Shown here piece by piece: positions 1-64,000 of a stretch of DNA of 64,000 nucleotides. Origin of the DNA: Paenibacillus xylanexedens. Its GTDB lineage: Bacteria > Bacillota > Bacilli > Paenibacillales > Paenibacillaceae. The translations under genes were made by a program, and so were the position numbers. Each line of letters begins with the position of its first letter. Position 1 is the first letter of the stretch. Below the pieces are notes generated by a model, which worked only from the letters and a program-made list of their open reading frames with translations, made no database searches and was not told the origin of the DNA. The stretch lies in assembly GCF_001908275.1 (NCBI RefSeq), contig NZ_CP018620.1, positions 372,001-436,000 on the forward strand. The letters are read 5' to 3'.

Positions 1-120
1 TTCATCATTGTTGCTGCCACAACCGGATAACACGGCAGGAACCGCCAGCATCAGGGAGAACGCAACCAGCTTTGCTTTTGAACCGGGTTTCGATGCTTGC
101 CCCCGCTCTTGGTCACTCAT
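1..120 (-). CDS. lipoprotein N-terminus, cut by window edge
   Basis: Only the first 40 codons are present. The peptide has a charged N-terminus, a hydrophobic stretch and a lipobox (VLSGC) at about residues 30-34, so it should be a lipoprotein anchored to the outer face of the membrane. Its ATG overlaps the stop of the upstream gene (TAATG, 118-122), which implies translational coupling. The function cannot be read from this fragment. Confidence 0.7.
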   Translation of the reverse strand, partial: MSDQERGQASKPGSKAKLVAFSLMLAVPAVLSGCGSNNDE

Positions 121-587
121 TACAGATCCACCTCTTTCATATAAAACAACACTTTCTTGCGATCCGCATCCAGCACGGAATACAGGAATTCATACGTCTT
201 GCCACCCTGAACCATGTAATGGTCCAGCAGTTGCTCGGCAAGCTCCATCGTATAGGTGGATGACGCTGTGAGTTCCAACTCCTGAAATGAACGTCCATTC
301 CACAACATATACTCTGCACTGTACATGGAGGACATTTTGCACATCGCCAGCGCAGCATCCGCAATGGCTGCACCGTACTCATCCGGCATCTGTTGCTCAT
401 ACGCCGTTACATATACTGCATGTTCCCGCCCATCCTGGCATTCATTGGACAGATGCGCCCAGAGTTTGTTTTTCACCAGAGTGGCATCCACCAGTTTGCG
501 CATGAACAGTTCATCTCGCGTGACTGAAGTCTGTTCCAGCACTCCCGTCTCCGCCTGTCGATCATCCGACCAACTCCGATACGTCAA
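120..587 (-). CDS. uncharacterised 155-residue protein
   Basis: I do not recognise the family. The protein is acidic, without signal peptide or membrane segment, and looks cytosolic. It is translationally coupled to the lipoprotein that follows, so the two probably act together. The start is uncertain. The only standard start in the open frame is TTG at 587, but the clear GGGAGG ribosome site lies about 20 bases upstream of it, too far for normal use. A non-standard ATC codon would sit better. No ATG or GTG lies between the preceding in-frame stop and 587. Confidence 0.6.
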   Translation of the reverse strand: MTYRSWSDDRQAETGVLEQTSVTRDELFMRKLVDATLVKNKLWAHLSNECQDGREHAVYVTAYEQQMPDEYGAAIADAALAMCKMSSMYSAEYMLWNGRSFQELELTASSTYTMELAEQLLDHYMVQGGKTYEFLYSVLDADRKKVLFYMKEVDL

Positions 588-688
588 TGAATAATAGATA
601 CCGATAACCTCCCTTTTTGCGAGCTCTTAGGTGAGCCGTTTCAATTCATACAAACGTATTTAACGCAAGTGGAGGTAAAAAGTTACAC

Positions 689-815
689 TATTGAATCAAT
701 TTCATAGTACCTTTAGCTGCTTCAAATCAAGGCTAGACATAGATCAAAATGGTTTAATTTGTCTATGTCTAGTTACAAAACTCCATTTTTAGTGATTTAT
801 GAAATTGATTCTATT
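689..815. repeat. MITE-like nested inverted repeat
   Basis: Perfect 14-bp inverted arms lie at 693-706 and 798-811. A second perfect 11-bp inverted pair (CTAGACATAGA, 733-743 and 762-772) shares almost the same centre. The outer arms are flanked on both sides by TATT (689-692 and 812-815), which could be a 4-bp target-site duplication. This resembles a small non-autonomous transposable element or a cruciform. It lies in the 588-916 gene-free stretch, where I see nothing else. Confidence 0.5.
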
Positions 816-917
816 CCCCATGACATGTAATAAAGAACATATTGGCTACCTTCGTTCTCAATTTAAGGAAGCAGGAAATAACATACTGTTTTCTACTTTT
901 GGTATGTAATTCAGTTC

Positions 918-943
918 AAAAAGGCCGGAGATGATTCTCCGAC
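918..943 (-). terminator. intrinsic terminator of the ABC-F gene
   Basis: Read on the minus strand, GGTCGGAG pairs with CTCCGGCC (one G-U wobble) around a short loop and is followed by TTTTT. It sits about 40 bases past the ABC-F stop codon. Confidence 0.8.
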
Positions 944-979
944 CTCGCTTGTTCAATCTTATGCTCATGCCATTCGGAC

Positions 980-3061
980 TTATAACTCAGCCCATTGTGC
1001 CAATACATCATTATATTCAGCGGACAATTGCTCGCGATCATTCCAGATTTGTTCCAGTTCGAGCGGATTGTTCTGTACCATTTCCAACTGTTGGTCCAGC
1101 ACCTGAATCTGTGCCTCAAGACGAGCCAAAGTCTGTTCCAGCTTCTCCGCAGACGGTTTGTTGCCATTGCCACTTCTATGATTAGATGCAGCTGTTGCCG
1201 AAGGGGTCAACGCCTTACCTGATTCAGTAGAAGCTTTATGATCATGACTTCCACCGGCAGCTACAACAGTGGATCCGTTAATTGTCGAGGTTGCTCCTGG
1301 CTTCTTCCCTGATCTGGCAGTCCCGCCGGGCGTGGACGTTAAACCTGACTTCATCTCTGACTTGGCGTTCCCACGAGAAGAAACGCCCACGCCTGCTGTA
1401 GCCTGAGTTGTCGCCGCCGCACGAGCTTGCAAATCAAGCTTCTTCTCACGATACGCCTCATAGTCTCCCAGATAAGCGGTCATCTGTCCGTCCTCCAGTT
1501 CCCAGACACGGGAAGCGAGGCGATTGACGAAGTACCGATCATGCGAGATGGCAAGTACGGTTCCTTCAAAATCAACCAGTGACTCTTCCAACGCTTCTCT
1601 CGACGCGATATCCAGATGGTTGGTTGGCTCATCGAGCAGCAGTACATTGGGTTTGCGTTGCACCAGAAGAGCTAGCCGCAGACGCGTCCATTCCCCACCA
1701 GATAATTGCCCGACAGAGCGGAATACATCCGCTCCATAGAACAGATATCGGGCCAGAATTCCGCGGGCTTCTCCCTCTTCCACGCCTGCCTCCAGACGGA
1801 AGTATTCGAGTACATTCAGCTTCGGATTCGTGGGTTCCTCCTGTTGAGCCAGATACCCTACATCCACGCGTGCTCCCCACTCCAGCTTGCCCGCATTGGG
1901 CTGCTCGTCACCAAGCAACAGTTTGAACAAGGTCGTCTTGCCGGAGCCATTGCGGCCAATGAGTGCAATTTTATCCCCATATTCCAGCAGACCCGAGATT
2001 CCGCGCAGAATTTCATGCTCACCATAGCTCTTCTCGACCTGTTCCAATACCGCTACCCGTTTACCCGTTCGATCCGTAGGACGCACATCGAACTCGGCAT
2101 TGCGGCGCTCCAGTACAGGACGCTTCACCTGTTCCATCCGCTCGATGGCTTTACGCATAGAAGCCGCCCGTCTGAAGAACTTTTCATTGCCGCCCACACG
2201 ACCCCATTCCTCCAGTTGGCGAATTGTTTCCTTCATTTTCTTGATAACCTTCTGCTGCTCCTTGAACTCCTCGAATTGCTGCAACAGCCGTTGTTCCTTC
2301 ACTTTCATATATTCCGTATAACCGCCAGCAGACGTTTCTGCTTCTCCATCCTCCAGCTCCAGTGTTCGATTCACGACCCGATCCAGAAAATAGCGATCAT
2401 GCGAGATCAGGACAATGGTGCCTGGGTATTCTCGTAAAAATCCCTCCAGCCACTCGACCCGCTCCAGATCGAGATGGTTCGTCGGCTCATCCAGCAATAA
2501 CAGATCAGGTTTTACGATCAGCTGCGAGGCCAGCACAACCCGGGTCTGTTCCCCACCGGACAGGGAACCGAAGCGCCATTCATAATGCGCCTTGGCGATA
2601 TCCAGACCGTCCGCCACCTGATCGATCCGGGCATCCATTTCGTATCCACCCTCACGCTCGAACTGGTCTTGCAGTGCCGCGTAGCGTTTCAGCAGGCGCT
2701 CCAATTGATCAGGATCTGCTGCACATGCCGGATCGGACATCTGCTGCTCCATTTCCTTCATTTGCGTGCGACATATCATAAGCTCCTTGAATCCAAGACT
2801 CAGTACATCCAGAACGGTATGGTCATCCAGTCCTTCTGGAACTTGGGCCACGTAACCCATTCGTGTATCTTTCTTGATCATCAATTGTCCTTCATCCGGC
2901 TTGTTCAGCCTTGCCATCAGGCGCATAAGTGTGGTCTTGCCGCTTCCGTTGCGGCCGATTAGGGCGACCTTGTCACCTTCCATAATTTCAAACGTAATGC
3001 CGTCCAGCACCAGATGTGCTCCGTGGTATTGAGTCAGTTGTTGCGCGCTAATCATTATCAT
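980..3061 (-). CDS. ABC-F family ATPase (ribosome-associated, probable antibiotic-protection type)
   Basis: This is a 693-residue soluble twin-ATPase without membrane segments. Walker A GRNGSGKTT occurs at residues 36-44 and again near 385. LSGGEQTR and LSGGEWTR signatures are each followed by LLLLDEPTNHLD-type Walker B boxes. A charged helical linker separates the two ATPases, and a low-complexity tail leads into a C-terminal coiled coil. ABC-F proteins bind the ribosomal E site, acting as translation factors or displacing drugs. The ATG at 3061 is chosen because AGGAGG lies 9 bases upstream; the open frame runs 15 codons further. The preceding leader ORF and terminator imply induction by translation inhibitors, which favours a resistance-type role. 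The specific drug class cannot be read from sequence. Confidence 0.88.
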   Translation of the reverse strand: MIMISAQQLTQYHGAHLVLDGITFEIMEGDKVALIGRNGSGKTTLMRLMARLNKPDEGQLMIKKDTRMGYVAQVPEGLDDHTVLDVLSLGFKELMICRTQMKEMEQQMSDPACAADPDQLERLLKRYAALQDQFEREGGYEMDARIDQVADGLDIAKAHYEWRFGSLSGGEQTRVVLASQLIVKPDLLLLDEPTNHLDLERVEWLEGFLREYPGTIVLISHDRYFLDRVVNRTLELEDGEAETSAGGYTEYMKVKEQRLLQQFEEFKEQQKVIKKMKETIRQLEEWGRVGGNEKFFRRAASMRKAIERMEQVKRPVLERRNAEFDVRPTDRTGKRVAVLEQVEKSYGEHEILRGISGLLEYGDKIALIGRNGSGKTTLFKLLLGDEQPNAGKLEWGARVDVGYLAQQEEPTNPKLNVLEYFRLEAGVEEGEARGILARYLFYGADVFRSVGQLSGGEWTRLRLALLVQRKPNVLLLDEPTNHLDIASREALEESLVDFEGTVLAISHDRYFVNRLASRVWELEDGQMTAYLGDYEAYREKKLDLQARAAATTQATAGVGVSSRGNAKSEMKSGLTSTPGGTARSGKKPGATSTINGSTVVAAGGSHDHKASTESGKALTPSATAASNHRSGNGNKPSAEKLEQTLARLEAQIQVLDQQLEMVQNNPLELEQIWNDREQLSAEYNDVLAQWAEL

Positions 3062-3104
3062 AATAAGGTTCCTCCTATGGTATGGAAGATCCTGACCGCA
3101 ACAC

Positions 3105-3137
3105 AAAAAGAGCCGCAGGAGGTTAGCTCCGCGGCCC
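3105..3137 (-). terminator. attenuator hairpin upstream of the ABC-F gene
   Basis: On the minus strand, GCCGC-GGAG pairs with CTCC-t-GCGGC, with one bulged base, and is followed directly by TTTTTG. The hairpin lies 22 bases after the leader ORF stop and about 45 bases before the ABC-F ATG. A terminator in front of its own gene is the hallmark of transcription attenuation. I could not identify the competing anti-terminator helix by eye. Confidence 0.8.
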
Positions 3138-3159
3138 TTCAGAATTCAAGCAATATCGC

Positions 3160-3321
3160 TTATCGTCCGAAAGAGGTCAAGGCAGGCATCTTCTCGCAAA
3201 TGTTAACTTCCGTATATTCAAAATTGGACAGACTTCTCCCCTTGGTCAGAAAAGTATGAACAATGCCAGCCATAGCAATCGGCAGCTGGCTAATACGGTT
3301 GTTAAGCATCTCGTGATTCAC
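3160..3321 (-). CDS. leader peptide of the ABC-F attenuator
   Basis: This 53-codon ORF has a GTG start (3319-3321) and a very strong GGGAGGTG ribosome site 7 bases upstream. It ends with TAA just before the attenuator hairpin. Its position between promoter and terminator fits the short upstream ORFs that control ribosome-protection ABC-F genes, where a drug-stalled ribosome prevents terminator formation. The peptide has no signal sequence and resembles no family I know. It is longer than most such leaders, so a small independent protein cannot be excluded. Confidence 0.7.
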   Translation of the reverse strand: MNHEMLNNRISQLPIAMAGIVHTFLTKGRSLSNFEYTEVNICEKMPALTSFGR

Positions 3322-3353
3322 CTGTCTTCACCTCCCTTGTCATAATTAATGTC

Positions 3354-3383
3354 AATATATCACAGACGAATGCATTCCTGCAA
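3354..3383 (-). promoter_or_regulatory. promoter of the ABC-F leader transcript
   Basis: On the minus strand TTGCAG (3383-3378) and an extended minus-10, TGaTATATT (hexamer 3359-3354), are separated by 18 bases. Transcription would begin a short distance upstream of the leader ribosome site. Confidence 0.5.
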
Positions 3384-3434
3384 CCATCCTATCGCCCAAT
3401 TCAATCATACTGTACAGTAGTTTCATTCTTACGC

Positions 3435-3719
3435 TTAATTCCTGCCCCGTCGCCGAAGCATTACATCCCTGATCGCCACCGTAATAAGTGTTAACATTCC
3501 CGAGGTACCCAGTGATGCGCCGAGCAGGGCATATCCGATGCCGTTCCACCCGCCAATATCGATGCTGATCATGATTACAACGGCACCGCCGAGCAAGGCC
3601 ACACATGGCAATATATATTGTACCCACGTCATTCGGCGTCCTTGCAACCGGTAGATAAGCCATTCAATCAGCAGCTGCACCGCCCACATTCCCAATGTCC
3701 ACAAGATCAGTACTTCCAT
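3435..3719 (-). CDS. small integral membrane protein, 94 residues
   Basis: About three hydrophobic segments (roughly residues 4-22, 34-53 and 58-82) end in an arginine-rich tail, suggesting a small membrane protein with a cytoplasmic C-terminus. AGGAGGGG stands just upstream of the ATG. It resembles the YesK-like small membrane proteins of Bacilli in size and layout, but I see no diagnostic motif. It lies 53 bases downstream of the glycosyltransferase on the same strand and may be cotranscribed with it. Confidence 0.65.
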   Translation of the reverse strand: MEVLILWTLGMWAVQLLIEWLIYRLQGRRMTWVQYILPCVALLGGAVVIMISIDIGGWNGIGYALLGASLGTSGMLTLITVAIRDVMLRRRGRN

Positions 3720-3772
3720 AAGGTTCCCCTCCTGTTGCTGGATGGATCAAGCCCTGTGTTACAGACCTTACG

Positions 3773-4771
3773 TTACTTCAACCAATCCGAGAAAAAGTGT
3801 CGGTACCCTTCTTTCATCTTCGTGCGCGAAAAGGCACCAAACGCATACTCCCGGTTGTCTTCTGACACACTGCGCGGCGCATCCGCAGCCATGTTCACCA
3901 GTTCAAACCAGTTATCCTCGTTGCCTGCAAAGGCATGCGTGGATCGAATGTGACCGTAGCAGGCATGCTCCGGTTTCACAACCATTTTGCCCATCGCCAT
4001 CGCTTCCGTCAGCGGCATCGCAAACGTATCAAAGGCCGAACAGTTCCAATACACCTTGGATGAGTTCATCAACGTAAATATCTCATCCTGCGTGAGCGCA
4101 AACTTCAGCTTCACGTTGGCAGGAATGTCGTACATCTTCATGGTTTCCTTATAGCGTACACCGCCAAACACCATATATACTTCCTTGTCCGGGTTCTGCC
4201 GCGCATATTCCAAAACTAGATCTGGGCGACGATTCGCCTCATCCCGACCGATCCAAAGCACCCGATTATGCACAACCTGACTCGGATCATAGTGCCGATT
4301 CGCCAGCTCTTCGCTAAAGCCAATCGGGATGACGTTCACGTCATGTACACCGAAATTTCGGCACAGTTCTGTTTTCAAAAACTCCGTCTGCACAATCGCT
4401 TTATCCACCATTGTATAAAATGGCTTCATCATCTCATATCCCGTCAGCGCGGGATCGGGGAAACTGTGCGGGAACAATACACTCTTTGGTAAGAACATCT
4501 TCAAAAACGTAAACCCGGATACGGTGTAGATAACATGCTCTATATTTTGGCTATGAATCTGGTCCAGCACGATATCGTAGTTCACCAGGTCACCTTTCTC
4601 ATGCTCATAACCCGGCAACCAGTCGTATCCGCTGACATGACGCTCCGGTGAGATGAACACAATATCCACGCCCAGCTCCAGACCAATCTGCTTCAGCCGA
4701 TCCGCAAATACGCGTGGCCCCTGTGCTTCCGTGAATTGAATTTTACGCATAACAAGTCCGACTTTACGCAA
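3773..4771 (-). CDS. GT4-like glycosyltransferase
   Basis: This 332-residue protein has the two-half layout of GT-B glycosyltransferases. The second half carries VLWIGRDEANRRPDLVLEYA and then the nucleotide-sugar-binding region with AMPLTEAMAMGKMVV, where a conserved acidic residue normally contacts the donor. There is no signal peptide or membrane segment, so it acts in the cytosol or at the inner membrane face. The TTG at 4771 is preferred because GAGGGG lies 8 bases upstream; a GTG at 4780 overlaps that site. It follows a sugar/choline-kinase-like gene by 18 bases, so the pair may modify and transfer a sugar. Donor and acceptor are unknown. Confidence 0.7.
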   Translation of the reverse strand: MRKVGLVMRKIQFTEAQGPRVFADRLKQIGLELGVDIVFISPERHVSGYDWLPGYEHEKGDLVNYDIVLDQIHSQNIEHVIYTVSGFTFLKMFLPKSVLFPHSFPDPALTGYEMMKPFYTMVDKAIVQTEFLKTELCRNFGVHDVNVIPIGFSEELANRHYDPSQVVHNRVLWIGRDEANRRPDLVLEYARQNPDKEVYMVFGGVRYKETMKMYDIPANVKLKFALTQDEIFTLMNSSKVYWNCSAFDTFAMPLTEAMAMGKMVVKPEHACYGHIRSTHAFAGNEDNWFELVNMAADAPRSVSEDNREYAFGAFSRTKMKEGYRHFFSDWLK

Positions 4772-4789
4772 GCTTCTCACCCCTCATTT

Positions 4790-5761
4790 CTATTCCTCAG
4801 CCATGAGCTTCATGCACTGTTCAAGCGTTGCTGCCGTCTCATGCCACTGGTTACGCAACTGTTCCTTCGGCCACACACATTCCTCACTTCTCAGGTCACC
4901 ATCAATCAAACGCAGCATCCAGAGTGAGAATACAATAGCATAAGCGTCGTACCATTCTGCAAAAGAAACCCGTTCAATCTGCATGCCCAGGCTCCCCAGT
5001 TTGTCCAAATAAACATCCATGACCCGCTCTCGCAATGCAGGCGTAACCGTTCTGGGAAACAGCGGATGCGAGAGATCCACTAGGTGATATATATCCCACA
5101 GTGGCGTATTCAGATGGGCATGCTCCCAGTCCAAGATGACCAGTCTGCCGTCCACCTCCGCCATGTTACCTGGATGCAGGTCTCCGTGACACAAAACAGT
5201 AGGAAGTTCTTCCTCTGCCGTGAGGATCAACCTAGTGATCTTATCCCAATCGGATGCGGATAGCTGCATATTCAATCTGGATAACAGTTCATCCGTAGAT
5301 TGCCTATACATTTGCAACTCGTCCAGCATCGTGCGAATGGACGGTTTCTGGCCTACGCGAGGCAGTTCGCTCCAATCCGTAACAGGCAGTGCATGCCACG
5401 CTGCCATATGTACCGCTGCACCGAGCATCGTCGCTTCTTGTGAATCATGCACCAGTTGCCCCAGATCCTCGTAGATCATCCAGCTCTGTGCCGGTGCAAT
5501 GGTAAGATCCGACACTGCAATGAGTTGCGGATAGATTGGAGGTAGACCAGACATCACACGCTCGTACATCCATCGTTCCCGTCCATGCTGTGCAGGATTC
5601 GTCAGTGGTTTGAAAATATAACTTTCACCGGTAGAAACAGTGAATCGCTCCACATATCGTCCGTTCATTCCTTTATACAACTGTTCGCGGCTTGTTATAT
5701 AGTGATCATTCAGCATTCCTTCGGGCGTCACCCAGCTGTATGCATCCAACTCTTCGTTCAC
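4790..5761 (-). CDS. aminoglycoside/choline kinase-like phosphotransferase (APH fold)
   Basis: The catalytic loop LCHGDLHPGNM and metal-binding LVILDWEHA are intact, marking a protein-kinase-like small-molecule phosphotransferase of 323 residues. Such proteins phosphorylate aminoglycosides, choline, homoserine or spore-coat sugars; substrate cannot be told here. The GTG at 5761 has GGAGGG 8 bases upstream, while the longer frame starting at 5770 would have no space for a ribosome site. Pairing with a glycosyltransferase argues for a glycan-related substrate rather than drug resistance. Confidence 0.75.
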   Translation of the reverse strand: MNEELDAYSWVTPEGMLNDHYITSREQLYKGMNGRYVERFTVSTGESYIFKPLTNPAQHGRERWMYERVMSGLPPIYPQLIAVSDLTIAPAQSWMIYEDLGQLVHDSQEATMLGAAVHMAAWHALPVTDWSELPRVGQKPSIRTMLDELQMYRQSTDELLSRLNMQLSASDWDKITRLILTAEEELPTVLCHGDLHPGNMAEVDGRLVILDWEHAHLNTPLWDIYHLVDLSHPLFPRTVTPALRERVMDVYLDKLGSLGMQIERVSFAEWYDAYAIVFSLWMLRLIDGDLRSEECVWPKEQLRNQWHETAATLEQCMKLMAEE

Positions 5762-5898
5762 GCTACCCACCCTCCATTTCGTTCTCCCTGCTACTCCGAT
5801 GTTGATTTCTATTCATCATACGTTGCTGTTCACAAGCCTGCAAGCTTTGGTCGTAAGCGCTTATTCAGTGTCTCAATTCAGAGTTTCAAAATTGCTTA

Positions 5899-5927
5899 TT
5901 GCATTTTGGTTAGTAATCACTTACTAT
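5899..5927 (+). promoter_or_regulatory. tetR promoter with overlapping operator
   Basis: TTGCAT (5899-5904), 17 bases, then TACTAT (5922-5927). The palindrome TAGTAA-tcac-TTACTA (5911-5926) covers the spacer and minus-10. A closely related site occurs before the quinone reductase gene (6794-6811); the two 18-mers match at 13 of 18 positions. The minus-10 ends 6 bases before the ATG, predicting a leaderless or nearly leaderless mRNA. Confidence 0.65.
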
Positions 5928-5933
5928 ACAATC

Positions 5934-6524
5934 ATGAAGAACAAATCTCATGTGGATAGCAAAAAGAAAGATATCCTACAAGCGGCGATGCGCTTGTTCG
6001 CAACCAAAGGCGTTGACGGCATATCCGTCAAAGAGATCGGTGACGCCGCCGGAGTAACCGATGCGGCGATCTACAAACATTTTAAAAACAAAGATGCCGT
6101 TGCCCTGGAAGCCTTCACCCAATACTGTGTCGACTATACTGCACTAATTGATGGGTATGTTCGACAGGAAGGTCCGGTGTTGGAACGCTTCAAGCAACTG
6201 GTTACCGAGGTTCTGCATCTGCATGATGAAGATCCATACGGGCTGCTGCTAATTTCACAGAATCATGAAATATTCATTGAAGCCGGAAGCAGCGAGGATT
6301 ACCGTCAGCCATTGGATGCGTTAATGGATCTGATCGATCAGGGAATGATGCGGGGAGAACTGCCTCAGCAGGATTCACGGCTCACAGCCGTGCTGGTGAT
6401 CGGTGCAATTACACGTATGGCGGTCTCCAGTATGCAAGGTGAACTACCGGAGCTGTTGGTACCTTATACGGGGGAAACGGTTCACAGACTTGCATCGATG
6501 TTAGGGCAGGTACCCCAGGAGTAA
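5934..6524 (+). CDS. TetR family repressor
   Basis: This 196-residue protein starts with a TetR helix-turn-helix: ILQAAMRLFATKGVDGISVKEI at about residues 13-34, then the recognition helix GVTDAAIYKHFKNKDAV. A variable ligand-binding domain follows. The ATG at 5934 gives the normal spacing to the helix-turn-helix; the open frame runs 45 codons further but that part has no ribosome site and contains the promoter. No ribosome site precedes the ATG. Matching palindromes at its own promoter and at the following quinone reductase promoter suggest it represses both, probably released by a quinone or electrophile. Confidence 0.85.
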   Translation: MKNKSHVDSKKKDILQAAMRLFATKGVDGISVKEIGDAAGVTDAAIYKHFKNKDAVALEAFTQYCVDYTALIDGYVRQEGPVLERFKQLVTEVLHLHDEDPYGLLLISQNHEIFIEAGSSEDYRQPLDALMDLIDQGMMRGELPQQDSRLTAVLVIGAITRMAVSSMQGELPELLVPYTGETVHRLASMLGQVPQE

Positions 6525-6781
6525 CAATGGAGATGGGATGAAGCTAGAAATGGATTAGCGGAGCGTAGGGAAAACGACGTGAGCAACTACATTGTTTCCG
6601 AAGGAAACAACCTTCGTAAGTTTCCGCTTATTTCGGCTGAATCCCATCTTCGATGCTGATGATGCCGCTAGGCATGATTCGTAATCAAAAGCGGACTTTT
6701 TGAACAACTTTTAAAAGAGAATCGTTAGCATACCATTAGGATATACGAATGGATTACCGGGTCATACGTGACCTTTTCTTT

Positions 6782-6811
6782 TTGCACATGAGGTTAGTGT
6801 TCATTAACTAA
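6782..6811 (+). promoter_or_regulatory. quinone reductase promoter/operator
   Basis: TTGCAC (6782-6787) is followed 6 bases later by TTAGTgtTCAtTaACTAA (6794-6811), the same pattern as the tetR operator. The minus-10 is less clear (TAACTA, 6805-6810). The rest of the 6525-6835 gap has a small hairpin with 8-bp arms (6592-6599/6603-6610) without a T-run and nothing else obvious. Confidence 0.55.
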
Positions 6812-6835
6812 AATAGTCAGGATGTGTCATCTTCC

Positions 6836-7414
6836 ATGAAAAAAATATTAATTATTCAAGGCAATCCCGTCTCCCCCAGTTACAACGACGCACTAGCCGA
6901 AGCTTACCGCAAAGGTGCGGTGCAGGCGGGTGCCGACGTCCGCATGATCACCCTGAACGAGTTGACGTTCAACATGAATCTGGAAGGAGGATATCGTAAT
7001 AAACTTCCACTTGAACCAGATTTGCTGGAGGCCCAAGAAGCAATAAAGTGGGCCGAGCATCTCGTATGGGTGTTCCCAATCTGGTGGGGAGGACCGCCTG
7101 CCCTGTTGAAAGGTTTCGTTGACCGAATCTTCATGCCAGGTTACGCCTTCAAGTATCAAAAAGGAAAACCTTTCCCGGATCAACTGCTCAAAGGCCGCAC
7201 CGCTCGCATGATCACCACGATGGATGGTCCGAGCTGGTACTTCAAATGGTTCCAAGGTGAGCCTGCACATAAAATGATGAAAATCTCCACATTTGCACTG
7301 ACTGGCATCAAACCTGTGCGGATAACACCTGTAGATCAAGTTGGTAAAAAGTCAGATGAACAGAGAAAGAATTGGCTTGATAAGATTGAGCAGCTTGGGC
7401 GGAAGATGGGGTAA
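6836..7414 (+). CDS. NAD(P)H quinone reductase, flavodoxin-like fold
   Basis: This 192-residue protein belongs to the NQO1/KefF/MdaB-type FMN or FAD oxidoreductases. The N-terminal ILIIQGNPVSPSYNDAL is the phosphate-binding strand-loop, and WVFPIWWGGPPALLKGFVDRIF is the characteristic central motif around the flavin. It should carry out two-electron reduction of quinones in the cytosol, using NAD(P)H. The ATG at 6836 is taken as start, with AGGA about 13 bases upstream; GTG at 6824 would overlap that site. The shared operator implies control by the neighbouring TetR protein. Confidence 0.82.
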   Translation: MKKILIIQGNPVSPSYNDALAEAYRKGAVQAGADVRMITLNELTFNMNLEGGYRNKLPLEPDLLEAQEAIKWAEHLVWVFPIWWGGPPALLKGFVDRIFMPGYAFKYQKGKPFPDQLLKGRTARMITTMDGPSWYFKWFQGEPAHKMMKISTFALTGIKPVRITPVDQVGKKSDEQRKNWLDKIEQLGRKMG

Positions 7415-7602
7415 ACACTCTTCTGCAAGAAAATCTCATCGGAAGTATATACTTCTCTCCAGATTTTCACGTTTTAAGTTAAATCAAAAATCTGTGGATA
7501 CGCGCAATGTGAAGGTAGTCCTGTAATCCACGAGTGGTGCAATTGTATTTATAGTCTGACTTATATCAGAAAACAGGAAATGTGCCTATTCCCAGTTACA
7601 AA

Positions 7603-7652
7603 AAAAGGGTTGTCCCCTACGTCTTGTTCAAGACGTAGGGGACAACCCTTTT
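7603..7652. terminator. strong bidirectional terminator
   Basis: A perfect 24-bp stem (7603-7626/7629-7652) with a 2-base loop has A-runs on the left and T-runs on the right. It serves both the quinone reductase (plus) and the nik operon (minus), which converge here. Confidence 0.9.
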
Positions 7653-7667
7653 AGCATTCATTATGAT

Positions 7668-7864
7668 CTAACGAACCGTAAACACGCTATTAGCGCCATT
7701 TCCGATAAGTCTGAGGTTTAACGAATCGTAGACGCGTTATATCCTCGATCTGTGTATCATTTTATGATTTTAAACTAGTTTGCACCGGAATAACTTCACT
7801 GAGGTTCGTTACATTTTGCATTCCACGCTAAATCGCCATTTAACACTGACTCGGTTCGTTAGCG
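7668..7864. repeat. dispersed repeat family 1, copy A
   Basis: Two forward units of TAACGAAYCG-type sequence followed by ACACGCTATTA/ACGCGTTATA (7668-7690, 7718-7740) are followed by two inverted units (CTGAGGTTCGTTA at 7799-7811, CTCGGTTCGTTAGCG at 7850-7864). The same arrangement, with matching text between the units, recurs at 28273-28466. This explains most of the 7415-8006 gene-free stretch; no ORF in it has a ribosome site. Confidence 0.7.
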
Positions 7865-8006
7865 ACCTGCACTTAGAGAGACAAATCTGCACTACATACG
7901 CCAATCGCCCGCCTTTGGAAAGTCGACTTCGCATCAGTAATGCAATGGAAACAACCATGGTTAGCGCCCCAATGAACAGCCATCTACAACAAATACAAAC
8001 AACGCA

Positions 8007-8807
8007 TTACCTAAACGAAATACGACCCGACGGATGCTCAGGCAAAATAGCTGTAACCAACTGTTGCACAGCCGGATGATCCGACTGCATTACCGAACCC
8101 CCAGCATCACCGCTATAGACCAGCTTCCCCTGATCCATTACGGCAATGCGGTCACAGATCGTCATGGCGGCCCGAATGTCATGTGTAATAAAGAGATACG
8201 ATAACCCGTAGGACGCTCTTAGCTCAGCCAATAGAGATAAGATTTGCGTCTGGTGCACCATATCCAGGCTGCTGATCGATTCGTCCAATACGATTAACTT
8301 TGGCTTGAGCGCGATGGCTCGTGCAATGTTAATTCGCTGTAATTGCCCACCGCTGAACTGGTGCGGAAGCTTGTTTGCATCCTCTGGTGTAAGTCCGACC
8401 TGCTCAAGCAGTTGTCCAATCACACGAAGTTGTTCTTTTGCCGAAAATCGCTCGTAATTATCCAGCGGCTCCCCGATGATCTGCGCGGCAGTCATGAGTG
8501 GATTCACAGCCGAATAACAGTCCTGGAACACGACCTGCAGATCGCGCCGTAATCCCTTAAGCACGGGTTTGCTGGATCGATAGATATCCTGACCCTGAAA
8601 CAAAACCTGACCCTGGCTGGGCTTCTCCAGACCAAGAATGATTTTACCCAAGGTACTTTTACCTGCCCCGCTCGTACCCAGGAGCCCCAGACACACACCC
8701 TTTTCTATCGTAAGTGAGATATCTGCCAGCACAGGAGGACGCGCTCCCGAACGATCCAGCCAGTTGCGTTTGCCATAGCTATGGCTTACTTCACGTACCT
8801 GAAGCAT
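8007..8807 (-). CDS. nikE: nickel/oligopeptide-type ABC importer, second ATPase (NikE/OppF-like)
   Basis: This 266-residue ATPase has Walker A GTSGAGKST (residues 44-52), signature FSGGQLQR and Walker B LIVLDES. The usual LDEPTSALD reads LDESISSLD here, a mild deviation with the catalytic Glu kept. It is the last gene of the five-gene operon and would form the ATPase heterodimer with the preceding gene. The ATG at 8807 has GGAGGG 7 bases upstream. A 161-base gap separates it from nikD, unusually wide for this operon, with no terminator visible in it. Confidence 0.8.
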   Translation of the reverse strand: MLQVREVSHSYGKRNWLDRSGARPPVLADISLTIEKGVCLGLLGTSGAGKSTLGKIILGLEKPSQGQVLFQGQDIYRSSKPVLKGLRRDLQVVFQDCYSAVNPLMTAAQIIGEPLDNYERFSAKEQLRVIGQLLEQVGLTPEDANKLPHQFSGGQLQRINIARAIALKPKLIVLDESISSLDMVHQTQILSLLAELRASYGLSYLFITHDIRAAMTICDRIAVMDQGKLVYSGDAGGSVMQSDHPAVQQLVTAILPEHPSGRISFR

Positions 8808-8968
8808 CAGGTCACCCTCCTCTTTTGTACTTGGCAGAAGCAATCTCCGAAGAAGCTGAAATTACACATCACCATGTTCATTCCACCCCTACGCCTACCC
8901 ACTCAAAACACAGTGTATTCCCGCTCTACACATACACTCACTGAACAATTCAACTCATCTGTGATTGA

Positions 8969-9775
8969 CTATCGTCCCAAAGACATACTGGGTCTGGCAT
9001 TTAACAACATCCGTGTATACTCATGCTGCGGGTGATCGAACAGTTGGTACACATCCGCCTGCTCCACAATCCGTCCCTTCTGCATGACCGCGACTTCATC
9101 GGCCATTTGCGAGATCACACCCAGATCGTGGGAGATGAGCAAGATGGATGTGCCATACTCCGTACGTAGCCGATCCAATTCCTGAAGCACCTTGAACTGA
9201 TTCACGACATCCAGTGCCGTCGTTGGTTCATCAGCAATAACCAAAGCCGGTCGCAGGCACATCGATATGGCGATCATCACCCGTTGCAACATACCTCCAC
9301 TCAGTTGGAAGGGATATCGCTTCATCAGTTTAGCTGGTTCGGGTAAGTTCATATCTGCCAAGGCAGCAATGGCCCGCTCTCTGGCAGCTGCTTTGGACAT
9401 TCCCGTATGCGTACGCAAGGTTTCAATGAACTGAGATCCAATTGTGTATACGGGTGTAAAAGCATTCATCGGATTCTGCATAATAAATCCGATGTCCTTG
9501 CCCCGGATGCGTCGCATCTCCTCACCCGACAACGAGCCAAGCTCCCGTCCATTCAGACGGATGCTGCCCGACACTTCCATCCTGCGTGGATCAAGCAGAT
9601 GGAGCAAGGCATTACATGTAACGGTCTTACCACTGCCACTCTCGCCGACCAGACCGAAGGCACGACCTTTTTTTAATTCAAAATCAATGGGCTCCAGTAA
9701 CGGGACTGAACCCTCTGTTGTTCTAAGATTCACTTGCAGACCACGAACTTCGAGTACCTTCGCTACATCATCCAT
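8969..9775 (-). CDS. nikD: nickel/oligopeptide-type ABC importer, first ATPase (NikD/OppD-like)
   Basis: This 268-residue ATPase has Walker A GESGSGKT (44-51), Q-loop FIMQNPMNAFTP, signature LSGGMLQR and Walker B LVIADEPTTALD. The PMNAFTP segment after the Q-loop is typical of the Opp/Dpp/Nik class. ATG at 9775 is preferred, with GAGGGG upstream; the open frame extends 13 codons further. It couples ATP hydrolysis to transport by the two permeases encoded immediately upstream. Confidence 0.8.
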   Translation of the reverse strand: MDDVAKVLEVRGLQVNLRTTEGSVPLLEPIDFELKKGRAFGLVGESGSGKTVTCNALLHLLDPRRMEVSGSIRLNGRELGSLSGEEMRRIRGKDIGFIMQNPMNAFTPVYTIGSQFIETLRTHTGMSKAAARERAIAALADMNLPEPAKLMKRYPFQLSGGMLQRVMIAISMCLRPALVIADEPTTALDVVNQFKVLQELDRLRTEYGTSILLISHDLGVISQMADEVAVMQKGRIVEQADVYQLFDHPQHEYTRMLLNARPSMSLGR

Positions 9776-9813
9776 CGTTACGTTCACCCCTCGTATGCTT
9801 CGGTTCCGACTCA

Positions 9814-10644
9814 CTACCTTTTTGCAATGCCATAACGCTCAGATAACGCTTCTCCCAAAATGTTGAACGTAATGACTACCAGCAGAATCAATGCACCCGG
9901 GTAGATCATCAACTCCGGATGACTGCGAATGTAACCTGTTCCTTCATGAATCATGGCTCCCCATTCTGCATTTGGTGGTTGAATACCGAGTCCTAGGAAT
10001 GACAGAGCAGATATATCCATAATCGCCCATCCCATCTCCAGCGTACCCATCACAACGATCGGACGCTGCACGTTGGGGATGATATGTTTGCGAATAATCG
10101 TCCACGAAGAAGAGCCGCTAACCCGCGCCGCCGCAATGAAGTTCCGTTCCTTCAGACTAACGACCATGTTCCGGCAGATACGTGCATAATATACCCACTG
10201 CACCATCATGAGGGCCAGAAGCACCTGCATCAGACCTGGACCAAAAATCCCCACAATACCCAGCACAAGCACCAGATTCGGAAACGCCATAATGCCTTCA
10301 CACAAGCGCATCAACAGACTGTCCACCCAGCCACCAAGGTAACCGGAGATTGAACCTACAATGACACCTATGAGCAAAGAAGACAGAAAGATCAGGGTGG
10401 CAAATCCGAGCGACACCCGCGCTCCATACATCAGTCTGGTGAGATTGTCGCGTCCCAGATGATCCGTTCCGAGCCAATGCTCAAGCGATGGACTCGCCAG
10501 CTTCTGCAACAGATTCACCTTCACAGGGTCATGAGGAGCAATCCATGGAGCTAGTAACGCGATCACGAAGAAAAGCAATATGATCACCGAGCAGATCTGG
10601 ATGGCTCTCTGTCCTTTAAATACCGCACGCCATTTGTTTATCAA
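9814..10644 (-). CDS. nikC: nickel/oligopeptide-type ABC permease (NikC-like)
   Basis: This 276-residue inner-membrane permease has about six transmembrane segments. The N-terminal APHDPVKVNL...GTDHLGRDNLTRLMYGARVSL is the OppC/DppC/NikC signature. The EAA-type loop (FIAAARVSGSSSWTIIRKHIIPN) docks the ATPases. Its start overlaps the preceding permease stop by 4 bases, showing translational coupling. Confidence 0.85.
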   Translation of the reverse strand: MINKWRAVFKGQRAIQICSVIILLFFVIALLAPWIAPHDPVKVNLLQKLASPSLEHWLGTDHLGRDNLTRLMYGARVSLGFATLIFLSSLLIGVIVGSISGYLGGWVDSLLMRLCEGIMAFPNLVLVLGIVGIFGPGLMQVLLALMMVQWVYYARICRNMVVSLKERNFIAAARVSGSSSWTIIRKHIIPNVQRPIVVMGTLEMGWAIMDISALSFLGLGIQPPNAEWGAMIHEGTGYIRSHPELMIYPGALILLVVITFNILGEALSERYGIAKR

Positions 10645-11588
10645 TGTTCTGCCCGTCCTTTCGCTGAAATCCGTGGGTCCATAACGAGCTGCACCAGATC
10701 AACGAGCAGATTGCATACGATGAACAGGCAGGCCGCCAGGAAGACATAACATTGAATAACGGGAATATCCCGATTAAATATCGCATCGACAAAATAACGT
10801 CCGAACCCAGGCCAGGAAAACACCTGCTCTACAATAATGGTGCCTGTGAGCAGCTTGCCCATACTCATCCCCATCCCCGTAATAAGGGGCGATATGGCGA
10901 TTTTCAGGACATGCTTGAGCATAATCACTCTTTCGCGAATCCCGCGTGTTCTCGCATACTGTACATATGTCTCCTGCAATTGCTCCAGTACACTGGAACG
11001 TAACAATCGGGTGTAGACCGCAATAAGAATCAAGGAAAGTGTAATCGTAGGCAGAACCAGATTCTCCCACGAGCCACGCCCCTCCACAGGCAGCCAGTCC
11101 AGTTTCACCGAGAAGAAAAAAATCAACAGGTAACCGAGCCAAAATTGCGGGATCGACGCGCCAAAATAGGAAATCGCCCTGCTGATCATGTCAATCCAGC
11201 TGTTTTTGTACACTGCGGCCAGTATTCCCAATGGAATACTCACCAAAGCGGATAACAACATACTCCAGAAGGCTAGCTCAGCCGTAGCGGGAAGCCTTAG
11301 TTTCACTTCATCCCATACGGGTTTATTGGTGAGATACGAAGTGCCGAAGTCGAGCTTGGTAATCTTCTGGATCGTATGCGCATATTGGGTTAACAAAGGC
11401 TGATCCAGACCGAATTCATGCCGCTTTTGCGCAAGCAGCTCAGGTGTGGGATAGATATGAGCGGCTGTCAGATAAGCCTCGGCTGGATCAACCGGTGAAA
11501 TATGAATAAGCGCAAAGGTAACAAGTGTAGCGATAAAAACGATAGGAATGATTGCGATCATTCGTTTACCGATATAACTGATCACCAA
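10641..11588 (-). CDS. nikB: nickel/oligopeptide-type ABC permease (NikB-like)
   Basis: This 315-residue permease has the N-terminal anchor and six-segment BPD fold of OppB/NikB proteins. DPAEAYL and FGLDQPLLTQY in the periplasm-facing part, and YVQYARTRGIRERVIMLKHVLKIA as ATPase-coupling loop, are all present. It overlaps nikC by 4 bases and lies 72 bases after nikA. It forms the membrane channel with NikC. Confidence 0.85.
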   Translation of the reverse strand: MVISYIGKRMIAIIPIVFIATLVTFALIHISPVDPAEAYLTAAHIYPTPELLAQKRHEFGLDQPLLTQYAHTIQKITKLDFGTSYLTNKPVWDEVKLRLPATAELAFWSMLLSALVSIPLGILAAVYKNSWIDMISRAISYFGASIPQFWLGYLLIFFFSVKLDWLPVEGRGSWENLVLPTITLSLILIAVYTRLLRSSVLEQLQETYVQYARTRGIRERVIMLKHVLKIAISPLITGMGMSMGKLLTGTIIVEQVFSWPGFGRYFVDAIFNRDIPVIQCYVFLAACLFIVCNLLVDLVQLVMDPRISAKGRAEH

Positions 11589-11660
11589 ACGTTCCCCCTT
11601 TTATCAAGCTACATGACCTTGCCAAGGCCTTACCGCTTCCGAAATTAAAGTAAATACGAC

Positions 11661-13295
11661 TTATTGATTGCCCAATTCGATTCCTACAAACGGATTTTCG
11701 TCACGGTTCGCCGGAAAAATAAAGTTGGAGATTTTCTTCTGATATACAGCCGTTTTCTTAATATAAGAGATCGGTACGATCGCCGATTGCTCCTGAAGTG
11801 TTTTCAGGATAGAGCCATATAACTCTTGGCGTTTCGTCTCGTCTGTGGATGACAGGGCTGCATGCACCTGATCGTCCAGTTCCTTTTTCATCGGCAACGC
11901 ACTCAGGGTCTCGGAAATCCCGAATCCAGGGCTTGCTACAACATTAATGAAGGAATGTGGATCATATGGAGCGCCATAGTTGTACCAGAAATACAGGTCG
12001 AAACCATTGGCTTTCAAACGTTTGATCTGTACCGTCAGTTCCAGTCCAGTGAGGTTTACCTTAACCCCAAGCTCGCTCCATTCTGCCTGAATGGTCTCAG
12101 CCATCGCTTTCTGAATCGGATCGGTCTTGTCAAAAATCATCTCAAAATCAAGCTGCTGCCCGTCTTTCTCACGAACTGTACCACCTGCAGGCAGTTTCCA
12201 ACCCGCTTCATCCAGTAAAGCTTTGGATTTCTCCACGTCATACGTGATCGGTTCCAGGTCTACATTGGTGTACGGATAGTTTTTGGACAATACGGTATCG
12301 GCTGGTTCTTCCAAACCGGAAGTCACGCCTTCCACCATCGCCTTTTTGTTAAACCCTTGCTGGAGCGCCATCCGCACTCTGACATCGGACAGCTTTGGAT
12401 TGGAAGAGTTCAGCAGCAAGCTGCGAGTACCCACCGGATCAGACAATTGGGTCACATATTTATCATTGTCACGCAGCTCCTGGAACGCATCCAGACTGAT
12501 CATACCTTCACCATAGATCAAGTCGAGATCGCCTTTTTCAAAAGCAAGGACACGAGTTTCACCGTCAGGAATGATTTTGACCGTAATCTGATCCACCTTT
12601 GGTGCTGTTCCCCAATAATTCGGGTTGCGTTTGAAAACAGCATATTCGTCCTGCTTGTATTCAGCCAGCATCCACGGGCCCGTTCCAACCGGCTCTTTGA
12701 TGCCTTGGGATGTATCTCCGTCATCCGGGAATCCGGCTTCACCCAGGAAGCGGAACGGACGGACCACAGACAAGTCCTGAAGAACAGGATAATACGGCTC
12801 TGTGAGTGTCATGCGGAAAGTCTGATCGTCCACAACCTCGGTCTTGTCGAGCACACCTACAATGCCCAGCCAGCTATGTGTATCTTTATTTTTCATTACA
12901 GCATCAAAGTTCTTTTTCACAATCTCAGCATTAAATGGTGTACCATCTGAGAATTTCACACCTTGGCGAAGCTTGAATGTATATACTTTGCCGTCATCGG
13001 AGATGGTCCATGATTCTGCCAGAGCAGGTTCCAGTTTTCCGTCCTTCTGGTAACTGATCAGCGGCTCATAGAGCATGGATTGGGCAAATAATTGCGAAGG
13101 ATTGTACGTGTGCGGATTCATTGTACCGATATCACGTGGCCATGACATCGTAATCGACTTCGTAGATGTTTGATCCGAAGCAGCAGATGAGGATTCATCT
13201 CCACTTCCTGTATTGCTGCAACCCACAATAACGAATAACAACAAGAGCATAGTTGCCAGCGTGAGGGCCGAAGATTTGCGATGTTGTACAGACAT
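11661..13295 (-). CDS. nikA: nickel/metallophore-binding lipoprotein (NikA/CntA-like)
   Basis: This 544-residue extracellular solute-binding protein 5 family member has a lipoprotein signal ending at Cys26 (VIVGC). The first mature strand, SWPRDIGTMNPHTYNPSQLFAQSM, matches the NikA-type opening rather than general peptide binders. It captures nickel, alone or as a metallophore complex, and hands it to NikBC. The ATG at 13295 is chosen over the longer frame to 13349, because that extension contains the Fur-box DNA. No nicotianamine-like metallophore synthesis genes are in the window, so the ligand is open: Ni, Co, or Fe/Zn chelate. Confidence 0.8.
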   Translation of the reverse strand: MSVQHRKSSALTLATMLLLLFVIVGCSNTGSGDESSSAASDQTSTKSITMSWPRDIGTMNPHTYNPSQLFAQSMLYEPLISYQKDGKLEPALAESWTISDDGKVYTFKLRQGVKFSDGTPFNAEIVKKNFDAVMKNKDTHSWLGIVGVLDKTEVVDDQTFRMTLTEPYYPVLQDLSVVRPFRFLGEAGFPDDGDTSQGIKEPVGTGPWMLAEYKQDEYAVFKRNPNYWGTAPKVDQITVKIIPDGETRVLAFEKGDLDLIYGEGMISLDAFQELRDNDKYVTQLSDPVGTRSLLLNSSNPKLSDVRVRMALQQGFNKKAMVEGVTSGLEEPADTVLSKNYPYTNVDLEPITYDVEKSKALLDEAGWKLPAGGTVREKDGQQLDFEMIFDKTDPIQKAMAETIQAEWSELGVKVNLTGLELTVQIKRLKANGFDLYFWYNYGAPYDPHSFINVVASPGFGISETLSALPMKKELDDQVHAALSSTDETKRQELYGSILKTLQEQSAIVPISYIKKTAVYQKKISNFIFPANRDENPFVGIELGNQ

Positions 13296-13323
13296 GGATG
13301 TTGAACCCCTTTTCTCTATTTTA

Positions 13324-13380
13324 TGATAATGATTATCATATTCATCCATTAAGAATAGGCAGGAGCCCTCCTTTTGTCAA
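13324..13380 (-). promoter_or_regulatory. nik operon promoter with Fur box
   Basis: TGATAAT-g-ATTATCA (13324-13338) is a perfect match to the 7-1-7 Fur consensus of Bacilli. On the minus strand, TTGACA (13380-13375) and TATTCT (13357-13352) are spaced 17 bases, placing the box over the transcription start. This predicts repression under iron sufficiency rather than a Zur or PerR site. Confidence 0.75.
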
Positions 13381-13417
13381 CAAAATTCGACATAGTATGC
13401 ATCACTACTAAATATGC

Positions 13418-13452
13418 CAAAAAAGCCCTTCCTGTAGGAGGAAAGGCTTCTT
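13418..13452 (-). terminator. terminator of the mannan operon
   Basis: On the minus strand, AAGCCTTTCCT and AGGAAGGGCTT pair around a short loop and are followed by TTTTTTGG. It ends the operon whose last gene stops at 13590. Confidence 0.75.
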
Positions 13453-13589
13453 GACATGAATGTGAATTACAACTGAAAAAATAAGCTCCACCATAATCTG
13501 TTATTCCTTGCTCACAACATGGAAATCACGAAAGTACATATGCAGATATATTACTGAATTCCATCTTCATACGCCTTCTTGTTTCTCAT

Positions 13590-14531
13590 TTAAACTTCTA
13601 CAGCGATGCCCTCATAGAACCGACGAATCACCTGCTCCGCTGGCTTACCGTAAACTCCATATCCGTCATCGGTCAGCGCATCCTTCTCCGTGTGCAGATT
13701 TGCACTCCAATCCCACAGACCGAATCCGCGTACCCAGTCACGCTGACTGACATGCCGGAACATCGCCTCATAGAAACGCTCTTGTTCCTCCGCATTCACT
13801 TCGCCTTCCAGTCCCCAATCGTTTGGTACCTGGGCTGATCCGCTACGGCTGGGACAGCCTGCTTCCGCGAAGAAAAAGGGTTTACCATAGGGATCAATCG
13901 CCTGTTCAATACGATCCAGTTGCGCCTCCCAATCTCCGATGGGATAGTAACCACTGGAAGAGATGACATCCACGGCATCCCACCATTTCACATGACCTTC
14001 CTGATATTTGTCCGTGTTGTATGACACCAGTCCCGTGTACACTTCACGCACAGCGGCGATCACCTCGCGCCACTCTTCATCCCGACGCTCGGATTGCACC
14101 ATCTCACAGCCTACGATGAACATCTCACACTTTTCCTGCTCTGCAATCCCTGCATAATGCTTCTGAAATGCCGTGTAACTGCGGAACCAATCCTTCCACT
14201 TCGGCTCACAAGGCACATCGATATCAAAAAAGTTAATGTGTGCACGCCATGTGCCGTCGGTGCAGTTAACGGTTGGTTTCAGAATGATACGCAGCCCGAG
14301 TGTACGGGCATAACGAATCATGTCGATCAGTTCATCATCCTCCACCAGATGTTCACCCCGATACTTGACCTCTACCTCCTGTGGATGATCCTGATGTGCA
14401 GCCAGTGCAAAAATGACATGAGAACTGCCTGTACGTTCAGCCATCAGGCGCAAGGATTCTTTGGCTTCCGGCTTGCGGAAGTCGCCCTTGCCACTCATCC
14501 AGCCAAATGTAAATCCCTTGATGTACTTCAT
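13590..14531 (-). CDS. GH113 beta-1,4-mannanase/mannosidase, intracellular
   Basis: This 313-residue TIM-barrel enzyme aligns with GH113. Predicted acid/base Glu143 (VGCEMVQ) and nucleophile Glu223 (FAEAGCPS) are 80 residues apart, the same distance as Glu151/Glu231 in the characterised Alicyclobacillus enzyme. There is no signal peptide, so it should trim imported mannooligosaccharides in the cytosol. The second ATG (14531) is chosen because AGGGAG lies 8 bases before it. It is the last gene of the minus-strand mannan operon. Confidence 0.85.
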   Translation of the reverse strand: MKYIKGFTFGWMSGKGDFRKPEAKESLRLMAERTGSSHVIFALAAHQDHPQEVEVKYRGEHLVEDDELIDMIRYARTLGLRIILKPTVNCTDGTWRAHINFFDIDVPCEPKWKDWFRSYTAFQKHYAGIAEQEKCEMFIVGCEMVQSERRDEEWREVIAAVREVYTGLVSYNTDKYQEGHVKWWDAVDVISSSGYYPIGDWEAQLDRIEQAIDPYGKPFFFAEAGCPSRSGSAQVPNDWGLEGEVNAEEQERFYEAMFRHVSQRDWVRGFGLWDWSANLHTEKDALTDDGYGVYGKPAEQVIRRFYEGIAVEV

Positions 14532-14594
14532 ATGCATTGCTCCCTAATGTTTCTGTTCACTTAATGTAAATACAATGACCGAATATATACACTT

Positions 14595-14660
14595 TCACTA
14601 CGATTGCAGTACCATCTTCCGATCGCCGTTATGCGACCCCTTCGCTTCTTCAGATTGGTT
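14595..14660 (-). repeat. decayed copy of dispersed repeat family 2
   Basis: Reverse-complemented, this reads CTGAAGAAGCGAAG ... ATAACGGCGATCGGAAG ... ATCGTAGTG, the two ends of the family 2 element with its central hairpin deleted. It sits between the GH130 and GH113 genes. Confidence 0.55.
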
Positions 14661-14677
14661 CTGCAATTTCACTTTAA

Positions 14678-15715
14678 TTACAGCTTGCCCTCTTCATGGT
14701 CTCCTGCAATGACTTCGTCCGTCTCGATCACATAGTTCACGATTTCTTCGATGGTTGTGTAAGCCACGCCCACATACGTGTCGGCAGCGCCGTAATAGAT
14801 GGCGATACGTCCGGTCTCGGCATCATGCAGTGTTGCACACGGGAAGATGACGTTATCAACGAAGCCTTGTTCTTCGTACCATTTTTCCGGTGTCAGTACG
14901 AAGTTAGAAGAACGATATTTTACTTTGGACGGCTCATCCAGATCCAGAATGACCGCCCCCATGCTATAGACAAAACCGTTACAGGTTCCAGTTACGCCGT
15001 GGTAGAACATCAGCCAGCCTTCGGACGTTTCGATCGGAGCGGGCCCGCCGCCAATTTTGACCGATTGCCACCAACCTTGGCCGCCCTTGCTCATCACATG
15101 ACGATGCTTGCCCCAATACACCAGATCCGGGCTTTCACTCAGGAAAATGTCTCCGAATGGGGTATGTCCACTGTCGCTCGGTCTGGACAACATCACATAG
15201 TTATCGTTGATTTTACGCGGGAACAATACGCCATTACGGTTGAACGGCAGCATTGGATTTTCGAGGCGGACAAATGTTTTGAAGTCTTCTGTTTTGGCCA
15301 GGCCCAGTGCTGCGCCATAGAAGTCTGTACACCAGATGATGTAATACGTGTCTTCGACTTTGACCAAACGTGGATCGTACGCATAGTTCGGCATGAACGG
15401 ATCGCCATTTTCTTCTACAAATGCAATGCGTTCCTCTTCAATTGTCCACTCCAAACCGTCTTCGCTTGCACCCATGTGCAAATGCGGACGGCCATTAACG
15501 GTTTCGGCGCGGAATACCCCGATGAACTTTCCTTCATAGGGAATAACGGCACTGTTGAAAATACGGGCAACGCCTTTGACCGGGTTACGCGGAACCACGG
15601 GGTTCGCCGAGTGTCTCCATACCGGGCCTTCCGTTCCCTCCGGTTTGGCTTCCCATGGCATATTCGGCAAAGCGTCCCCAACAATGTGTACGTTTTTCGT
15701 TTCGGCAACTGACAT
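14678..15715 (-). CDS. GH130 beta-1,4-mannooligosaccharide phosphorylase
   Basis: This 345-residue five-bladed propeller phosphorylase is related to GH130 subfamily 2. The proton donor is expected at Asp114 (YAYDPRLV), and basic residues for phosphate binding and the YYGAADTYVGVA motif near the C-terminus are present. It would phosphorolyse the non-reducing mannose of beta-1,4-mannooligosaccharides to mannose 1-phosphate in the cytosol. GGGAG stands 9 bases before the ATG. A hairpin repeat of about 160 bases separates it from the permease genes upstream. Confidence 0.85.
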   Translation of the reverse strand: MSVAETKNVHIVGDALPNMPWEAKPEGTEGPVWRHSANPVVPRNPVKGVARIFNSAVIPYEGKFIGVFRAETVNGRPHLHMGASEDGLEWTIEEERIAFVEENGDPFMPNYAYDPRLVKVEDTYYIIWCTDFYGAALGLAKTEDFKTFVRLENPMLPFNRNGVLFPRKINDNYVMLSRPSDSGHTPFGDIFLSESPDLVYWGKHRHVMSKGGQGWWQSVKIGGGPAPIETSEGWLMFYHGVTGTCNGFVYSMGAVILDLDEPSKVKYRSSNFVLTPEKWYEEQGFVDNVIFPCATLHDAETGRIAIYYGAADTYVGVAYTTIEEIVNYVIETDEVIAGDHEEGKL

Positions 15716-15772
15716 TTTTCATTTCTCCCTTAGGTTAGGCTTTATGAAATGAATACTTAAAATTGCACTAGA

Positions 15773-15936
15773 CCACTTTGATGACAGAACAACCTTCCGA
15801 TCGCCGTTATCCCCAGATTTTTTTGATCCCCTTATAAAAGGGAAAAATCCGGGGATAGCGTATGCTTCCGGAGCGAGCTTTCTTTCAGAAAGCTTTTAGC
15901 GCCCCCTCCGTTTCTCCAGCTTTTTTCTGTCCTCTT
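15773..15936 (-). repeat. dispersed repeat family 2, copy 1 (long form)
   Basis: On the minus strand it opens AGAGGACAGAAA, contains AAAGCTTTCT/AGAAAGCT and GCATACGCTATCC, then a hairpin TATCCCCGGATTTTT...AAATCTGGGGATA, and closes with ACGGCGATCGGAAGGTTGTT. It matches 58487-58653 along its whole length and the shorter copies at 34970 and 56834. It lies inside the mannan operon between permease and phosphorylase and could modulate readthrough or mRNA processing. Confidence 0.8.
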
Positions 15937-15982
15937 CGTTCCTGTGCATTCTCATATGCATTTCATATAGCCTTTCGTTTTT

Positions 15983-16816
15983 TTATTTAACTGAGCCTTG
16001 CGCGAAGCCATTGTAGATGTACTTCTGTAACAAAAGGAAGATGATCATGGTTGGTATAATGGCGATCATGATGCCGGCGCTGATGACTTCCCACTGCGAT
16101 CCGAAAGGTCCCTTGAATTTGAACAAGGCGGTGGATATGACCTGTAGATCGGTCTTTGGCATGTACAGGAACGGTGTGTAGAAGTCGTTATAGATGTTCA
16201 CACCCTTCACGATAATGACCGTCACAATGGCCGGTTTCAGCAGTGGCAGAATGATTTTCCAGTAGATCGTGAAGTACGACGCGCCGTCCAGCATGGCGGA
16301 TTCATCCAGTGCACTTGAGATGGAGCCCAGGAATTGCAGGAAGATATAAACCGCGATGATATCTGTACCCAGGTACATCACGATGGCCGCCCAGCGTGTG
16401 TTAAACAGGTCGAGCGCGTTGATGATCTGGAATGTAGCAACCTGCGTCGTAACACTTGGAATCAGGGTAGCGAGCAGAAATGCCGCGACCATAATTTTCT
16501 TGCCCTTGAATTTGAACCGATCCAGTACATACGCGATCATGGAACCGGTTAAAGTCGCTCCTATAATGGAGATGATCAGGATAATAATTGTATTTTTGAA
16601 ACCGACCAGCATGTTGCCATCCACAAAAGCCTTCGTATAGTTCGCAAAGTTCAGCCAGTTGGCTGGTGGAGCAAGCGGGCTGCTGGTAGCGTATTCCGCA
16701 TTCGTTTTGAGAGATGCAAACAGGATGACCACGATGGGCAAAAGCGCGATAAACGCCGCAATAACCAGGGAAGCATATTTAACCACGCTCGCAAGGGTGT
16801 ATTTGAGTTGTGTCAC
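15983..16816 (-). CDS. sugar ABC permease, MalG type
   Basis: This 277-residue inner-membrane protein has six predicted transmembrane segments and the EAA-type loop (DESAMLDGASYFTIYWKIILPLLKPA) of carbohydrate CUT1 permeases. The GTG start follows GGGGAGG and lies 2 bases after the preceding stop. It forms the transport channel with the MalF-type partner. As in many such importers the ATPase is not encoded here and would be a shared MsmX-like subunit. Confidence 0.88.
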   Translation of the reverse strand: MTQLKYTLASVVKYASLVIAAFIALLPIVVILFASLKTNAEYATSSPLAPPANWLNFANYTKAFVDGNMLVGFKNTIIILIISIIGATLTGSMIAYVLDRFKFKGKKIMVAAFLLATLIPSVTTQVATFQIINALDLFNTRWAAIVMYLGTDIIAVYIFLQFLGSISSALDESAMLDGASYFTIYWKIILPLLKPAIVTVIIVKGVNIYNDFYTPFLYMPKTDLQVISTALFKFKGPFGSQWEVISAGIMIAIIPTMIIFLLLQKYIYNGFAQGSVK

Positions 16817-16818
16817 GT

Positions 16819-17706
16819 TTATTCCTCCCCTTTCATGGTGACGCGCTGCACAAGCGTAACGAGAATAACGATCAAGAGCAGCACCACAGCCATGGCGGAT
16901 GCCAGTCCCAGCTTGCCGTATTTAAACGCCAAATGAACCGTCTGGATTACAAATGTCATACTGCCGTTGGAACCATCGGTCATGATATATGGAATATCGA
17001 ACGCACTAATTGCGCCGCTAATCGCCAAGATCAGGTTGAGCTGCAGGATGCGTGTAATGCTTGGCAGGATGATGTGGCGGAATTGCTGCCAGCGATTGGC
17101 ACCATCAATATCGGATGCTTCATACACATCCTTCGGAATGGAGGAGATTGCACCCAGGAAAATGATAAAGTTGAAGCCCATGTATCTCCATACTGATGCA
17201 CCTGCGAGTGACACGTTGATAATATTCGGATTACCGAGCCAGAGCTGCGTGTATTGTCCCAGCCCTACAGCATGCATGAGCATATCGAGTGTACCGTCCG
17301 GTTTGAAGAAAAAGAGGAAGATAAAACCGATGGCTACACCGTTCAGCAAATATGGAAAGAACAGTATGCCTTTGAAAAAGTTTTTGCCTCGAACTTTGAA
17401 ACTCAGAATGGTGGCAAAGTAAAGCGCCAAGCCCATCTGTAAGAACGTAGCCACGAAGTAGTACAAGCTGACAATAAATACTTTGAAGTATTCGGGATCA
17501 CTGAAGATGCGCGTATAGTTCTCAAACCCAACATAATCAAACCTTTTACTGTATCCGTTCCAATCGGTAAAACTGTATTTGAACATGTTGATGACAGGTA
17601 AGTATGCAAACGTGAACAGCAACGCCAGCGGAATAATTGAGAAGGCACAGATGATAAATATGCGTTGCGCTGAGTAACCCCAATTCGAAACCTTTAAGTA
17701 CTTCAT
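16819..17706 (-). CDS. sugar ABC permease, MalF type
   Basis: This 295-residue permease has six hydrophobic segments and the EAA-type loop DVYEASDIDGANRWQQFRHIILPSITRI. It pairs with the MalG-type gene directly downstream. The ATG at 17706 has GGAGGT 9 bases upstream, whereas the longer GTG frame at 17715 overlaps that site. The context makes beta-mannooligosaccharides the probable substrate. Confidence 0.88.
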   Translation of the reverse strand: MKYLKVSNWGYSAQRIFIICAFSIIPLALLFTFAYLPVINMFKYSFTDWNGYSKRFDYVGFENYTRIFSDPEYFKVFIVSLYYFVATFLQMGLALYFATILSFKVRGKNFFKGILFFPYLLNGVAIGFIFLFFFKPDGTLDMLMHAVGLGQYTQLWLGNPNIINVSLAGASVWRYMGFNFIIFLGAISSIPKDVYEASDIDGANRWQQFRHIILPSITRILQLNLILAISGAISAFDIPYIMTDGSNGSMTFVIQTVHLAFKYGKLGLASAMAVVLLLIVILVTLVQRVTMKGEE

Positions 17707-17894
17707 GCTCTCCACACCTCCAAGCGGTTCACCCGCCTATATATCGAAAGACTCCCGTCAAATGGAATTCCTGCGGAATAACTGCCGGGGAAGAGTATGG
17801 GTATCATGCTTTCAAATACCACATACTCCATTCACAAATGGATTCCTATATCCCCGCAGTCCATTCATCACCTGATCCACTTACGTTAATCCCA

Positions 17895-19208
17895 TTATTT
17901 CGTGAGTTCTGCTCTTGCTTTGACCCATTTGTCGTTCAGATCTTTCATGATGTCGTCATACGATTCCTTGCGGTTCCCAATACCTGCTTCGATAATGCGT
18001 TTCTTGAAGTCAGGCTGCCAGAGACCGATTTCGCCTTCGTTATCAATCTTGTCGACCAGACCTTCCTGACCTTCTTTGGCAGGTGTAAGCGTGGAGAATT
18101 TCACATCTTTATATTGATCCAAAATCGGTGGCAATTCAGCATTCTTGTCTGCATCCATACCGCCGCCCTGTTCAACTGCATAGTTCGATTTCGCCAGGAA
18201 CCAGTCAATCCAGGCTTTGGCAGCAGGTTTGTTCTCACTGTTCACGTTCATGCCGATGTTATAGTCTGCGGAGAGCGGAACCACAACCTCACTTGCATTG
18301 GTTGGGAAAGGTAAGAATCCGATGTCGTCCGGGGTATCCGTCATGCCTTGGATCTGTGTGATCGCCCAAGAGCCCAGTGCCATTGTGGCAATTTTGCCTT
18401 TGGCGAGATCCGCTTTGGAGCTTTCCCAGTCGGTTGTTGTTGGATCTTTCTCGATTAGACCGTTCTTGGCTGCATCATAGAGCACTTTGTACAGTTCATA
18501 GTGCGGCTGACCAGGCACAAAGTTCTCATCTGTGTTCGGTTGGTCCACGTTAACGTAATCCACACTGCCTGCAACGGTTGGCAGATCGGATTCCCATTGG
18601 GTGAGAGCCCAGCCGGATGCATAGTTGGTGTAGAGCGGAACCGCATCTGTATTGTCTTTGACCAATTGAAGTGCAGCCTGGAATTGCTCCGGTGTTTTTG
18701 GCAATTCGGTAACGCCTGCGTCTTTGAAGACCTGTTTGTTATAAATGATTCCTGAGAACGTGATCACGGTAGGGATACCGTAGACCTGACCATCCACCAT
18801 GCGTTCTTCAATGGCGGTGTATTTGTCTTTCAATTCATCGTACGTGCCGAGCGGCTCGAAAAAGTCCGGGATATCTGCGATCGGAACACTGGTCGGGATC
18901 ATCAGTACGTCACCATAATCCTTGGTGCTCATACGGATTTTCACTTGTCCTTCGTAGTCGGCCAGCGCCTGAAAGTTTACTTTTACATCAGGATATTCCT
19001 TGTTGAATTCTGCCGCGTAATCTTTGAATACGGTATCCACAATATCTGTCCGTTGCGTCAGAACGGTTATTTCACCTTTGATATCTGCCGGATCTGTACT
19101 GATCTCCTCCCCTGCCTGCGAAGATCCACCTCCGGATGAACATGCAGCAAGTAGTGAAGTGATGAGCAGCATCGTCAGCAACATCATCCAACCTTTGTTT
19201 TTTCTCAA
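17895..19208 (-). CDS. mannooligosaccharide-binding lipoprotein (CUT1 family)
   Basis: This 437-residue extracellular solute-binding protein family 1 member has a lipobox LLAAC ending at Cys23, then a serine/glycine linker. The mature part opens with GEITVLTQRTDIVDTVFKDYAAEF, typical of sugar binders. It starts with TTG, with GAGGGG 9 bases upstream. It is the first gene of the minus arm of the mannan locus, controlled by the promoter at 19233-19291. Substrate is inferred from the adjoining GH113, GH130 and epimerase genes. Confidence 0.88.
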   Translation of the reverse strand: MRKNKGWMMLLTMLLITSLLAACSSGGGSSQAGEEISTDPADIKGEITVLTQRTDIVDTVFKDYAAEFNKEYPDVKVNFQALADYEGQVKIRMSTKDYGDVLMIPTSVPIADIPDFFEPLGTYDELKDKYTAIEERMVDGQVYGIPTVITFSGIIYNKQVFKDAGVTELPKTPEQFQAALQLVKDNTDAVPLYTNYASGWALTQWESDLPTVAGSVDYVNVDQPNTDENFVPGQPHYELYKVLYDAAKNGLIEKDPTTTDWESSKADLAKGKIATMALGSWAITQIQGMTDTPDDIGFLPFPTNASEVVVPLSADYNIGMNVNSENKPAAKAWIDWFLAKSNYAVEQGGGMDADKNAELPPILDQYKDVKFSTLTPAKEGQEGLVDKIDNEGEIGLWQPDFKKRIIEAGIGNRKESYDDIMKDLNDKWVKARAELTK

Positions 19209-19232
19209 TTGTTTCGACCCCTCTCTTAAGTT

Positions 19233-19291
19233 AATTAAGTTATCGTTAAGGTTACAAAATGAATTCTATTATGGTAACGCTTACCTGTCAA
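19233..19291 (-). promoter_or_regulatory. mannan importer promoter with cre site and LacI operator
   Basis: On the minus strand TTGACA (19291-19286), a 17-base spacer and TAGAAT (19268-19263). The spacer contains GGTAAGCGTTACCA (19285-19272), matching 13 of 14 positions of the CcpA cre consensus. Downstream lies CGATAACTTAATT (19245-19233), the same 13-mer found at the divergent epimerase promoter, presumed to bind the LacI protein of this locus. Confidence 0.75.
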
Positions 19292-19335
19292 TTAAATTAT
19301 TTATAACTTAACAAGAAAAATTGCGATGCATTTCG

Positions 19336-19393
19336 TTGACATCTGTTTTTTAGAGCACTAATATGGATTAATAAAGTTACCGATAACTTAATT
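19336..19393 (+). promoter_or_regulatory. epimerase promoter with LacI operator
   Basis: TTGACA (19336-19341), 17 bases, TAATAT (19359-19364). AAGTTACC-GATAACTT (19374-19389), a near-perfect 16-bp palindrome, lies just past the predicted transcription start, and its right half extends to the shared CGATAACTTAATT (19381-19393). Confidence 0.7.
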
Positions 19394-19432
19394 TAATTAG
19401 ATTGATGCACTATTTTGAAGGAGCGCTCACTT

Positions 19433-20623
19433 ATGAATACAAAAACAACTGAACTTCAATCTGAGATTAAGGAGCATTGGGAGAAGCAGATTTTACCCTT
19501 CTGGTCCAACCTTAAGGATACAACCCACGGTGGATTCTACGGTTGGGTTGGCAATGATCTTCAGGTTAATCAACAGGCGCCCAAAGGCGGGATCGCCACG
19601 GCACGGCAATTATGGTCTTTTGCAGCAGCCTATCGGGTTACCGGAAACGAAAGATGGCGCGATCACGCGGAGCACGCCTATCGGTTTCTCGCTGATCATG
19701 TGATGGACACCGAATATGGCGGTATGTACTGGATGGTAGATTACACAGGGGAAGCACTGGACACGAGCAAACATGTGTATACGCAATCATTCGGCGTGTA
19801 TTCACTCAGTGAGTACTATCGTGCTACCGGGGATGCTTCTGCATTGGAACTTGCGAAAACGCTTTTTGCTCTAATCGAGGACAAAGGTCTGGATGCCGAA
19901 CTACCTGCGTACAAGGAACAATTTGATCGCACATGGAAGGAACAGCCCAATGAAATGCTGAGCGAAAATGGGGTGATTGCGGATTACACAATGAATACGC
20001 ATATCCATGTGTTAGAGGCCTACACCACGCTCTATAGAGTGTGGCCGGATCAACAAGTGAAGGCAGCGCTGGAACGCCTGCTCGGAATTCTATATGAACG
20101 GGTGTATGACCAAGACACCAAGTTTCTCGGGGTATTTTTCAACAAACAGTGGGAATCCATCATCGATCTGCGCTCGTTCGGACATGACATTGAAGCCAGC
20201 TGGCTGATCGACGAAACACTGAAAGTGCTGGGACTGGAACAACATCCGGAGTATGCGGCGATGGTAACGGATATTGCCTATAACATCTCCAACGTGGCCG
20301 TAAATGCCGATGGTTCCCTGCTAAATGAACAAGAAGGTGAACATATCGATGAGAAGCGAATCTGGTGGGTTCAGGCAGAGGCGATGGTTGGTTTCTATAA
20401 TACGTATCAGCGTACAGGTGATCCACTGTTTCTGGAGAGAGTGGAACGCTTGTGGACTTATACAAAAGAAAACATCATTGATCAGCGCGCTGGCGGGGAA
20501 TGGTACTGGTCGGTTGACCGCAACGGAACACCGGATCAGAGCGAAATTGCCGGACCGTGGAAATGCCCGTATCACAATAGCAGATTCTGTATTGAACTAA
20601 TCGAGAGGATGGGATCAGAATGA
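19433..20623 (+). CDS. AGE-family epimerase, probable mannobiose/cellobiose 2-epimerase
   Basis: This 396-residue (alpha/alpha)6-barrel protein of the N-acylglucosamine 2-epimerase family carries the histidine motifs [37 protein letters not shown] and KCPYHNSRF that line the active site of cellobiose 2-epimerases. In this locus it would convert beta-1,4-mannobiose to mannosyl-glucose. The ATG at 19433 has AAGGAG 9 bases upstream. Its stop overlaps the start of the second GH130 gene (ATGA), fitting direct substrate hand-over. Confidence 0.85.
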
Positions 20624-21804
20624 TACACCCGAAATACAAGGAGTTACTGGAGAAACAGGAGCAGCTACTTAGTCGCCCTAATGAGATCAATTCTTCCTTT
20701 TACAACGGCATATATGATCGGTACCAATATCCGGTAATCACTCGCCATCATGTACCGCTGCATTGGAGATTCGATCTGAATGAGACGACAAACCCGCATT
20801 TCATGGAACGCCTGGGCATTAACGCAACACTGAATCCGGGAGCCATCTATTTCAATGGCAAATACATCATGGTCATCCGTACGGAAGGATTGGATCGCAA
20901 ATCAATCTTTGCACTCGCCGAGAGTGACAATGGAATTGACGGGTTCCGTTTCACGGATAAACCATTGGTCTGGAATGATATCGATGCGGATGAAACCAAT
21001 CAGTATGATATGCGCCTTGTTCAACATGAAGATGGCTGGATCTATGGCATCTATTGCTCGGAACGCAAAGACCCGGAGGCTCCTGCATTTGATACATCCA
21101 GCGCAGTTGCACAGGCAGGACTGGTTCGTACACGGGATCTTACAAGCTGGGAACGGTTGCCCAACATCACAACGAATTCCCCTCAACAGCGCAATGTCGT
21201 ATTGCACCCGGAATTCGTGGATGGAAAATATGCCTTCTACACACGTCCACAGGACGGATTCATCTCGACAGGCAGCGGCGGCGGAATCGCCTTTGGTCTG
21301 TGTGAGGATATCTTGAACCCTGTCATTCATGAAGAGACAATTATCGACGAACGGCAATATCATACGGTATATGAGGTCAAAAACGGTCAAGGCCCTGCTC
21401 CGCTCAAGACGGATCGTGGCTGGATTCACATTGCTCACGGAGTTCGGAACACCGCGGCAGGCCTGCGTTATGTGTTATACACCTTCGCTACGGATCTGAA
21501 TGATCCGGCGCGTATGATCGCCAAGCCGGGCGGCCACTTCATTGCCCCTTATGACGATGAGCGTGTAGGCGATGTATCCAATGTTATTTTCTGCAACGGT
21601 GCTGTGGTCAATGAAGATGACGAGGTCTTTATCTATTACGCTTCCAGTGATACCCGCTGTCATGTGGCAACAACGACGCTCGAAAAACTAGTCGATTATA
21701 CGTTCAATACACCGGCTGATCCATATCGTTCCTTGGATTGTGCTAGCCAGCGGGGTCAGCTGATTGAACAGAATGAGAAGCTTTTACAGAAACAATTGAC
21801 ATAA
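20620..21804 (+). CDS. GH130 4-O-beta-D-mannosyl-D-glucose phosphorylase
   Basis: This 394-residue GH130 protein is longer at the N-terminus than the other one in this locus and resembles subfamily 1. The proton donor is expected at Asp130 (NQYDMRLVQ). [29 protein letters not shown] and [20 protein letters not shown] are further family segments. It should split mannosyl-glucose with phosphate to mannose 1-phosphate and glucose. Coupling to the epimerase by a 4-base overlap supports the epimerase-phosphorylase pathway known from Bacteroides and Ruminococcus. Confidence 0.87.
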
Positions 21805-21989
21805 CATCGGTAGAGCGTCCTCTCAGGTAAACCTGCAATGTGCTGAAAATTAGCTAAACAACAGCCAGAATGGCTTTATTCCAAGTGGGTAACGATGTAT
21901 ACTGATATGGATTGTTATTATGTTGGAAGAAAGTGTTCATCATAGTGACAGCACATTGTGCCTATACCGGCTTGAAGGAGGCGACCATA

Positions 21990-23021
21990 CTGAAGAACAA
22001 TATCACCATGCGGGATATCGCCGACAGGCTCGGGGTCAGCAGTGTGACCGTCTCGAAAGCATTGAATGATAAAGATGGCGTGAGTGGCGAATTAAAGGAA
22101 AAAATTAAAGTGCTTGCTGTTGAAATGGGCTATCGGTATAATGCTGTTGCCCGTTCGATGAAGGAAGGCTTAACCCATAATATTGGCGTAATTATCCCGG
22201 AGCGTTTTACCGGACCTACGCAGTCGTTCTATGTACGCGTGTTCCAGCGCATCACCAAACATCTGGAGGAACAGGGCTACTACGGCATTCTGCACATTCT
22301 GAATGTGGAGGATGAGGAAGAATTAACGTTGCCCAAGCTGTACAGTGACAACAAGGTCGATGGTTTCATCGTGCTCGGACAGATCAGCAAAGAGTATATT
22401 GAACTGGTGCGATCGATGGAAGTTCCCAAAATGTTTCTCGACTTCTACGATGAACATTCGGACATCGATTCCGTTGTTACCGATAACTTCTACGCTGCCT
22501 ATGAGCTGACGAACTATCTGGTTCAGCAGGGCCACCGTAACATTGCTTATGTAGGGAACTTGTATTCCACGAGCAGCATCCAGGACCGATTCCTCGGGTA
22601 CTACAAATCCTTGCTGGAACATCGCTTGCCGATGAATCCGGATCTGGTTCTGAATGATCGGGATGAACGGGGTACGTTTATTGAGATTGATCTGCCGGAA
22701 CAGCTGCCAACCGCTTTTGTATGCAACTGTGATCAGGTCGCTCATCTGCTCGTTCAGAAACTGACTTCCATGGATATTCAGGTGCCTGGCCAATGCTCTG
22801 TTGTTGGTTTTGATAATGATATCTATGCCACGCTCTCCGATCCCAAGCTCACAACCGTCGAAGTGGATGTGGAACAGATGGCACGCACGGCAGTTCAGTC
22901 CATGCTCAAAAAGGTCGACAACCCAAACCGCAGTTTCGGCCGTGTACACGTGAAAGGCAACATCATCTATCGTGACTCGGTGAGTGCTGTGTCTGCCTCA
23001 TCAGATACTATGGATATTTGA
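21990..23021 (+). CDS. LacI family regulator of the mannan locus
   Basis: This protein of about 343 residues has a LacI helix-turn-helix (TMRDIADRLGVSSVTVSKAL) at the N-terminus and a periplasmic-binding-type sensor domain with SVVGFDNDIYATLSDPKLTTVEVD near the C-terminus. The best start is a CTG at 21990, with AAGGAGG exactly 8 bases upstream and only 9 residues before the helix-turn-helix. TTG at 21912 and GTGs in between lack ribosome sites. The shared operator at 19233-19245 and 19381-19393 is the probable target. Confidence 0.85.
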   Translation: MKNNITMRDIADRLGVSSVTVSKALNDKDGVSGELKEKIKVLAVEMGYRYNAVARSMKEGLTHNIGVIIPERFTGPTQSFYVRVFQRITKHLEEQGYYGILHILNVEDEEELTLPKLYSDNKVDGFIVLGQISKEYIELVRSMEVPKMFLDFYDEHSDIDSVVTDNFYAAYELTNYLVQQGHRNIAYVGNLYSTSSIQDRFLGYYKSLLEHRLPMNPDLVLNDRDERGTFIEIDLPEQLPTAFVCNCDQVAHLLVQKLTSMDIQVPGQCSVVGFDNDIYATLSDPKLTTVEVDVEQMARTAVQSMLKKVDNPNRSFGRVHVKGNIIYRDSVSAVSASSDTMDI

Positions 23022-23050
23022 ATTAAAAAATGAAATAAACGAACACAGAT

Positions 23051-23083
23051 GACTGGCCTTTATCTTACGGGCCAGTCTTTTCT
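23051..23083 (+). terminator. terminator of the LacI gene
   Basis: GACTGGCC (23051-23058) pairs with GGCCAGTC (23070-23077), followed by TTTTCT. The convergent membrane gene ends 14 bases further. Confidence 0.8.
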
Positions 23084-23096
23084 GATGCATCGGAGC

Positions 23097-23774
23097 TTAA
23101 CGACGGCGATGATCTGTTGAATTTTTCAAAAATGTAGTCGTTCTCCAAATCGAGAGGATGAGGATCAGCTCATACACATTGGTTAAAGCTCCGGTTTCCA
23201 CTGGCAAGGAGATTAACTGCCCTACAAACAACAAGGCAGTTCCAACAAACAGCCAAACCCATTTATGTTTGAAAAGAACGACCAGGCTAACAAATAACAG
23301 AACAATCCCCACGATGATCACCATCATCGGCGGACCTCCATGACCTTCTGCCATATATCTCAGTACTCCATACTCTTCTGTAACTTTGAGATTTTTAACC
23401 TCAGATAAAGTAAAGCCTACAATCTGGTAGATAACCAGACCTAAAGTTATCAGCCATGCTACCACACTCGTTATACTTCTATTGGCAAACTTGGTACCTG
23501 AGCTGCGCAAGATATGGTAGCCAACAAGAATAAGGGTAGGGGTAGCAAAGGCATGTAGCCAAAATCGAAGGCTACTGAGAACCATTAACACTTCCCCATC
23601 CCCTATCAAATTACCTACAGCAATAATTCCATTGTCATATGCCAAGCTGAACGCTACAAATAGCTGAAAACTGGAATACGCGAGCCATTGCTTCCTCTGG
23701 GTTAAATCGAAGGCCATCCAAACAACAAGTATCAAATAAACAAGCGTAAGTGCGGAATATATCCATACATCCAA
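23097..23774 (-). CDS. uncharacterised multi-pass membrane protein
   Basis: This 225-residue protein has about seven hydrophobic segments and short polar loops; no charged catalytic motif stands out. I do not recognise a named family. It starts with TTG behind an AAGGATGG ribosome site, faces the LacI gene tail to tail and is alone in its transcription unit, so context gives no functional hint. The gap upstream (23775-24100) contains only the pectate lyase terminator. Confidence 0.6.
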   Translation of the reverse strand: MDVWIYSALTLVYLILVVWMAFDLTQRKQWLAYSSFQLFVAFSLAYDNGIIAVGNLIGDGEVLMVLSSLRFWLHAFATPTLILVGYHILRSSGTKFANRSITSVVAWLITLGLVIYQIVGFTLSEVKNLKVTEEYGVLRYMAEGHGGPPMMVIIVGIVLLFVSLVVLFKHKWVWLFVGTALLFVGQLISLPVETGALTNVYELILILSIWRTTTFLKNSTDHRRR

Positions 23775-24013
23775 GTTGCTTCACCATCCTTATGAGTCAA
23801 TTCTAATAAATTATATTTACCGGTAAGTAAAATTACAAGGCGTACTTGTATAAATGGTTAATTTGTCATAAATTACTCACAAAGGTAATGAAGATAAATA
23901 AAGATTCACAACGATCACCGGCGAGACCAACACATGCTGTAGCTGGAGATGATCCACCCTAACAAGGAGTCACTTTTCAAGCGGCCCGCCAAACTGTTTA
24001 TGGAGCCGATTCA

Positions 24014-24062
24014 TATAAAAAGAGCACTCCCGGCTATCGTAGCTGCAGGAGCACTCTTTTCC
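24014..24062 (-). terminator. terminator of the pectate lyase gene
   Basis: Arms AAAAGAG-CTCC and GGAG-CTCTTTT with a 2x2 internal mismatch form a stem, followed on the minus strand by TTTTT. No gene was seen in the remaining part of 23775-24100. Confidence 0.6.
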
Positions 24063-24100
24063 TTATTTGAAGAACGTAAAAGCAACAGGTTACTTTGATA

Positions 24101-25528
24101 TCAATAACTTGTCTTCAACCAATTGTCCTTGGACCAGGTCAGTTTACCCGAACCCGCGCCATTGGAAGCCGTGAGGCGTGCATTCAACGTAGATGGATCA
24201 TCCGTGGTATAGCTGTAAGGAAGTGTCGAGAAGCCGTTCCAGGAGAACGATTTCACCACGGCCGGGATTGGCGCCAGTGGACTGCCAGACGTATCACTGC
24301 TGCCACGGAATGAGCTTCCATCCAAAGAATACATGGTATCGGTCACTCTGATTTTGCCGGTATAGGTTGGATCTGCCGGATCGGTCTGATTGTTGCGCAC
24401 AGGATACAGCACGTCCTTGATGACTGATTTCTCAACTAATACGGCTCCGCTCTCTGTGGAGATTGCCCCATTGCCAATGATATCGAATTTATAACCTTTG
24501 GATGCAATCGCTGTTGCCATCGCCGTTGTAATTTTGGCTTTAGCGGCACGTGCCCCTGTCGCATCCATCACGATGTTATATGCATGTGCGTTGCCTCCAC
24601 GCAGGCGTGGCATCCGATCCTGAATATCTTTGTACAGATTATGGTGCAGGGTCATGGACAGGTTGGCGTTAGCTGATTCCAGGCTGGTCGAACCGACCAG
24701 ATGTCCTTTCTTTTGTGGTCCCGAGATGGCGATAATATCGGCTTTGCTGAGACCTACAGCACTGCTGCGCAGGTAGTTGTACATGGGATAGGAAGCCTTA
24801 TTTGCTTCCAATTCGTTAATCTGCTGGGTGACCCAGCTGTTCGAGCTGCCGTCATCCCCTTTGAAGAGGGACCAGGAGATGGTCACGCCGCTGGTTCCTT
24901 TTTTCGAATCGATGAGTCCGTCATAGGCTTTATTAAATGTGCAGTGATCAATCCATACGTTGCTGTTCTCCTCCAGGGTGATGTAATCCCAATCGTTCTT
25001 GTCGTAATCACCTTTGGTGGATTCATCCCATTCCCATAACTCATCAAACTCCAGGTTGCGGATGATGACATTTGAGCTTCGTTTCACGCTGATCGCAGCG
25101 TGTTTGATCTTGGAACCATTGGTGGAGAAAATCGTGAGTCCATTGAAACCGTCAATCGTGAGCTTGCTGACACCGGTCTGTTTTAATACGGGATGTGTCA
25201 GCGCATCATTATGCTTGGCAAAAGGAGAAGTCTGCGCTGCGCTCGGAATTTCATTCCATCCCAGATTCAGATCGTTCATGATCTCAACAACTTTGACACC
25301 GGAGTTCTTTTTCAGTGCCAGTGCCAGATCGGTCGCATTATACACTTTCTTATACGTGGCTGTGTTTGATTCGCTGATGATACCGCCACCCGCATTCCCT
25401 TGGGAGAAGCCTGTAAGATTGTAGTCTGCGTTACCCGCTGCCTGCACACTTGCCGGGCCGGACAATAAAGTTAACCCCAACGTTAGAGCCAGAGCTGTGC
25501 TGCATAGGCTTCGAAATTTGCTTTTCAT
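24101..25528 (-). CDS. secreted pectate lyase, PL1 family
   Basis: This 475-residue parallel beta-helix enzyme has a Sec signal peptide cleaved after SVQA (residue 30). The PL1 motifs VWIDHCTF and the catalytic-arginine segment RMPRLRGG are present. NSNVWIDH and YDGLIDSKKG provide the calcium-binding acidic residues expected in this family. It cleaves polygalacturonate by beta-elimination outside the cell. ATG at 25528 has GGGAGG 10 bases upstream. A cre site in the promoter region indicates carbon catabolite repression. The C-terminal 70 residues (after about 400) look like an accessory strand region. Confidence 0.88.
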   Translation of the reverse strand: MKSKFRSLCSTALALTLGLTLLSGPASVQAAGNADYNLTGFSQGNAGGGIISESNTATYKKVYNATDLALALKKNSGVKVVEIMNDLNLGWNEIPSAAQTSPFAKHNDALTHPVLKQTGVSKLTIDGFNGLTIFSTNGSKIKHAAISVKRSSNVIIRNLEFDELWEWDESTKGDYDKNDWDYITLEENSNVWIDHCTFNKAYDGLIDSKKGTSGVTISWSLFKGDDGSSNSWVTQQINELEANKASYPMYNYLRSSAVGLSKADIIAISGPQKKGHLVGSTSLESANANLSMTLHHNLYKDIQDRMPRLRGGNAHAYNIVMDATGARAAKAKITTAMATAIASKGYKFDIIGNGAISTESGAVLVEKSVIKDVLYPVRNNQTDPADPTYTGKIRVTDTMYSLDGSSFRGSSDTSGSPLAPIPAVVKSFSWNGFSTLPYSYTTDDPSTLNARLTASNGAGSGKLTWSKDNWLKTSY

Positions 25529-25615
25529 CGATTCCATTCCTCCCAATATATGATGATTACATTCGCCCATCGCTGCCATGCCAAGTTACGAAGGACATGT
25601 TCTCAATGTAAGTGT

Positions 25616-25629
25616 TGAAAGCGATTACA
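25616..25629. promoter_or_regulatory. CcpA cre site before the pectate lyase gene
   Basis: TGAAAGCGATTACA fits the TGNAANCGNWNNCA cre consensus and also reads as TGTAATCGCTTTCA on the coding strand. It lies 87 bases upstream of the ATG. Nothing else is seen between 25529 and 25818. Confidence 0.7.
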
Positions 25630-25818
25630 ACAATAATCCCTATCTCACATGTGGTTAGGAAAGGCTGGTATGGTAAGGGTTTGTACTGTAAGCAACCTTG
25701 AATCGTACAGAGTTAACTTGGGGAGTAAGGTTTCAGGAATATATCGTGGTAACAAGAACATTCCAGATGGGATGAAATTAAAAAAGCAGGACTGCATCTG
25801 CCGCAGACCTGCTCGATT

Positions 25819-26334
25819 TTACTTTTTGATGGAACGTGTCCAGAAGCCGCCATGGAACTGTTTAGGCTCCACGGTAATAACAAATGCTTTGGGGTCCAGA
25901 TCGAGAATCGTCTGGTAGAGCAATTTCTGGTTTTTACGTTTTGCCAGAATCTCCATCACAAGCCGATCTCCATCACGTCCACTGCCCACCCATGCAGTAA
26001 CACCATATCCTTTATCTCGCAGGGCATTCGCGACGTTATTGCCCATCTGGTTACAGATGACTTTAACGGTAACGTAACCGAGCGCGATCTTCTCTTCAAT
26101 CCACGCACCGAGCAACACTCCCAGTCCATAACCCACCGCGTACACGATCAGGGCCGAAGGCTGAGTCAGGTATTGGAGCACAAGATTCAGACCGAGTACA
26201 TAGATCACAATCTCACCCATGCTGATCAGTGCGGCGATGTATTTCTGTCCTTTGAGTGTCAGAATCATCCGGAGTGTATAAGCGGATACGTACACAATCT
26301 GGATCAAAAAGATAAATACCAATATTTTAAACAA
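25819..26334 (-). CDS. DUF2179 (UPF0316, YebE-like) membrane protein
   Basis: This 171-residue protein has three N-terminal transmembrane segments (UPF0316 part: FLIQIVYVSAYTLRMILTLKGQ), followed by a cytoplasmic DUF2179 domain (GYGVTAWVGSGRDGDRLVMEILAKRKN). DUF2179 is shared with the YitT family; function in cells is not established. It starts with TTG, with GAGGG 7 bases upstream. It is monocistronic, between the pectate lyase and leucine dehydrogenase regions. Confidence 0.85.
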   Translation of the reverse strand: MFKILVFIFLIQIVYVSAYTLRMILTLKGQKYIAALISMGEIVIYVLGLNLVLQYLTQPSALIVYAVGYGLGVLLGAWIEEKIALGYVTVKVICNQMGNNVANALRDKGYGVTAWVGSGRDGDRLVMEILAKRKNQKLLYQTILDLDPKAFVITVEPKQFHGGFWTRSIKK

Positions 26335-26680
26335 TCACAATCCCTCTTTCCTGGCCCTCACAACGGAATTGGCCCTTTGCTGCATATACTCGACGATTTC
26401 GTTTCATCTATGCTTCCTGTATGTTCGCTCTATCTCCATCATTGGACGTTATGCCCTCATTCTAAACGGTTGAATGTAAATCCGTAGGCATTTTCTGCTC
26501 TCTGGCATGCCGGAACTGCAATTATAGAACCGTTTGTACCGATTATCAACCCGGCGGAGGTCCCAGGGGCGAAAACGGGGGTCTTTGAATATGCTGTATC
26601 ATCATAAAGCCAAGCACGCTGGCACAGGATATCAGGTCAAAACCAGGATGGATGGGTCAAAACAAAAAGGGGGTGCCGTC
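26335..26680. other. leader region without recognised gene
   Basis: About 346 bases precede the leucine dehydrogenase. An open frame runs from 26534 in phase with the gene but has no ribosome site and no family resemblance. The G-rich stretch 26550-26590 could fold, but I recognise no T-box or riboswitch core. Confidence 0.4.
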
Positions 26681-27889
26681 ATGCAGCTATGGCAGGAGAT
26701 GGAGCGGGAAAGCATGGAGGAACTCATTTTTTGCCATGATGCAGATAGTGGATTGAGGGCGGTCATTGCCATTCATAACACGGTCCTTGGACCTGCGCTC
26801 GGCGGATGTCGCTACTGGACGTATGCGTCCGAGGAAGAAGCTGTTCGGGATGCTGTGAAACTTGCCAGAGGCATGACGTACAAAAATGCAATCTCCGGAC
26901 TGCCGTATGGTGGCGGGAAAGTGGTCATATGGAATGTGCCTTTTGCGAAGAATGCAAAACCGGATGAGGATGGTTGCGGATCCCAAAGTGCTGAGCAGGT
27001 CGCTGGAGATCTAGGGGTAGAGCAGCAAAAGGGCGCTGAACGGGAAGTCGTCGCCGATCAGGGTGCTGATCGTATAGATAAAAGCCTGGATACGGACGTA
27101 TCCAAGCGGGCGCAGCGCTTTCGCGCACTGGGTCGTTGTCTGGAGCGGCTGAACGGACGGTACGTGACCGGTCTTGATCTGGGTACCACGGCGACAGACA
27201 TGGACCAGATCCGACTGGAGACCGCACATGTGACGGACACCACGGGTTCGCTTGGGGCGCAAGATGACTTCACTGCCGAGATGACCGCCTACGGCGTACA
27301 CATCGGCATTGTGACCTCGCTGCGCCAGCAAGGCATTGCATCTTTGCAGGGCATTCCCGTTGCCGTCCAGGGACTGGGCAAGGTCGGGTATGCCCTGTGC
27401 CGTTACCTGCATGCAGCCGGGGCACGGCTCATTGTGGCAGACGTTGTACCGGAGCGTGTACAACGTGCCCTTGTGCAGTTCAGCGGCGCCATCCCGGCCG
27501 ATCCGGCCCATATCCACGCCGCTGACTGCAAGGTCTTCGCCCCCTGTGCCCTAGGGGGCGTACTGACCCCGGCAACGGTGGAGGAGCTGCGCTGCTCCAT
27601 CGTTGCCGGGGCGGCCAACAACCAGCTGAGTGAACGACAGCTGGTTGCAGGCCGCATGCAGGCGCGCGGCATCCTGTACGCGCCTGATTATGTGCTCAAC
27701 GCAGGCGGAATCATCTCCACCGCCTACGAGCTGGAAGGCGCCGGGCCTGACCTGATCCGCCAAAAAGTGGCGGGGATTGCAGGCACGCTGAGCAAGGTAT
27801 ACGCAGAGGCTACGCAATCTGCGATCTCCACAGCCGATGCAGCCGATCGGCTGGCGGAATCCATCCTCCGAGCAGGCGATAAAAAATAG
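26681..27889 (+). CDS. leucine/branched-chain amino acid dehydrogenase with large insertion
   Basis: This 402-residue protein (usual length about 365) is a Glu/Leu/Phe/Val dehydrogenase. The catalytic lysines fall at Lys68 (MTYKNA) and Lys80 (GGGK), identical to the numbering of the Geobacillus enzyme, and the NAD-binding turn VQGLGKVGYALC is intact. Between Lys80 and the FRAFGR-like FRALGR there are about 66 residues instead of about 15, a hydrophilic low-complexity insertion rich in Asp, Glu, Gly and Gln (about 90-143). It should deaminate leucine, valine and isoleucine to keto acids for branched fatty acids. ATG at 26681 has GGGGG 7 bases upstream. Confidence 0.8.
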   Translation: MQLWQEMERESMEELIFCHDADSGLRAVIAIHNTVLGPALGGCRYWTYASEEEAVRDAVKLARGMTYKNAISGLPYGGGKVVIWNVPFAKNAKPDEDGCGSQSAEQVAGDLGVEQQKGAEREVVADQGADRIDKSLDTDVSKRAQRFRALGRCLERLNGRYVTGLDLGTTATDMDQIRLETAHVTDTTGSLGAQDDFTAEMTAYGVHIGIVTSLRQQGIASLQGIPVAVQGLGKVGYALCRYLHAAGARLIVADVVPERVQRALVQFSGAIPADPAHIHAADCKVFAPCALGGVLTPATVEELRCSIVAGAANNQLSERQLVAGRMQARGILYAPDYVLNAGGIISTAYELEGAGPDLIRQKVAGIAGTLSKVYAEATQSAISTADAADRLAESILRAGDKK

Positions 27890-28272
27890 GGCACCCCACT
27901 CTGCCCAAAGATGCAGATCAAGAACCGCTCCAATAGCTGGCCCCTAAGCTGTATACAAGTTCAGAAGCATCCCGTATTGGCTTACTCACTTCGCTACAAT
28001 TCACGGTGGTGATTGTGTACTCATGCGTTCTCACACACCTGAACCTAATATTTGCTTCCTGGGCGCGACGCTACTGCTAGTCCTTATTACTGACTAGGTA
28101 CAGCTTCTGTATGCAAACATCCTGTCACCTAAGTATATTCATACCGCCAACACATCCGCCGCCACGCTATTGGCTCAAAGTTATAATATTACTTGGAACT
28201 CATCGTGGGCTTCGCTCGATTTCGATATTTCGATGTACCGAAAGTGAGCCTCCACTGCTTAACTCCATTTTA

Positions 28273-28466
28273 ATGAACCTGATACACGTTATTAGCCCCT
28301 TTTGGCATGGATCTAATATCTAACGAATCTCAGACACGTTATTACGCCTAATTTGGTCCTTTTTCAAGCTAAATAGCTACTTTTCCGAAGGATAACGTTC
28401 CTGAGGTTCGTTAGAATTTATATTTCAGATTTTTACCCTGAATAGGTTGTCTCAGGTTCGTTAGCG
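28273..28466. repeat. dispersed repeat family 1, copy B
   Basis: Forward units TGAACCTGATACACGTTATT (28273-28292) and CTAACGAATCTCAGACACG (from 28320) precede inverted units CCTGAGGTTCGTTAG (28400-28414) and CTCAGGTTCGTTAGC (28451-28465). Spacing and intervening sequence resemble 7668-7864. It lies in the 27890-28612 stretch, where I see no gene. Confidence 0.7.
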
Positions 28467-28517
28467 CTGCGGCCGAAGGTTTCTTTGGGGTAGTATCTAT
28501 GGGGTAGTATCACCTAT

Positions 28518-28559
28518 CAAAAAGAGCTAACCCCGACATCCGTGTCTAGGTTAGCTCTT
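28518..28559 (-). terminator. terminator of the ABC-2 exporter operon
   Basis: AAGAGCTAACC (28522-28532) pairs perfectly with GGTTAGCTCTT (28549-28559); on the minus strand TTTTT follows. Confidence 0.85.
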
Positions 28560-28612
28560 CTACCCTCTCTTATCGTTTAGCGCTCTTACTCTCTTACTCT
28601 ACTACTCAATTC

Positions 28613-30280
28613 TTAAACTGCAACCGGCCTCTTCTTCACTGTCTTCTTCTCTCGAAACAGCAGCGTCCACAGCAACACATTCGCTACGATCAATAGCGCA
28701 CCATAGATCCACACGCCCCCCGATACCGAACGGAAAAAGACATGGACTCCCCATAACATGGCGAGCACAGGGAGGGCGGCGAATACATACCAGCCATCAC
28801 TTTGCTGCGCCATACTGAAGGATTGGGAGAACGGTGGCTTACGCAGCAACAACTTGCCTGCCAGTGGGACAAGGGCGGTCGCCGTCAACAAAATTATCGC
28901 AATATCCGGCAGTATCCGTGATCCGAATGTCCAGGTAAACAGAACGGCATTTGCCAGAAAAATAGGCAGGAACATGTTGCACAGGAACGCCTTCAGAGCG
29001 CCTTTGTATAACGCGCTATCATTCGCCATCGGCGCAGCGCGGAAGGTCCAGAACGCTTTATATTGTCCTGAAAATTTCAGCATGACTACAACCGTTACAA
29101 CCAGCATTAGTACGATATAAAAAGTGTATACAAACGAACTTTGCCTAAACTCAGCCCAGGTAGAAGACTGCAATTCGGTAAACCAAAATACATAAGGTAA
29201 GACAAATGATAAACCAAGCGACGGATACACCTTCAGCTTGAATTCCCGTTCATTACGCATCATGCTGGCTGACAGACGGAAGCAAGCCTGCTCCTCTCTG
29301 GAACGACTGACCACCTTGGAGATCAACCGATCCCATCTTCCACGTCTGCGTCCGGAGGACTGACCCGAATGTGCCATTTTCTCCAAATACAATTCAAAGG
29401 AAGGCATAAGCTTCACATATACGATCAGACTTACCACAGGAACCAAAACTCCAAGGGCTGTGAACGTGTAGATCCACACATTCCCACCGCCCGCGAATAA
29501 CCATTCATAGGCGGCCGCATACCATAACGGAGGCAGAAGCAACTGCCACCAAGCCGGGGTAAATACCATACCAAAGTCAATAATGCTGAACGAACGAATC
29601 ACCAGCTGATAACCGATCGCAATCCCCACCGAAAGCAGAATCTGCACCATATTGATCATATCCTTCAGCTTCTCACCATCCAGAAACTTCATCATGAACA
29701 GATAGATCAGAGACGTTGTCACCAGAATCAGCATATTGATCAGAATCAGTTCTACAAGGAAAATCAGAAAGAATCCGATCCCATGCGTCACTAACGCAGC
29801 AATTAACGGTATACCGGTTAATGAACCCGTCAGCAATAGCAGATAAACGCCTGCGTGGATGGCTCGGGCCATCCCCACCGTTCGCCCATTAACGGGCTTC
29901 GTCATAATAATATTACGATCCCGAATGTCCAGCAGTACGGAGGAAAAATCCGAGATCATGGACGTCATGATCATAAACATTAAGATACCAAACACAAGAC
30001 CCATCTGAAGCATGAAATGCCCCGTATCCCAGACGATGAAGGGAACCATCATCAGTCCCATTAATGCATACAACCACAGGGATCGAAGAAACTGATTCCC
30101 TTCCTTGCGCTCCTTTTTCCCTGAGTTGTTGGACAAAATGGTAGGTACTCTGCGTTGATCCATCTGGAACTTCACTCGCAAAATCAGGCGCAGCACATCA
30201 TAATCCGCCCCTGTTCTGGCGATAAGCGGACGAAAGCGATCCAGAATCTTGAGTGTGCGGAAGTCGGAGGATTCCTCCAT
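28613..30280 (-). CDS. ABC-2 type exporter permease
   Basis: This 555-residue polytopic membrane protein has about 12-13 hydrophobic segments, unusually long for a single ABC-2 permease and suggestive of a duplicated six-segment unit with a cytosolic basic loop near 330-360 (SSGRRRGRW). The ATG at 30280 has AGGAGG 9 bases upstream and follows the ATPase stop by one base. With that ATPase it should form an exporter; the substrate is unknown. It is not clearly EcsB, which is much shorter. Confidence 0.75.
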   Translation of the reverse strand: MEESSDFRTLKILDRFRPLIARTGADYDVLRLILRVKFQMDQRRVPTILSNNSGKKERKEGNQFLRSLWLYALMGLMMVPFIVWDTGHFMLQMGLVFGILMFMIMTSMISDFSSVLLDIRDRNIIMTKPVNGRTVGMARAIHAGVYLLLLTGSLTGIPLIAALVTHGIGFFLIFLVELILINMLILVTTSLIYLFMMKFLDGEKLKDMINMVQILLSVGIAIGYQLVIRSFSIIDFGMVFTPAWWQLLLPPLWYAAAYEWLFAGGGNVWIYTFTALGVLVPVVSLIVYVKLMPSFELYLEKMAHSGQSSGRRRGRWDRLISKVVSRSREEQACFRLSASMMRNEREFKLKVYPSLGLSFVLPYVFWFTELQSSTWAEFRQSSFVYTFYIVLMLVVTVVVMLKFSGQYKAFWTFRAAPMANDSALYKGALKAFLCNMFLPIFLANAVLFTWTFGSRILPDIAIILLTATALVPLAGKLLLRKPPFSQSFSMAQQSDGWYVFAALPVLAMLWGVHVFFRSVSGGVWIYGALLIVANVLLWTLLFREKKTVKKRPVAV

Positions 30281-30281
30281 A

Positions 30282-31067
30282 TCAGTACACCTCCTGCACA
30301 ATCGATACAAATCGCTCCGCAATGGCTTTGTGCTCATTAAAGCCCGTTAATTGATTGAATACTTCCTCCAGCGTACCTTCCATGGATTGCTGTTGAAGCT
30401 GCTTGAACGTACCGTCTGCCACTACGCGTCCTTCAGCGATCAGTACAATTCGACTGCTGATCTTCTCCACCACATCCATGATGTGTGACGAATAGAAGAT
30501 CGTTGTGCCTTTGGCTGACAATTGTGACAAAATCTCTTTGACCACCATCACACTATTGGCATCCAATCCGCTGAGCGGTTCATCCAGGAACAACAGATCC
30601 GGGTCATGTAGCAGCGCAGAGATTAACAGCACTTTCTGACGCATACCTTTGGAAAAGGATGCAATGCGGGAATGATATGATTTTTCCATTCCAAAACAAT
30701 CCATCAATAGCTTGGCTTTGTAATCCGCATCTTCATAGGACATGCCGTATAACTCTCCCGTAAAAGTCAGATACTCCGCAGGCGTTAATTGTTCGTACAA
30801 TTCCGCGACCTCCGGAACATAGCCGATTCTGCGTTTATACTCTACATCCCCATCTGCAATATCTTTACCAAAGATTCGCACCGTGCCTACATATCCTTCA
30901 ACCAGCCCGAGTAAAATCTTAACCGTTGTACTCTTGCCAGCCCCATTGGGACCAATATATCCAATCATCTCACCGCGATTCACTTCCAGATCGATGCCGT
31001 TCAGCACATAACGTCCGTTGTATCTCATACGCAAGCTTTCAATGGATAGCACTTGTTGTTCACTCAC
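30282..31067 (-). CDS. ABC exporter ATPase
   Basis: This 261-residue ATPase has Walker A GPNGAGKST at about 38-46, Q-loop VPEVAELYEQLTP, signature SFSKGMRQK, Walker B LLFLDEPLSGLD and switch His (YSSHIMD). The SKGMRQK signature is typical of ABC-2 drug, lantibiotic or Ecs-type exporters. It starts with GTG, and the partner permease follows one base after its stop, so the two are co-translated. Confidence 0.85.
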   Translation of the reverse strand: MSEQQVLSIESLRMRYNGRYVLNGIDLEVNRGEMIGYIGPNGAGKSTTVKILLGLVEGYVGTVRIFGKDIADGDVEYKRRIGYVPEVAELYEQLTPAEYLTFTGELYGMSYEDADYKAKLLMDCFGMEKSYHSRIASFSKGMRQKVLLISALLHDPDLLFLDEPLSGLDANSVMVVKEILSQLSAKGTTIFYSSHIMDVVEKISSRIVLIAEGRVVADGTFKQLQQQSMEGTLEEVFNQLTGFNEHKAIAERFVSIVQEVY

Positions 31068-31222
31068 TTCGTTATCCAGCTCCTGTCTCTATCTTTTTCT
31101 ACAATTCTACTAGTTTACCACAGATTGGGATGGTAATGATCGGAAATAGGTCATGATGTACGTCATTATCTGGATATCCCCTTTGAGTATGAGCATCACG
31201 TAACAAGCGCGAACACATCACA

Positions 31223-31260
31223 AAGCCCCTGTCCCACCTTATGGTAAGAGACAAGGGCTT
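31223..31260 (-). terminator. probable terminator of the GH43 gene
   Basis: AAGCCCCTGTC (31223-31233) and GACAAGGGCTT (31250-31260) form a stem with one mismatch; the T-run on the minus strand is short. Confidence 0.5.
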
Positions 31261-31301
31261 CCACTTTATGTTGAACCTTATTTTATAATATTTAAAACGT
31301 C

Positions 31302-32828
31302 TTACTGCACCTTAACAATCTGAAAATGCTGATTCGTACCGCCATTATCCGTCCACTGGATGGCCGCAGCCCCATCTGCCAGGGATTGACTGGAGATATC
31401 CAATACCTTGCCTGTACTGCGGTTCTTCAGTTTATAATAACCACCACCTACACTGACGAGTTGCCATTGCTGGCTGGCCCAGCCACCATCATTCCACTGT
31501 TCAATGACAGCCCCATCCGTCGTGGCACCATTCTCCACACCGATTAGCTTGCCACTGGAACGGTTGATGATTTTGACATAACCGCCACCCGCATCGGTAA
31601 TTTGACCCGCATCGGTAATTTGCCACTGTTGACTGGTTGTTCCCCAATCTGCTCGCTGCTCCAGATCCGCACCGTTGACGGAAGAACCCCCAATGACATT
31701 CAGCAATTTGTTACTCTTACGACTAATCAGCTGATATGAAGCATTCGGGTCCCATACATCCGGTGTACTCACTCCGGTCACAGTCCCTGTTGCTGTATCA
31801 ATCGTAATACTGCTGGCCCAGTTCATCGCCAGACTGGTTGCACTCGGGAATGAAAGTGGCAGCCAGACATACTTGGAATCCTGCACCGGTCCGCTCCATG
31901 CACCAGCCCAGCGATCACCCATGTAGAGATAAGATGTGGTCTGTGAACCTTCTACTGGAACAACATAGGTGGATTGAGAACCATACGTTGTGCTGTCGCC
32001 GAAGTTACTGAGGCCGCTCCATGTGCCTGTAATGCTGGAGGCTGTGGCATATTTGGCCTGATTCGGATTCCAGCCGGTCGCACCCGAGGTGATCAGGAAG
32101 TAGACGCCGTCTTTTTTGAATAGGGCTGGTGCTTCACGATATTGTCCGGGCCACAGCGTTGTGACTAGGGATTCCACACCCAGGAAATCCGGGGTCAGCT
32201 TATATATATTCAGATCTGCATTCACTCGGGTCGCGGAGATCAGATAAGCCGTTCCGTTATCGTTGTACACCGTCATATCTCTGGAATCATACCCAAGTGG
32301 ACGATAACTGCCCACATACGTGTAGTTGCCATCAACTGTATTCGAAGTAGCTACCGCCACTCGGGCCTCGCCATAATCCAGACCATTCTCTTTGTGCATC
32401 CACAGCACATATTTGCCGGTAGCACTGTTGTAGATGACCTTTGGGCGTTCAATGTTAGAGATATTTAGCTCGGTAGCCGAGTTGCTGGTCAGCACATCAT
32501 TACGATACTCCCAGTTCTTCAGATCCGATGAACGATACACGGACACTGCCTTGAACGTTCCATTCGTATTGCGGTTCTCTCCAAACCAGTAATAATACCC
32601 ATTTGCCTTAATCATCCCGCCCCCATGAGCATGAACGACATTGCCATTGGTATCCTTGAACTGTATCCCGTTCGTTACACTAAGTGGAGCAGCTGAAGCA
32701 TTCGGTCCGGGTGCAAGCAGCATACCTATGGATTGCAGCGCCAAAACCAAAGCAAGCAGATAACTTAAGCGGCGGGTAAAGCGACGTGATTGTGTATTCT
32801 TTTTCAACCATCCATCGTTCATAGCCAT
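31302..32828 (-). CDS. secreted GH43 glycosidase with ricin-type lectin domain (galactanase-like)
   Basis: This 508-residue protein has an N-terminal signal anchor/peptide (hydrophobic stretch about 22-45 ending ASAA), a five-bladed GH43 domain (about 50-360) and a C-terminal RICIN/beta-trefoil domain with QQWQ repeats. HAHGGGMIKANGYYYWFGENR, YDSRDMTVYNDNGTAYLIS and YREAPALFKKDGVYFLITSG resemble exo-beta-1,3-galactanases (GH43_24). It should act on arabinogalactan side chains outside the cell, fitting the neighbouring pectate lyase. ATG at 32828 has GGAGGTG 9 bases upstream. An exact 18-base tandem duplication (31587-31622) repeats QITDAG inside the lectin domain. Confidence 0.82.
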   Translation of the reverse strand: MAMNDGWLKKNTQSRRFTRRLSYLLALVLALQSIGMLLAPGPNASAAPLSVTNGIQFKDTNGNVVHAHGGGMIKANGYYYWFGENRNTNGTFKAVSVYRSSDLKNWEYRNDVLTSNSATELNISNIERPKVIYNSATGKYVLWMHKENGLDYGEARVAVATSNTVDGNYTYVGSYRPLGYDSRDMTVYNDNGTAYLISATRVNADLNIYKLTPDFLGVESLVTTLWPGQYREAPALFKKDGVYFLITSGATGWNPNQAKYATASSITGTWSGLSNFGDSTTYGSQSTYVVPVEGSQTTSYLYMGDRWAGAWSGPVQDSKYVWLPLSFPSATSLAMNWASSITIDTATGTVTGVSTPDVWDPNASYQLISRKSNKLLNVIGGSSVNGADLEQRADWGTTSQQWQITDAGQITDAGGGYVKIINRSSGKLIGVENGATTDGAVIEQWNDGGWASQQWQLVSVGGGYYKLKNRSTGKVLDISSQSLADGAAAIQWTDNGGTNQHFQIVKVQ

Positions 32829-32853
32829 ATCGTAATGCACCTCCATGTTTTTT

Positions 32854-32867
32854 GTGAAGCGCTTACA
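32854..32867. promoter_or_regulatory. cre-like site before the GH43 gene
   Basis: GTGAAGCGCTTACA has the AAGCGCTT core of CcpA sites but misses one outer consensus base. It lies 26 bases upstream of the ATG. The rest of 32829-33188 holds only the PepSY gene terminator. Confidence 0.45.
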
Positions 32868-33052
32868 TAAAATAAAATCGATATGTCTTATCTGCCTCCG
32901 ATCGATGATGCATTTCAGCATTAGAATTCCTGGTAATACTGGCTGGGCGTTCACCTCCCTGATTCCGATTGTATCCGCCACGTTCCTGCTCGAATAGTGA
33001 ACAATCCGGCGGAAGATGTACAATTTTATACTCCGCTCTCTCGATCAACAAC

Positions 33053-33077
33053 AAAAAGACGCTTCCCCCGAAGCGTC
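33053..33077 (-). terminator. terminator of the first PepSY gene
   Basis: GACGCTTC and GAAGCGTC (33058-33065/33070-33077) form a perfect stem with TTTTTG following on the minus strand. Confidence 0.85.
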
Positions 33078-33188
33078 CTCTGCTATACCTGCCCTGCCCC
33101 TCCATGATGTAACGATCTCTAACTGTGTGCGGCTGTTCATAGGCGGTTTTTATATGATGTTTTATCGGCGTATACTCGCCCTTATTGC

Positions 33189-33824
33189 TTAATCTTGGTC
33201 GTCAAAATCCTGGTCAAACGATAACACTTTACCTGTGTTGGCATCGATATCTACATCTGCTTCACCTTGAGCAGTTCTCAGTTCGATCTCATACACATAG
33301 CGACCATCATCATGATCCAGCTCGACTTTGGTTACTTTACCACCCGTAACTTGTTTCAACGCAATGTTTGAAGCCTGGGATGCCGTCAATTTGACCTGCT
33401 TGGAAGTAGAGTTATTAGATGTGTTGCCTGATACAGTACCTTTATAATCGTCGTCATCATCGTAGTCTTCATCATTCACGACCGCAAGGATTTTGCCTGT
33501 ATAAGCATCCAGACGAACGACAACATCATTGGTTCCTTTTCTGTCGATCTCAACTTCATAGAACGTTTGGCCGTTTCTACGCTCCAGATCCACGTCATCC
33601 ACTTTACCATCGGCTGCTTTTAACGCCAACGCTTTCGCTTGGGATGCATTCAGCATTTTACCTGTGCTGTTCTGATTCTGTGTTGCAGATTGTGTTGTTG
33701 ACGTTGGTGCAGTTTGCACCGATTGTCCGTTCACATTCCCGCTAGCCGCTACGGCCGATCCACCAAGTAATACTGCTGCTGACAAGCTACCAATCCAAAG
33801 TTTATGTTTGTTCATCATCATCAT
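33189..33824 (-). CDS. exported PepSY-domain protein (YkoI-like)
   Basis: This 211-residue protein has a signal peptide (LWIGSLSAAVLLGGSAVAAS, no lipobox cysteine) and two PepSY domains at about 57-118 and 145-208, each ending in the characteristic DAxTGKIL/V strand. A Ser/Thr/Gln-rich linker and an acidic DYDDDDDY spacer separate them. PepSY proteins are thought to inhibit extracytoplasmic proteases or sense envelope conditions. Four consecutive ATGs follow GAGGAG; the second or third has better spacing than 33824. The neighbouring two-component genes parallel the ykoG-ykoH-ykoI arrangement of Bacillus subtilis. Confidence 0.82.
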   Translation of the reverse strand: MMMMNKHKLWIGSLSAAVLLGGSAVAASGNVNGQSVQTAPTSTTQSATQNQNSTGKMLNASQAKALALKAADGKVDDVDLERRNGQTFYEVEIDRKGTNDVVVRLDAYTGKILAVVNDEDYDDDDDYKGTVSGNTSNNSTSKQVKLTASQASNIALKQVTGGKVTKVELDHDDGRYVYEIELRTAQGEADVDIDANTGKVLSFDQDFDDQD

Positions 33825-33983
33825 TCATCTCCTCGTTGTTGTTGTTTCGTTCTCGTCTACATTTATAGAATAACCTGCAGGAATGAGAGATCAGCGAGAG
33901 TTAGATTAGAATTTGATGAGAAAATGAAGAGAATGCTCATTTAATGAGTGTTCATTATGTATGTAATCTAAAAGAAAAAGAAA

Positions 33984-34016
33984 TGAAAAAGATGACCCCT
34001 AAACTAGGAATCATCT
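33984..34016 (-). terminator. terminator of the second PepSY gene
   Basis: On the minus strand, AGATGATTCCTA pairs imperfectly with TAGGGGTCATCT and is followed by TTTTTC. It lies 48 bases past the stop at 34064. Confidence 0.55.
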
Positions 34017-34063
34017 CTCTAAAGCAGTTTAACACTATATTTAATGTGTTCCTTGCAACATGT

Positions 34064-34864
34064 TTAATCATCGTCCTCATCCCAAGTCACCGAACGAATT
34101 GCTCCTGAGATGGCATTCACTTGCACAATAGCCTCCCGGCCATCCTCCAAATCAATTTCAACCAGATAATACGGATTCCCGCTGTTGGTTCCACGCAGTT
34201 CGATGTCGTCCACTTCCCCCGGAACCTCCGCAAGTGCCTTCTGTTTGGCTTGTTTCTCGCTCAGAAACTGAGGTTTGGGATCATCCTTGGTTGGTTCAGT
34301 TGTCGGGGCTGTTATTGTTTTGGAAGATATCGTCTCTCCCGTGTATGGATCAATCGTGAGTTCTTCACGGCTGTTATCCTTCGCCTTCACGACCGCGGTG
34401 TATACCGGACTGCCTTGCTGCTCGACAAGTTCTAGCGAGACCAATTGGTTATCTGTTTGTTGTTTTAACAACGCCGTCTTGATCTGCTCGCGGCTCCATA
34501 ACGTCTTCTCTTCCGCTTGCGGGTTCGACTCCAGCCGTTTAATGGAATTCACAGCAGCTGTAACGGCATCCACTTGCACATCATATAGGCCGGTCTCCGA
34601 ACGGAGCTGCATGATATACGTCCCGTCCTTCAACGTCGAATTTACAATCTCTCCTGGATATTGATCAAGCACCGATTGTGCTGCCGCATCTGCCGTAAGT
34701 ACCGCACCCGTCGATTGCCAAGGCTTCCACCACACCACAACTGCCACAATCAGCACAACGAGAAGCCCTGCACCCCACCAGAGTGACCTTCGCGATTTCG
34801 CCCATCCAATGTTCCCTTGTTCATGCCGTTTCATCTCCGGTGGTCGCTGCTCATGCTCTGTCAT
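34064..34864 (-). CDS. membrane-anchored PepSY-domain protein
   Basis: This 266-residue protein has a basic cytosolic N-terminus, one transmembrane anchor (about 30-46) and an extracellular part with three PepSY-like units; DVQVDAVTAAVNSI, LTIDPYTGETISS and VQVNAISGAIRSV are the strand endings. The ATG at 34864 follows GGGGG by about 7 bases. It lies just downstream of the sensor kinase and is probably functionally linked, but a repeat element and about 300 bases separate them. Confidence 0.75.
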   Translation of the reverse strand: MTEHEQRPPEMKRHEQGNIGWAKSRRSLWWGAGLLVVLIVAVVVWWKPWQSTGAVLTADAAAQSVLDQYPGEIVNSTLKDGTYIMQLRSETGLYDVQVDAVTAAVNSIKRLESNPQAEEKTLWSREQIKTALLKQQTDNQLVSLELVEQQGSPVYTAVVKAKDNSREELTIDPYTGETISSKTITAPTTEPTKDDPKPQFLSEKQAKQKALAEVPGEVDDIELRGTNSGNPYYLVEIDLEDGREAIVQVNAISGAIRSVTWDEDDD

Positions 34865-34969
34865 CACGTTTCCCCCTTATAACTCTCCCAATAGCCCGAG
34901 TTCATCTGTTATATATTCGGTCTGAGTTTAGTTTCCAATGGCTACTACATAAAATGAACTAATCTTTTA

Positions 34970-35105
34970 CACAGTAACGGAGAGGACAGAAAAAACCTGA
35001 AAAAGCGAAGCGTTCACCTTTATCCCCGGATTTTCCCCTTGAGAAAAGGGAATCAAAAAAATCTGGGGATAACAGCGATTGGAAGGTTGTTCTGTCATCG
35101 TAGTG
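34970..35105 (+). repeat. dispersed repeat family 2, copy 2 (short form)
   Basis: It opens AACGGAGAGGACAGAAA, has CTGAAAAAGCGAAGCG, then the hairpin TTATCCCCGGATTTT...AAATCTGGGGATAA, and ends CAGCGATTGGAAGGTTGTTC...ATCGTAGTG. It occupies nearly half of the gap between sensor kinase and PepSY gene. Confidence 0.8.
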
Positions 35106-35162
35106 TCAGTGTGAACAATCTTTAGTTCAGTTTATTTAGTATATAAGAGAAGAATGAGAATT

Positions 35163-36536
35163 TCATGAGAGCGGCCCGTGAACCGATAAAGGCAAAATAA
35201 TCGAAGCCTCGGTGCCTTCACCCTCGGTGCTGGTCAGTTCGATCCGTGCTCCAACTGCTCCTGCAAGCTCTTTGGCAAGTGACAATCCCAGACCTGAACC
35301 ACTTGCACCTAAGCTACGTGTTCTGGCCGGATCAACCCGGTAGAATCGGTCAAATACCTTCTCCAGCTCGTCCTCCCGCATACCAATCCCGGTATCCACA
35401 ATCCGAATACGGCACTCTTGTCCCTTGGCTTCTAGTCTGACTTCAATTGCATCTTCACTATACTTCCGGGCATTATCCAGCAAAATAAACAACAGTTGCT
35501 TCAGCTTACTCTCATCGCTGATCGCCCATATTGAACCTGGATCTTCACACCGGACTTCACGGTGATAGGCTTCGCGAAACGCACGTGTGGAGTCTGTAGC
35601 CAGTCTCGTGATATCCACACGCGCCAACTGTACATTCCACTGCTCTGGCTGCTTCGCGAGCAGTAGCAGCTGTTCGGTCATCTCCCGCATACGAACCGAT
35701 TCGGACAGAATCGCTTCTACCGCTTCATCAAATACCTCGGGCCGCTCTTTTCCTCGCCGCTGTAGCAGACTAGCGTAGCTCTCAATAATGGTCAGCGGTG
35801 TTTTGAGCTCATGAGATGCATCGGATACAAACCGTTCCTGTCGCACAAAGTTGGATTCGAGCAGATCCATCATCCGGTTGAACGTCTGTCCCATCGTTTT
35901 CAGTTCATCCTTAGACCCTTCCTCCAGTGGAAGACGCTTGAATTGGCCGCTGGACTGGATATCAGTCATCGTGCGTGTCATCTGCTGAATCGGTCTGGTC
36001 ATTCGATTCGCCAGAATCCGGCTGGAGATAATGGCTGGAATGAGAGCAATAATCGTGACCGCCACAAGCACAGTTCGCAGTACGGACAGACGATTCTCCG
36101 TCTCTGCAATGCTCTCGGTGACCTGTACATTCACCACCTCGCCATCAGGCCAGATGACCGGGACTGATACCCACACATAACCAATCTGTTCAACTTGGGT
36201 ATACTCCGATTTCTTCTCACTTTCGTACTTATAAGGCAGCTTGCTCAGCTGCTCGGAAGCTGCTGTTGTTGTCACCGGGGAACTGGTGCCGTCTTCATTA
36301 ACAATCCGGAGCATGCCGTTCACAGGCGCGTAGGCCCGTAACAAGTCATCCGGCGGAATGGAGCCGGCAGACTGACGCACTCCTTTGACAATAGACTCCG
36401 CTTCCGCTTCCACCCGATTAACCTCGTTATCAATCGACATCCGTTCAAACACGATGTAGACCGACAGGTTCACCGCGATTAACAGCACAGCAAATAATAC
36501 AGACGAATATCCGTAGATTTTACTGCGCAGGCTCAT
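35163..36536 (-). CDS. sensor histidine kinase, OmpR-partner class
   Basis: This 457-residue membrane kinase has two transmembrane segments (about 10-30 and 155-175) flanking an extracellular sensor, then HAMP, the phospho-acceptor helix SDASHELKTPLTII, and the ATPase domain with NARKYS, DTGIGM and GSGLGLSLAKEL boxes. It overlaps the response regulator stop by 4 bases. Neighbouring PepSY genes suggest an envelope-stress or ion signal, as in the YkoGHI set. Confidence 0.88.
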   Translation of the reverse strand: MSLRSKIYGYSSVLFAVLLIAVNLSVYIVFERMSIDNEVNRVEAEAESIVKGVRQSAGSIPPDDLLRAYAPVNGMLRIVNEDGTSSPVTTTAASEQLSKLPYKYESEKKSEYTQVEQIGYVWVSVPVIWPDGEVVNVQVTESIAETENRLSVLRTVLVAVTIIALIPAIISSRILANRMTRPIQQMTRTMTDIQSSGQFKRLPLEEGSKDELKTMGQTFNRMMDLLESNFVRQERFVSDASHELKTPLTIIESYASLLQRRGKERPEVFDEAVEAILSESVRMREMTEQLLLLAKQPEQWNVQLARVDITRLATDSTRAFREAYHREVRCEDPGSIWAISDESKLKQLLFILLDNARKYSEDAIEVRLEAKGQECRIRIVDTGIGMREDELEKVFDRFYRVDPARTRSLGASGSGLGLSLAKELAGAVGARIELTSTEGEGTEASIILPLSVHGPLS

Positions 36537-37288
36537 AACTGTTCCTTCAGGACGTATCCTACGCCCCGTACGGTATGTATTAAGGGTGGTGTGAATCCGT
36601 TATCCACCTTTTTGCGCACATAACGGATGTACACATCCACCACATTAGTATCTCCATAATAATCGTATCCCCACACGGCCTGCACAATCTGATCACGACT
36701 GAGCACCTGACGTTGATTCTGAAGCAGATACACGAGCAGGTCGAACTCACGTGGAGTAAGCTCAATGGCCACACCATCTCGGGATACCTCTCGCGTTCCT
36801 TCATTTAGTTTCAACCCGGCAGCCGTCAACCAGCCCGCCTCAGCTTCGGCCTGATGCCCAGAAGAGTCATTCCCCGTATCAGCAGGTGTAGACGAAGAAG
36901 CGGAAGAAACAACAGACGCCACTGCACTAAGCCGCAATGCAGCCCGAACTCTGGCAAGTAGCTCTTCAATCTGGAACGGCTTGGTGATGTAGTCATTGGC
37001 TCCTAGATCCAGGCCGGATACTTTGTCTTCCACGGAATCTTTGGCAGTGAGCATAATGATCGGAACCGTAGCATCTTTGGCACGAACTCGCCGCAACACT
37101 TCAATTCCACTCAGACCAGGCAACATCACATCCAGCAGAATCAGATCCCACTGTCCTTCAGCATACTTCTCCAGTCCTTCTGTTCCACTACCAGCCTTGC
37201 CCACCTGATACCCCTCATACTGTAGTTCCAGTTCCAGCAGACGTGCTATTTTGGGCTCATCCTCTATGACCAGCACGGCTTCGTTCAT
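36533..37288 (-). CDS. OmpR-family response regulator
   Basis: This 251-residue regulator has a receiver domain (acidic pair IEDEP, phospho-acceptor LILLDVMLPGLSG, Lys in YITKPF) and a C-terminal winged helix (ELTPREFDLLVYLLQNQRQVLSRDQI, VVDVYIRYVRKKV). A serine/alanine-rich linker of about 40 residues (ASVVSSASSSTPADTGNDSS) between them is longer than usual. ATG follows GGGGGAG. It is cotranscribed with the kinase. Confidence 0.9.
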   Translation of the reverse strand: MNEAVLVIEDEPKIARLLELELQYEGYQVGKAGSGTEGLEKYAEGQWDLILLDVMLPGLSGIEVLRRVRAKDATVPIIMLTAKDSVEDKVSGLDLGANDYITKPFQIEELLARVRAALRLSAVASVVSSASSSTPADTGNDSSGHQAEAEAGWLTAAGLKLNEGTREVSRDGVAIELTPREFDLLVYLLQNQRQVLSRDQIVQAVWGYDYYGDTNVVDVYIRYVRKKVDNGFTPPLIHTVRGVGYVLKEQL

Positions 37289-37343
37289 GCAGCGCTCCCC
37301 CTCATCCCCATCATTTCATTCTCCCGTTATCTTACAATAACAT

Positions 37344-37988
37344 CTACAATTTGCCCAAGGCATCTTCAACCGGATGCTCCCCGGCAATTAGATCAAAGGC
37401 CATTCGGTACGTCTTCTCTTCCTGCAAAGAAGCCACGATTACGCGGGCTACATCTTCACGCGGGATGCTTCCTGGCTCCAGATCGGTTCCAACTGCGATC
37501 TTACCTGTGCCCGGTTCATTCTTCAGACCACCTGGACGTATAATCGTGTAATTGAGATCACTTGCAAACAACACACGATCCGCATAATGTTTCGCCACGT
37601 AATAAGGCTTAATGGACTCTGACCATTTCTCCCGTTAATCTGCGCCATACGCACTGACCAGAATATATCTGGAGATTCCTTGCTGCTCTGCGGCTTCCAT
37701 CGTTTTCACCGCACCGTCGAGATCAATAAGCAGTGTTTTGTCCTGACCGGTAGATCCGCCAGAACCGGCCGTAAACACAATGGCATTATGATCCTTCATT
37801 GCCTGAGCCAAATCCTCTACACTACCCTCCAGGTCACCAATCACCACATCTGCACCGAGTTCCTTCAGTGCATCCGCCTGCTCCAGTTTGCGGATCATAG
37901 CCGTTACTTTATGTTTGCCTTCCTGTGCCAGCTGTTCCACCACAAACTTTCCGATTTGTCCATTTGCTCCTATAACTAAAACGTTCAT
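37344..37988 (-). pseudogene. NAD(P)-binding atypical SDR (YhfK-like), broken by one stop codon
   Basis: The frame encodes 117 residues starting MNVLVIGANGQIGKFVVEQL, reaches TAA at 37637-37635, and continues in the same frame for 96 more codons (REKWSESIKPYYVAKHYADRV..., then IIRPGGLKNEPGTGKI). The total of 214 codons equals the normal length of this family and nothing is missing. The family usually has a residue such as Gln before REKW, so CAA or CAG to TAA is the likely change. Either the gene is recently inactivated, or the C-terminal part restarts at GTG 37598, or the base is a sequencing error. The intact protein would be a soluble NAD(P)H-binding reductase-like enzyme. Confidence 0.8.
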
Positions 37989-38075
37989 ACGTCATTCTCC
38001 TCTCAGTTGAACGGATGGCTTGTTGCTGCTCCCCGTTCTTTTTATTTAAAGATACTCATCCTATAATTTAAACGA

Positions 38076-38101
38076 AAGCCGGCGCTTCTAAGCGCCGGCT
38101 T
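38076..38101. other. perfect hairpin without T-run
   Basis: AAGCCGGCGCTT and AAGCGCCGGCTT form a perfect 12-bp stem with a 2-base loop. It is neither flanked by a good T-run nor inside a gene. It lies in the 37989-38302 gap, which also holds the ndh terminator at 38262-38286. Confidence 0.6.
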
Positions 38102-38261
38102 CATGTCCATGCCCGTTCAGTACCTCTATGAAATGTGAAGGATTCCATCGTTCCTTTAATATGCCATATCCCCTAGGTACTTTATACGCGACCTCACATC
38201 GACCACTTCTGCCGCACCTTTTTCATCTGAATATCTGTTATTCTTTGTAATGGTGACAACC

Positions 38262-38286
38262 AAAAAGGACGCCCAAAAGGGCGCCC
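38262..38286 (-). terminator. terminator of the DUF1641-ndh operon
   Basis: GGGCGCCC and GGGCGTCC pair around TTTT, followed by TTTTTGG on the minus strand, 17 bases past the ndh stop. Confidence 0.8.
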
Positions 38287-38302
38287 TTGAATGGCATTAA
38301 GA

Positions 38303-39484
38303 TTAGTAAGCCAGTGCGAACAAACCGTGAATGTGAGCCAGGTAACGGATGTTACTTGCTTCTTTCATCATGGTTGCAGGCAGACCTTTCAGACGAGTCT
38401 GGTTGCCACCGATCATGCCGACAGCATCTTTACGACCCAGACTTCCCAGCGTACCGGAGAATACTGGTGTGAAGGATTCCATTGCGCCACCTTTGAACAT
38501 AACGCCCAAGTTGTGACCAATAGTCTCACCCATTTGCCAAGCCAATTGTGCTGTTGGAGGGTAAGGGCGAGCGCCTTCGCTAGGGAAGACCACTGCGCTA
38601 TCACCAGCAACAAACACGTCTTTGTGAGAAGTAGATTGCAGAACTTCCGTAACTTTCGCACGGCCACGATCCACTTCAATTCCGCTGTTAGCAACAACAG
38701 CGTTGCCTTGTACGCCACCTGTCCATACGAGTGTGTTCGTAGGGATGGAGCTGCCGTCTTTCAGCAGAACTTCGTTTTCTTTCATCTCGGTAATCGCTAC
38801 GCCAACGATGAAGTTAACGCCACGTTTCTCAAGACTTGATTTAGCACGTTCAACCAGCTCTGGCGGGAATCCTGCCAGGATGGAAGGACCTGCTTCAACT
38901 GTGTACAGGGATACTTCTTTGAAGTCGATGCCTTTTTCTTGACATACAGCAGGAAGCAGGTCAGCGAATTCGCCAACAAGCTCAATACCTGTCAAGCCGC
39001 CGCCACCAATAACAAACGTAGCGTCTGCTTTGTTGCCGGACTGTTTGTAAGCATCAAGACGTGCTTCAACGTGTGCACGAATACGGTTTGCATCGCTAAC
39101 CGATTTGAGCGTGAAGCTGTACTCTTGCAATCCCGGAATTCCGAAGAATGCCGTTTCGCTGCCCAAGGCAACAACAAGTGCATCGTAAGAGTATGTGGAG
39201 CCGCTGGTCATCAGAACTTTCTTCTCGTCCGGCTTGATTGTATCCACCGTATCGATTTTCAAGTTCACGTTTTTGCCACGCAGCAATTTTTCAAGTGGAA
39301 GAGCAACTGCTTGTTCAGCAATGCTTCCCGCTGCAAGACGGTGCAGTTCCGTGATAATTTGGTGTGTAGGGTAACGGTTCACGACAGTAATTGTCGCTTC
39401 TTCCGGAGACAAGTATTGACGCGCAGTCAATGCAGTCAACAGACCGCCGTATCCTCCACCCAAGATCAAAATTTGCTTCGACAT
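38303..39484 (-). CDS. ndh: type II NADH dehydrogenase
   Basis: This 393-residue flavoprotein has an N-terminal FAD-binding GGGYGGL and a second nucleotide fold (VIGGGGLTGIELVGE) for NADH; VFVAGDSAV is the flavin-contacting end motif. It oxidises NADH and reduces menaquinone at the inner membrane face without proton pumping. The second ATG (39484) has GGAGG 6 bases upstream. It directly follows a DUF1641 gene, the same order as yjlC-yjlD in Bacillus subtilis. Confidence 0.9.
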   Translation of the reverse strand: MSKQILILGGGYGGLLTALTARQYLSPEEATITVVNRYPTHQIITELHRLAAGSIAEQAVALPLEKLLRGKNVNLKIDTVDTIKPDEKKVLMTSGSTYSYDALVVALGSETAFFGIPGLQEYSFTLKSVSDANRIRAHVEARLDAYKQSGNKADATFVIGGGGLTGIELVGEFADLLPAVCQEKGIDFKEVSLYTVEAGPSILAGFPPELVERAKSSLEKRGVNFIVGVAITEMKENEVLLKDGSSIPTNTLVWTGGVQGNAVVANSGIEVDRGRAKVTEVLQSTSHKDVFVAGDSAVVFPSEGARPYPPTAQLAWQMGETIGHNLGVMFKGGAMESFTPVFSGTLGSLGRKDAVGMIGGNQTRLKGLPATMMKEASNIRYLAHIHGLFALAY

Positions 39485-39508
39485 ATCCATCCTCCGTTCT
39501 TCTAAGTC

Positions 39509-39955
39509 TTAACGTTTCGGTTGTTGACGCTCGTTCAAGATGCTCAAGAAAGATTGAGCAAAACGAAGCGATTGTTGTACGTTTGGATCTTTAAGCATTT
39601 TCAGCATAGCGAACAAGCCAACTGAAGTTTGCTCTGTTTGCGCACGGTCATTGGCTTCGATGGCAGCAGAAGCTACACCTTTAGCTTTGTCTACAACAGG
39701 CTTAGCGAACTCGCCCATTGCGCTCATTGTGTCGCTGATCAGAACTTTGTCTGTTGCTACACTTTGTGCAAAGTCATAAGCTTTTGTCATAGCAGTAACC
39801 ATTTCAGCCAATTTAGGCAGGTTCTCCACCAGAACGGTTAAAGACTCCTGTACCTCAGGCTTCATCAGTTGATCCAGAACGTCCAAGGACTGGCGCTCGG
39901 AAACGTTGGCACCTTCTGTAACTGGCACCTCTTGTTGAGTAGGCGATTGTGACAT
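39509..39955 (-). CDS. DUF1641 protein (YjlC-like)
   Basis: This 148-residue soluble, mostly helical protein has the DUF1641 core (VLDQLMKPEVQESLTVLVENLPKLAEMVTAM) and the tail SVGLFAMLKMLKDPNVQQSL. Its function is unknown, but the family is encoded with ndh or formate dehydrogenase genes, suggesting a redox accessory role. ATG at 39955 has AAAGGAGG 10 bases upstream. Confidence 0.85.
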   Translation of the reverse strand: MSQSPTQQEVPVTEGANVSERQSLDVLDQLMKPEVQESLTVLVENLPKLAEMVTAMTKAYDFAQSVATDKVLISDTMSAMGEFAKPVVDKAKGVASAAIEANDRAQTEQTSVGLFAMLKMLKDPNVQQSLRFAQSFLSILNERQQPKR

Positions 39956-40237
39956 AAGAGAAAGTCCTCCTTTACTTTGGGATAGAAGTCCGCGACTTTC
40001 ATGATGCCTGTCAAGCAGAGCCGAACCACAAAATACATCGAATACATTTAAATGTACCAAATTTCACACAATAGGATGAGCGTAGCTCAGGGCCACTCCC
40101 GTATCATGCATTGTATCTTGGATCTATTGCGGACAACATGTGTTGACGCACAAAACGACAAGCAGGCCGAAACCGAACTCTATACCCTTATATTACACCT
40201 CTTACACATGAACATGAAAAAGAAATTTTTTACACTT

Positions 40238-40282
40238 GTGAAGATATTGTGAACATTGTAACAAAATCGATTTTTTTGTCAA
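40238..40282 (-). promoter_or_regulatory. promoter of DUF1641-ndh with Rex-like site
   Basis: On the minus strand TTGACA (40282-40277), 16 bases, TACAAT (40260-40255). TTGTTACAATGTTCACAA (40264-40247) overlaps the minus-10 and matches 12 of 14 defined positions of the Rex consensus TTGTGAA-N4-TTCACAA, with another TTCACAA just downstream. NADH-responsive control by Rex is known for Bacillus yjlC-ndh. Confidence 0.6.
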
Positions 40283-40645
40283 CCCATGAAGGCAAGCTAA
40301 CACCGCCGATCCTCCTGTCCAAGATCCGTATTCCTACCACATGTGGTATTAAGACAAGATCACATATGACCAGATGTGCGATATGTACACAAGGAAGGAT
40401 TTGTTTATCCAAATGTTCAGGAATTGTTTTCCAATATCACAATTTTCATGCAACGAAATTGGTCACTATCGTTATTATGCAGCGTTGGGCTCAGCCTTAT
40501 TCCAACATTGAGACATCTTTTCTATTTCAAGTATGAACCTCTTGCGTCACGAATGCAAAAAAAAGACAGAAAGAAGGCCTGACGGATCGCCCTGCCTCCT
40601 GATACTTGTTTTCACTTTTTGCCCGATCTGATCGGTACAATTAGG
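40283..40645. other. gap without recognised gene
   Basis: Frames of up to 95 codons exist on the plus strand but none has a ribosome site or family resemblance. No clear hairpin with T-run was found for the sigma gene that ends at 40646. Confidence 0.4.
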
Positions 40646-42445
40646 TCAAACCATAACTATTTCTGGGGAATACTGATCCATTTCTTCAAGCAATGCTTTT
40701 ATTGCAACGACGGCGGCTCGCTCCAATTCCTCCACTTCCAGCAGTATCGAGATGGCCTGATCCGCATGAAGCTTCTCATTAGGCAGTCCTCCATCTGGAA
40801 AAGGAAATAATTCTGCGAGTGTATTTAACTTTTGGGACATGTTTCGATATAACTCTTCTGCCTGAAGACAGAATGGAATCAAGCTGGAATAGCTGGCAAT
40901 CGAAGCCCACTTTAGTGAAAGTTCTTTGAAAAACTCACTTGCATAACGTCTTGCATCCCACAAAACCGCAATGTTATAGGCGTGACCATTCGGTTCTACC
41001 CGTCTGTATTGTAGGGCTTCTCTCCAGACTGCATAGGCAGCCACACCACTGACTGTGTTCGGCAAGGTATACGGGTCCTCTCCAAGATAATGAGCCAACG
41101 TAGCTGTCAGTGCCGCGCGCAAGTTCATTTCTCGTATCATGCCATCTGATTCCGCTACCAGTACAAATACTTCCTGATTCACGCCCCGGCCTACATGATC
41201 ATAGGCAATTGTTCCTGATTTAATGAAATCGGTACCGTATAGGATCCGGGCTGCATCATCATAGCCATAGATCAACCCGAATTCGGGAATATTCAGGTCC
41301 CACACGACGGCCGGAATTCCCCGATGAATGGCGTAACGTATCAGGGAGAGTGCCTGAACAAGTCTTGGATTAAGCAACCTTTTCCCCTTCGCTTTCTCCT
41401 CTAGCATCGAAGGATCGACCAGATTGGCATTGAGTCCCGCTTCGCTCGCCAAAGCCTCAACCGCATGGGAACGATAACCCATATGTTGCAATCCTCTTGT
41501 AAGCACCTCTTTGAAGTTATAGGCGGTAGGTCCAGCAATATGTATGTCCTGAGGCAGGATGGTCAAACGAAAAGAAAGTCCACTCATCCCCATAACCATG
41601 GGGAGAGACGGAGATGGATCGATATAACCTAACATCTCGTGAATGGATGCTGCTGCCGAGTTCCAGGTTTGGGGAGTCCGAAACGAGAGGGGTTCCTCCA
41701 GAGTCACTCGATTTTGCCCGAGTGAATTCCACTCGGCCAGCATTTCTTCTACAGATAAATGAATATGAAGCTGAGACACTTTTTTACGTGAACGGGACAG
41801 AATTTGATACACATTGGCACTTGTCAGGTTGAATTTGCAGGCCATTTCTTGCGGTGACAGCTGCTCCATCCAATATGATGTGAAGACCTGTTGTTCTCTT
41901 TCATTCAGACAACCCAACAGCCTGTGGAGATTGTTCCTCATTTCCTGCTGAGCAACAGCTTGATACGGATCATTGCCTGTCTCCTGCGAGCTTCGATTTG
42001 AGTCATTCAAAAGATGATTCAGCGTCATGTCGAGCGAGTCTTGATCGCTCCATGAGGCATCATCGGCTCCGAATCCAAATGCAAAGAACGAAGAAAAATG
42101 TTGTTCCCGCTGCTGCTTTTGGCGCTGCATATGTGAGTACGCCTGATTACGTACAATACGCTGCATCCAGGCCATAAAACGCTCAGCATTCTGAAGCTGT
42201 CCCATATGAATGAACGCACGAATAAGCCCATCCTGTAAAATGTCTTCTGCGAGATAAGAATCATACGTAAGCGCTCGCACATAACGAAACAATTGCCCAC
42301 GGTAACGGTGAATCAACTCTCCAAAGGCCTCTGTATCCCCCGTTTGGGCTCGTTGGATAAGCGCGATATCCGGCTCCTTTTGCCGATCCTCTAATATCTC
42401 ATCTTCCCCTGGCCTGATATGGCGATTGTTAGTTAATCCATCCAT
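40646..42445 (-). CDS. ECF-type sigma factor fused to a large BtrH_N-like C-terminal domain
   Basis: Residues about 25-110 are a sigma-70 region 2 (LIQRAQTGDTEAFGELIHRYRGQLFRYV, DILQDGLIRAFIHMGQL). About 165-225 are region 4 (CLNEREQQVFTSYWMEQLSPQEMACKFNLTSANVYQILSRSRKKV). A further ~370 residues follow, three times the normal length of an ECF factor. Their start (GYIDPSPSLPMVMGMSGLSFRLTI) and middle (IRYAIHRGIPAVVWDLNIPEFGLIYGYDD) resemble the papain-like BtrH_N fold, without an obvious catalytic Cys. This may be a built-in sensor that controls promoter binding. AAGGGAG precedes the ATG. It lies 37 bases after a gene for a related-looking enzyme; no anti-sigma gene is adjacent. Confidence 0.8.
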   Translation of the reverse strand: MDGLTNNRHIRPGEDEILEDRQKEPDIALIQRAQTGDTEAFGELIHRYRGQLFRYVRALTYDSYLAEDILQDGLIRAFIHMGQLQNAERFMAWMQRIVRNQAYSHMQRQKQQREQHFSSFFAFGFGADDASWSDQDSLDMTLNHLLNDSNRSSQETGNDPYQAVAQQEMRNNLHRLLGCLNEREQQVFTSYWMEQLSPQEMACKFNLTSANVYQILSRSRKKVSQLHIHLSVEEMLAEWNSLGQNRVTLEEPLSFRTPQTWNSAAASIHEMLGYIDPSPSLPMVMGMSGLSFRLTILPQDIHIAGPTAYNFKEVLTRGLQHMGYRSHAVEALASEAGLNANLVDPSMLEEKAKGKRLLNPRLVQALSLIRYAIHRGIPAVVWDLNIPEFGLIYGYDDAARILYGTDFIKSGTIAYDHVGRGVNQEVFVLVAESDGMIREMNLRAALTATLAHYLGEDPYTLPNTVSGVAAYAVWREALQYRRVEPNGHAYNIAVLWDARRYASEFFKELSLKWASIASYSSLIPFCLQAEELYRNMSQKLNTLAELFPFPDGGLPNEKLHADQAISILLEVEELERAAVVAIKALLEEMDQYSPEIVMV

Positions 42446-42482
42446 GTATATCTCCCTTTCTTATAGCGTCGCTTCACTTTCA

Positions 42483-43415
42483 TTACTCCATCTTCAAAAT
42501 AGAAGCTGCGATCATGGCTTCCGTCTCCGCGAGTGCCACCATGATTGTCGCAGCAGCCTCCCAGTTCCGAGAGACCAGACGGGATTGGCATTCACCGAAT
42601 TGGCGGGATTGTGCGTATTTCAAAGCAGAAAGGTCAGGATGGATTGTGTTAAAAAACAAACCATAATCATGGGCACGACGCGCGCCTACTGGCAGAGCAA
42701 AATACACATAATGAGCCCACTCATTACCATCGATTGCTCCAGCACGAACCTGTTCCGCCTTATGCAGAATGGCTGAAGCTCCGGTTCGTCCTTCCTGTGC
42801 AGCAATATCATGGGTCTGTTCTGTAAGGGTTGATTTGAACCAAGTGAAAGCCCGGCGGTTAATCTCCTCCAGATCAGGATGTTCAATGCGTTCAGGACTC
42901 CACCATCGTCGATACACACCACTACTCCATGGGAATTCAGACTTCCATGCTTCCTCAAGTTTATCCAGTGTCAGGAAGACATTCGGAAATCCAGCCGGGT
43001 CATGCAGACATATTTCATCGCCCCTCATATTGAGCGCAACTACATAATGATCGCAACCACCCAGGTTGGGAGAGTTGGGATTGTAGACGAGTTTGCCCAT
43101 ATCCAGCGGCCCCATCATCACAGGGCCCTGCTTCAAAGCCTCTCTTAGCTCATCTACAGGCATCTCTGTACCCCGTGCTTGCACACTTTCGCGCACACTA
43201 AATCCCAGAATGCTCATCGCCTTGCTGATGGCCAGATCAGGACTGGAGGTACAGTTATCAAAAAAAAGCATATCTTCCTGCGTTCGAAAGGCCCCTAGTG
43301 AAAAGCCACCGATGGTTTCAAGCAGACCGGGATCTATCTTTTCTCCAATGGACGACAGCAGCATTGAAGCTGAATTGGCGTAACAATACGCACCATTTCC
43401 AATATAATTGCTCAT
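42483..43415 (-). CDS. papain/C39-like (BtrH_N-type) protein, probable cysteine peptidase or acyltransferase
   Basis: This 310-residue soluble protein starts GNGAYCYANSASMLLSSIG, whose Cys is placed like the nucleophile of papain/C39/BtrH_N folds. GGCDHYVVALN provides the His and CLHDPAG an Asp/Asn position. The C-terminal 130 residues are helical and of unknown type. BtrH transfers an acyl group from a carrier protein in butirosin biosynthesis; others in the superfamily are peptidases. The ATG at 43415 has AGAGGA 9 bases upstream. It is the first gene of a two-gene operon with the sigma fusion protein and may make or destroy its signal. Confidence 0.7.
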   Translation of the reverse strand: MSNYIGNGAYCYANSASMLLSSIGEKIDPGLLETIGGFSLGAFRTQEDMLFFDNCTSSPDLAISKAMSILGFSVRESVQARGTEMPVDELREALKQGPVMMGPLDMGKLVYNPNSPNLGGCDHYVVALNMRGDEICLHDPAGFPNVFLTLDKLEEAWKSEFPWSSGVYRRWWSPERIEHPDLEEINRRAFTWFKSTLTEQTHDIAAQEGRTGASAILHKAEQVRAGAIDGNEWAHYVYFALPVGARRAHDYGLFFNTIHPDLSALKYAQSRQFGECQSRLVSRNWEAAATIMVALAETEAMIAASILKME

Positions 43416-43607
43416 ATCATAACATCCTCTCATTCCTTTAATGAAGCACGCAATTAAGCAATGCCTATACTTATACTGACTCTTCGTACAGATCATTTCT
43501 GACAGAATATCCAGAACAAATTTCTGACCGCCACGAAATAGTGAACGTTTAGAATGCGGACATCCCGGTTAATAAGGACTACACCAGAAACGAAGGAGAT
43601 GTTCGAT

Positions 43608-43784
43608 ATGAGTAATTCAACTGGCGACAAAATCAAAGCAGGCGTAAATAAAGCCAAAGGCGAAGTGAAGGATCAGATCGGTAATGCAACCAACAACAGA
43701 TCCCTTCAGGCTGAGGGTAAAAAAGACAAAGCCAAAGGTGCTGTACAGGATAAAATTGCCGACATTAAAAAAGATCATCACTAG
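43608..43784 (+). CDS. CsbD family stress protein
   Basis: This 58-residue hydrophilic protein matches the CsbD family: DKIKAGVNKAKGEVKDQIGNAT, then a second Lys/Gly-rich helix (GKKDKAKGAVQDKIADIK). CsbD-like proteins are general-stress induced and of unknown mechanism. The ATG at 43608 has AAGGAG 9 bases upstream. GTTTAG-N14-GGTTAAT (from about 43546) faintly resembles a SigB-type promoter. Confidence 0.88.
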   Translation: MSNSTGDKIKAGVNKAKGEVKDQIGNATNNRSLQAEGKKDKAKGAVQDKIADIKKDHH

Positions 43785-43892
43785 ATCCTTTTAATGTGAG
43801 GTCCAACAGCACGAAGATTTCGTGCAATAGATCGTTTTAAAATAGCCTGACCGTCCGTGTTCGGATGAAATTCGAAAATGAGACGGAGGCGC

Positions 43893-43942
43893 AAAAAAGC
43901 CAAGGAAGGTGTTACTCAATACACCCTTCCCTGGCTTTTTTT
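43893..43942 (+). terminator. terminator downstream of the CsbD gene
   Basis: AAAAAGCCAAGGAAGG(TGT) pairs with (ACA)CCCTTCCCTGGCTTTTT with one mismatch. It is a strong stem and lies in the otherwise empty 43785-44107 gap. Confidence 0.85.
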
Positions 43943-44107
43943 GTGCGTTCTATACTGCTGGAACTGCGTATCTTGCCATATCGATAATGAAACTGCGCGT
44001 TTCCCTTGTTGTAGAACTTATGAACTGAGTGCGATCTTGCGATGACACATGTTTATTTTTTGTTCGTCTTTGAGTTTATAGGGTAATTTATAGCGAGGTG
44101 ATGTGAG

Positions 44108-44626
44108 ATGAATGAACGGAAAAAGGACATAGAGACGTTATTCCTTCAGGATGACGGTGTAATTCCCAATCATCCGACCCTTCCTGTGCTTTTGTATAAG
44201 AATGTATGGGCTGAAGAGGCTCTTCATGCAGAATCGTTGCTGAACCGTAATGGATGGGGAAATAGCTGGTTGAATGGTGTGTTCAATTATCATCATTATC
44301 ATAGTAATGCTCATGAGGCTCTTGCTGTGGTGAGTGGATTCGTGGAACTGATTTTAGGCGGAGAAAATGGACAGAAAGTTTACCTTCAGACAGGCGACGT
44401 TGTCGTGCTTCCCCCTGGAACAGGGCATAAACGTCTGGAGTCCAGCACTGATTTTCGTATTGCCGGTGCCTATCCGGGCGGCATGAGTTACAACACACGC
44501 ACAGGTGAGGAAGGCGAGCGACACAAGGCTCTTCAGGAGATTCAAGAGGTTCCGATCCCGGATACCGATCCGGTCTATGGGCAGCACGGACCGCTACTAG
44601 AAATCTGGAATGGGCAGAAATCATAA
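44108..44626 (+). CDS. cupin protein (YjlB-like)
   Basis: This 172-residue single-domain cupin has metal-ligand motif 1 in NYHHYHSNAHEALAVVSG and motif 2 in LQTGDVVVLPPGTGHKRL, with all histidines kept. Substrate is unknown. GAGGTG precedes the ATG by 8 bases. In Bacillus subtilis the homologous yjlB lies beside yjlC-yjlD; here it is about 4 kb from the corresponding DUF1641-ndh pair, with the sigma operon and csbD between. Confidence 0.82.
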   Translation: MNERKKDIETLFLQDDGVIPNHPTLPVLLYKNVWAEEALHAESLLNRNGWGNSWLNGVFNYHHYHSNAHEALAVVSGFVELILGGENGQKVYLQTGDVVVLPPGTGHKRLESSTDFRIAGAYPGGMSYNTRTGEEGERHKALQEIQEVPIPDTDPVYGQHGPLLEIWNGQKS

Positions 44627-44697
44627 TACAAATGAAGATCATAAAGAGGCATGTTATTGGACAATGCACAAGTGAAGTTGGTTCAGTATTTAACGAG

Positions 44698-44764
44698 AAA
44701 CAAATAGACTGTTCCCCGGACATGTAGGAGTTACTCACCGGTTGAACAGTCTATTTGTTTTTCT
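44698..44764. terminator. bidirectional terminator between cupin and TVP38 genes
   Basis: A perfect 17-bp stem (AAACAAATAGACTGTTC, 44698-44714, with 44744-44760) carries an inner CCGG pair. T-rich sequence follows on the plus strand. It serves the cupin gene and possibly the convergent TVP38 gene. Confidence 0.8.
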
Positions 44765-44908
44765 CTAATGCCTAATTTATCACATGCCTTCAACTTTTAG
44801 TCCGTTCCATACTCGCAAATCGGTACTGTAGTACCTCATTGCATATGATCTACCTTCCATCGTGGGTAATTCATAAATACCAAATAAATAAATCACTGTA
44901 CCCCGAAA

Positions 44909-45574
44909 CTAGGAGGAAATCGACTTTCCTGTTGGTTGATTCAGATCATGTAGATCTTCTCCATCTGACGATGAACGGGTAAAGTGTCGCTCCAGTTTGC
45001 GGCTTGCCCACAGGGATACCGCAATAAACAGCAATACGCCTACCCAGCGTATTGGGTGCTCCAAAAATTGTTCCACATTGGAACCAATATACGTAACAGA
45101 GAAAATCATGATCGCTTTACCACAGCCCACCGCAAGCAGGAAAGATAATAATCGCATTCGCGCGATACCTGCCGCCACATTAATAATGACAAACGGACCT
45201 ACTGGGAAGATACTCAGCAGAAAAACATAACTGAATGCATTCCTTCGAATCCATACCATGCTGCGTTGCACACGAGGTTTGCGTGCCCATCGCTCTACAA
45301 AAGCAGATTTCCCGATCTCCCGTACGATCAGGAATGTAACGGTACAACCGAGCACCATGCCGATCCATGAATATATAAATCCTGCCCACAGACCATATAC
45401 CGCACCGTTTACGCCCACAATCAACAGCGTTGGAAGCGGCGGTACAAATGATTTCATAAACGTAAGCAAAATTCCCGGTAACGGGCCCAGGGAGCGAAAC
45501 TTCTCCAGCCAGAAACGAATATTTTCTTCCGTAATATATGACATAATGTCTAATGCTGCTGGGGTCATCTGCAT
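44909..45574 (-). CDS. TVP38/TMEM64 family membrane protein
   Basis: This 221-residue membrane protein has the SNARE-associated/VTT domain: re-entrant FMKSFVPPLPTLLIVGVNGAVYG, a conserved GxxxG-rich helix (FIYSWIGMVLGCTVTFLI), and SIFPVGPFVIINVAAGIARMR. DedA/VTT proteins are proposed lipid scramblases or transporters. It is a single gene; the ribosome site GGATGG is weak. Confidence 0.83.
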   Translation of the reverse strand: MQMTPAALDIMSYITEENIRFWLEKFRSLGPLPGILLTFMKSFVPPLPTLLIVGVNGAVYGLWAGFIYSWIGMVLGCTVTFLIVREIGKSAFVERWARKPRVQRSMVWIRRNAFSYVFLLSIFPVGPFVIINVAAGIARMRLLSFLLAVGCGKAIMIFSVTYIGSNVEQFLEHPIRWVGVLLFIAVSLWASRKLERHFTRSSSDGEDLHDLNQPTGKSISS

Positions 45575-45624
45575 CCATCCAATCTATACATTCTAAGTTC
45601 TTAGGCTTGATGTTCACTATACAT

Positions 45625-45648
45625 TTCATCATCCATATGGATGATGAA
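45625..45648. promoter_or_regulatory. perfect 24-bp palindrome upstream of the TVP38 gene
   Basis: TTCATCATCCAT and ATGGATGATGAA form an uninterrupted palindrome 51 bases before the start codon, in the promoter position. It may be an operator for an unknown dimeric regulator. Nothing else is seen between it and the terminator at 45762. Confidence 0.5.
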
Positions 45649-45761
45649 GCTTCTTTAGTAACTCCCTCCCAGTATAACGTACATCTTCGATGAACACCGT
45701 TGTCAATTTGAAGAAATTATTGCACAGCAAACTCACTTCCCACCCAAATCAAAATTGAATC

Positions 45762-45804
45762 AAAAAAGCACACCTCGACCTCTTGTGGTCTTGGTGTGCT
45801 CTTC
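45762..45804 (-). terminator. terminator of the HNH gene
   Basis: On the minus strand AGCACACCaagACC pairs with GGTcgaGGTGTGCT and is followed by TTTTTTG. Confidence 0.8.
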
Positions 45805-45836
45805 ATATCGAAACCCCGATCCTTCTTTGGGGGTAT

Positions 45837-47483
45837 TTATCCTTCTTCCAGCTGCGCTTCCTGCATTGCCAGTTCAATCAGTTCTGCCTGATGTGCAGCA
45901 TTCCATTCGGGAATACCGGAACGCATGAACTCTTCGGCATCCATCGCTGCTTTGGACTGGTTGCACAGATTACAGGCGCAGACACAGTTGAGCGGGGTGG
46001 TATGTCCACCTTTGGCACGCGGCAGCAGATGGTCAATCGTATCTCCATACGATCCACAGAAGTAACAGGTGTAGTGATCCCGGGTCAGAATATACCGCTT
46101 GAAATCCTTGTTGCTGAACAATCGGCGAATTGTGTACCGATTGACCACCACAGCGGCTTTTTCCTTCACCAGCGTGACCGCAAGCTCCATGTCCACTTCC
46201 TGATGCCAACGTCTGCCCTTGTCCGTCTTACCCCTCATCCGTACCATGCCTTGCCGATTGGTCCGGAGCGAAGCCGGATCTTCCGGGTCGATAGCGACCG
46301 GGGCCGACGGCGTCTGGCGGCGGGGGCGGCCATCCGTGCCAGCACCGTGACTACGGCTGGCATGGGCGGGTCGCTGCCCGGATGTAACGCGGGCAGCGTC
46401 TTCGCCGTTCGCCTTGGGCGCACGCTCCTTGCGCGCCTGGCGCGGCTTGGACCCTGGCGAGCCAGGCTGGCGCACGGGCGCAGGAGGCCCTGCCTCCGCA
46501 GCAGCCCCCGGCGGCGCTTGCCCAGGCTCGCGCCCGGTGGCGGCAGGCTGTGCCTCCGCCGCCGTAGGTGCAGCGACCGTGGTGGCATCGCCACGGTCGC
46601 TCAGGGCCGGCGCATGTGCCTCAGCAGCTACGCTGCGGGCCTGCCCTGCGCCGGGCGCGAGCGCGGCAGCACGCTTGCGGCGCCGCTTGCGCTTGCGTTT
46701 GGCTGCGGTCGATTGATCCGCAGCCATGGGCTCTGCTGCCGGGCCTAGCGGCTCAGCCGGCAGCAGAGCCTGGTGGGCCGCCGCAGTCTGCTCGGCGGCC
46801 TGCACTGCAGCGGCTGCTCGCTCGCCAGCCCGCTGTGCACTGCCCTTCTCATTCGCAGCAGCATGCCCCTGCGAATGCCCTTCTTCCCCACGCCAGCGCT
46901 CACCTGGCTGTGTCCCATCTCCTACCTCACCTGCCAAACCATCCTGCTCCAGACTCGTCTCTCTCAGTTCATTGCCCGCTATGCTCTCTGATCGCTTGCT
47001 CTTTCTCCGTCTTCTCCTCTTCTTCCGAATACCCGAAGAAGAGGGTGAGGAAGTCACCAAGTCAGCATGTTCATCGTCATTCGAAGATGACGATTCTACT
47101 GAAGGTTGAGACACCAGACTTCTGTCAGACTCAGCCAACGTACCAGATCCCTGCTCCATACCATGGGAGGTACGACCTGCCACATTTCTCGCAGATGCAG
47201 AGGGTCTGGCAGTAACAGCACGTGTCTCCAAGCCATCCCGTTGACGCCCGATCCGTTCATTCGTTTGCCCGCCCACGCTTGAACCTGCATCATGGTCAGC
47301 CTGTCCACCGAGCTGGCGACAGCTGCGGCAGGCTCCCCGCCTGGCTCCGGGACCTGCCCGCTTTCCGGTTCTGCGCCGGAATTCGGACATCGGCCGCTGT
47401 TGTCCGCAATACATACACGTTTTGCTCAGTCGCGCTTCTTGTTCCGTCTTTCCTTGCCGGAAAGGGGCTGGACCCGTCTCCAT
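45837..47483 (-). CDS. HNH endonuclease with long disordered GC-rich middle region
   Basis: This 548-residue protein has three parts. An N-terminal zinc ribbon (CMYCGQ...CRSC) spans about 23-54. A low-complexity section of about 350 residues is rich in Ala, Gly, Arg, Pro, Ser and Glu and carries two poly-basic clusters (RKKRRRRRKSKR and KRKRKRRRKR). A C-terminal HNH nuclease (YTCYFCGSYGDTIDHLLPRAKGGHTTPLN...CNLCNQSK) has both Cys pairs and the DH catalytic pair. Such a nuclease would cut DNA with a metal ion. The middle section (about 46.3-46.9 kb) is far more GC-rich than its surroundings. GAGGTG precedes the ATG. A small Zn-finger-like gene lies 44 bases upstream. Confidence 0.8.
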   Translation of the reverse strand: METGPAPFRQGKTEQEARLSKTCMYCGQQRPMSEFRRRTGKRAGPGARRGACRSCRQLGGQADHDAGSSVGGQTNERIGRQRDGLETRAVTARPSASARNVAGRTSHGMEQGSGTLAESDRSLVSQPSVESSSSNDDEHADLVTSSPSSSGIRKKRRRRRKSKRSESIAGNELRETSLEQDGLAGEVGDGTQPGERWRGEEGHSQGHAAANEKGSAQRAGERAAAAVQAAEQTAAAHQALLPAEPLGPAAEPMAADQSTAAKRKRKRRRKRAAALAPGAGQARSVAAEAHAPALSDRGDATTVAAPTAAEAQPAATGREPGQAPPGAAAEAGPPAPVRQPGSPGSKPRQARKERAPKANGEDAARVTSGQRPAHASRSHGAGTDGRPRRQTPSAPVAIDPEDPASLRTNRQGMVRMRGKTDKGRRWHQEVDMELAVTLVKEKAAVVVNRYTIRRLFSNKDFKRYILTRDHYTCYFCGSYGDTIDHLLPRAKGGHTTPLNCVCACNLCNQSKAAMDAEEFMRSGIPEWNAAHQAELIELAMQEAQLEEG

Positions 47484-47527
47484 GTTGTCACCTCGGTTCC
47501 GTATGAATCCGGTTTCTTTCTATTGTA

Positions 47528-47677
47528 TCACATCTGCTCGCGAACACCCTCATGGCCAAAAGCCTGATAATCTTTTGAATTGTACTCCTGAGTCTGTTCA
47601 CTGCATTCGTGAAGAATGTGTTCCACATATTCCAATATATCTTGCATCGGTCTCCCGCATTTTTCGCATGTTGTCAT
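47528..47677 (-). CDS. small zinc-finger-like protein, 49 residues
   Basis: This short ORF starts MTTCEKCGRPMQDILEYVEH and continues with HILHEC, giving CxxC plus HxxxC, a plausible zinc site. AAGGTG lies 6 bases before the ATG (47677-47675). It ends 44 bases before the HNH gene on the same strand with no terminator between, so the two are probably cotranscribed. I do not recognise a family. Confidence 0.55.
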   Translation of the reverse strand: MTTCEKCGRPMQDILEYVEHILHECSEQTQEYNSKDYQAFGHEGVREQM

Positions 47678-47790
47678 TATATTCACCTTAATCCTGTTAT
47701 CCATAATGTATTATCGTTCCGCCTTATGATTACCCCTCATACATGAAAAAGAAACACTCGTTCCCCACATCCAGCACATCTGTATAGACG

Positions 47791-47837
47791 AAAAAACCGT
47801 TCCCTGCTCTCCCCTAAGGTCGACCAAGAAACGGTTT
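47791..47837 (-). terminator. terminator of the acyltransferase gene
   Basis: AAACCGTT (47794-47801) and AACGGTTT (47830-47837) form the stem base; TTT continues on the minus strand. Confidence 0.65.
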
Positions 47838-47862
47838 ATTATTCCTGTGTTGGAAAACCATC

Positions 47863-49038
47863 TTAACGAACGTCCAGTTGGCCCGAGTTCTGTTGTGGGA
47901 CGAGACGTGGTTTGGGTTTTGGCAGATTGCCAAAGATGACCCATGCATATGGAACAAACCTTGCCGTCAATCCAACAACGATCCACGAAGCGATCAGAGC
48001 TACACCGAATCCTCCGGCATACCACAGATGCACTAACCACGATACTCCTGTTTGAGGTGGATAATTCCGATACACCAGCAGGAAGAATGGATGAATCAGA
48101 TAGATGCCAAAGGACAGTGCCCCAAGCCGATTCAGCGGCTTGACGATCAGTGATGGCCCTTTGCGATAGAGCAGATAGGCAATCTGGATAAGTACCAGCG
48201 CACAAGCAAAGGTATGCACATTCCAGAAAAATTCATACCACAGTGTGTTATACGTTGCGATCTTCAGACGCAGCAGGTAATAGATATACACATGGCCAAG
48301 TCCGGCAATGATCCAGACCGCCCAGAGCAGAATCCATGAAGCTACGCGTCCTTTGGTTGCATTGGCCCGACTGATGACAAACCATTGCTTGATTTTAGGG
48401 AAATACACCCCGATAAAAGCCCCCAGCATGAAATAGGAAAAGTATGAGAACGCCCAGCTTCCCTTGTTGGGTACCTGGAATCCATATTTATTACTTACAA
48501 TAAATGCCCATTGAATCAATAGTCCAATCGGAACAGACCATTTCACCACGGAAGGATACTTCTTAAGCAGCCATAACACTAATGGGAATAACAGATAAAA
48601 TTGCATGTTAATAAACACAAAGTACAGATGTGTGTAGGCCTTACCTGTAAACAATTTTGTGATAAAACTAACTGCCGATTCGCCGAAAGGCCGGCCTTGA
48701 TAATGCGTGAAATGCAGCAAAACAAAATACATCAATGAAAACAGGAAGTACGGAAGCAAAATATACACAAATCTTTTCTTGTAAAAGTTACTCACAAGTT
48801 TCTTATCCAGCGGACGAGAATAATAGTTATAGAACAGCACAAAACTGCTCATAAAAATAAAGGTTGGCGTACCATATTTCATAAAGATATTAATAAAATT
48901 GTACAGCCAGTAGTAGCCTGAGCCCGTCATGTCCACCGTCGCATAGGACGTGGAATGCACGCTGAGTACGCCGATAATTGCCAAGGCACGAACCAGGTTC
49001 AGCTCTGGAATTCGCTCTCTTTTCAGTGTTTCACTCAT
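47863..49038 (-). CDS. acyltransferase 3 family membrane protein
   Basis: This 391-residue integral membrane O-acyltransferase has about ten transmembrane segments. The N-terminal ELNLVRALAIIGVLSVHST holds the conserved catalytic-region Arg and His, and the C-terminal SFGIYLIHPFF is the other family mark. It probably acylates a cell-surface polysaccharide or lipid-linked sugar. ATG at 49038 has AAGGAG 10 bases upstream. It is monocistronic. Confidence 0.85.
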   Translation of the reverse strand: MSETLKRERIPELNLVRALAIIGVLSVHSTSYATVDMTGSGYYWLYNFINIFMKYGTPTFIFMSSFVLFYNYYSRPLDKKLVSNFYKKRFVYILLPYFLFSLMYFVLLHFTHYQGRPFGESAVSFITKLFTGKAYTHLYFVFINMQFYLLFPLVLWLLKKYPSVVKWSVPIGLLIQWAFIVSNKYGFQVPNKGSWAFSYFSYFMLGAFIGVYFPKIKQWFVISRANATKGRVASWILLWAVWIIAGLGHVYIYYLLRLKIATYNTLWYEFFWNVHTFACALVLIQIAYLLYRKGPSLIVKPLNRLGALSFGIYLIHPFFLLVYRNYPPQTGVSWLVHLWYAGGFGVALIASWIVVGLTARFVPYAWVIFGNLPKPKPRLVPQQNSGQLDVR

Positions 49039-49201
49039 GTTTACGTTTCTCCTTAATGTGTTCGTCAATATGTCAGATATGACTTAATACAATAAAGCTC
49101 TCTATCTATTAAAAGCCATAATGCTTAAGATGGATAGTCCATTTTCTTAACAATTCCTAAATTTTCAACACATTTCACACTATTTTCATGTCTATATATG
49201 T

Positions 49202-49226
49202 AAAAAAGACCGCGAGTACGCGGTCT
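49202..49226 (-). terminator. terminator of the photolyase gene
   Basis: AGACCGCG and CGCGGTCT form a perfect 8-bp stem with a 4-base loop and TTTTTT following on the minus strand. Confidence 0.85.
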
Positions 49227-49319
49227 GTGGAACATCCTGCTCTCAACCAAATGAATATTGGATCAACCGGATGAGAATGGTAAATTTGGGTTTGGGCATG
49301 ATCACGCCCCTGACTGAGT

Positions 49320-50666
49320 CTACTTCCCACGACTCGCCAAAATCTGTTTATACACGTCGATAGCTGCCTGTCTCGATGCCTTCAGATCCACAATGGCATC
49401 CTTGCGCGGCTGATGGATGTCCTTGCTATGCAGATCCTTCAATTCAGGCAACCACTTGCGAATATAATCACCTTGCGGATCATATTTCTCGGATTGCGTT
49501 ACCGGATTATTCACGCGAAAATACGGAGCTGCATTCTCACCAAGCGAGGCACACCATAGCCAGTTACCACGGTTTTGAATGTTATCATAGTCACTCAGCT
49601 TGCGCCTGAAATAGGCTTCACCCAAAGTGAACGGGCATTGCAGGTTTTTGGTGAGAAACATCGCCGTGAGAATCCGCAGCCGGTTTGGCATATGTCCGGT
49701 TTCATTCAGTTCCGTCATCGCTGCATCAATAATCGGGATGCCAGTCTCCGCCTTGCACCACCGTTCAAAGTGATCATCATGGAGAGCCGAGAGATCGTAC
49801 ACCTTTTCATATGTAAAATAGTGACTCTCATAGACCGCTCGATACAGATAGAAGTCGCGGAAGCACAACTGCCTGATCCATTCCCCAGCCTCAGCCGTGC
49901 GACTCGCCGCATCATACATTTTGCGAATGGATACAGCTCCCACAGCTACGTAAGAACTGAGATGACTCGGCTCGTACGCCTCATATTCATCCCGATGATC
50001 CCCGTATTCAGCAATTCGATCCGACAAAAATTGATCCAACAGCAGATGCGGGTCCTCGTCATTCGAACCACTGCCCTCCAGCAACTCCGGAGGTACCTGC
50101 ATTGCATCCGGCCATTCAATCTGACGATCACTCACCTTCAACTCTGCAACCGTTGTTGCCGAAGGAGGGTTGGGATGTTCATTCATGAATTCCACCCAAC
50201 GCCGATGAAAAGCCGCAAATACCTTATAAGGCTCCGACTTGCCTGTAAAATTGGCAAATCCATTCAGATCCATCAGCAGATGATCCGTCAGTTGTGTGAA
50301 CGAAACCTCGTGCGCCTCACTAACTTTGCGTATGGCCCTATCCCGCTCGATTGCATATGGCGTCATGTCCCGATGCACCACAATCTCGTTAATCTCATCT
50401 TTGAATTCGTTCAGGATGAATTCAACCACTTCAGCCGGTTTGCCGTAAGCAACATGCAGTTTTCGTTTGGCTTCAAAATACTGTCTGCCTAATTCCGCTG
50501 CATGCTGCCTGAAATTCACACCGCTGTGTTCCTTCTCTCGGCCTTGCCGCAGGAGGAATGGATCATAGATGAGAACATGCACACTCTCTTCTTGGTGTTC
50601 CCGCAAATAATCAAATGCGGCCAGATCATCCATACGCAAGTCTTTGCGGTGTATGAATAGCTTCAT
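49320..50666 (-). CDS. phr: deoxyribodipyrimidine photolyase
   Basis: This 448-residue cryptochrome/photolyase has an N-terminal Rossmann antenna domain (MKLFIHRKDLRMDDLAAFDYL) and a C-terminal helical FAD domain with HMPNRLRILTAMFLTKNL, NRGNWLWCASLGENAAPYFRVNNP and SEKYDPQGDYIRKWLPEL. These are the class I CPD photolyase marks. It repairs UV cyclobutane dimers using blue light. AGGAGGG precedes the ATG. Confidence 0.92.
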   Translation of the reverse strand: MKLFIHRKDLRMDDLAAFDYLREHQEESVHVLIYDPFLLRQGREKEHSGVNFRQHAAELGRQYFEAKRKLHVAYGKPAEVVEFILNEFKDEINEIVVHRDMTPYAIERDRAIRKVSEAHEVSFTQLTDHLLMDLNGFANFTGKSEPYKVFAAFHRRWVEFMNEHPNPPSATTVAELKVSDRQIEWPDAMQVPPELLEGSGSNDEDPHLLLDQFLSDRIAEYGDHRDEYEAYEPSHLSSYVAVGAVSIRKMYDAASRTAEAGEWIRQLCFRDFYLYRAVYESHYFTYEKVYDLSALHDDHFERWCKAETGIPIIDAAMTELNETGHMPNRLRILTAMFLTKNLQCPFTLGEAYFRRKLSDYDNIQNRGNWLWCASLGENAAPYFRVNNPVTQSEKYDPQGDYIRKWLPELKDLHSKDIHQPRKDAIVDLKASRQAAIDVYKQILASRGK

Positions 50667-50702
50667 GCCTCACCCTCCTGTCTGAACTTAAGTTACATAC
50701 GT

Positions 50703-51866
50703 TTATTTATCCGTCAGGTTCTGATATAACCTGCTTGTTTCCGGTTCCGGCTGATGTCCCAGATCCTCATTTAATGTCAATGTAAATGAATGATATAAAC
50801 GAAGTATGCCTTGCTGATCATCCATGGATGCATACACTTCCATCATGAGTCGACAGATCTCTTCCGAGTAAGGCTCCCGTTCCTGCAATATCGTTAATTG
50901 CTCAATCACTTCCTTGCCACGACCATGCTCCATGTCCCATCTCGCGATATTCATAACCAGCCCTGTATACTTGCGTCTGAGTTCCCTTGCTTTGGCCTGT
51001 GCCCAACGATAATCATGTTCTTCCAGATAATCACCACGATAAAGCGGAATCATATGCCTCAAGTCATCGACATTGTCTGATGTGATGACGTGGTAGACCA
51101 TGGCTTTTTCAAATTGATCCACATCACTTACCAGATTGCCTGATAACAGACGATAACGGTTCATATTGTACTCCAGCTTGCCTGTCATGTTCCATTCCTT
51201 AAGCAGCTTTCGAATCTGGTACACGGAAGTATGTAGATGGGTTAATCCCTTTTCCTGGGAAACATCACCCCATAGCTTATCAAGCAGAATCTCCTTGCTT
51301 ACCCATTCTTCCCTGTGATGAAACAAAAAAGCAAACAATTCCTGTGATTTGGTTGTGCGCCATTTATGTTTCTTGGCACCCTGATCCAAACTTCTGTAGA
51401 TATCCAGATGTTTGAACGTTAGCAGCCCCGGAACTTCAGTATCCAACTCCACAGGCACAGGTTCCGATCCCTGTACCTCGGCGGTGGCTGCAATTTGGGA
51501 ATTATGCGACATTATGCCCGCGATTCGATCAACGGTTTTGGCCAATCGGGTCGAGCTGACCGGTTTCAGTACATAATCCAGTGCATGCAACTCAAATGCT
51601 TCCACTGCATGGTCCGCATAAGCCGTAACAAAGATGATACGAATACTCTGATCCAATTGCTGTATATATTCAGCCGCTTCCAGGCCATTCATCTCCGGCA
51701 TTCCAATGTCCAAAAATACAACATCTACACGTTCGTTTGCCAGAAAATGCAGACCATCACGAGCTGTTGAAAAACATTGCACGGGTGTAATTCGTCCGTC
51801 CGTTCGTAGTAGTCGCTCCAGATGAAGCTGCGCTGGCTTCTCATCATCGATCACAATGGCTCTCAC
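50703..51866 (-). CDS. response regulator with winged-helix and BTAD domains (SARP-like)
   Basis: This 387-residue regulator begins RAIVIDDEKPAQLHLERLL with the receiver domain (phospho-acceptor VVFLDIGMPEMNG; Lys in YVLKPVSS). Then come an OmpR-type winged helix (FAFLFHHREEWVSKEILLDKLWGD, LHTSVYQIRKLLKEW) and a bacterial transcriptional activation (TPR) domain with LVSDVDQFEKAM and YRGDYLEEHDYRWA. The GTG at 51866 has AGGAGG 11 bases upstream; the open frame continues another 62 codons into the intergenic region. It follows the hybrid kinase by 94 bases and is its presumed partner. Confidence 0.87.
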   Translation of the reverse strand: MRAIVIDDEKPAQLHLERLLRTDGRITPVQCFSTARDGLHFLANERVDVVFLDIGMPEMNGLEAAEYIQQLDQSIRIIFVTAYADHAVEAFELHALDYVLKPVSSTRLAKTVDRIAGIMSHNSQIAATAEVQGSEPVPVELDTEVPGLLTFKHLDIYRSLDQGAKKHKWRTTKSQELFAFLFHHREEWVSKEILLDKLWGDVSQEKGLTHLHTSVYQIRKLLKEWNMTGKLEYNMNRYRLLSGNLVSDVDQFEKAMVYHVITSDNVDDLRHMIPLYRGDYLEEHDYRWAQAKARELRRKYTGLVMNIARWDMEHGRGKEVIEQLTILQEREPYSEEICRLMMEVYASMDDQQGILRLYHSFTLTLNEDLGHQPEPETSRLYQNLTDK

Positions 51867-51960
51867 CGTTCTTTCAGCCTCCTGCCATGAAAGATTCAAT
51901 AGGAATACCGATTTTATCGGCATCCGCTGTCTGTTAACCATAATTGCTTCACTCGGCAAA

Positions 51961-54900
51961 TTATTTGGAATAATCCACCTTTTGCACAGGGATACGGAAT
52001 CGGACCTGCGTGCCTTTACCCACATGGCTATGAATCTCCAGTCCCTGACCATAGAGAGACATCAGGCGACGGTTTATATTTTGCAGCCCCACACCTCCCG
52101 GACCTTCGGTACGCCCAGACTTGACCTGAGCCATACGCTCAGGAGGGATACCTACACCATCATCCTGGACCTGTACGACTACATGCTCGCTCTCTTGGAA
52201 AATCCTAAGATGAACTGTCCCGCCGGCTGCCCGCTCCATCACGCCGTGGCGAATGGCATTCTCCACAAGTGGCTGAATACTGAGAGGTGGCAGATACAGA
52301 TGTACGTCCGATTCCACCTCATACTCAACCACCAGTCTTTCCTCAAATCTGGCCTGTTCCAGATGCACATAAGACTCCACCAATTCCAGCTCTTTGGTCA
52401 AAGGAACAAGCTGCTCCCTGTTCTGGAAGTCAAAACTTCCGCGCAGGTAATGACTCAATTCAATCAGCAGATCCGTTGCTTTGTCCGGATTCACTGCACA
52501 GGTCGCGATAATCACATTGAGTGCATTATATAGAAAGTGTGGCTTGATCTGGGCCTGCAAAAAGGCCATTTCGGTCCGAATAGCTTCCTGTACTGAGCTC
52601 CGCATCTCAATTAACGTCCGAACCCGGGCACGCAATTCACCGGCATCCACCGGTTTACTCAGGAAGTCATTGGCTCCCGCCTGGAATCCGTGTTTGATAT
52701 CCTCAGGCAACCCACGGGCGGTCAGCATCAGAATCGGTAACTCCGACAAGGAACTGTGCTCGCGCAGTTTGCGACATAACTCAAGCCCGGACATCTTAGG
52801 CATCATCCAGTCCGTAATAACAAGATCAATGGACGGGAAATCCTCACGGAGTTTCAATGCAGTGGACCCACTGTCCGCTGCGAGCACGCGATATCGTTCC
52901 GTCGATAACAGATTAAGCAATACCTGTCGATTGACGGGATCATCGTCTACAATCAGAATCGTATGCTCCGCTTCCGTAAGATCATCCTGCTCATCTGACT
53001 CTCTTGTAACAAGCTCCTTCGCCCCTGCCCCCTGTGCAGCAACATATCGGGCGGCAGCTGGTTTCGAATGAGTTTGCAAAAGTGGCATCTTCATAACAGG
53101 CAGGGTGAAATGAAAGGTCGAACCTTGCCCCGGCTCCGATTCAACCCAGATCTCACCACCGCCAAGCTCAACGAGTTTTCGCGTAATACTCAGACCCAGT
53201 CCGGTTCCATTATTCAATCGCTCAATCGTGCCGTTACTCTGCTCATACGCCTGAAAGATATCCTCCTGTTTGTCCAAGGCAATGCCTACCCCTGTATCAG
53301 CGACCGATACCTTCACCCAATCCCCTTCAACACTGGCGTACAATCGAATCTCACCCTGCTCCGTATACTTATAGGCGTTACCCAGCAAGTTATACAGAAC
53401 TTGCCTTAGGCGATCTTCGTCTGCCTCAACAAGTGGCAAGGACTGTGGCCATTGTTGAATCAATATAACCGGCTTGTCCTCAAACGTGAAACCCGAGACT
53501 TCAACCACAGTACGAGCAACGGATTCCAGATCAACAGCTACCCGTTTTAACTCGATCTCACTATTTTTTAATTTGGCAAAATCCAAAATATCGTTAACCA
53601 GCAGTGAAAGGCGCTGGCCGGTTGAAGTAATCATGGAGAGATTTTTCGCTTGCTTGGGCGTGACTGCTCCAGCCGCCCCTTCCAGCATGGATTGCGCAAT
53701 ATTAATGATGCCATGCAGGGGAGTTCGCAACTCATGAGACGTATTCGCCATGAACTCGTCCTTCAGGCTGTCGATGGCCAGCAAACGCTCCGACAGGGCT
53801 TCCACGTCTCGGAATGATTGTGCAAAGCGGATTGCGGTCACAATCATCTGGGCAAATACAAATAATAAAAGTTCAATCAGCGCAAAGAACGCTGTGTCTA
53901 GGGTAGTGAACGCACCAAGCGTATACAACACAACAACCATGAGTATGCTCATCATACTCACGAGTGCAAAGTGGCTATCATTCGGTCGTCCTTTCAACCA
54001 ATAGAACATGGCTCGCAGCGTATAGAACATGACAACAAGCGAGATCAGCAACATGGGAAGCTCAAGAGACGAGAAAAGCGTGGGAGGGAGCGTAATACCC
54101 ACAATGGTCTGAGTAATAATTAGCACTACAGCCAGACGAACAAACCACTGATGAACTGCTCCTGGCACACGGGCATCCATATACCGAAGCAAAAAGTAAT
54201 AGGCAAAGGCTGAACTAAGGAGCTGAATCCGAAGTATCTCATTATTGGTCAGGAACGGTACAAACGTACCCAGTAACTTCTCCCCATGTGTAAGAGCGTA
54301 TACCGCACCAGAAAGGCTGAATAATCCGAGAAAACGAAGCTCCTTCTCCGTACGTCGTAATCTGAACAGAAGTAGAAAAAAGGCGGCTGGCAAGATAAAA
54401 CCGAATAAGGCCATCAGATCCTTGAGCCAATCTTGTTGCTGACTTTTCAGAATACTATGCTCGTCTCCAAACAAAATGGGCGCTACAATGCCCCCAGACG
54501 AGTAACTATAATTTGATACTTGAATGATAATGTCAGCTGTATTGCCCTCAATGGACGTGAATCCTGTAAAGGGCAGATTTAATTGTATATCTGTCGCCTT
54601 GGTCTTTCCTGGCAGCCCTTTGCCGCCAATCTCTTTACCATCGATAAATATCCGGTGGGCCATGCGTATATTCTGTGTGCGTATACCATAATCATTTTTC
54701 ATCGTCCGGGGTGTAAGCTGGACTTGCAGGTGATAGGTTCCATACCCATGCGCTTGCCCCAGAGATTTGTTCCATCGGGCAGGAACCTGAGTACCAGACG
54801 AAGCCGGCAATGGCTTGCGACCGGATACACTTGCTTCAATATCTGCCGGACTCAGCAACTGCCCAGGGTAAAAATCCCAGACACCCTTTAGAGACGCTGC

Positions 54901-55056
54901 ACCCTTGCGATCAAAGTCCCATTGGGTCAGGTCAATTTTTCCATCTGTAGCCTGGGGGTTACTCTGCTCGCTAATTAACGTCTGGGCGATCCAACCCAGT
55001 GGAACAATGACAATACATATGAAGCTTATGGTCAGCATAATCCAGTGTTTTCTCAT
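51961..55056 (-). CDS. hybrid sensor with 7TM domain and two kinase modules
   Basis: This 1031-residue protein combines several parts in order. First are an N-terminal signal anchor and 7TMR-DISM extracellular domain (about 50-200). Seven transmembrane segments span about 205-405. A HisKA helix (MANTSHELRTPLHGI, about 440) with HATPase (YNLLGNAYKYTEQG, DTGVGIA, GTGLGLSIT) follows. Then come a receiver domain (LVITDWMMPKMSG, about 690-810) and a second, LytS-type kinase (AFLQAQIKPHFLYNALNVI, then DDGVGIPPE and GGVGLQNINRRL). Both kinases look intact. The adjoining BTAD response regulator is the likely output. Carbohydrate ligands are known for some DISM sensors, but none can be named here. Confidence 0.88.
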   Translation of the reverse strand: MRKHWIMLTISFICIVIVPLGWIAQTLISEQSNPQATDGKIDLTQWDFDRKGAASLKGVWDFYPGQLLSPADIEASVSGRKPLPASSGTQVPARWNKSLGQAHGYGTYHLQVQLTPRTMKNDYGIRTQNIRMAHRIFIDGKEIGGKGLPGKTKATDIQLNLPFTGFTSIEGNTADIIIQVSNYSYSSGGIVAPILFGDEHSILKSQQQDWLKDLMALFGFILPAAFFLLLFRLRRTEKELRFLGLFSLSGAVYALTHGEKLLGTFVPFLTNNEILRIQLLSSAFAYYFLLRYMDARVPGAVHQWFVRLAVVLIITQTIVGITLPPTLFSSLELPMLLISLVVMFYTLRAMFYWLKGRPNDSHFALVSMMSILMVVVLYTLGAFTTLDTAFFALIELLLFVFAQMIVTAIRFAQSFRDVEALSERLLAIDSLKDEFMANTSHELRTPLHGIINIAQSMLEGAAGAVTPKQAKNLSMITSTGQRLSLLVNDILDFAKLKNSEIELKRVAVDLESVARTVVEVSGFTFEDKPVILIQQWPQSLPLVEADEDRLRQVLYNLLGNAYKYTEQGEIRLYASVEGDWVKVSVADTGVGIALDKQEDIFQAYEQSNGTIERLNNGTGLGLSITRKLVELGGGEIWVESEPGQGSTFHFTLPVMKMPLLQTHSKPAAARYVAAQGAGAKELVTRESDEQDDLTEAEHTILIVDDDPVNRQVLLNLLSTERYRVLAADSGSTALKLREDFPSIDLVITDWMMPKMSGLELCRKLREHSSLSELPILMLTARGLPEDIKHGFQAGANDFLSKPVDAGELRARVRTLIEMRSSVQEAIRTEMAFLQAQIKPHFLYNALNVIIATCAVNPDKATDLLIELSHYLRGSFDFQNREQLVPLTKELELVESYVHLEQARFEERLVVEYEVESDVHLYLPPLSIQPLVENAIRHGVMERAAGGTVHLRIFQESEHVVVQVQDDGVGIPPERMAQVKSGRTEGPGGVGLQNINRRLMSLYGQGLEIHSHVGKGTQVRFRIPVQKVDYSK

Positions 55057-55232
55057 CTATGTATTCCTTCCATCCACAATGGCGAGAGACGTCTAATTCT
55101 GTCGATTTATCATTTTAATTCATGTTACACGTTTCTGGTGCTCACGGAAATAGTTTCCGTATCATAATCGGTCAACTTCCTTATAATTTTAAGGATCTCT
55201 ATCTGTTTTCGCCAGCTCCTGGTACACCAAGA

Positions 55233-55282
55233 AACCCCAGGCCGAATTTCACCGGAATGAACGGGCGAAATGGCCTGGGGTT
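55233..55282. terminator. hairpin downstream of the SRPBCC gene
   Basis: AACCCCAGGCC (55233-55243) and GGCCTGGGGTT (55272-55282) pair perfectly, with extra inner ATTTC/GAAAT pairing. The T-run on the minus strand is weak, so termination strength is uncertain. Confidence 0.65.
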
Positions 55283-55296
55283 GATTGAATGAAGAT

Positions 55297-55725
55297 TTAT
55301 TTAACAACTTGAGCAAGCTTCTGAACGATTCCGGCCCATCCCTGTTCCATACGTTCGCGTACGATAGCGTGGGCCTGTCCAAACTCGGTCAGTTTATCTG
55401 CATCCCAACCGCTATGAATCAGTGTAAAATCCGTACCTTCGGGCTGTTCATTCAGTTGGAACGTCAACGTCCAGTCCTTACCCCAGCGGAATGAAAGCTT
55501 TTGCAGTGGAAGAACTTCCGTCACCTGACATGGTGATTGGCCGAAGGGGCCTGCTTCCAATATAAACTCGTGACCTTCCACGGGTTCCAGATTGCTTGGC
55601 ATGAACCAGGTTTTCAGTCCCTGCTCGGTTGAGACCATTTCCCACACCTTCTCTACAGGTGCATGGAGCACCAGTTCCTGCCGGATATCTGGCAGTGCAC
55701 TTGATGAACTTGATGATGAATCCAT
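55297..55725 (-). CDS. SRPBCC/AHSA1-domain protein
   Basis: This 142-residue START-fold protein of the Aha1-like family has LVLHAPVEKVWEMVSTEQGLKTWFMP, LSFRWGKDWTLTFQL and a C-terminal amphipathic helix (MEQGWAGIVQKLAQVV). Such proteins bind hydrophobic ligands; many pair with an ArsR regulator, which is absent here. The N-terminus carries a run of seven serines. ATG at 55725 has AAGGAGG 8 bases upstream. Confidence 0.85.
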   Translation of the reverse strand: MDSSSSSSSALPDIRQELVLHAPVEKVWEMVSTEQGLKTWFMPSNLEPVEGHEFILEAGPFGQSPCQVTEVLPLQKLSFRWGKDWTLTFQLNEQPEGTDFTLIHSGWDADKLTEFGQAHAIVRERMEQGWAGIVQKLAQVVK

Positions 55726-55948
55726 TCGAATCACCTCCTTATACATCATTTCGTATACTACCCGAATAGAAGTTGACCTCCGCTTTATCTCCACCCTATA
55801 ATTGGAACATATTACATAAAAGGTGCGTGATTCCTATGATAGTCTGCTCTGAAAAATCCAATTCCAACCGTTGCTGGAAGGGATAAACTTAACGAGTCCC
55901 CTTCCACGTTGCAATTCATTACATCAAAATGTGGGGGACACCTATACT

Positions 55949-56716
55949 ATGTCATTCAGTTATTATGGTCCGTTATGCACCGCCGTTTATGATCTCACGA
56001 AACCTGTGGGACACTCCTTGGGAGGAGACATTGAATTCTATCGCCATTATCTTCAGCGCTGCAAAGGACGTATCCTTGAAGCCATGTCGGGATCAGGCCG
56101 AGTGCTCATTCCTTTGCTTGAAGCAGGCTTGAAGGTGGATGGAATTGATTATTCAACCGATATGATTGACTCTTGCCGTTCCAGTTGTATGGAGCGGGCA
56201 TTACCCATGCCTGAGCTGTTCGTTGCCGATCTGGAGAAGCTTGACCTTCCATATCGATACGAGGCAATTATCATTCCCGGAGGTTCTCTGCTCCTCATCC
56301 AAGACAGACAGGCGTCGATTAACGTATTACGTAATCTATTTCAGCATTTAGAACCTGGCGGCAGGCTCGTGTTTGATCTGTTTCTTCCCGATGTGACACA
56401 ACCCTCTTCTGTAGAAACATCAACCGTTTCATTACCCGATGGTGATACGATCACGGTAGAAGTGAAAACCATTGAAGTGAACCTTCTTCAACAGTACAAA
56501 GTGAGTCTGATCCGATACGAACAATGGCATCAGGGTGCTCTTGTTGCTACGGAGCTGCAAGAACTCACTCTACGTTGGTACGGCATAGAAGAGTTACGCC
56601 TAATTCTCGAACACATTGGTTTCTCTGACATTAAAGTGTACGCCGACTTTAACCCGGATCAACCACCCACGCAGTCCAATCAAAATTTCGTATATGAAGC
56701 AACTAGAAGAGCGTAG
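55949..56716 (+). CDS. SAM-dependent methyltransferase
   Basis: This 255-residue class I methyltransferase has motif I ILEAMSGSGRVLIPLLEAG, acidic post-I residue in VDGIDYSTDMID, and AIIIPGGSLLLI and LEPGGRLVFDLFLPD further on. A mixed C-terminal strand region may recognise the substrate, which is unknown. GGGGG lies about 11 bases before the ATG. It is divergent from the SRPBCC gene and otherwise alone. Confidence 0.83.
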   Translation: MSFSYYGPLCTAVYDLTKPVGHSLGGDIEFYRHYLQRCKGRILEAMSGSGRVLIPLLEAGLKVDGIDYSTDMIDSCRSSCMERALPMPELFVADLEKLDLPYRYEAIIIPGGSLLLIQDRQASINVLRNLFQHLEPGGRLVFDLFLPDVTQPSSVETSTVSLPDGDTITVEVKTIEVNLLQQYKVSLIRYEQWHQGALVATELQELTLRWYGIEELRLILEHIGFSDIKVYADFNPDQPPTQSNQNFVYEATRRA

Positions 56717-56764
56717 CCATCCGTAATTGGATGGATATGCTGATGCTTCTCACTATAAAAAAAT

Positions 56765-56804
56765 TAGGCCACAGCAAAGGTTATCCCCTGCTGTGGCCTA
56801 TTTT
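56765..56804 (+). terminator. terminator of the methyltransferase gene
   Basis: TAGGCCACAGCA (56765-56776) and TGCTGTGGCCTA (56789-56800) pair perfectly, followed by TTTT. Confidence 0.85.
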
Positions 56805-56833
56805 ACTATATAAAATTTGCAATAACATTTACA

Positions 56834-56968
56834 TGAGAACGCAGAGGGCAGAAATAGCCTGAAGAAGCGGAGCGTTCGCCTTTATCCTCAGATTTTCACC
56901 TTTGAACAAGTGAATCAAAAAAATCTGGGGATAACAGCGATCGGAAGGTTATTCTGTCATCGGAGTGG
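56834..56968 (+). repeat. dispersed repeat family 2, copy 3 (short form)
   Basis: GAGGGCAGAAATAGCCTGAA, GCGGAGCG, the hairpin TTATCCTCAGATTTT...AAATCTGGGGATAA, and CAGCGATCGGAAGGTTATTC...ATCGGAGTGG follow the same order as at 34970-35105. Confidence 0.8.
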
Positions 56969-56994
56969 CAAGTGTAAGTATAATTTAGAGCAAA

Positions 56995-58029
56995 TTAGTA
57001 TCCACGAGAATATTGCTCCGCAATGGCAGCTTGATCCTTGCTGACACCCAGCTCCAGAGCCGCATGGTTCGCCCAGTACGGATCACGCAGCATACCTCTG
57101 CCAACGGCAACCAAATCCGCATCGCCGTTGCCAATCACCGCCTGAGCCAATGCTGCATCCTCCAGCATACCCACTGCGATTACAGGAACGCTCAGTTCTT
57201 CACGTAAACGACGGGCAAATGGTACCTGATACCCCGGATAGTTCCCCGGTTTCCGCTGTCCCGAAGGACCTTCGCCACCTGAACTGATATGGAACATGTC
57301 CACACCTGCGTCTTGGTAGGCACGAGCGATATTGATGGTGTGGTCGATGTCGTATCCACCATCCGCATATTCTACAGCCGAAATCCGCAAAATCAGCGGC
57401 ATATCTGCTGGCATTTCTTTTTTCACTGCCCGAATGACTTCTACTCCAAAACGGGACAGATCCTGCCCATATACATCCTCACGATGGTTCATCAGCGGGG
57501 AATGGAACTGGTGGATCAGGTATCCATGTGCACCGTGCAGCTCAATGGTATCTACTCCAGCCTGCACTGCGCGGCGAACACCGTCTGCGAACTTTTGCAT
57601 CATAGCTTCTACTTCTTCCGTACTTAACGCACGTGGTTCCTTGTACTTTTCTCCCGGGAATGTAACTACCGATGGGGCAACCGGCTGCGGAGCATCCTCT
57701 GCTTTTCGTCCCGCATGTGCGATCTGAATAGCTACTTTGGAGCCGTAGGCATGAATTCCATCTACAAGTTTGGTGAAGGCAGGCACATGCTCATCTGACC
57801 ATATACCCAAGTCATTATCCGTAATACGTCCATCCGGATCTACATCGGTCATCTCGATTACAATCAGTCCTGTTCCTCCAACCGCACGGCTCACATAGTG
57901 AACCTGATGCCAATCGTTCGGAATGCCATCCTTCGCAGTGACAGAATATTGGCACATCGGTGCCATAACGACACGGTTATTTAATTGCAGACTCTTGAAT
58001 TGATAAGGGGAAAATAATTGTTCAGTCAT
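56995..58029 (-). CDS. namA: NADPH dehydrogenase, old yellow enzyme family (YqjM-like)
   Basis: This 344-residue FMN TIM-barrel enzyme carries VVMAPMCQYSVTAKDG (with the Cys of the YqjM class), QIAHAGRKAE, the substrate-binding His pair in ELHGAHGYLIHQFHSPLMN, and the phosphate-binding end GNGDADLVAVGRGMLRDPYW. It reduces activated C=C bonds of enones and nitro compounds with NADPH, a detoxification role. AGGAGA precedes the ATG. It lies 48 bases after a tautomerase gene and is probably cotranscribed with it. Confidence 0.92.
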   Translation of the reverse strand: MTEQLFSPYQFKSLQLNNRVVMAPMCQYSVTAKDGIPNDWHQVHYVSRAVGGTGLIVIEMTDVDPDGRITDNDLGIWSDEHVPAFTKLVDGIHAYGSKVAIQIAHAGRKAEDAPQPVAPSVVTFPGEKYKEPRALSTEEVEAMMQKFADGVRRAVQAGVDTIELHGAHGYLIHQFHSPLMNHREDVYGQDLSRFGVEVIRAVKKEMPADMPLILRISAVEYADGGYDIDHTINIARAYQDAGVDMFHISSGGEGPSGQRKPGNYPGYQVPFARRLREELSVPVIAVGMLEDAALAQAVIGNGDADLVAVGRGMLRDPYWANHAALELGVSKDQAAIAEQYSRGY

Positions 58030-58077
58030 TGATGTTACATCTCCTGTTCCATGATCATGATATATATGAAGCCTTAC

Positions 58078-58269
58078 TTATTTGTCTAAGTCCGAAAACA
58101 GTTTTCCGTTCTTGCCGTAATTGTCCTTCTCCAAATCCTCAATGAAGATAAAGACTTTGCTCGGATCAACATCCAGTGTCTCACAAGCCACCTGAGTCAT
58201 ACGTTCAATCAACTGACGTTTCTGCTCAACCGACTTGCCTTCCAGTACCTTAACCGTGATAAATGGCAT
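58078..58269 (-). CDS. 4-oxalocrotonate tautomerase family protein
   Basis: This 63-residue protein has Pro directly after the initiator Met (MPFITVKVLEGKSVEQKRQL), the catalytic base of the family, plus VDPSKVFIFIEDL. The monomer size matches the hexameric 4-OT class. It interconverts keto and enol forms of small unsaturated acids. AAAGGATG precedes the ATG. Together with namA it suggests a small enone/electrophile detoxification operon. Confidence 0.88.
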   Translation of the reverse strand: MPFITVKVLEGKSVEQKRQLIERMTQVACETLDVDPSKVFIFIEDLEKDNYGKNGKLFSDLDK

Positions 58270-58486
58270 GTCTTGAACTCATCCTTTCTTCATCATTTAT
58301 TATGAACCTCAGTTATAGAAATACAAGTACGTACATTTTTGTGACCTAGTACCCTTTTTGATACCTAGAAATCCTCATATTTCGGTTCTGCTGCATTCTG
58401 GAAATGACTGCAAAACATGATATGATAACCGTAGAGAACCACAATAATTACTATACCCAATTTACATAAGTTGTGACTAACGGTTA

Positions 58487-58653
58487 CACGATAACGGAGA
58501 GGGCAGAAATAACCTGTAGAAGCGGAGCTAAAAGCTTTCTCCAAGAAAGCTGCTTCGAAAGCATACGCTATCCTCAGATTTTCACCTTTGTAAAAGTGGA
58601 TCAAAAAATCTGGGGATAACAGCGATCAGAAGGTTATTCTGGCCTCGTAGTGG
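58487..58653 (+). repeat. dispersed repeat family 2, copy 4 (long form)
   Basis: It opens AACGGAGAGGGCAGAAATAA, contains AAAAGCTTTCTCC/AAGAAAGCT and AAAGCATACGCTATCC, the hairpin, and ends ACAGCGATCAGAAGGTTATT...CTCGTAGTGG. The extra inner hairpin is shared only with 15773-15936. It accounts for much of the 58270-58711 gene-free stretch; no other gene was seen there. Confidence 0.8.
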
Positions 58654-58711
58654 ATCAGTGTAAAACAAGTAGCTCAACTTATATACTACTCAAGCTAGGG
58701 AGAGGTTATAT

Positions 58712-59950
58712 ATGAAAGATATATTAATTCAAAGACTGAGTACTTACGTTCAGATGGATACCCAATCCGATGAAAATAGCGAGACATGCCCTTCCACACC
58801 CGGCCAACTGGCCTTGGGCAAACTGCTCGTTGAAGAGTGTACCTCCATTGGTCTGCAAGATGTGACGATGGATGAGAACGGTTATGTCATGGCTACACTG
58901 CCATCCAATACCGACAAGGATGTTCCTGTAATTGGTTTCCTGGCTCACCTCGATACAGCGACCGACTTTACAGGCAAAAATGTCAAACCACAGGTTATCA
59001 ATAACTATGACGGTGCTGACATTGTGCTGAACTCGGAACTGGATGTAGTACTGTCCAACAAGGATTTCCCGGAGCTGCATGAGTATAAAGGCCACACCCT
59101 GATCACAACCGATGGTACAACGTTGCTTGGTGCAGACAATAAGGCAGGCATTGCTGAGATCATGACGGCGATGGCCTATCTGATTGAACACCCGGAAGTG
59201 AAACACGGTAAGATTCGGGTTGCTTTTACCCCGGATGAAGAGATTGGCCGTGGACCGCACAAGTTCGATGTAGCTGCTTTTGGAGCCAAATATGCGTACA
59301 CAGTTGATGGCGGACCGCTTGGTGAGCTGGAATACGAGAGCTTTAACGCAGCTGCCGCCAAAATTACGGTACGAGGAACCAATGTACATCCTGGAACTGC
59401 GAAGGATAAGATGGTGAACTCTCTGAAAATTGCAATGGAATTGAATCGACGCCTGCCTGTGGAGGAAGCTCCTGAATTCACGGACGGTTATGATGGGTTC
59501 TACCATCTGTTGTCTCTGGATGGTGACGTTGAGCTGACAAAGATGAGCTACATCATCCGTGATTTCGACCGGGAGAAGTTTGAAGAGCGCAAAACAAATC
59601 TGCTCCATATCGCAAACGAACTGAAGACCAAGTATGGAGAGAAAAGCATCACGGTTGAATTGAATGACCAGTACTATAATATGCGCGAGAAAATTGAACC
59701 CGTACGCCAGATCGTCGACATTGCCCATGAAGCCATGACCCGACTGGACATCGAACCTGTTATTCGCCCCATCCGGGGAGGAACAGATGGTTCCCAGCTA
59801 TCCTATATGGGCATGCCAACACCAAATATCTTCACTGGCGGTGAAAACTACCATGGCAAATTCGAATATGTATCGGTAGACAATATGGTGAAGGCAACCC
59901 GTGTCATTGTAGAGATCGCTCAATTGTTCGAGCAAAGCGGAGATATCTAA
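58712..59950 (+). CDS. pepT: peptidase T (tripeptidase)
   Basis: This 412-residue M20 metallopeptidase has zinc-binding residues in [26 protein letters not shown], and the last His in [25 protein letters not shown] lines the active site. The dimerisation domain sits between about 205 and 320. It releases the N-terminal residue of tripeptides in the cytosol. AGGGAGAGG precedes the ATG. Confidence 0.93.
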
Positions 59951-59971
59951 TCCACTTGAAGTGCAGAGCAA

Positions 59972-60009
59972 AAAGAGCACCCCTTGGGATATTCGGGAGG
60001 GTGCTCTTT
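59972..60009. terminator. bidirectional terminator between pepT and the Crp-family gene
   Basis: AAAGAGCACCC and GGGTGCTCTTT form a perfect 11-bp stem with A-run left and T-run right, placed between convergent genes. Confidence 0.85.
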
Positions 60010-60085
60010 GTTATGCCATATTGTATTTTATTGTGTCGCGTCATGTCGCATAGATATGCAGGCTTGGTCTTTATTTAAAATGCCA

Positions 60086-60778
60086 TCACTCATATATATT
60101 GCCTCCCGCGATGACACGCAACTGTTCCAGATCACAGATAACAAGCTTTCGTTGCACTTTGTGAATAATATTTCGATTACACAGATCTTGAACGACTCTA
60201 TTAAGATGCCTATAGCTGGTGCCCAGCATATCCGCCAGTTCGGTGAGCTTGGAGGTCTGGATCTCTTCCGAAGAGGACTCGTCCTGGCCCATTGTGGACA
60301 ACAGATAGCTGGCAAATCGGCTCTCGACCGGATATAACATGTTCAGACTCGACAGGTTGGAGAAGGTATACAATTTGTGTGTAACTTGACTCAGCATAAA
60401 GTGGAGAAATTTAGGATTCTCTGCATAGGTATTCTGGAGAGCGCGATAACTGATACCCAGCAACAGGCTTTTGCTCACAGACTCTACCGTATTCATAGCC
60501 TCCTTGCCATTTACCAGTTCCAAATCTCCCACAAGCGCAAGTGGTGTACTGAAACGAAGCAACAGAGACTTGCCGTTAGGCAGGGTGGTATAGATCTTGA
60601 GCTTGCCCTGCACGAGAAAATACAATCGCTCGGGTCGCTCACCTTTGGCACATATCATCTCGCCCTTCGCAGCCTCAAGCAGTCGCAACTCCGCGAGTGC
60701 AGACTCGTCCAGCACCTGATCCAACCCATTCTCACGGGCAAGTTGCCGCACAAGTCCAAAGTCCATAATTTCCTTCAT
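60086..60778 (-). CDS. Crp/Fnr family regulator (YeiL-like)
   Basis: This 230-residue protein has a cyclic-nucleotide-binding-type beta-barrel (RLYFLVQGKLKIYTTLPNGKSLLLRFSTP), a dimer helix, and a winged helix (TSKLTELADMLGTSYRHLNRVVQDL). It resembles YeiL, a stationary-phase regulator. No cluster of cysteines typical of FNR is present. ATG at 60778 follows GGAGGGG by about 9 bases. A palindrome in its upstream region may be its own binding site. Confidence 0.85.
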   Translation of the reverse strand: MKEIMDFGLVRQLARENGLDQVLDESALAELRLLEAAKGEMICAKGERPERLYFLVQGKLKIYTTLPNGKSLLLRFSTPLALVGDLELVNGKEAMNTVESVSKSLLLGISYRALQNTYAENPKFLHFMLSQVTHKLYTFSNLSSLNMLYPVESRFASYLLSTMGQDESSSEEIQTSKLTELADMLGTSYRHLNRVVQDLCNRNIIHKVQRKLVICDLEQLRVIAGGNIYE

Positions 60779-60817
60779 TCCGACTTCCCCTCCGTTGTCG
60801 TATATAACGTATGCAAA

Positions 60818-60831
60818 AGGACATATGTCCT
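60818..60831. promoter_or_regulatory. 14-bp palindrome upstream of the Crp-family gene
   Basis: AGGACATATGTCCT is a perfect palindrome 40 bases before the start of the Crp/Fnr gene, in the region shared with the divergent chemoreceptor gene. It could be an autoregulatory operator. Confidence 0.4.
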
Positions 60832-61061
60832 ATAATTGATATACACTCGTACAAATATCTTGATATAAAAATAGTTACAACTAACACTTATATCCAATAA
60901 ATCAGTTCAAATGGTAAATATTTAAAAATTTAATCATAAAATGTTCATTCTTTCATACAAAATGCCGTTCACGAAAAGCCCTTTCCGTCCGATGAAAGAT
61001 AGAGCATTCCATAGATCGATAAAAATAATACATTCAAATATTGAAAGGATGGTCCTCTTCC

Positions 61062-61901
61062 ATGAACGTTGTAGATGCCCTGCTTAAAGTAATGCCTTAT
61101 ATCAGCCTGATCCTCAGAGAACCAGCTAGTTTAACTCTTTATGATCACGAAAAAGTATTAGATGTCATTATGACAGATAAATTTGATCTTGGTTTTGAAA
61201 AAGGAATGACACTTCTGGAATCGTATCAAAACTTTTCCATCTTAAAAAATGGAAGAGAAGCTACTCTATCTACTCTTTCCAAGGAAGTTTATGGTATCGA
61301 ACTGGATATTTTGAACATTCCGATCTTTGATGATCACCAGAACGTTGTTGCTGTTTTCTGTGTATCTTACGACCAATCTAACCAGAACCAACTTGAGGAT
61401 ATTATACAAGAAAATCAAACCATCAATGGTAACCTCGTTGATATGGTGCAACATGTCGCCGCTCATGCCGAAGAATTGCAAGCAACCAGTGAACAGATCT
61501 TGCAGAACACAAGACTTGCTGTTCAGAACTCTTCCCAAATCAACAAAGTAGCCGGGTTCATTCGTGAAATCTCTGAACAAACCAACTTGCTTGGCCTGAA
61601 TGCCGCTATTGAAGCCGCTCGCGTTGGTGAGGCAGGCGCTGGCTTCGGCGTGGTGGCATCCGAAGTACGCAAACTCTCTGTGGATGCCAAACAAGCTACA
61701 AGTGATATCGATACCAGCCTGAGAGATGTACAACAGGTCATCAAACAGATGGAAGTTGAAGTCTCACAGATAGCAGCCTCTTCACAGGAACAAGCAACGC
61801 TTGTAGCATCCTTTACGGATGTTATTGAGCAGCTTAACGAAACAGGGGCACGAATGAAAACTCTATCCGAACAACTAATCAGTTACTCAGTTAAAAAGTA
61901 A
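61062..61901 (+). CDS. soluble methyl-accepting chemotaxis-like protein
   Basis: This 279-residue protein has no transmembrane segment. Residues 1-110 form a small sensor ([19 protein letters not shown] looks like a PAS or GAF-type strand end). Residues about 130-270 are a shortened signalling coiled coil with the hairpin tip [39 protein letters not shown], complete for CheA/CheW contact. It is about half the length of transmembrane receptors. ATG at 61062 has AAAGGATGG 9 bases upstream. It lies divergent from the YeiL-like regulator. Confidence 0.83.
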
Positions 61902-61954
61902 TCAAAATATATCTTTTGATGAACTTTCGCTAGTGCAAAGAAACATTTTATATG

Positions 61955-62010
61955 CAACAAACAGGACTCGGGTTGCCCATGATGGATAATCCAAGTCCTG
62001 TTGTTTGTTG
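61955..62010. terminator. bidirectional terminator between chemoreceptor and symporter genes
   Basis: CAACAAACAGGACT pairs with AGTCCTGttgTTTGTTG, leaving a 3-base bulge. It lies between convergent genes. Confidence 0.75.
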
Positions 62011-62049
62011 TGCCCATTTGTATATAACCAACTACATTCAGATAAAATC

Positions 62050-63486
62050 TTAATTGGCTACATGTATTGATTTATCTCCAATAACTTCTTCTTCCGACTG
62101 CCAGCATTCCACTTCACCCGGAATATGAATTCGGTCCCGGGTAAAGACGGGATCACGTCCTTCAGCCTTTTGTTTCTTGTAGTCCTTCAACGCTTCGAAA
62201 GTCACCTTGGACAGCATCAGAATTGCAATCAGGTTCACCACCACCATGAGCCCCATGAACAGGTCAGCCAGATCCCATACCAGCTGCACTTTGGCTACCG
62301 CACCAAACACCACCATCGCGATAACGCAAATACGGTATACCCACAGCCAGACTTTGTTGGATTTGATAAACTCAATGTTGGTTTCTCCGTAGTAATAATT
62401 TCCGATTAGTGTACTGAAGGCAAACAGGAACACCATAACCGCCAAGAATCCCGATGCCCATGAACCAATATGTACACTTAATGCTGCCTGAGTTAACTCA
62501 ATGCCACCCAGATCGGAACCTTTGTACACCCCGGATAACAAAATAATCATGGCTGTGCTTGTACATATCACTAACGTATCTGTAAGCACGCCAAATGCCT
62601 GAATAAGTCCCTGTTTCACTGGATGTGTTGTATCCGCCGTTGCAGCAGCATTCGGGGCGCTACCCATCCCCGCCTCATTGGAGAACAATCCACGTTTCAC
62701 ACCGTTCATCAGTGCAGCGCCCAACGTTCCGCCAGCCACCTGTTCAATGCCGAAGGCATTTTTGACGATCAATGCAATCATGGCCGGAAGCTGGGTAATG
62801 TTCGCCAACACCACAAAAGCCGCTACCCCAATGTACAATACAGCAAGCACAACGACAATGTATTCCGACGCTTTGGCAATCCGTTTGACACCGCCCATAA
62901 TAATTCCTGCAAATACCACGGCCATAATGATCCCTACCGTTAACCGATCCGTTCCAAATGAGTTCTCAAATGCAACGGTAATCGTGTTAGACTGCACCGC
63001 ATTAAAGACCAAACCGAATGAAAGTGTGATGAGAATGGCAAATAAAATCCCCATCCAGCGCTTTCCTAGCCCACGCTCCATATAATACGCCGGACCCCCG
63101 CGGAATCCGCCCTTATCCTTCACTTTATAGATCTGAGCCAGCGTGCTCTCCACAAAACTGGAGGCAGAACCAATAATCGCAATAACCCACATCCAGAATA
63201 CAGCCCCGGGTCCCCCCAGTGCGATCGCCAGTGCAATACCGGTAATATTGCCTGTGCCTACACGGGCCGCCATACTAATACAGAACGCCTGAAAAGGTGA
63301 AATTTTGCCTGGTTCCTTGCTTTTCGGCTCTAGAAGCACCTTCACCATATCTCCAATCATGCGGAATTGCATGAATCGGGTCTTGGTGGTGAAGTATATA
63401 CCACATACTACCAATAGTATAATTAACACTTTGGACCATAGAAAATCATTGAAAATGACGACAATATCTTGTATTGTTTGCTCCAT
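62050..63486 (-). CDS. sodium:amino acid symporter, AGCS family
   Basis: This 478-residue transporter has about 11 membrane segments with AARVGTGNITGIALAIALGGPGAVFWMW and GLFSNEAGMGSAPNAAATA, the two AGCS signature regions that form the substrate and sodium sites. The family carries alanine, glycine or glutamine. The start at 63486 has AAGGGG about 7 bases upstream. The adjacent divergent response regulator resembles GlnL, which in Bacillus subtilis controls a glutamine transporter, so glutamine is a reasonable guess. Confidence 0.88.
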   Translation of the reverse strand: MEQTIQDIVVIFNDFLWSKVLIILLVVCGIYFTTKTRFMQFRMIGDMVKVLLEPKSKEPGKISPFQAFCISMAARVGTGNITGIALAIALGGPGAVFWMWVIAIIGSASSFVESTLAQIYKVKDKGGFRGGPAYYMERGLGKRWMGILFAILITLSFGLVFNAVQSNTITVAFENSFGTDRLTVGIIMAVVFAGIIMGGVKRIAKASEYIVVVLAVLYIGVAAFVVLANITQLPAMIALIVKNAFGIEQVAGGTLGAALMNGVKRGLFSNEAGMGSAPNAAATADTTHPVKQGLIQAFGVLTDTLVICTSTAMIILLSGVYKGSDLGGIELTQAALSVHIGSWASGFLAVMVFLFAFSTLIGNYYYGETNIEFIKSNKVWLWVYRICVIAMVVFGAVAKVQLVWDLADLFMGLMVVVNLIAILMLSKVTFEALKDYKKQKAEGRDPVFTRDRIHIPGEVECWQSEEEVIGDKSIHVAN

Positions 63487-63679
63487 CGGTATGCCCCTTT
63501 TTATGGTGTATTTCAAGCACAGAGATGGTCACGTGAAAAGTTTGTACCATTCTGCACAACACTAGCCCCAGACTTCGGGATGTTACTTATACTACAAGGG
63601 CATCTACGAAAATCGACAAATACCTACATGCAATTCCTACATTTATTTTAAAAACGGGCTTTGATCGCCCAAACATTGT

Positions 63680-63707
63680 CATAGAACCTGACATGTCAGG
63701 TTCTATG
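63680..63707. promoter_or_regulatory. perfect 28-bp palindrome between symporter and response regulator
   Basis: CATAGAACCTGACA and TGTCAGGTTCTATG form an uninterrupted palindrome in the divergent intergenic region (63487-63815). No T-run follows on either side, so an operator is more likely than a terminator. Confidence 0.55.
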
Positions 63708-63815
63708 CAAGAAGGAAAGGAACGATTACACTGGAACGAGAGTTCATGGCGGAGTTAACCGCCTTTACCATAGATTTATCAATCACACCATTCGCAGAGA
63801 AAGGGAATGACTGAC

Positions 63816-64000
63816 ATGCGTTATTTTATCGTGGATGATGATCCTGGCGTTCGTTCCATGTTGATGGATATTATTGAGGATGAAGGCCTTGGCGATATTG
63901 CTGGGGAAGCTGAGGACGGAGCACATATTCACGCGGAACTGTTGGAGCTGCATAAGGTGGATGTCCTGCTGATTGATCTGCTGATGCCCCAACGAGACGG
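63816..64000 (+). CDS. response regulator, N-terminal part (GlnL-like), cut by window end
   Basis: Sixty-one codons are present: MRYFIVDDDPGVRSMLMDII with the acidic pocket, and VDVLLIDLLMPQRDG with the phospho-acceptor Asp. The wording resembles YcbB/GlnL of Bacilli, which is encoded next to a glutamine symporter. AAAGGGA lies about 9 bases before the ATG. The output domain lies outside the window, so the assignment is tentative. Confidence 0.75.
   Translation, partial: MRYFIVDDDPGVRSMLMDIIEDEGLGDIAGEAEDGAHIHAELLELHKVDVLLIDLLMPQRD

Follow-up and report, generated by a model that had tools for sequence, protein, structure and literature searches.

A putative self-activating ECF sigma factor with an apparently papain-like pseudo-enzyme domain, paired with an apparent enzyme relative of that domain in Paenibacillus

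Paenibacillus xylanexedens, which we take to be a soil bacterium, encodes an ECF sigma factor whose fused C-terminal domain resembles the enzyme encoded directly upstream. On balance, we consider it probable that the pair forms a self-activating, anti-sigma-free ECF switch that works in the manner of ECF41 with an unrelated pseudo-papain sensor, and in which the enzyme is a target that probably acts on the inducer. In the mechanism we propose, the C-terminal domain (papain-like, of the BtrH_N/C39 type, with nucleophile and His replaced) would be the sensor, holding or releasing the sigma regions so that no anti-sigma factor would be needed. Once active, the sigma factor would guide RNA polymerase to a single main promoter, TGTCAGA-N17-GTC, and transcription of the partner enzyme and then of the sigma gene would give positive autoregulation. 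The partner apparently belongs to the same superfold and, with its Cys-His-Asp triad, is putatively live. Most likely it would modify the inducing compound or one of the same class and so end the response; candidate reactions are hydrolysis and acyl or aminoacyl transfer. The two-gene switch seems to recur across related bacteria. In it, a factor with a dead enzyme domain appears to activate its own gene together with that of a live relative of the domain.

We analysed a 64,000-nucleotide stretch of contig NZ_CP018620.1 (the window; Table 1). Regions 2 and 4 of the sigma factor both scored above the Pfam cut-offs and TIGR02937 matched with 88.1 bits (cut-off 42.9), placing the protein among the ECF sigma factors. 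A first-pass annotation, made from the sequence by a model, had described intact regions 2 and 4 followed by about 370 extra residues; both open reading frames stand where it placed them, both regions were recovered, and the C-terminal domain comprises 364 amino acids. Residues 236–599 had no Pfam match, and a PDB sequence search with the sigma factor returned sigma-type matches only. The partner gene lies 37 bp upstream of the sigma start on the same (−) strand, in one apparent operon. As the first-pass annotation had also stated, no anti-sigma gene was present among the neighbours scanned. The pair is flanked on one side by genes for DUF1641 and a pyridine-nucleotide oxidoreductase, and on the other by CsbD, cupin and VTT genes. 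A small ORF near the pair (40249–40536) had no family match.

Table 1. Positions of the sigma factor, partner enzyme, predicted promoter and cassette in the window
Feature	Position	Strand	Basis
ECF sigma factor with fused C-terminal domain, 599 aa	40646..42445	−	ORF and Pfam
Sigma region 2, residues 44–110	42116..42316	−	PF04542 (Sigma70_r2), E=2e-11
Sigma region 4, residues 171–222	41780..41935	−	PF08281 (Sigma70_r4_2), E=3.7e-9
Proposed sensor: C-terminal papain-like pseudo-enzyme domain, residues 236–599	40649..41740	−	Alignment and profile comparison
Partner: 310-aa BtrH_N/C39-like enzyme, Cys-His-Asp triad intact	42483..43415	−	ORF, Pfam, alignment, AlphaFold2
Cys11 codon of partner	43383..43385	−	Model: start of helix 11–21; Cys in 80/82
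His123 codon of partner	43047..43049	−	Model: near start of strand 122–131; His in 82/82
Asp139 codon of partner	42999..43001	−	Model: end of strand 134–139; Asp in 82/82
Predicted ECF-type promoter of enzyme-sigma operon: TGTCAGA, 17 bases, GTC (plus following A)	43477..43504	−	Conservation
Two-gene cassette and promoter	40561..43545	.	Limits from comparison with G038 (flank 98% identical)

Relatives of the partner carry PF27157.1 in the protein database. The partner itself stayed below the Pfam cut-offs for BtrH_N (E = 0.018) and Peptidase_C39 (E = 0.15); among the 82 members of its alignment, BtrH_N was found at E ≤ 0.01 in 51 (best 9.3e-9), Peptidase_C39 in 17 and Peptidase_C39_2 in 6. A PDB sequence search with the partner gave two weak matches, both unrelated. 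Its AlphaFold2 model (mean pLDDT 94.9) has the Cys at a helix start and the His and Asp on the strands that follow; Cys, His and Asp on such a helix/strand frame are the papain-like order. The retention of these residues, first read from the upstream gene alone, extends across the family (His and Asp in 82 of 82 members, Cys in 80 of 82). Such strict conservation would be needless in a pure binding partner. It argues against the improbable reading that the partner is a protein regulator, binding the degenerate domain in the way that related domains often pair and restraining the sigma factor like an anti-sigma; domain homology and adjacency in one apparent operon do resemble a sigma/anti-sigma pair, but 10 of the 28 sigma genomes considered below have no partner match. 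What the enzyme does is suggested by the associations of its family.

Profile comparison of the sigma-domain and enzyme families (probability 83.9%, pairwise E = 7.7e-6, 194 columns) moderately supports a distant, papain-like relationship between the sigma C-terminal domain and the partner, and the two appear to share one superfold. One sigma-domain relative (L093) matched Peptidase_C39_2 at E = 0.0023, below cut-off, and the stand-alone domain proteins had no Pfam match above cut-off. Across the 52 rows of the sigma-domain alignment, Cys is absent from the Cys slot (Ser 30, gap 9, Thr 6, Ala 5, Pro 2) and His from the slot aligned to the enzyme His (Glu 47, Phe 2, Asp 2, Gln 1). The first-pass view of a BtrH_N/cysteine-peptidase-like domain that has lost its Cys thus gains profile-level backing of a moderate kind, with the correction that loss of Cys and His is a family-wide trait, common to the stand-alone relatives in the alignment, and not peculiar to this sigma factor. 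Strong residue conservation within the domain could reflect catalysis, and Ser is frequent in the Cys slot, as would suit an enzyme of another kind. We nevertheless regard it as quite unlikely that the domain is such an enzyme, or a passive platform on a sigma factor controlled only by its own transcription: not one row has His in the aligned slot, and an ungated autoregulated sigma factor would presumably stay switched on for good.

The domain also occurs in other settings. We found it fused to a GyrI-like domain (P0203), joined with glyoxalase-like domains behind a sigma factor, sharing a gene row with a Cass2/GyrI-like protein (L079) and, in the same genome, behind a WYL regulator (L112). 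These family associations point to small-molecule binding by the C-terminal domain.

Conservation upstream of the operon pointed to a promoter. Of the 23 pair genomes, 22 have TGTCAGA-N17-GTC ahead of the enzyme-sigma operon (the exception, G220, reads TGTCACA), and the motif precedes the solitary sigma gene in all 15 other close-subfamily genomes read, a count in which L109 is included on the assumption of a start codon 53–71 bases after the motif and not that of the longest ORF. Across 76 loci (1.04 Mb), the core motif occurred 32 times against 2.0 expected; 31 occurrences precede either a partner gene or a sigma operon of the close subfamily and one is background, with two of the 15 pair loci being repeats (L078 and L126, and L076 and L164, are identical in sequence). 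The placement of the motif in pair and close-subfamily genomes strongly suggests that the sigma factor reads a TGTCAGA-N17-GTC promoter. On the other side, the exact core was found in none of the 14 distant-subfamily sigma fusions tested, though three of these (L084, L091 and L098) have TGTCAGA or TGTCAGG, 17 bases and ATC at the same distance.

Genome-wide searches added no further convincing targets. A loose motif had 4 matches in the host's own genome and 5 in the reversed control, which leaves the operon site as the one credible match there. The strict motif, TGTCAGAAA-N13..17-GTCWW, had 26 matches in 19 genomes versus 5 in the reversed control; sigma or partner operons accounted for 13, the remaining 13 lay mostly inside ORFs, and none in these 19 genomes was a further convincing target. 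G217 and G246 have one strict-motif site in common, placed between two genes of the opposite strand. A 51-column promoter weight matrix was dropped: the partner sites of G145 (38.3 versus 5.0 for the best shuffle) and G153 (17.6 versus 5.7) stood out, but the window site (3.8 versus 12.4) and the G445 partner site (5.6 versus 7.4) did not. The flanking columns diluted the score, and we therefore used the fixed core TGTCAGA-N17-GTC.

The motif also accompanies partner genes that are not linked to a sigma gene. It precedes the unlinked partner in three of four genomes with a close-subfamily sigma factor (G145, G153 and G445; the fourth, in G460, lacks it and follows an AraC-GyrI gene), and in none of the 16 genomes searched that have no close-subfamily sigma factor (Fisher test, calculated by hand, 4/1140 = 0.0035). 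In three near relatives (G038, G025 and G107), both genes and the motif are missing together, the cassette being absent as a block from the same site. We saw no sign of a mobile element at the cassette border: the window contains no tRNA, and long repeats do not flank the cassette. The genomes compared show directly the gene order, the conservation of motif and triad, the motif upstream of unlinked partners, and where the cassette is present or absent. The tie between enzyme and sigma factor, through shared motif, joint presence or absence and the motif at unlinked enzymes, is much better supported than the first-pass annotation could know, and the pair is conserved as neighbours, within one genus only.

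The same distribution bears on the direction of the circuit. An unbroken match to the close sigma subfamily was present in 28 genomes (G011, in which the match is split over two frames, was left out). Ten of them have no partner match, and in G114, one of the remaining 18, the only copy is broken. On these counts the sigma factor does not need the enzyme to make or remove its signal, and the enzyme is not an obligate signal maker; lying under the sigma factor's own predicted promoter, it would be first of all a target. The first-pass annotation had proposed that the degenerate domain senses an acyl or peptide signal which the partner itself produces or removes; enzyme activity would then be the input of the circuit. 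Two proteins of apparently shared superfold encoded 37 bp apart on one strand, and their joint absence from three near relatives, fit that proposal, and its removal half overlaps with the switch we favour. We nonetheless judge it unlikely: 10 of the 28 genomes have no partner match, the solitary sigma gene keeps the promoter motif, and the same enzyme family adjoins unrelated AraC and MerR regulators. What stands is the close tie between enzyme and sigma factor; the proposed direction finds no support as a general rule. Solitary sigma factors in the 10 genomes with no partner match also keep their C-terminal domain, which speaks against the very improbable case in which the partner is a protease that activates the sigma factor by cutting this domain off, as in proteolysis-activated ECFs such as IutY. 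The partner does fall near the C39 peptidases and a fused ECF activated by proteolysis is known (PMC8999054), but the domain also occurs alone or joined to other sensor domains, where cutting would be senseless.

An AraC-GyrI or MerR-GyrI gene is directly adjacent in 15 of the 23 unpaired partner loci read; five of the 23 (L115, L123, L158, L159 and L160) lack both the motif and any regulator of the GyrI type. Placing the ECF label on the partner tree takes five changes, at least three of them forced by starred branches. We tentatively suggest, while holding it to be rather doubtful, that this is a large undescribed ECF class of Paenibacillus-like bacteria, in which a natural product would be sensed by a papain-like pseudo-enzyme with a live relative as response enzyme, and that the enzyme has been taken over repeatedly by ECF, AraC-GyrI and MerR-GyrI regulators. 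Were one enzyme taken over in this way, all three regulator types would recognize one shared chemical class. The AraC and MerR neighbours of the enzyme family offer an independent route to the ligand.

ECFs with fused regulatory domains are known, but 15 of at least 26 such groups still await study of their mechanism (PMC8999054). The present case has a predicted promoter and operon output, a clean natural contrast of presence and absence, and a sensor apparently related to the enzyme it would control, so that the question of what a fused domain senses becomes directly testable with a reporter. In the open-licence literature that we searched, no paper described an ECF carrying a domain of the BtrH_N, C39 or papain-like kind. 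Other groups with unstudied extensions include ECF115 and ECF264; the groups listed have representatives in strains of Bacillus and Saccharibacillus (PMC8999054), and the present sigma factor may or may not belong to one of them.

BtrH_N has been placed close to C39 and C70, as part of an ACP:aminoglycoside acyltransferase (PMC10318531). The papain-like N-terminal domain of BtrH, the butirosin acyltransferase (BtrH_N, PF14399), is the one matched by the 51 partner relatives; unlike BtrH, the partner itself falls below the BtrH_N cut-off, and the partner loci read often adjoin regulator genes, with no aminoglycoside cluster noticed in passing. Like C39 peptidases (PF03412, PF13529), the partner model has Cys, His and Asp on a helix/strand frame; unlike them, the partner is a 310-amino-acid protein with no transporter domain. 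The MerR and AraC regulators with a GyrI-like effector domain, of the BmrR/Rob type, are one-protein small-molecule regulators that adjoin the same enzyme family. They are DNA-binding regulators with a GyrI-like sensor, whereas here a sigma factor carries a pseudo-papain domain.

ECF41 offers a precedent. These factors are reported to have no anti-sigma, a fused C-terminal regulatory domain, a WLPEP motif in the linker that joins regions 2 and 4, and a TGTCACA-n16-CGTC promoter upstream of enzyme and sigma genes, often before an operon of both, with the adjacent enzyme gene the sole target found (PMC3426412). Their C-terminal domain is SnoaL-like (PMC8999054). The present sigma factor resembles ECF41 members such as Ecf41Bli and SigJ in having no anti-sigma in view, a fused domain, a predicted promoter with a TGTCA-type −35 and a GTC-type −10, and an adjacent enzyme gene as predicted target. 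It differs in that its fused domain, of about 364 amino acids, is apparently papain-like and had no SnoaL match in Pfam up to E = 10, and in that the WLPEP string is absent from the protein. The −35 reads TGTCAGA in the same layout, with G220 alone carrying the ECF41-type TGTCACA. The predicted target here is BtrH_N/C39-like, whereas ECF41 targets are a carboxymuconolactone decarboxylase, an oxidoreductase or an epimerase.

The first-pass annotation had placed an ECF sigma factor gene and an upstream partner gene in this region, and both open reading frames were confirmed where it had put them. Regions 2 and 4 of the sigma factor, described there as intact, both scored above the Pfam cut-offs; a Pfam scan of residues 236–599 returned no match. 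The partner matched BtrH_N/C39, below threshold for the window protein, and 51 of the 82 members of the partner alignment matched BtrH_N at E ≤ 0.01. As claimed, its Cys-His-Asp positions are kept (Cys11 in 80, His123 in 82 and Asp139 in 82 of the 82 rows). In a confident AlphaFold2 model (pLDDT 94.9), Cys11 is predicted at the start of a helix, His123 close to where a strand begins and Asp139 at the end of the next strand, which is the papain-like order.

Genes of the window discussed in the text (window positions)
Feature	Position	Strand	Length
ECF sigma factor gene	40646-42445	minus	599 aa
Partner gene, upstream of sigma	42483-43415	minus	310 aa
CsbD gene	43546-43784	plus	
NAD-binding epimerase-like gene, split into two ORFs	37344-37988	minus	117 and 84 aa

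The C-terminal domain of the sigma factor belongs to a family whose members occur in ECF sigma fusions, on their own (~330 aa) and combined with other domains; of 295 genomes from the window's taxonomic family, 141 gave a match of any kind. Compared as profiles, the sigma domain and the partner family aligned over 194 columns (83.9% probability, E = 7.7e-6), with PEFGLIYGYDD of the sigma domain set against the CDHY region of the enzyme. The case for homology of domain and enzyme consists of this one moderate profile score and the motif agreement, a limit that counts against the proposed circuit. A BtrH_N-like domain that had lost its Cys had been proposed for the sigma factor; the likeness holds moderately at profile level and the Cys is absent, but the loss is not specific to this sigma. 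The Cys slot holds Cys in none of the 52 rows of the domain alignment, and the slot aligned to the enzyme His holds His in none and Glu in 47. Because both residues are missing throughout, stand-alone members included, the family probably consists of pseudo-enzymes. In a tree of 52 domains, a sample of our own selection, the 19 closest sigma fusions form a single clade (support 100/100), within which the six paired fusions are again a clade (100/100); overall the label 'sigma fusion' requires three changes, and long branches elsewhere were flagged by the tool.

The proposed pairing stood within one genus: sigma and partner are adjacent in all 15 pair genomes of our first survey and in 8 more confirmed in a second, but not outside that genus, where five genomes (G145, G153, G114, G445 and G460) carry both genes far apart, the partner copy of G114 being broken. 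Three genomes (G038, G025 and G107) have the flanking genes, in flanking DNA 88–98% identical, and lack window 40561–43545, which holds the two genes together with the promoter motif (limits taken from G038). The cassette border showed no signs of a mobile element. Ten of the 28 genomes with a close-subfamily sigma (the fusions nearest to that of the window) had no partner match, which counts against the proposed circuit. The divergent CsbD gene begins right at the border; its conserved upstream block, CGTTTA ... GGTTAATA, resembles a sigma-B promoter. Elsewhere in the window, the split epimerase-like gene, whose relatives are a single 214-aa ORF (for example, L068:9620-10261), is either a broken gene or a sequence error.

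When the sequence ahead of the operon was aligned across 12 pair loci, two conserved blocks emerged, one being TGTCAGA, 17 bases and GTC (the core). In 76 loci (1.04 Mb), selected for carrying sigma or partner genes, the core occurs 32 times against 2.0 expected. Fifteen pair loci, two being repeats, have it ahead of the partner gene, and all 13 solitary close-subfamily fusions have it ahead of sigma (L109 counting only if one of the start codons 53–71 bases past the motif is assumed); it also precedes the solitary sigma genes of G445 and G460. The exact core is present in 22 of 23 pair genomes; the exception, G220 (L043/L140), is one base off, with TGTCACA, the −35 consensus of ECF41 (PMC3426412). 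None of the 14 distant-subfamily fusions (other ECF fusions with a related domain) is preceded by the core; L084, L091 and L098 among them have TGTCAGA or TGTCAGG, 17 bases and ATC, placed at −60 to −71, which may be a diverged form of the autoregulatory promoter. In the examined pair loci the motif sits before the partner and is absent from the 260 bases preceding sigma; an autoregulatory promoter may therefore have stood ancestrally in front of sigma, with the partner later coming to sit between them. The related genomes G246 (L193) and G217 (L182) share a second, conserved TGTCAGA-N17-GTC site, which lies between two genes on the opposite strand and may be part of a terminator.

The core also lies upstream of unlinked partner genes, at −105 in G145, −69 in G445 and, more distantly, −198 in G153, each genome having a close-subfamily sigma elsewhere. 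In G460, the fourth genome with sigma and an unlinked partner, the partner lies behind an AraC-GyrI gene and has no motif. Sixteen genomes with an intact unpaired partner were searched for a close-subfamily sigma and lacked it, and in none of them does the partner carry the motif; at L120 the sole core match is ~690 bases upstream, within another gene. ECF-controlled genes are scattered in the partner tree, with five changes, at least three forced by starred branches (root arbitrary; row L168 very long).

Intact partner genes unpaired with sigma were compared at 23 loci (L114, L115, L117–L124, L156–L163 and L165–L169), leaving out the broken G114 copy, fragments in G030 and G151, and G351, G373, G388 and G413. 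At 15 of these the immediately adjacent same-strand gene encodes a regulator with a GyrI-like domain, either AraC (L118, L119, L122, L124, L157, L161, L162 and L165; split into two ORFs at L157) or MerR (L120, L121, L156 and L166–L169; L167 and L169 counted outside the Pfam scan). The MerR proteins of L166–L169 are 89–95% identical by simple position count and come from one genus, so these four are hardly independent cases. The ECF motif takes the place of the GyrI regulator at L114, L117 and L163, and neither was found at L115, L123, L158, L159 and L160, the MerR protein of L158 giving no GyrI match. Annotation gives GyrI-like domains a role in binding small molecules; the enzyme is therefore probably part of a small-molecule response.

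The pseudo-enzyme domain keeps similar company. It is fused to a GyrI-like domain in protein P0203, and in ~850-aa proteins of L093 and L096 it stands between an ECF sigma and glyoxalase-like repeats, a finding from these two, L094, L095 and L097 of similar length being outside the scan; L098, also of similar length, had no glyoxalase match. At L079, L086 and L088, two paralogous genes for the stand-alone domain come after a sigma-fusion gene, and L079 also has a Cass2/GyrI-like protein in the row. In the window's own genome (L112:6502-9493), a WYL regulator gene precedes two stand-alone family members in tandem. By association, these arrangements point to a ligand-sensing role. A set similar to that of L112 lies divergent from a sigma fusion at L092. 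A second ECF sigma of the window's genome (L113:5839-7419; 527 aa) has a different fused domain, DUF1835.

In the proposed circuit, the pseudo-enzyme domain would sense a ligand, and the partner would act as an enzyme. The window sigma was rejected as an ECF41 member because it lacks two features that define the group, a SnoaL-like domain and, in the linker, a WLPEP motif; it may instead correspond to one of the numbered ECF groups whose extensions await study. The window motif is similar to the ECF41 promoter TGTCACA-n16-CGTC, which is also found before the sigma gene (PMC3426412). By analogy, the circuit would work like ECF41, with a fused domain, no anti-sigma gene among the neighbours scanned, an enzyme as predicted target and a predicted TGTCA/GTC promoter before enzyme and sigma.
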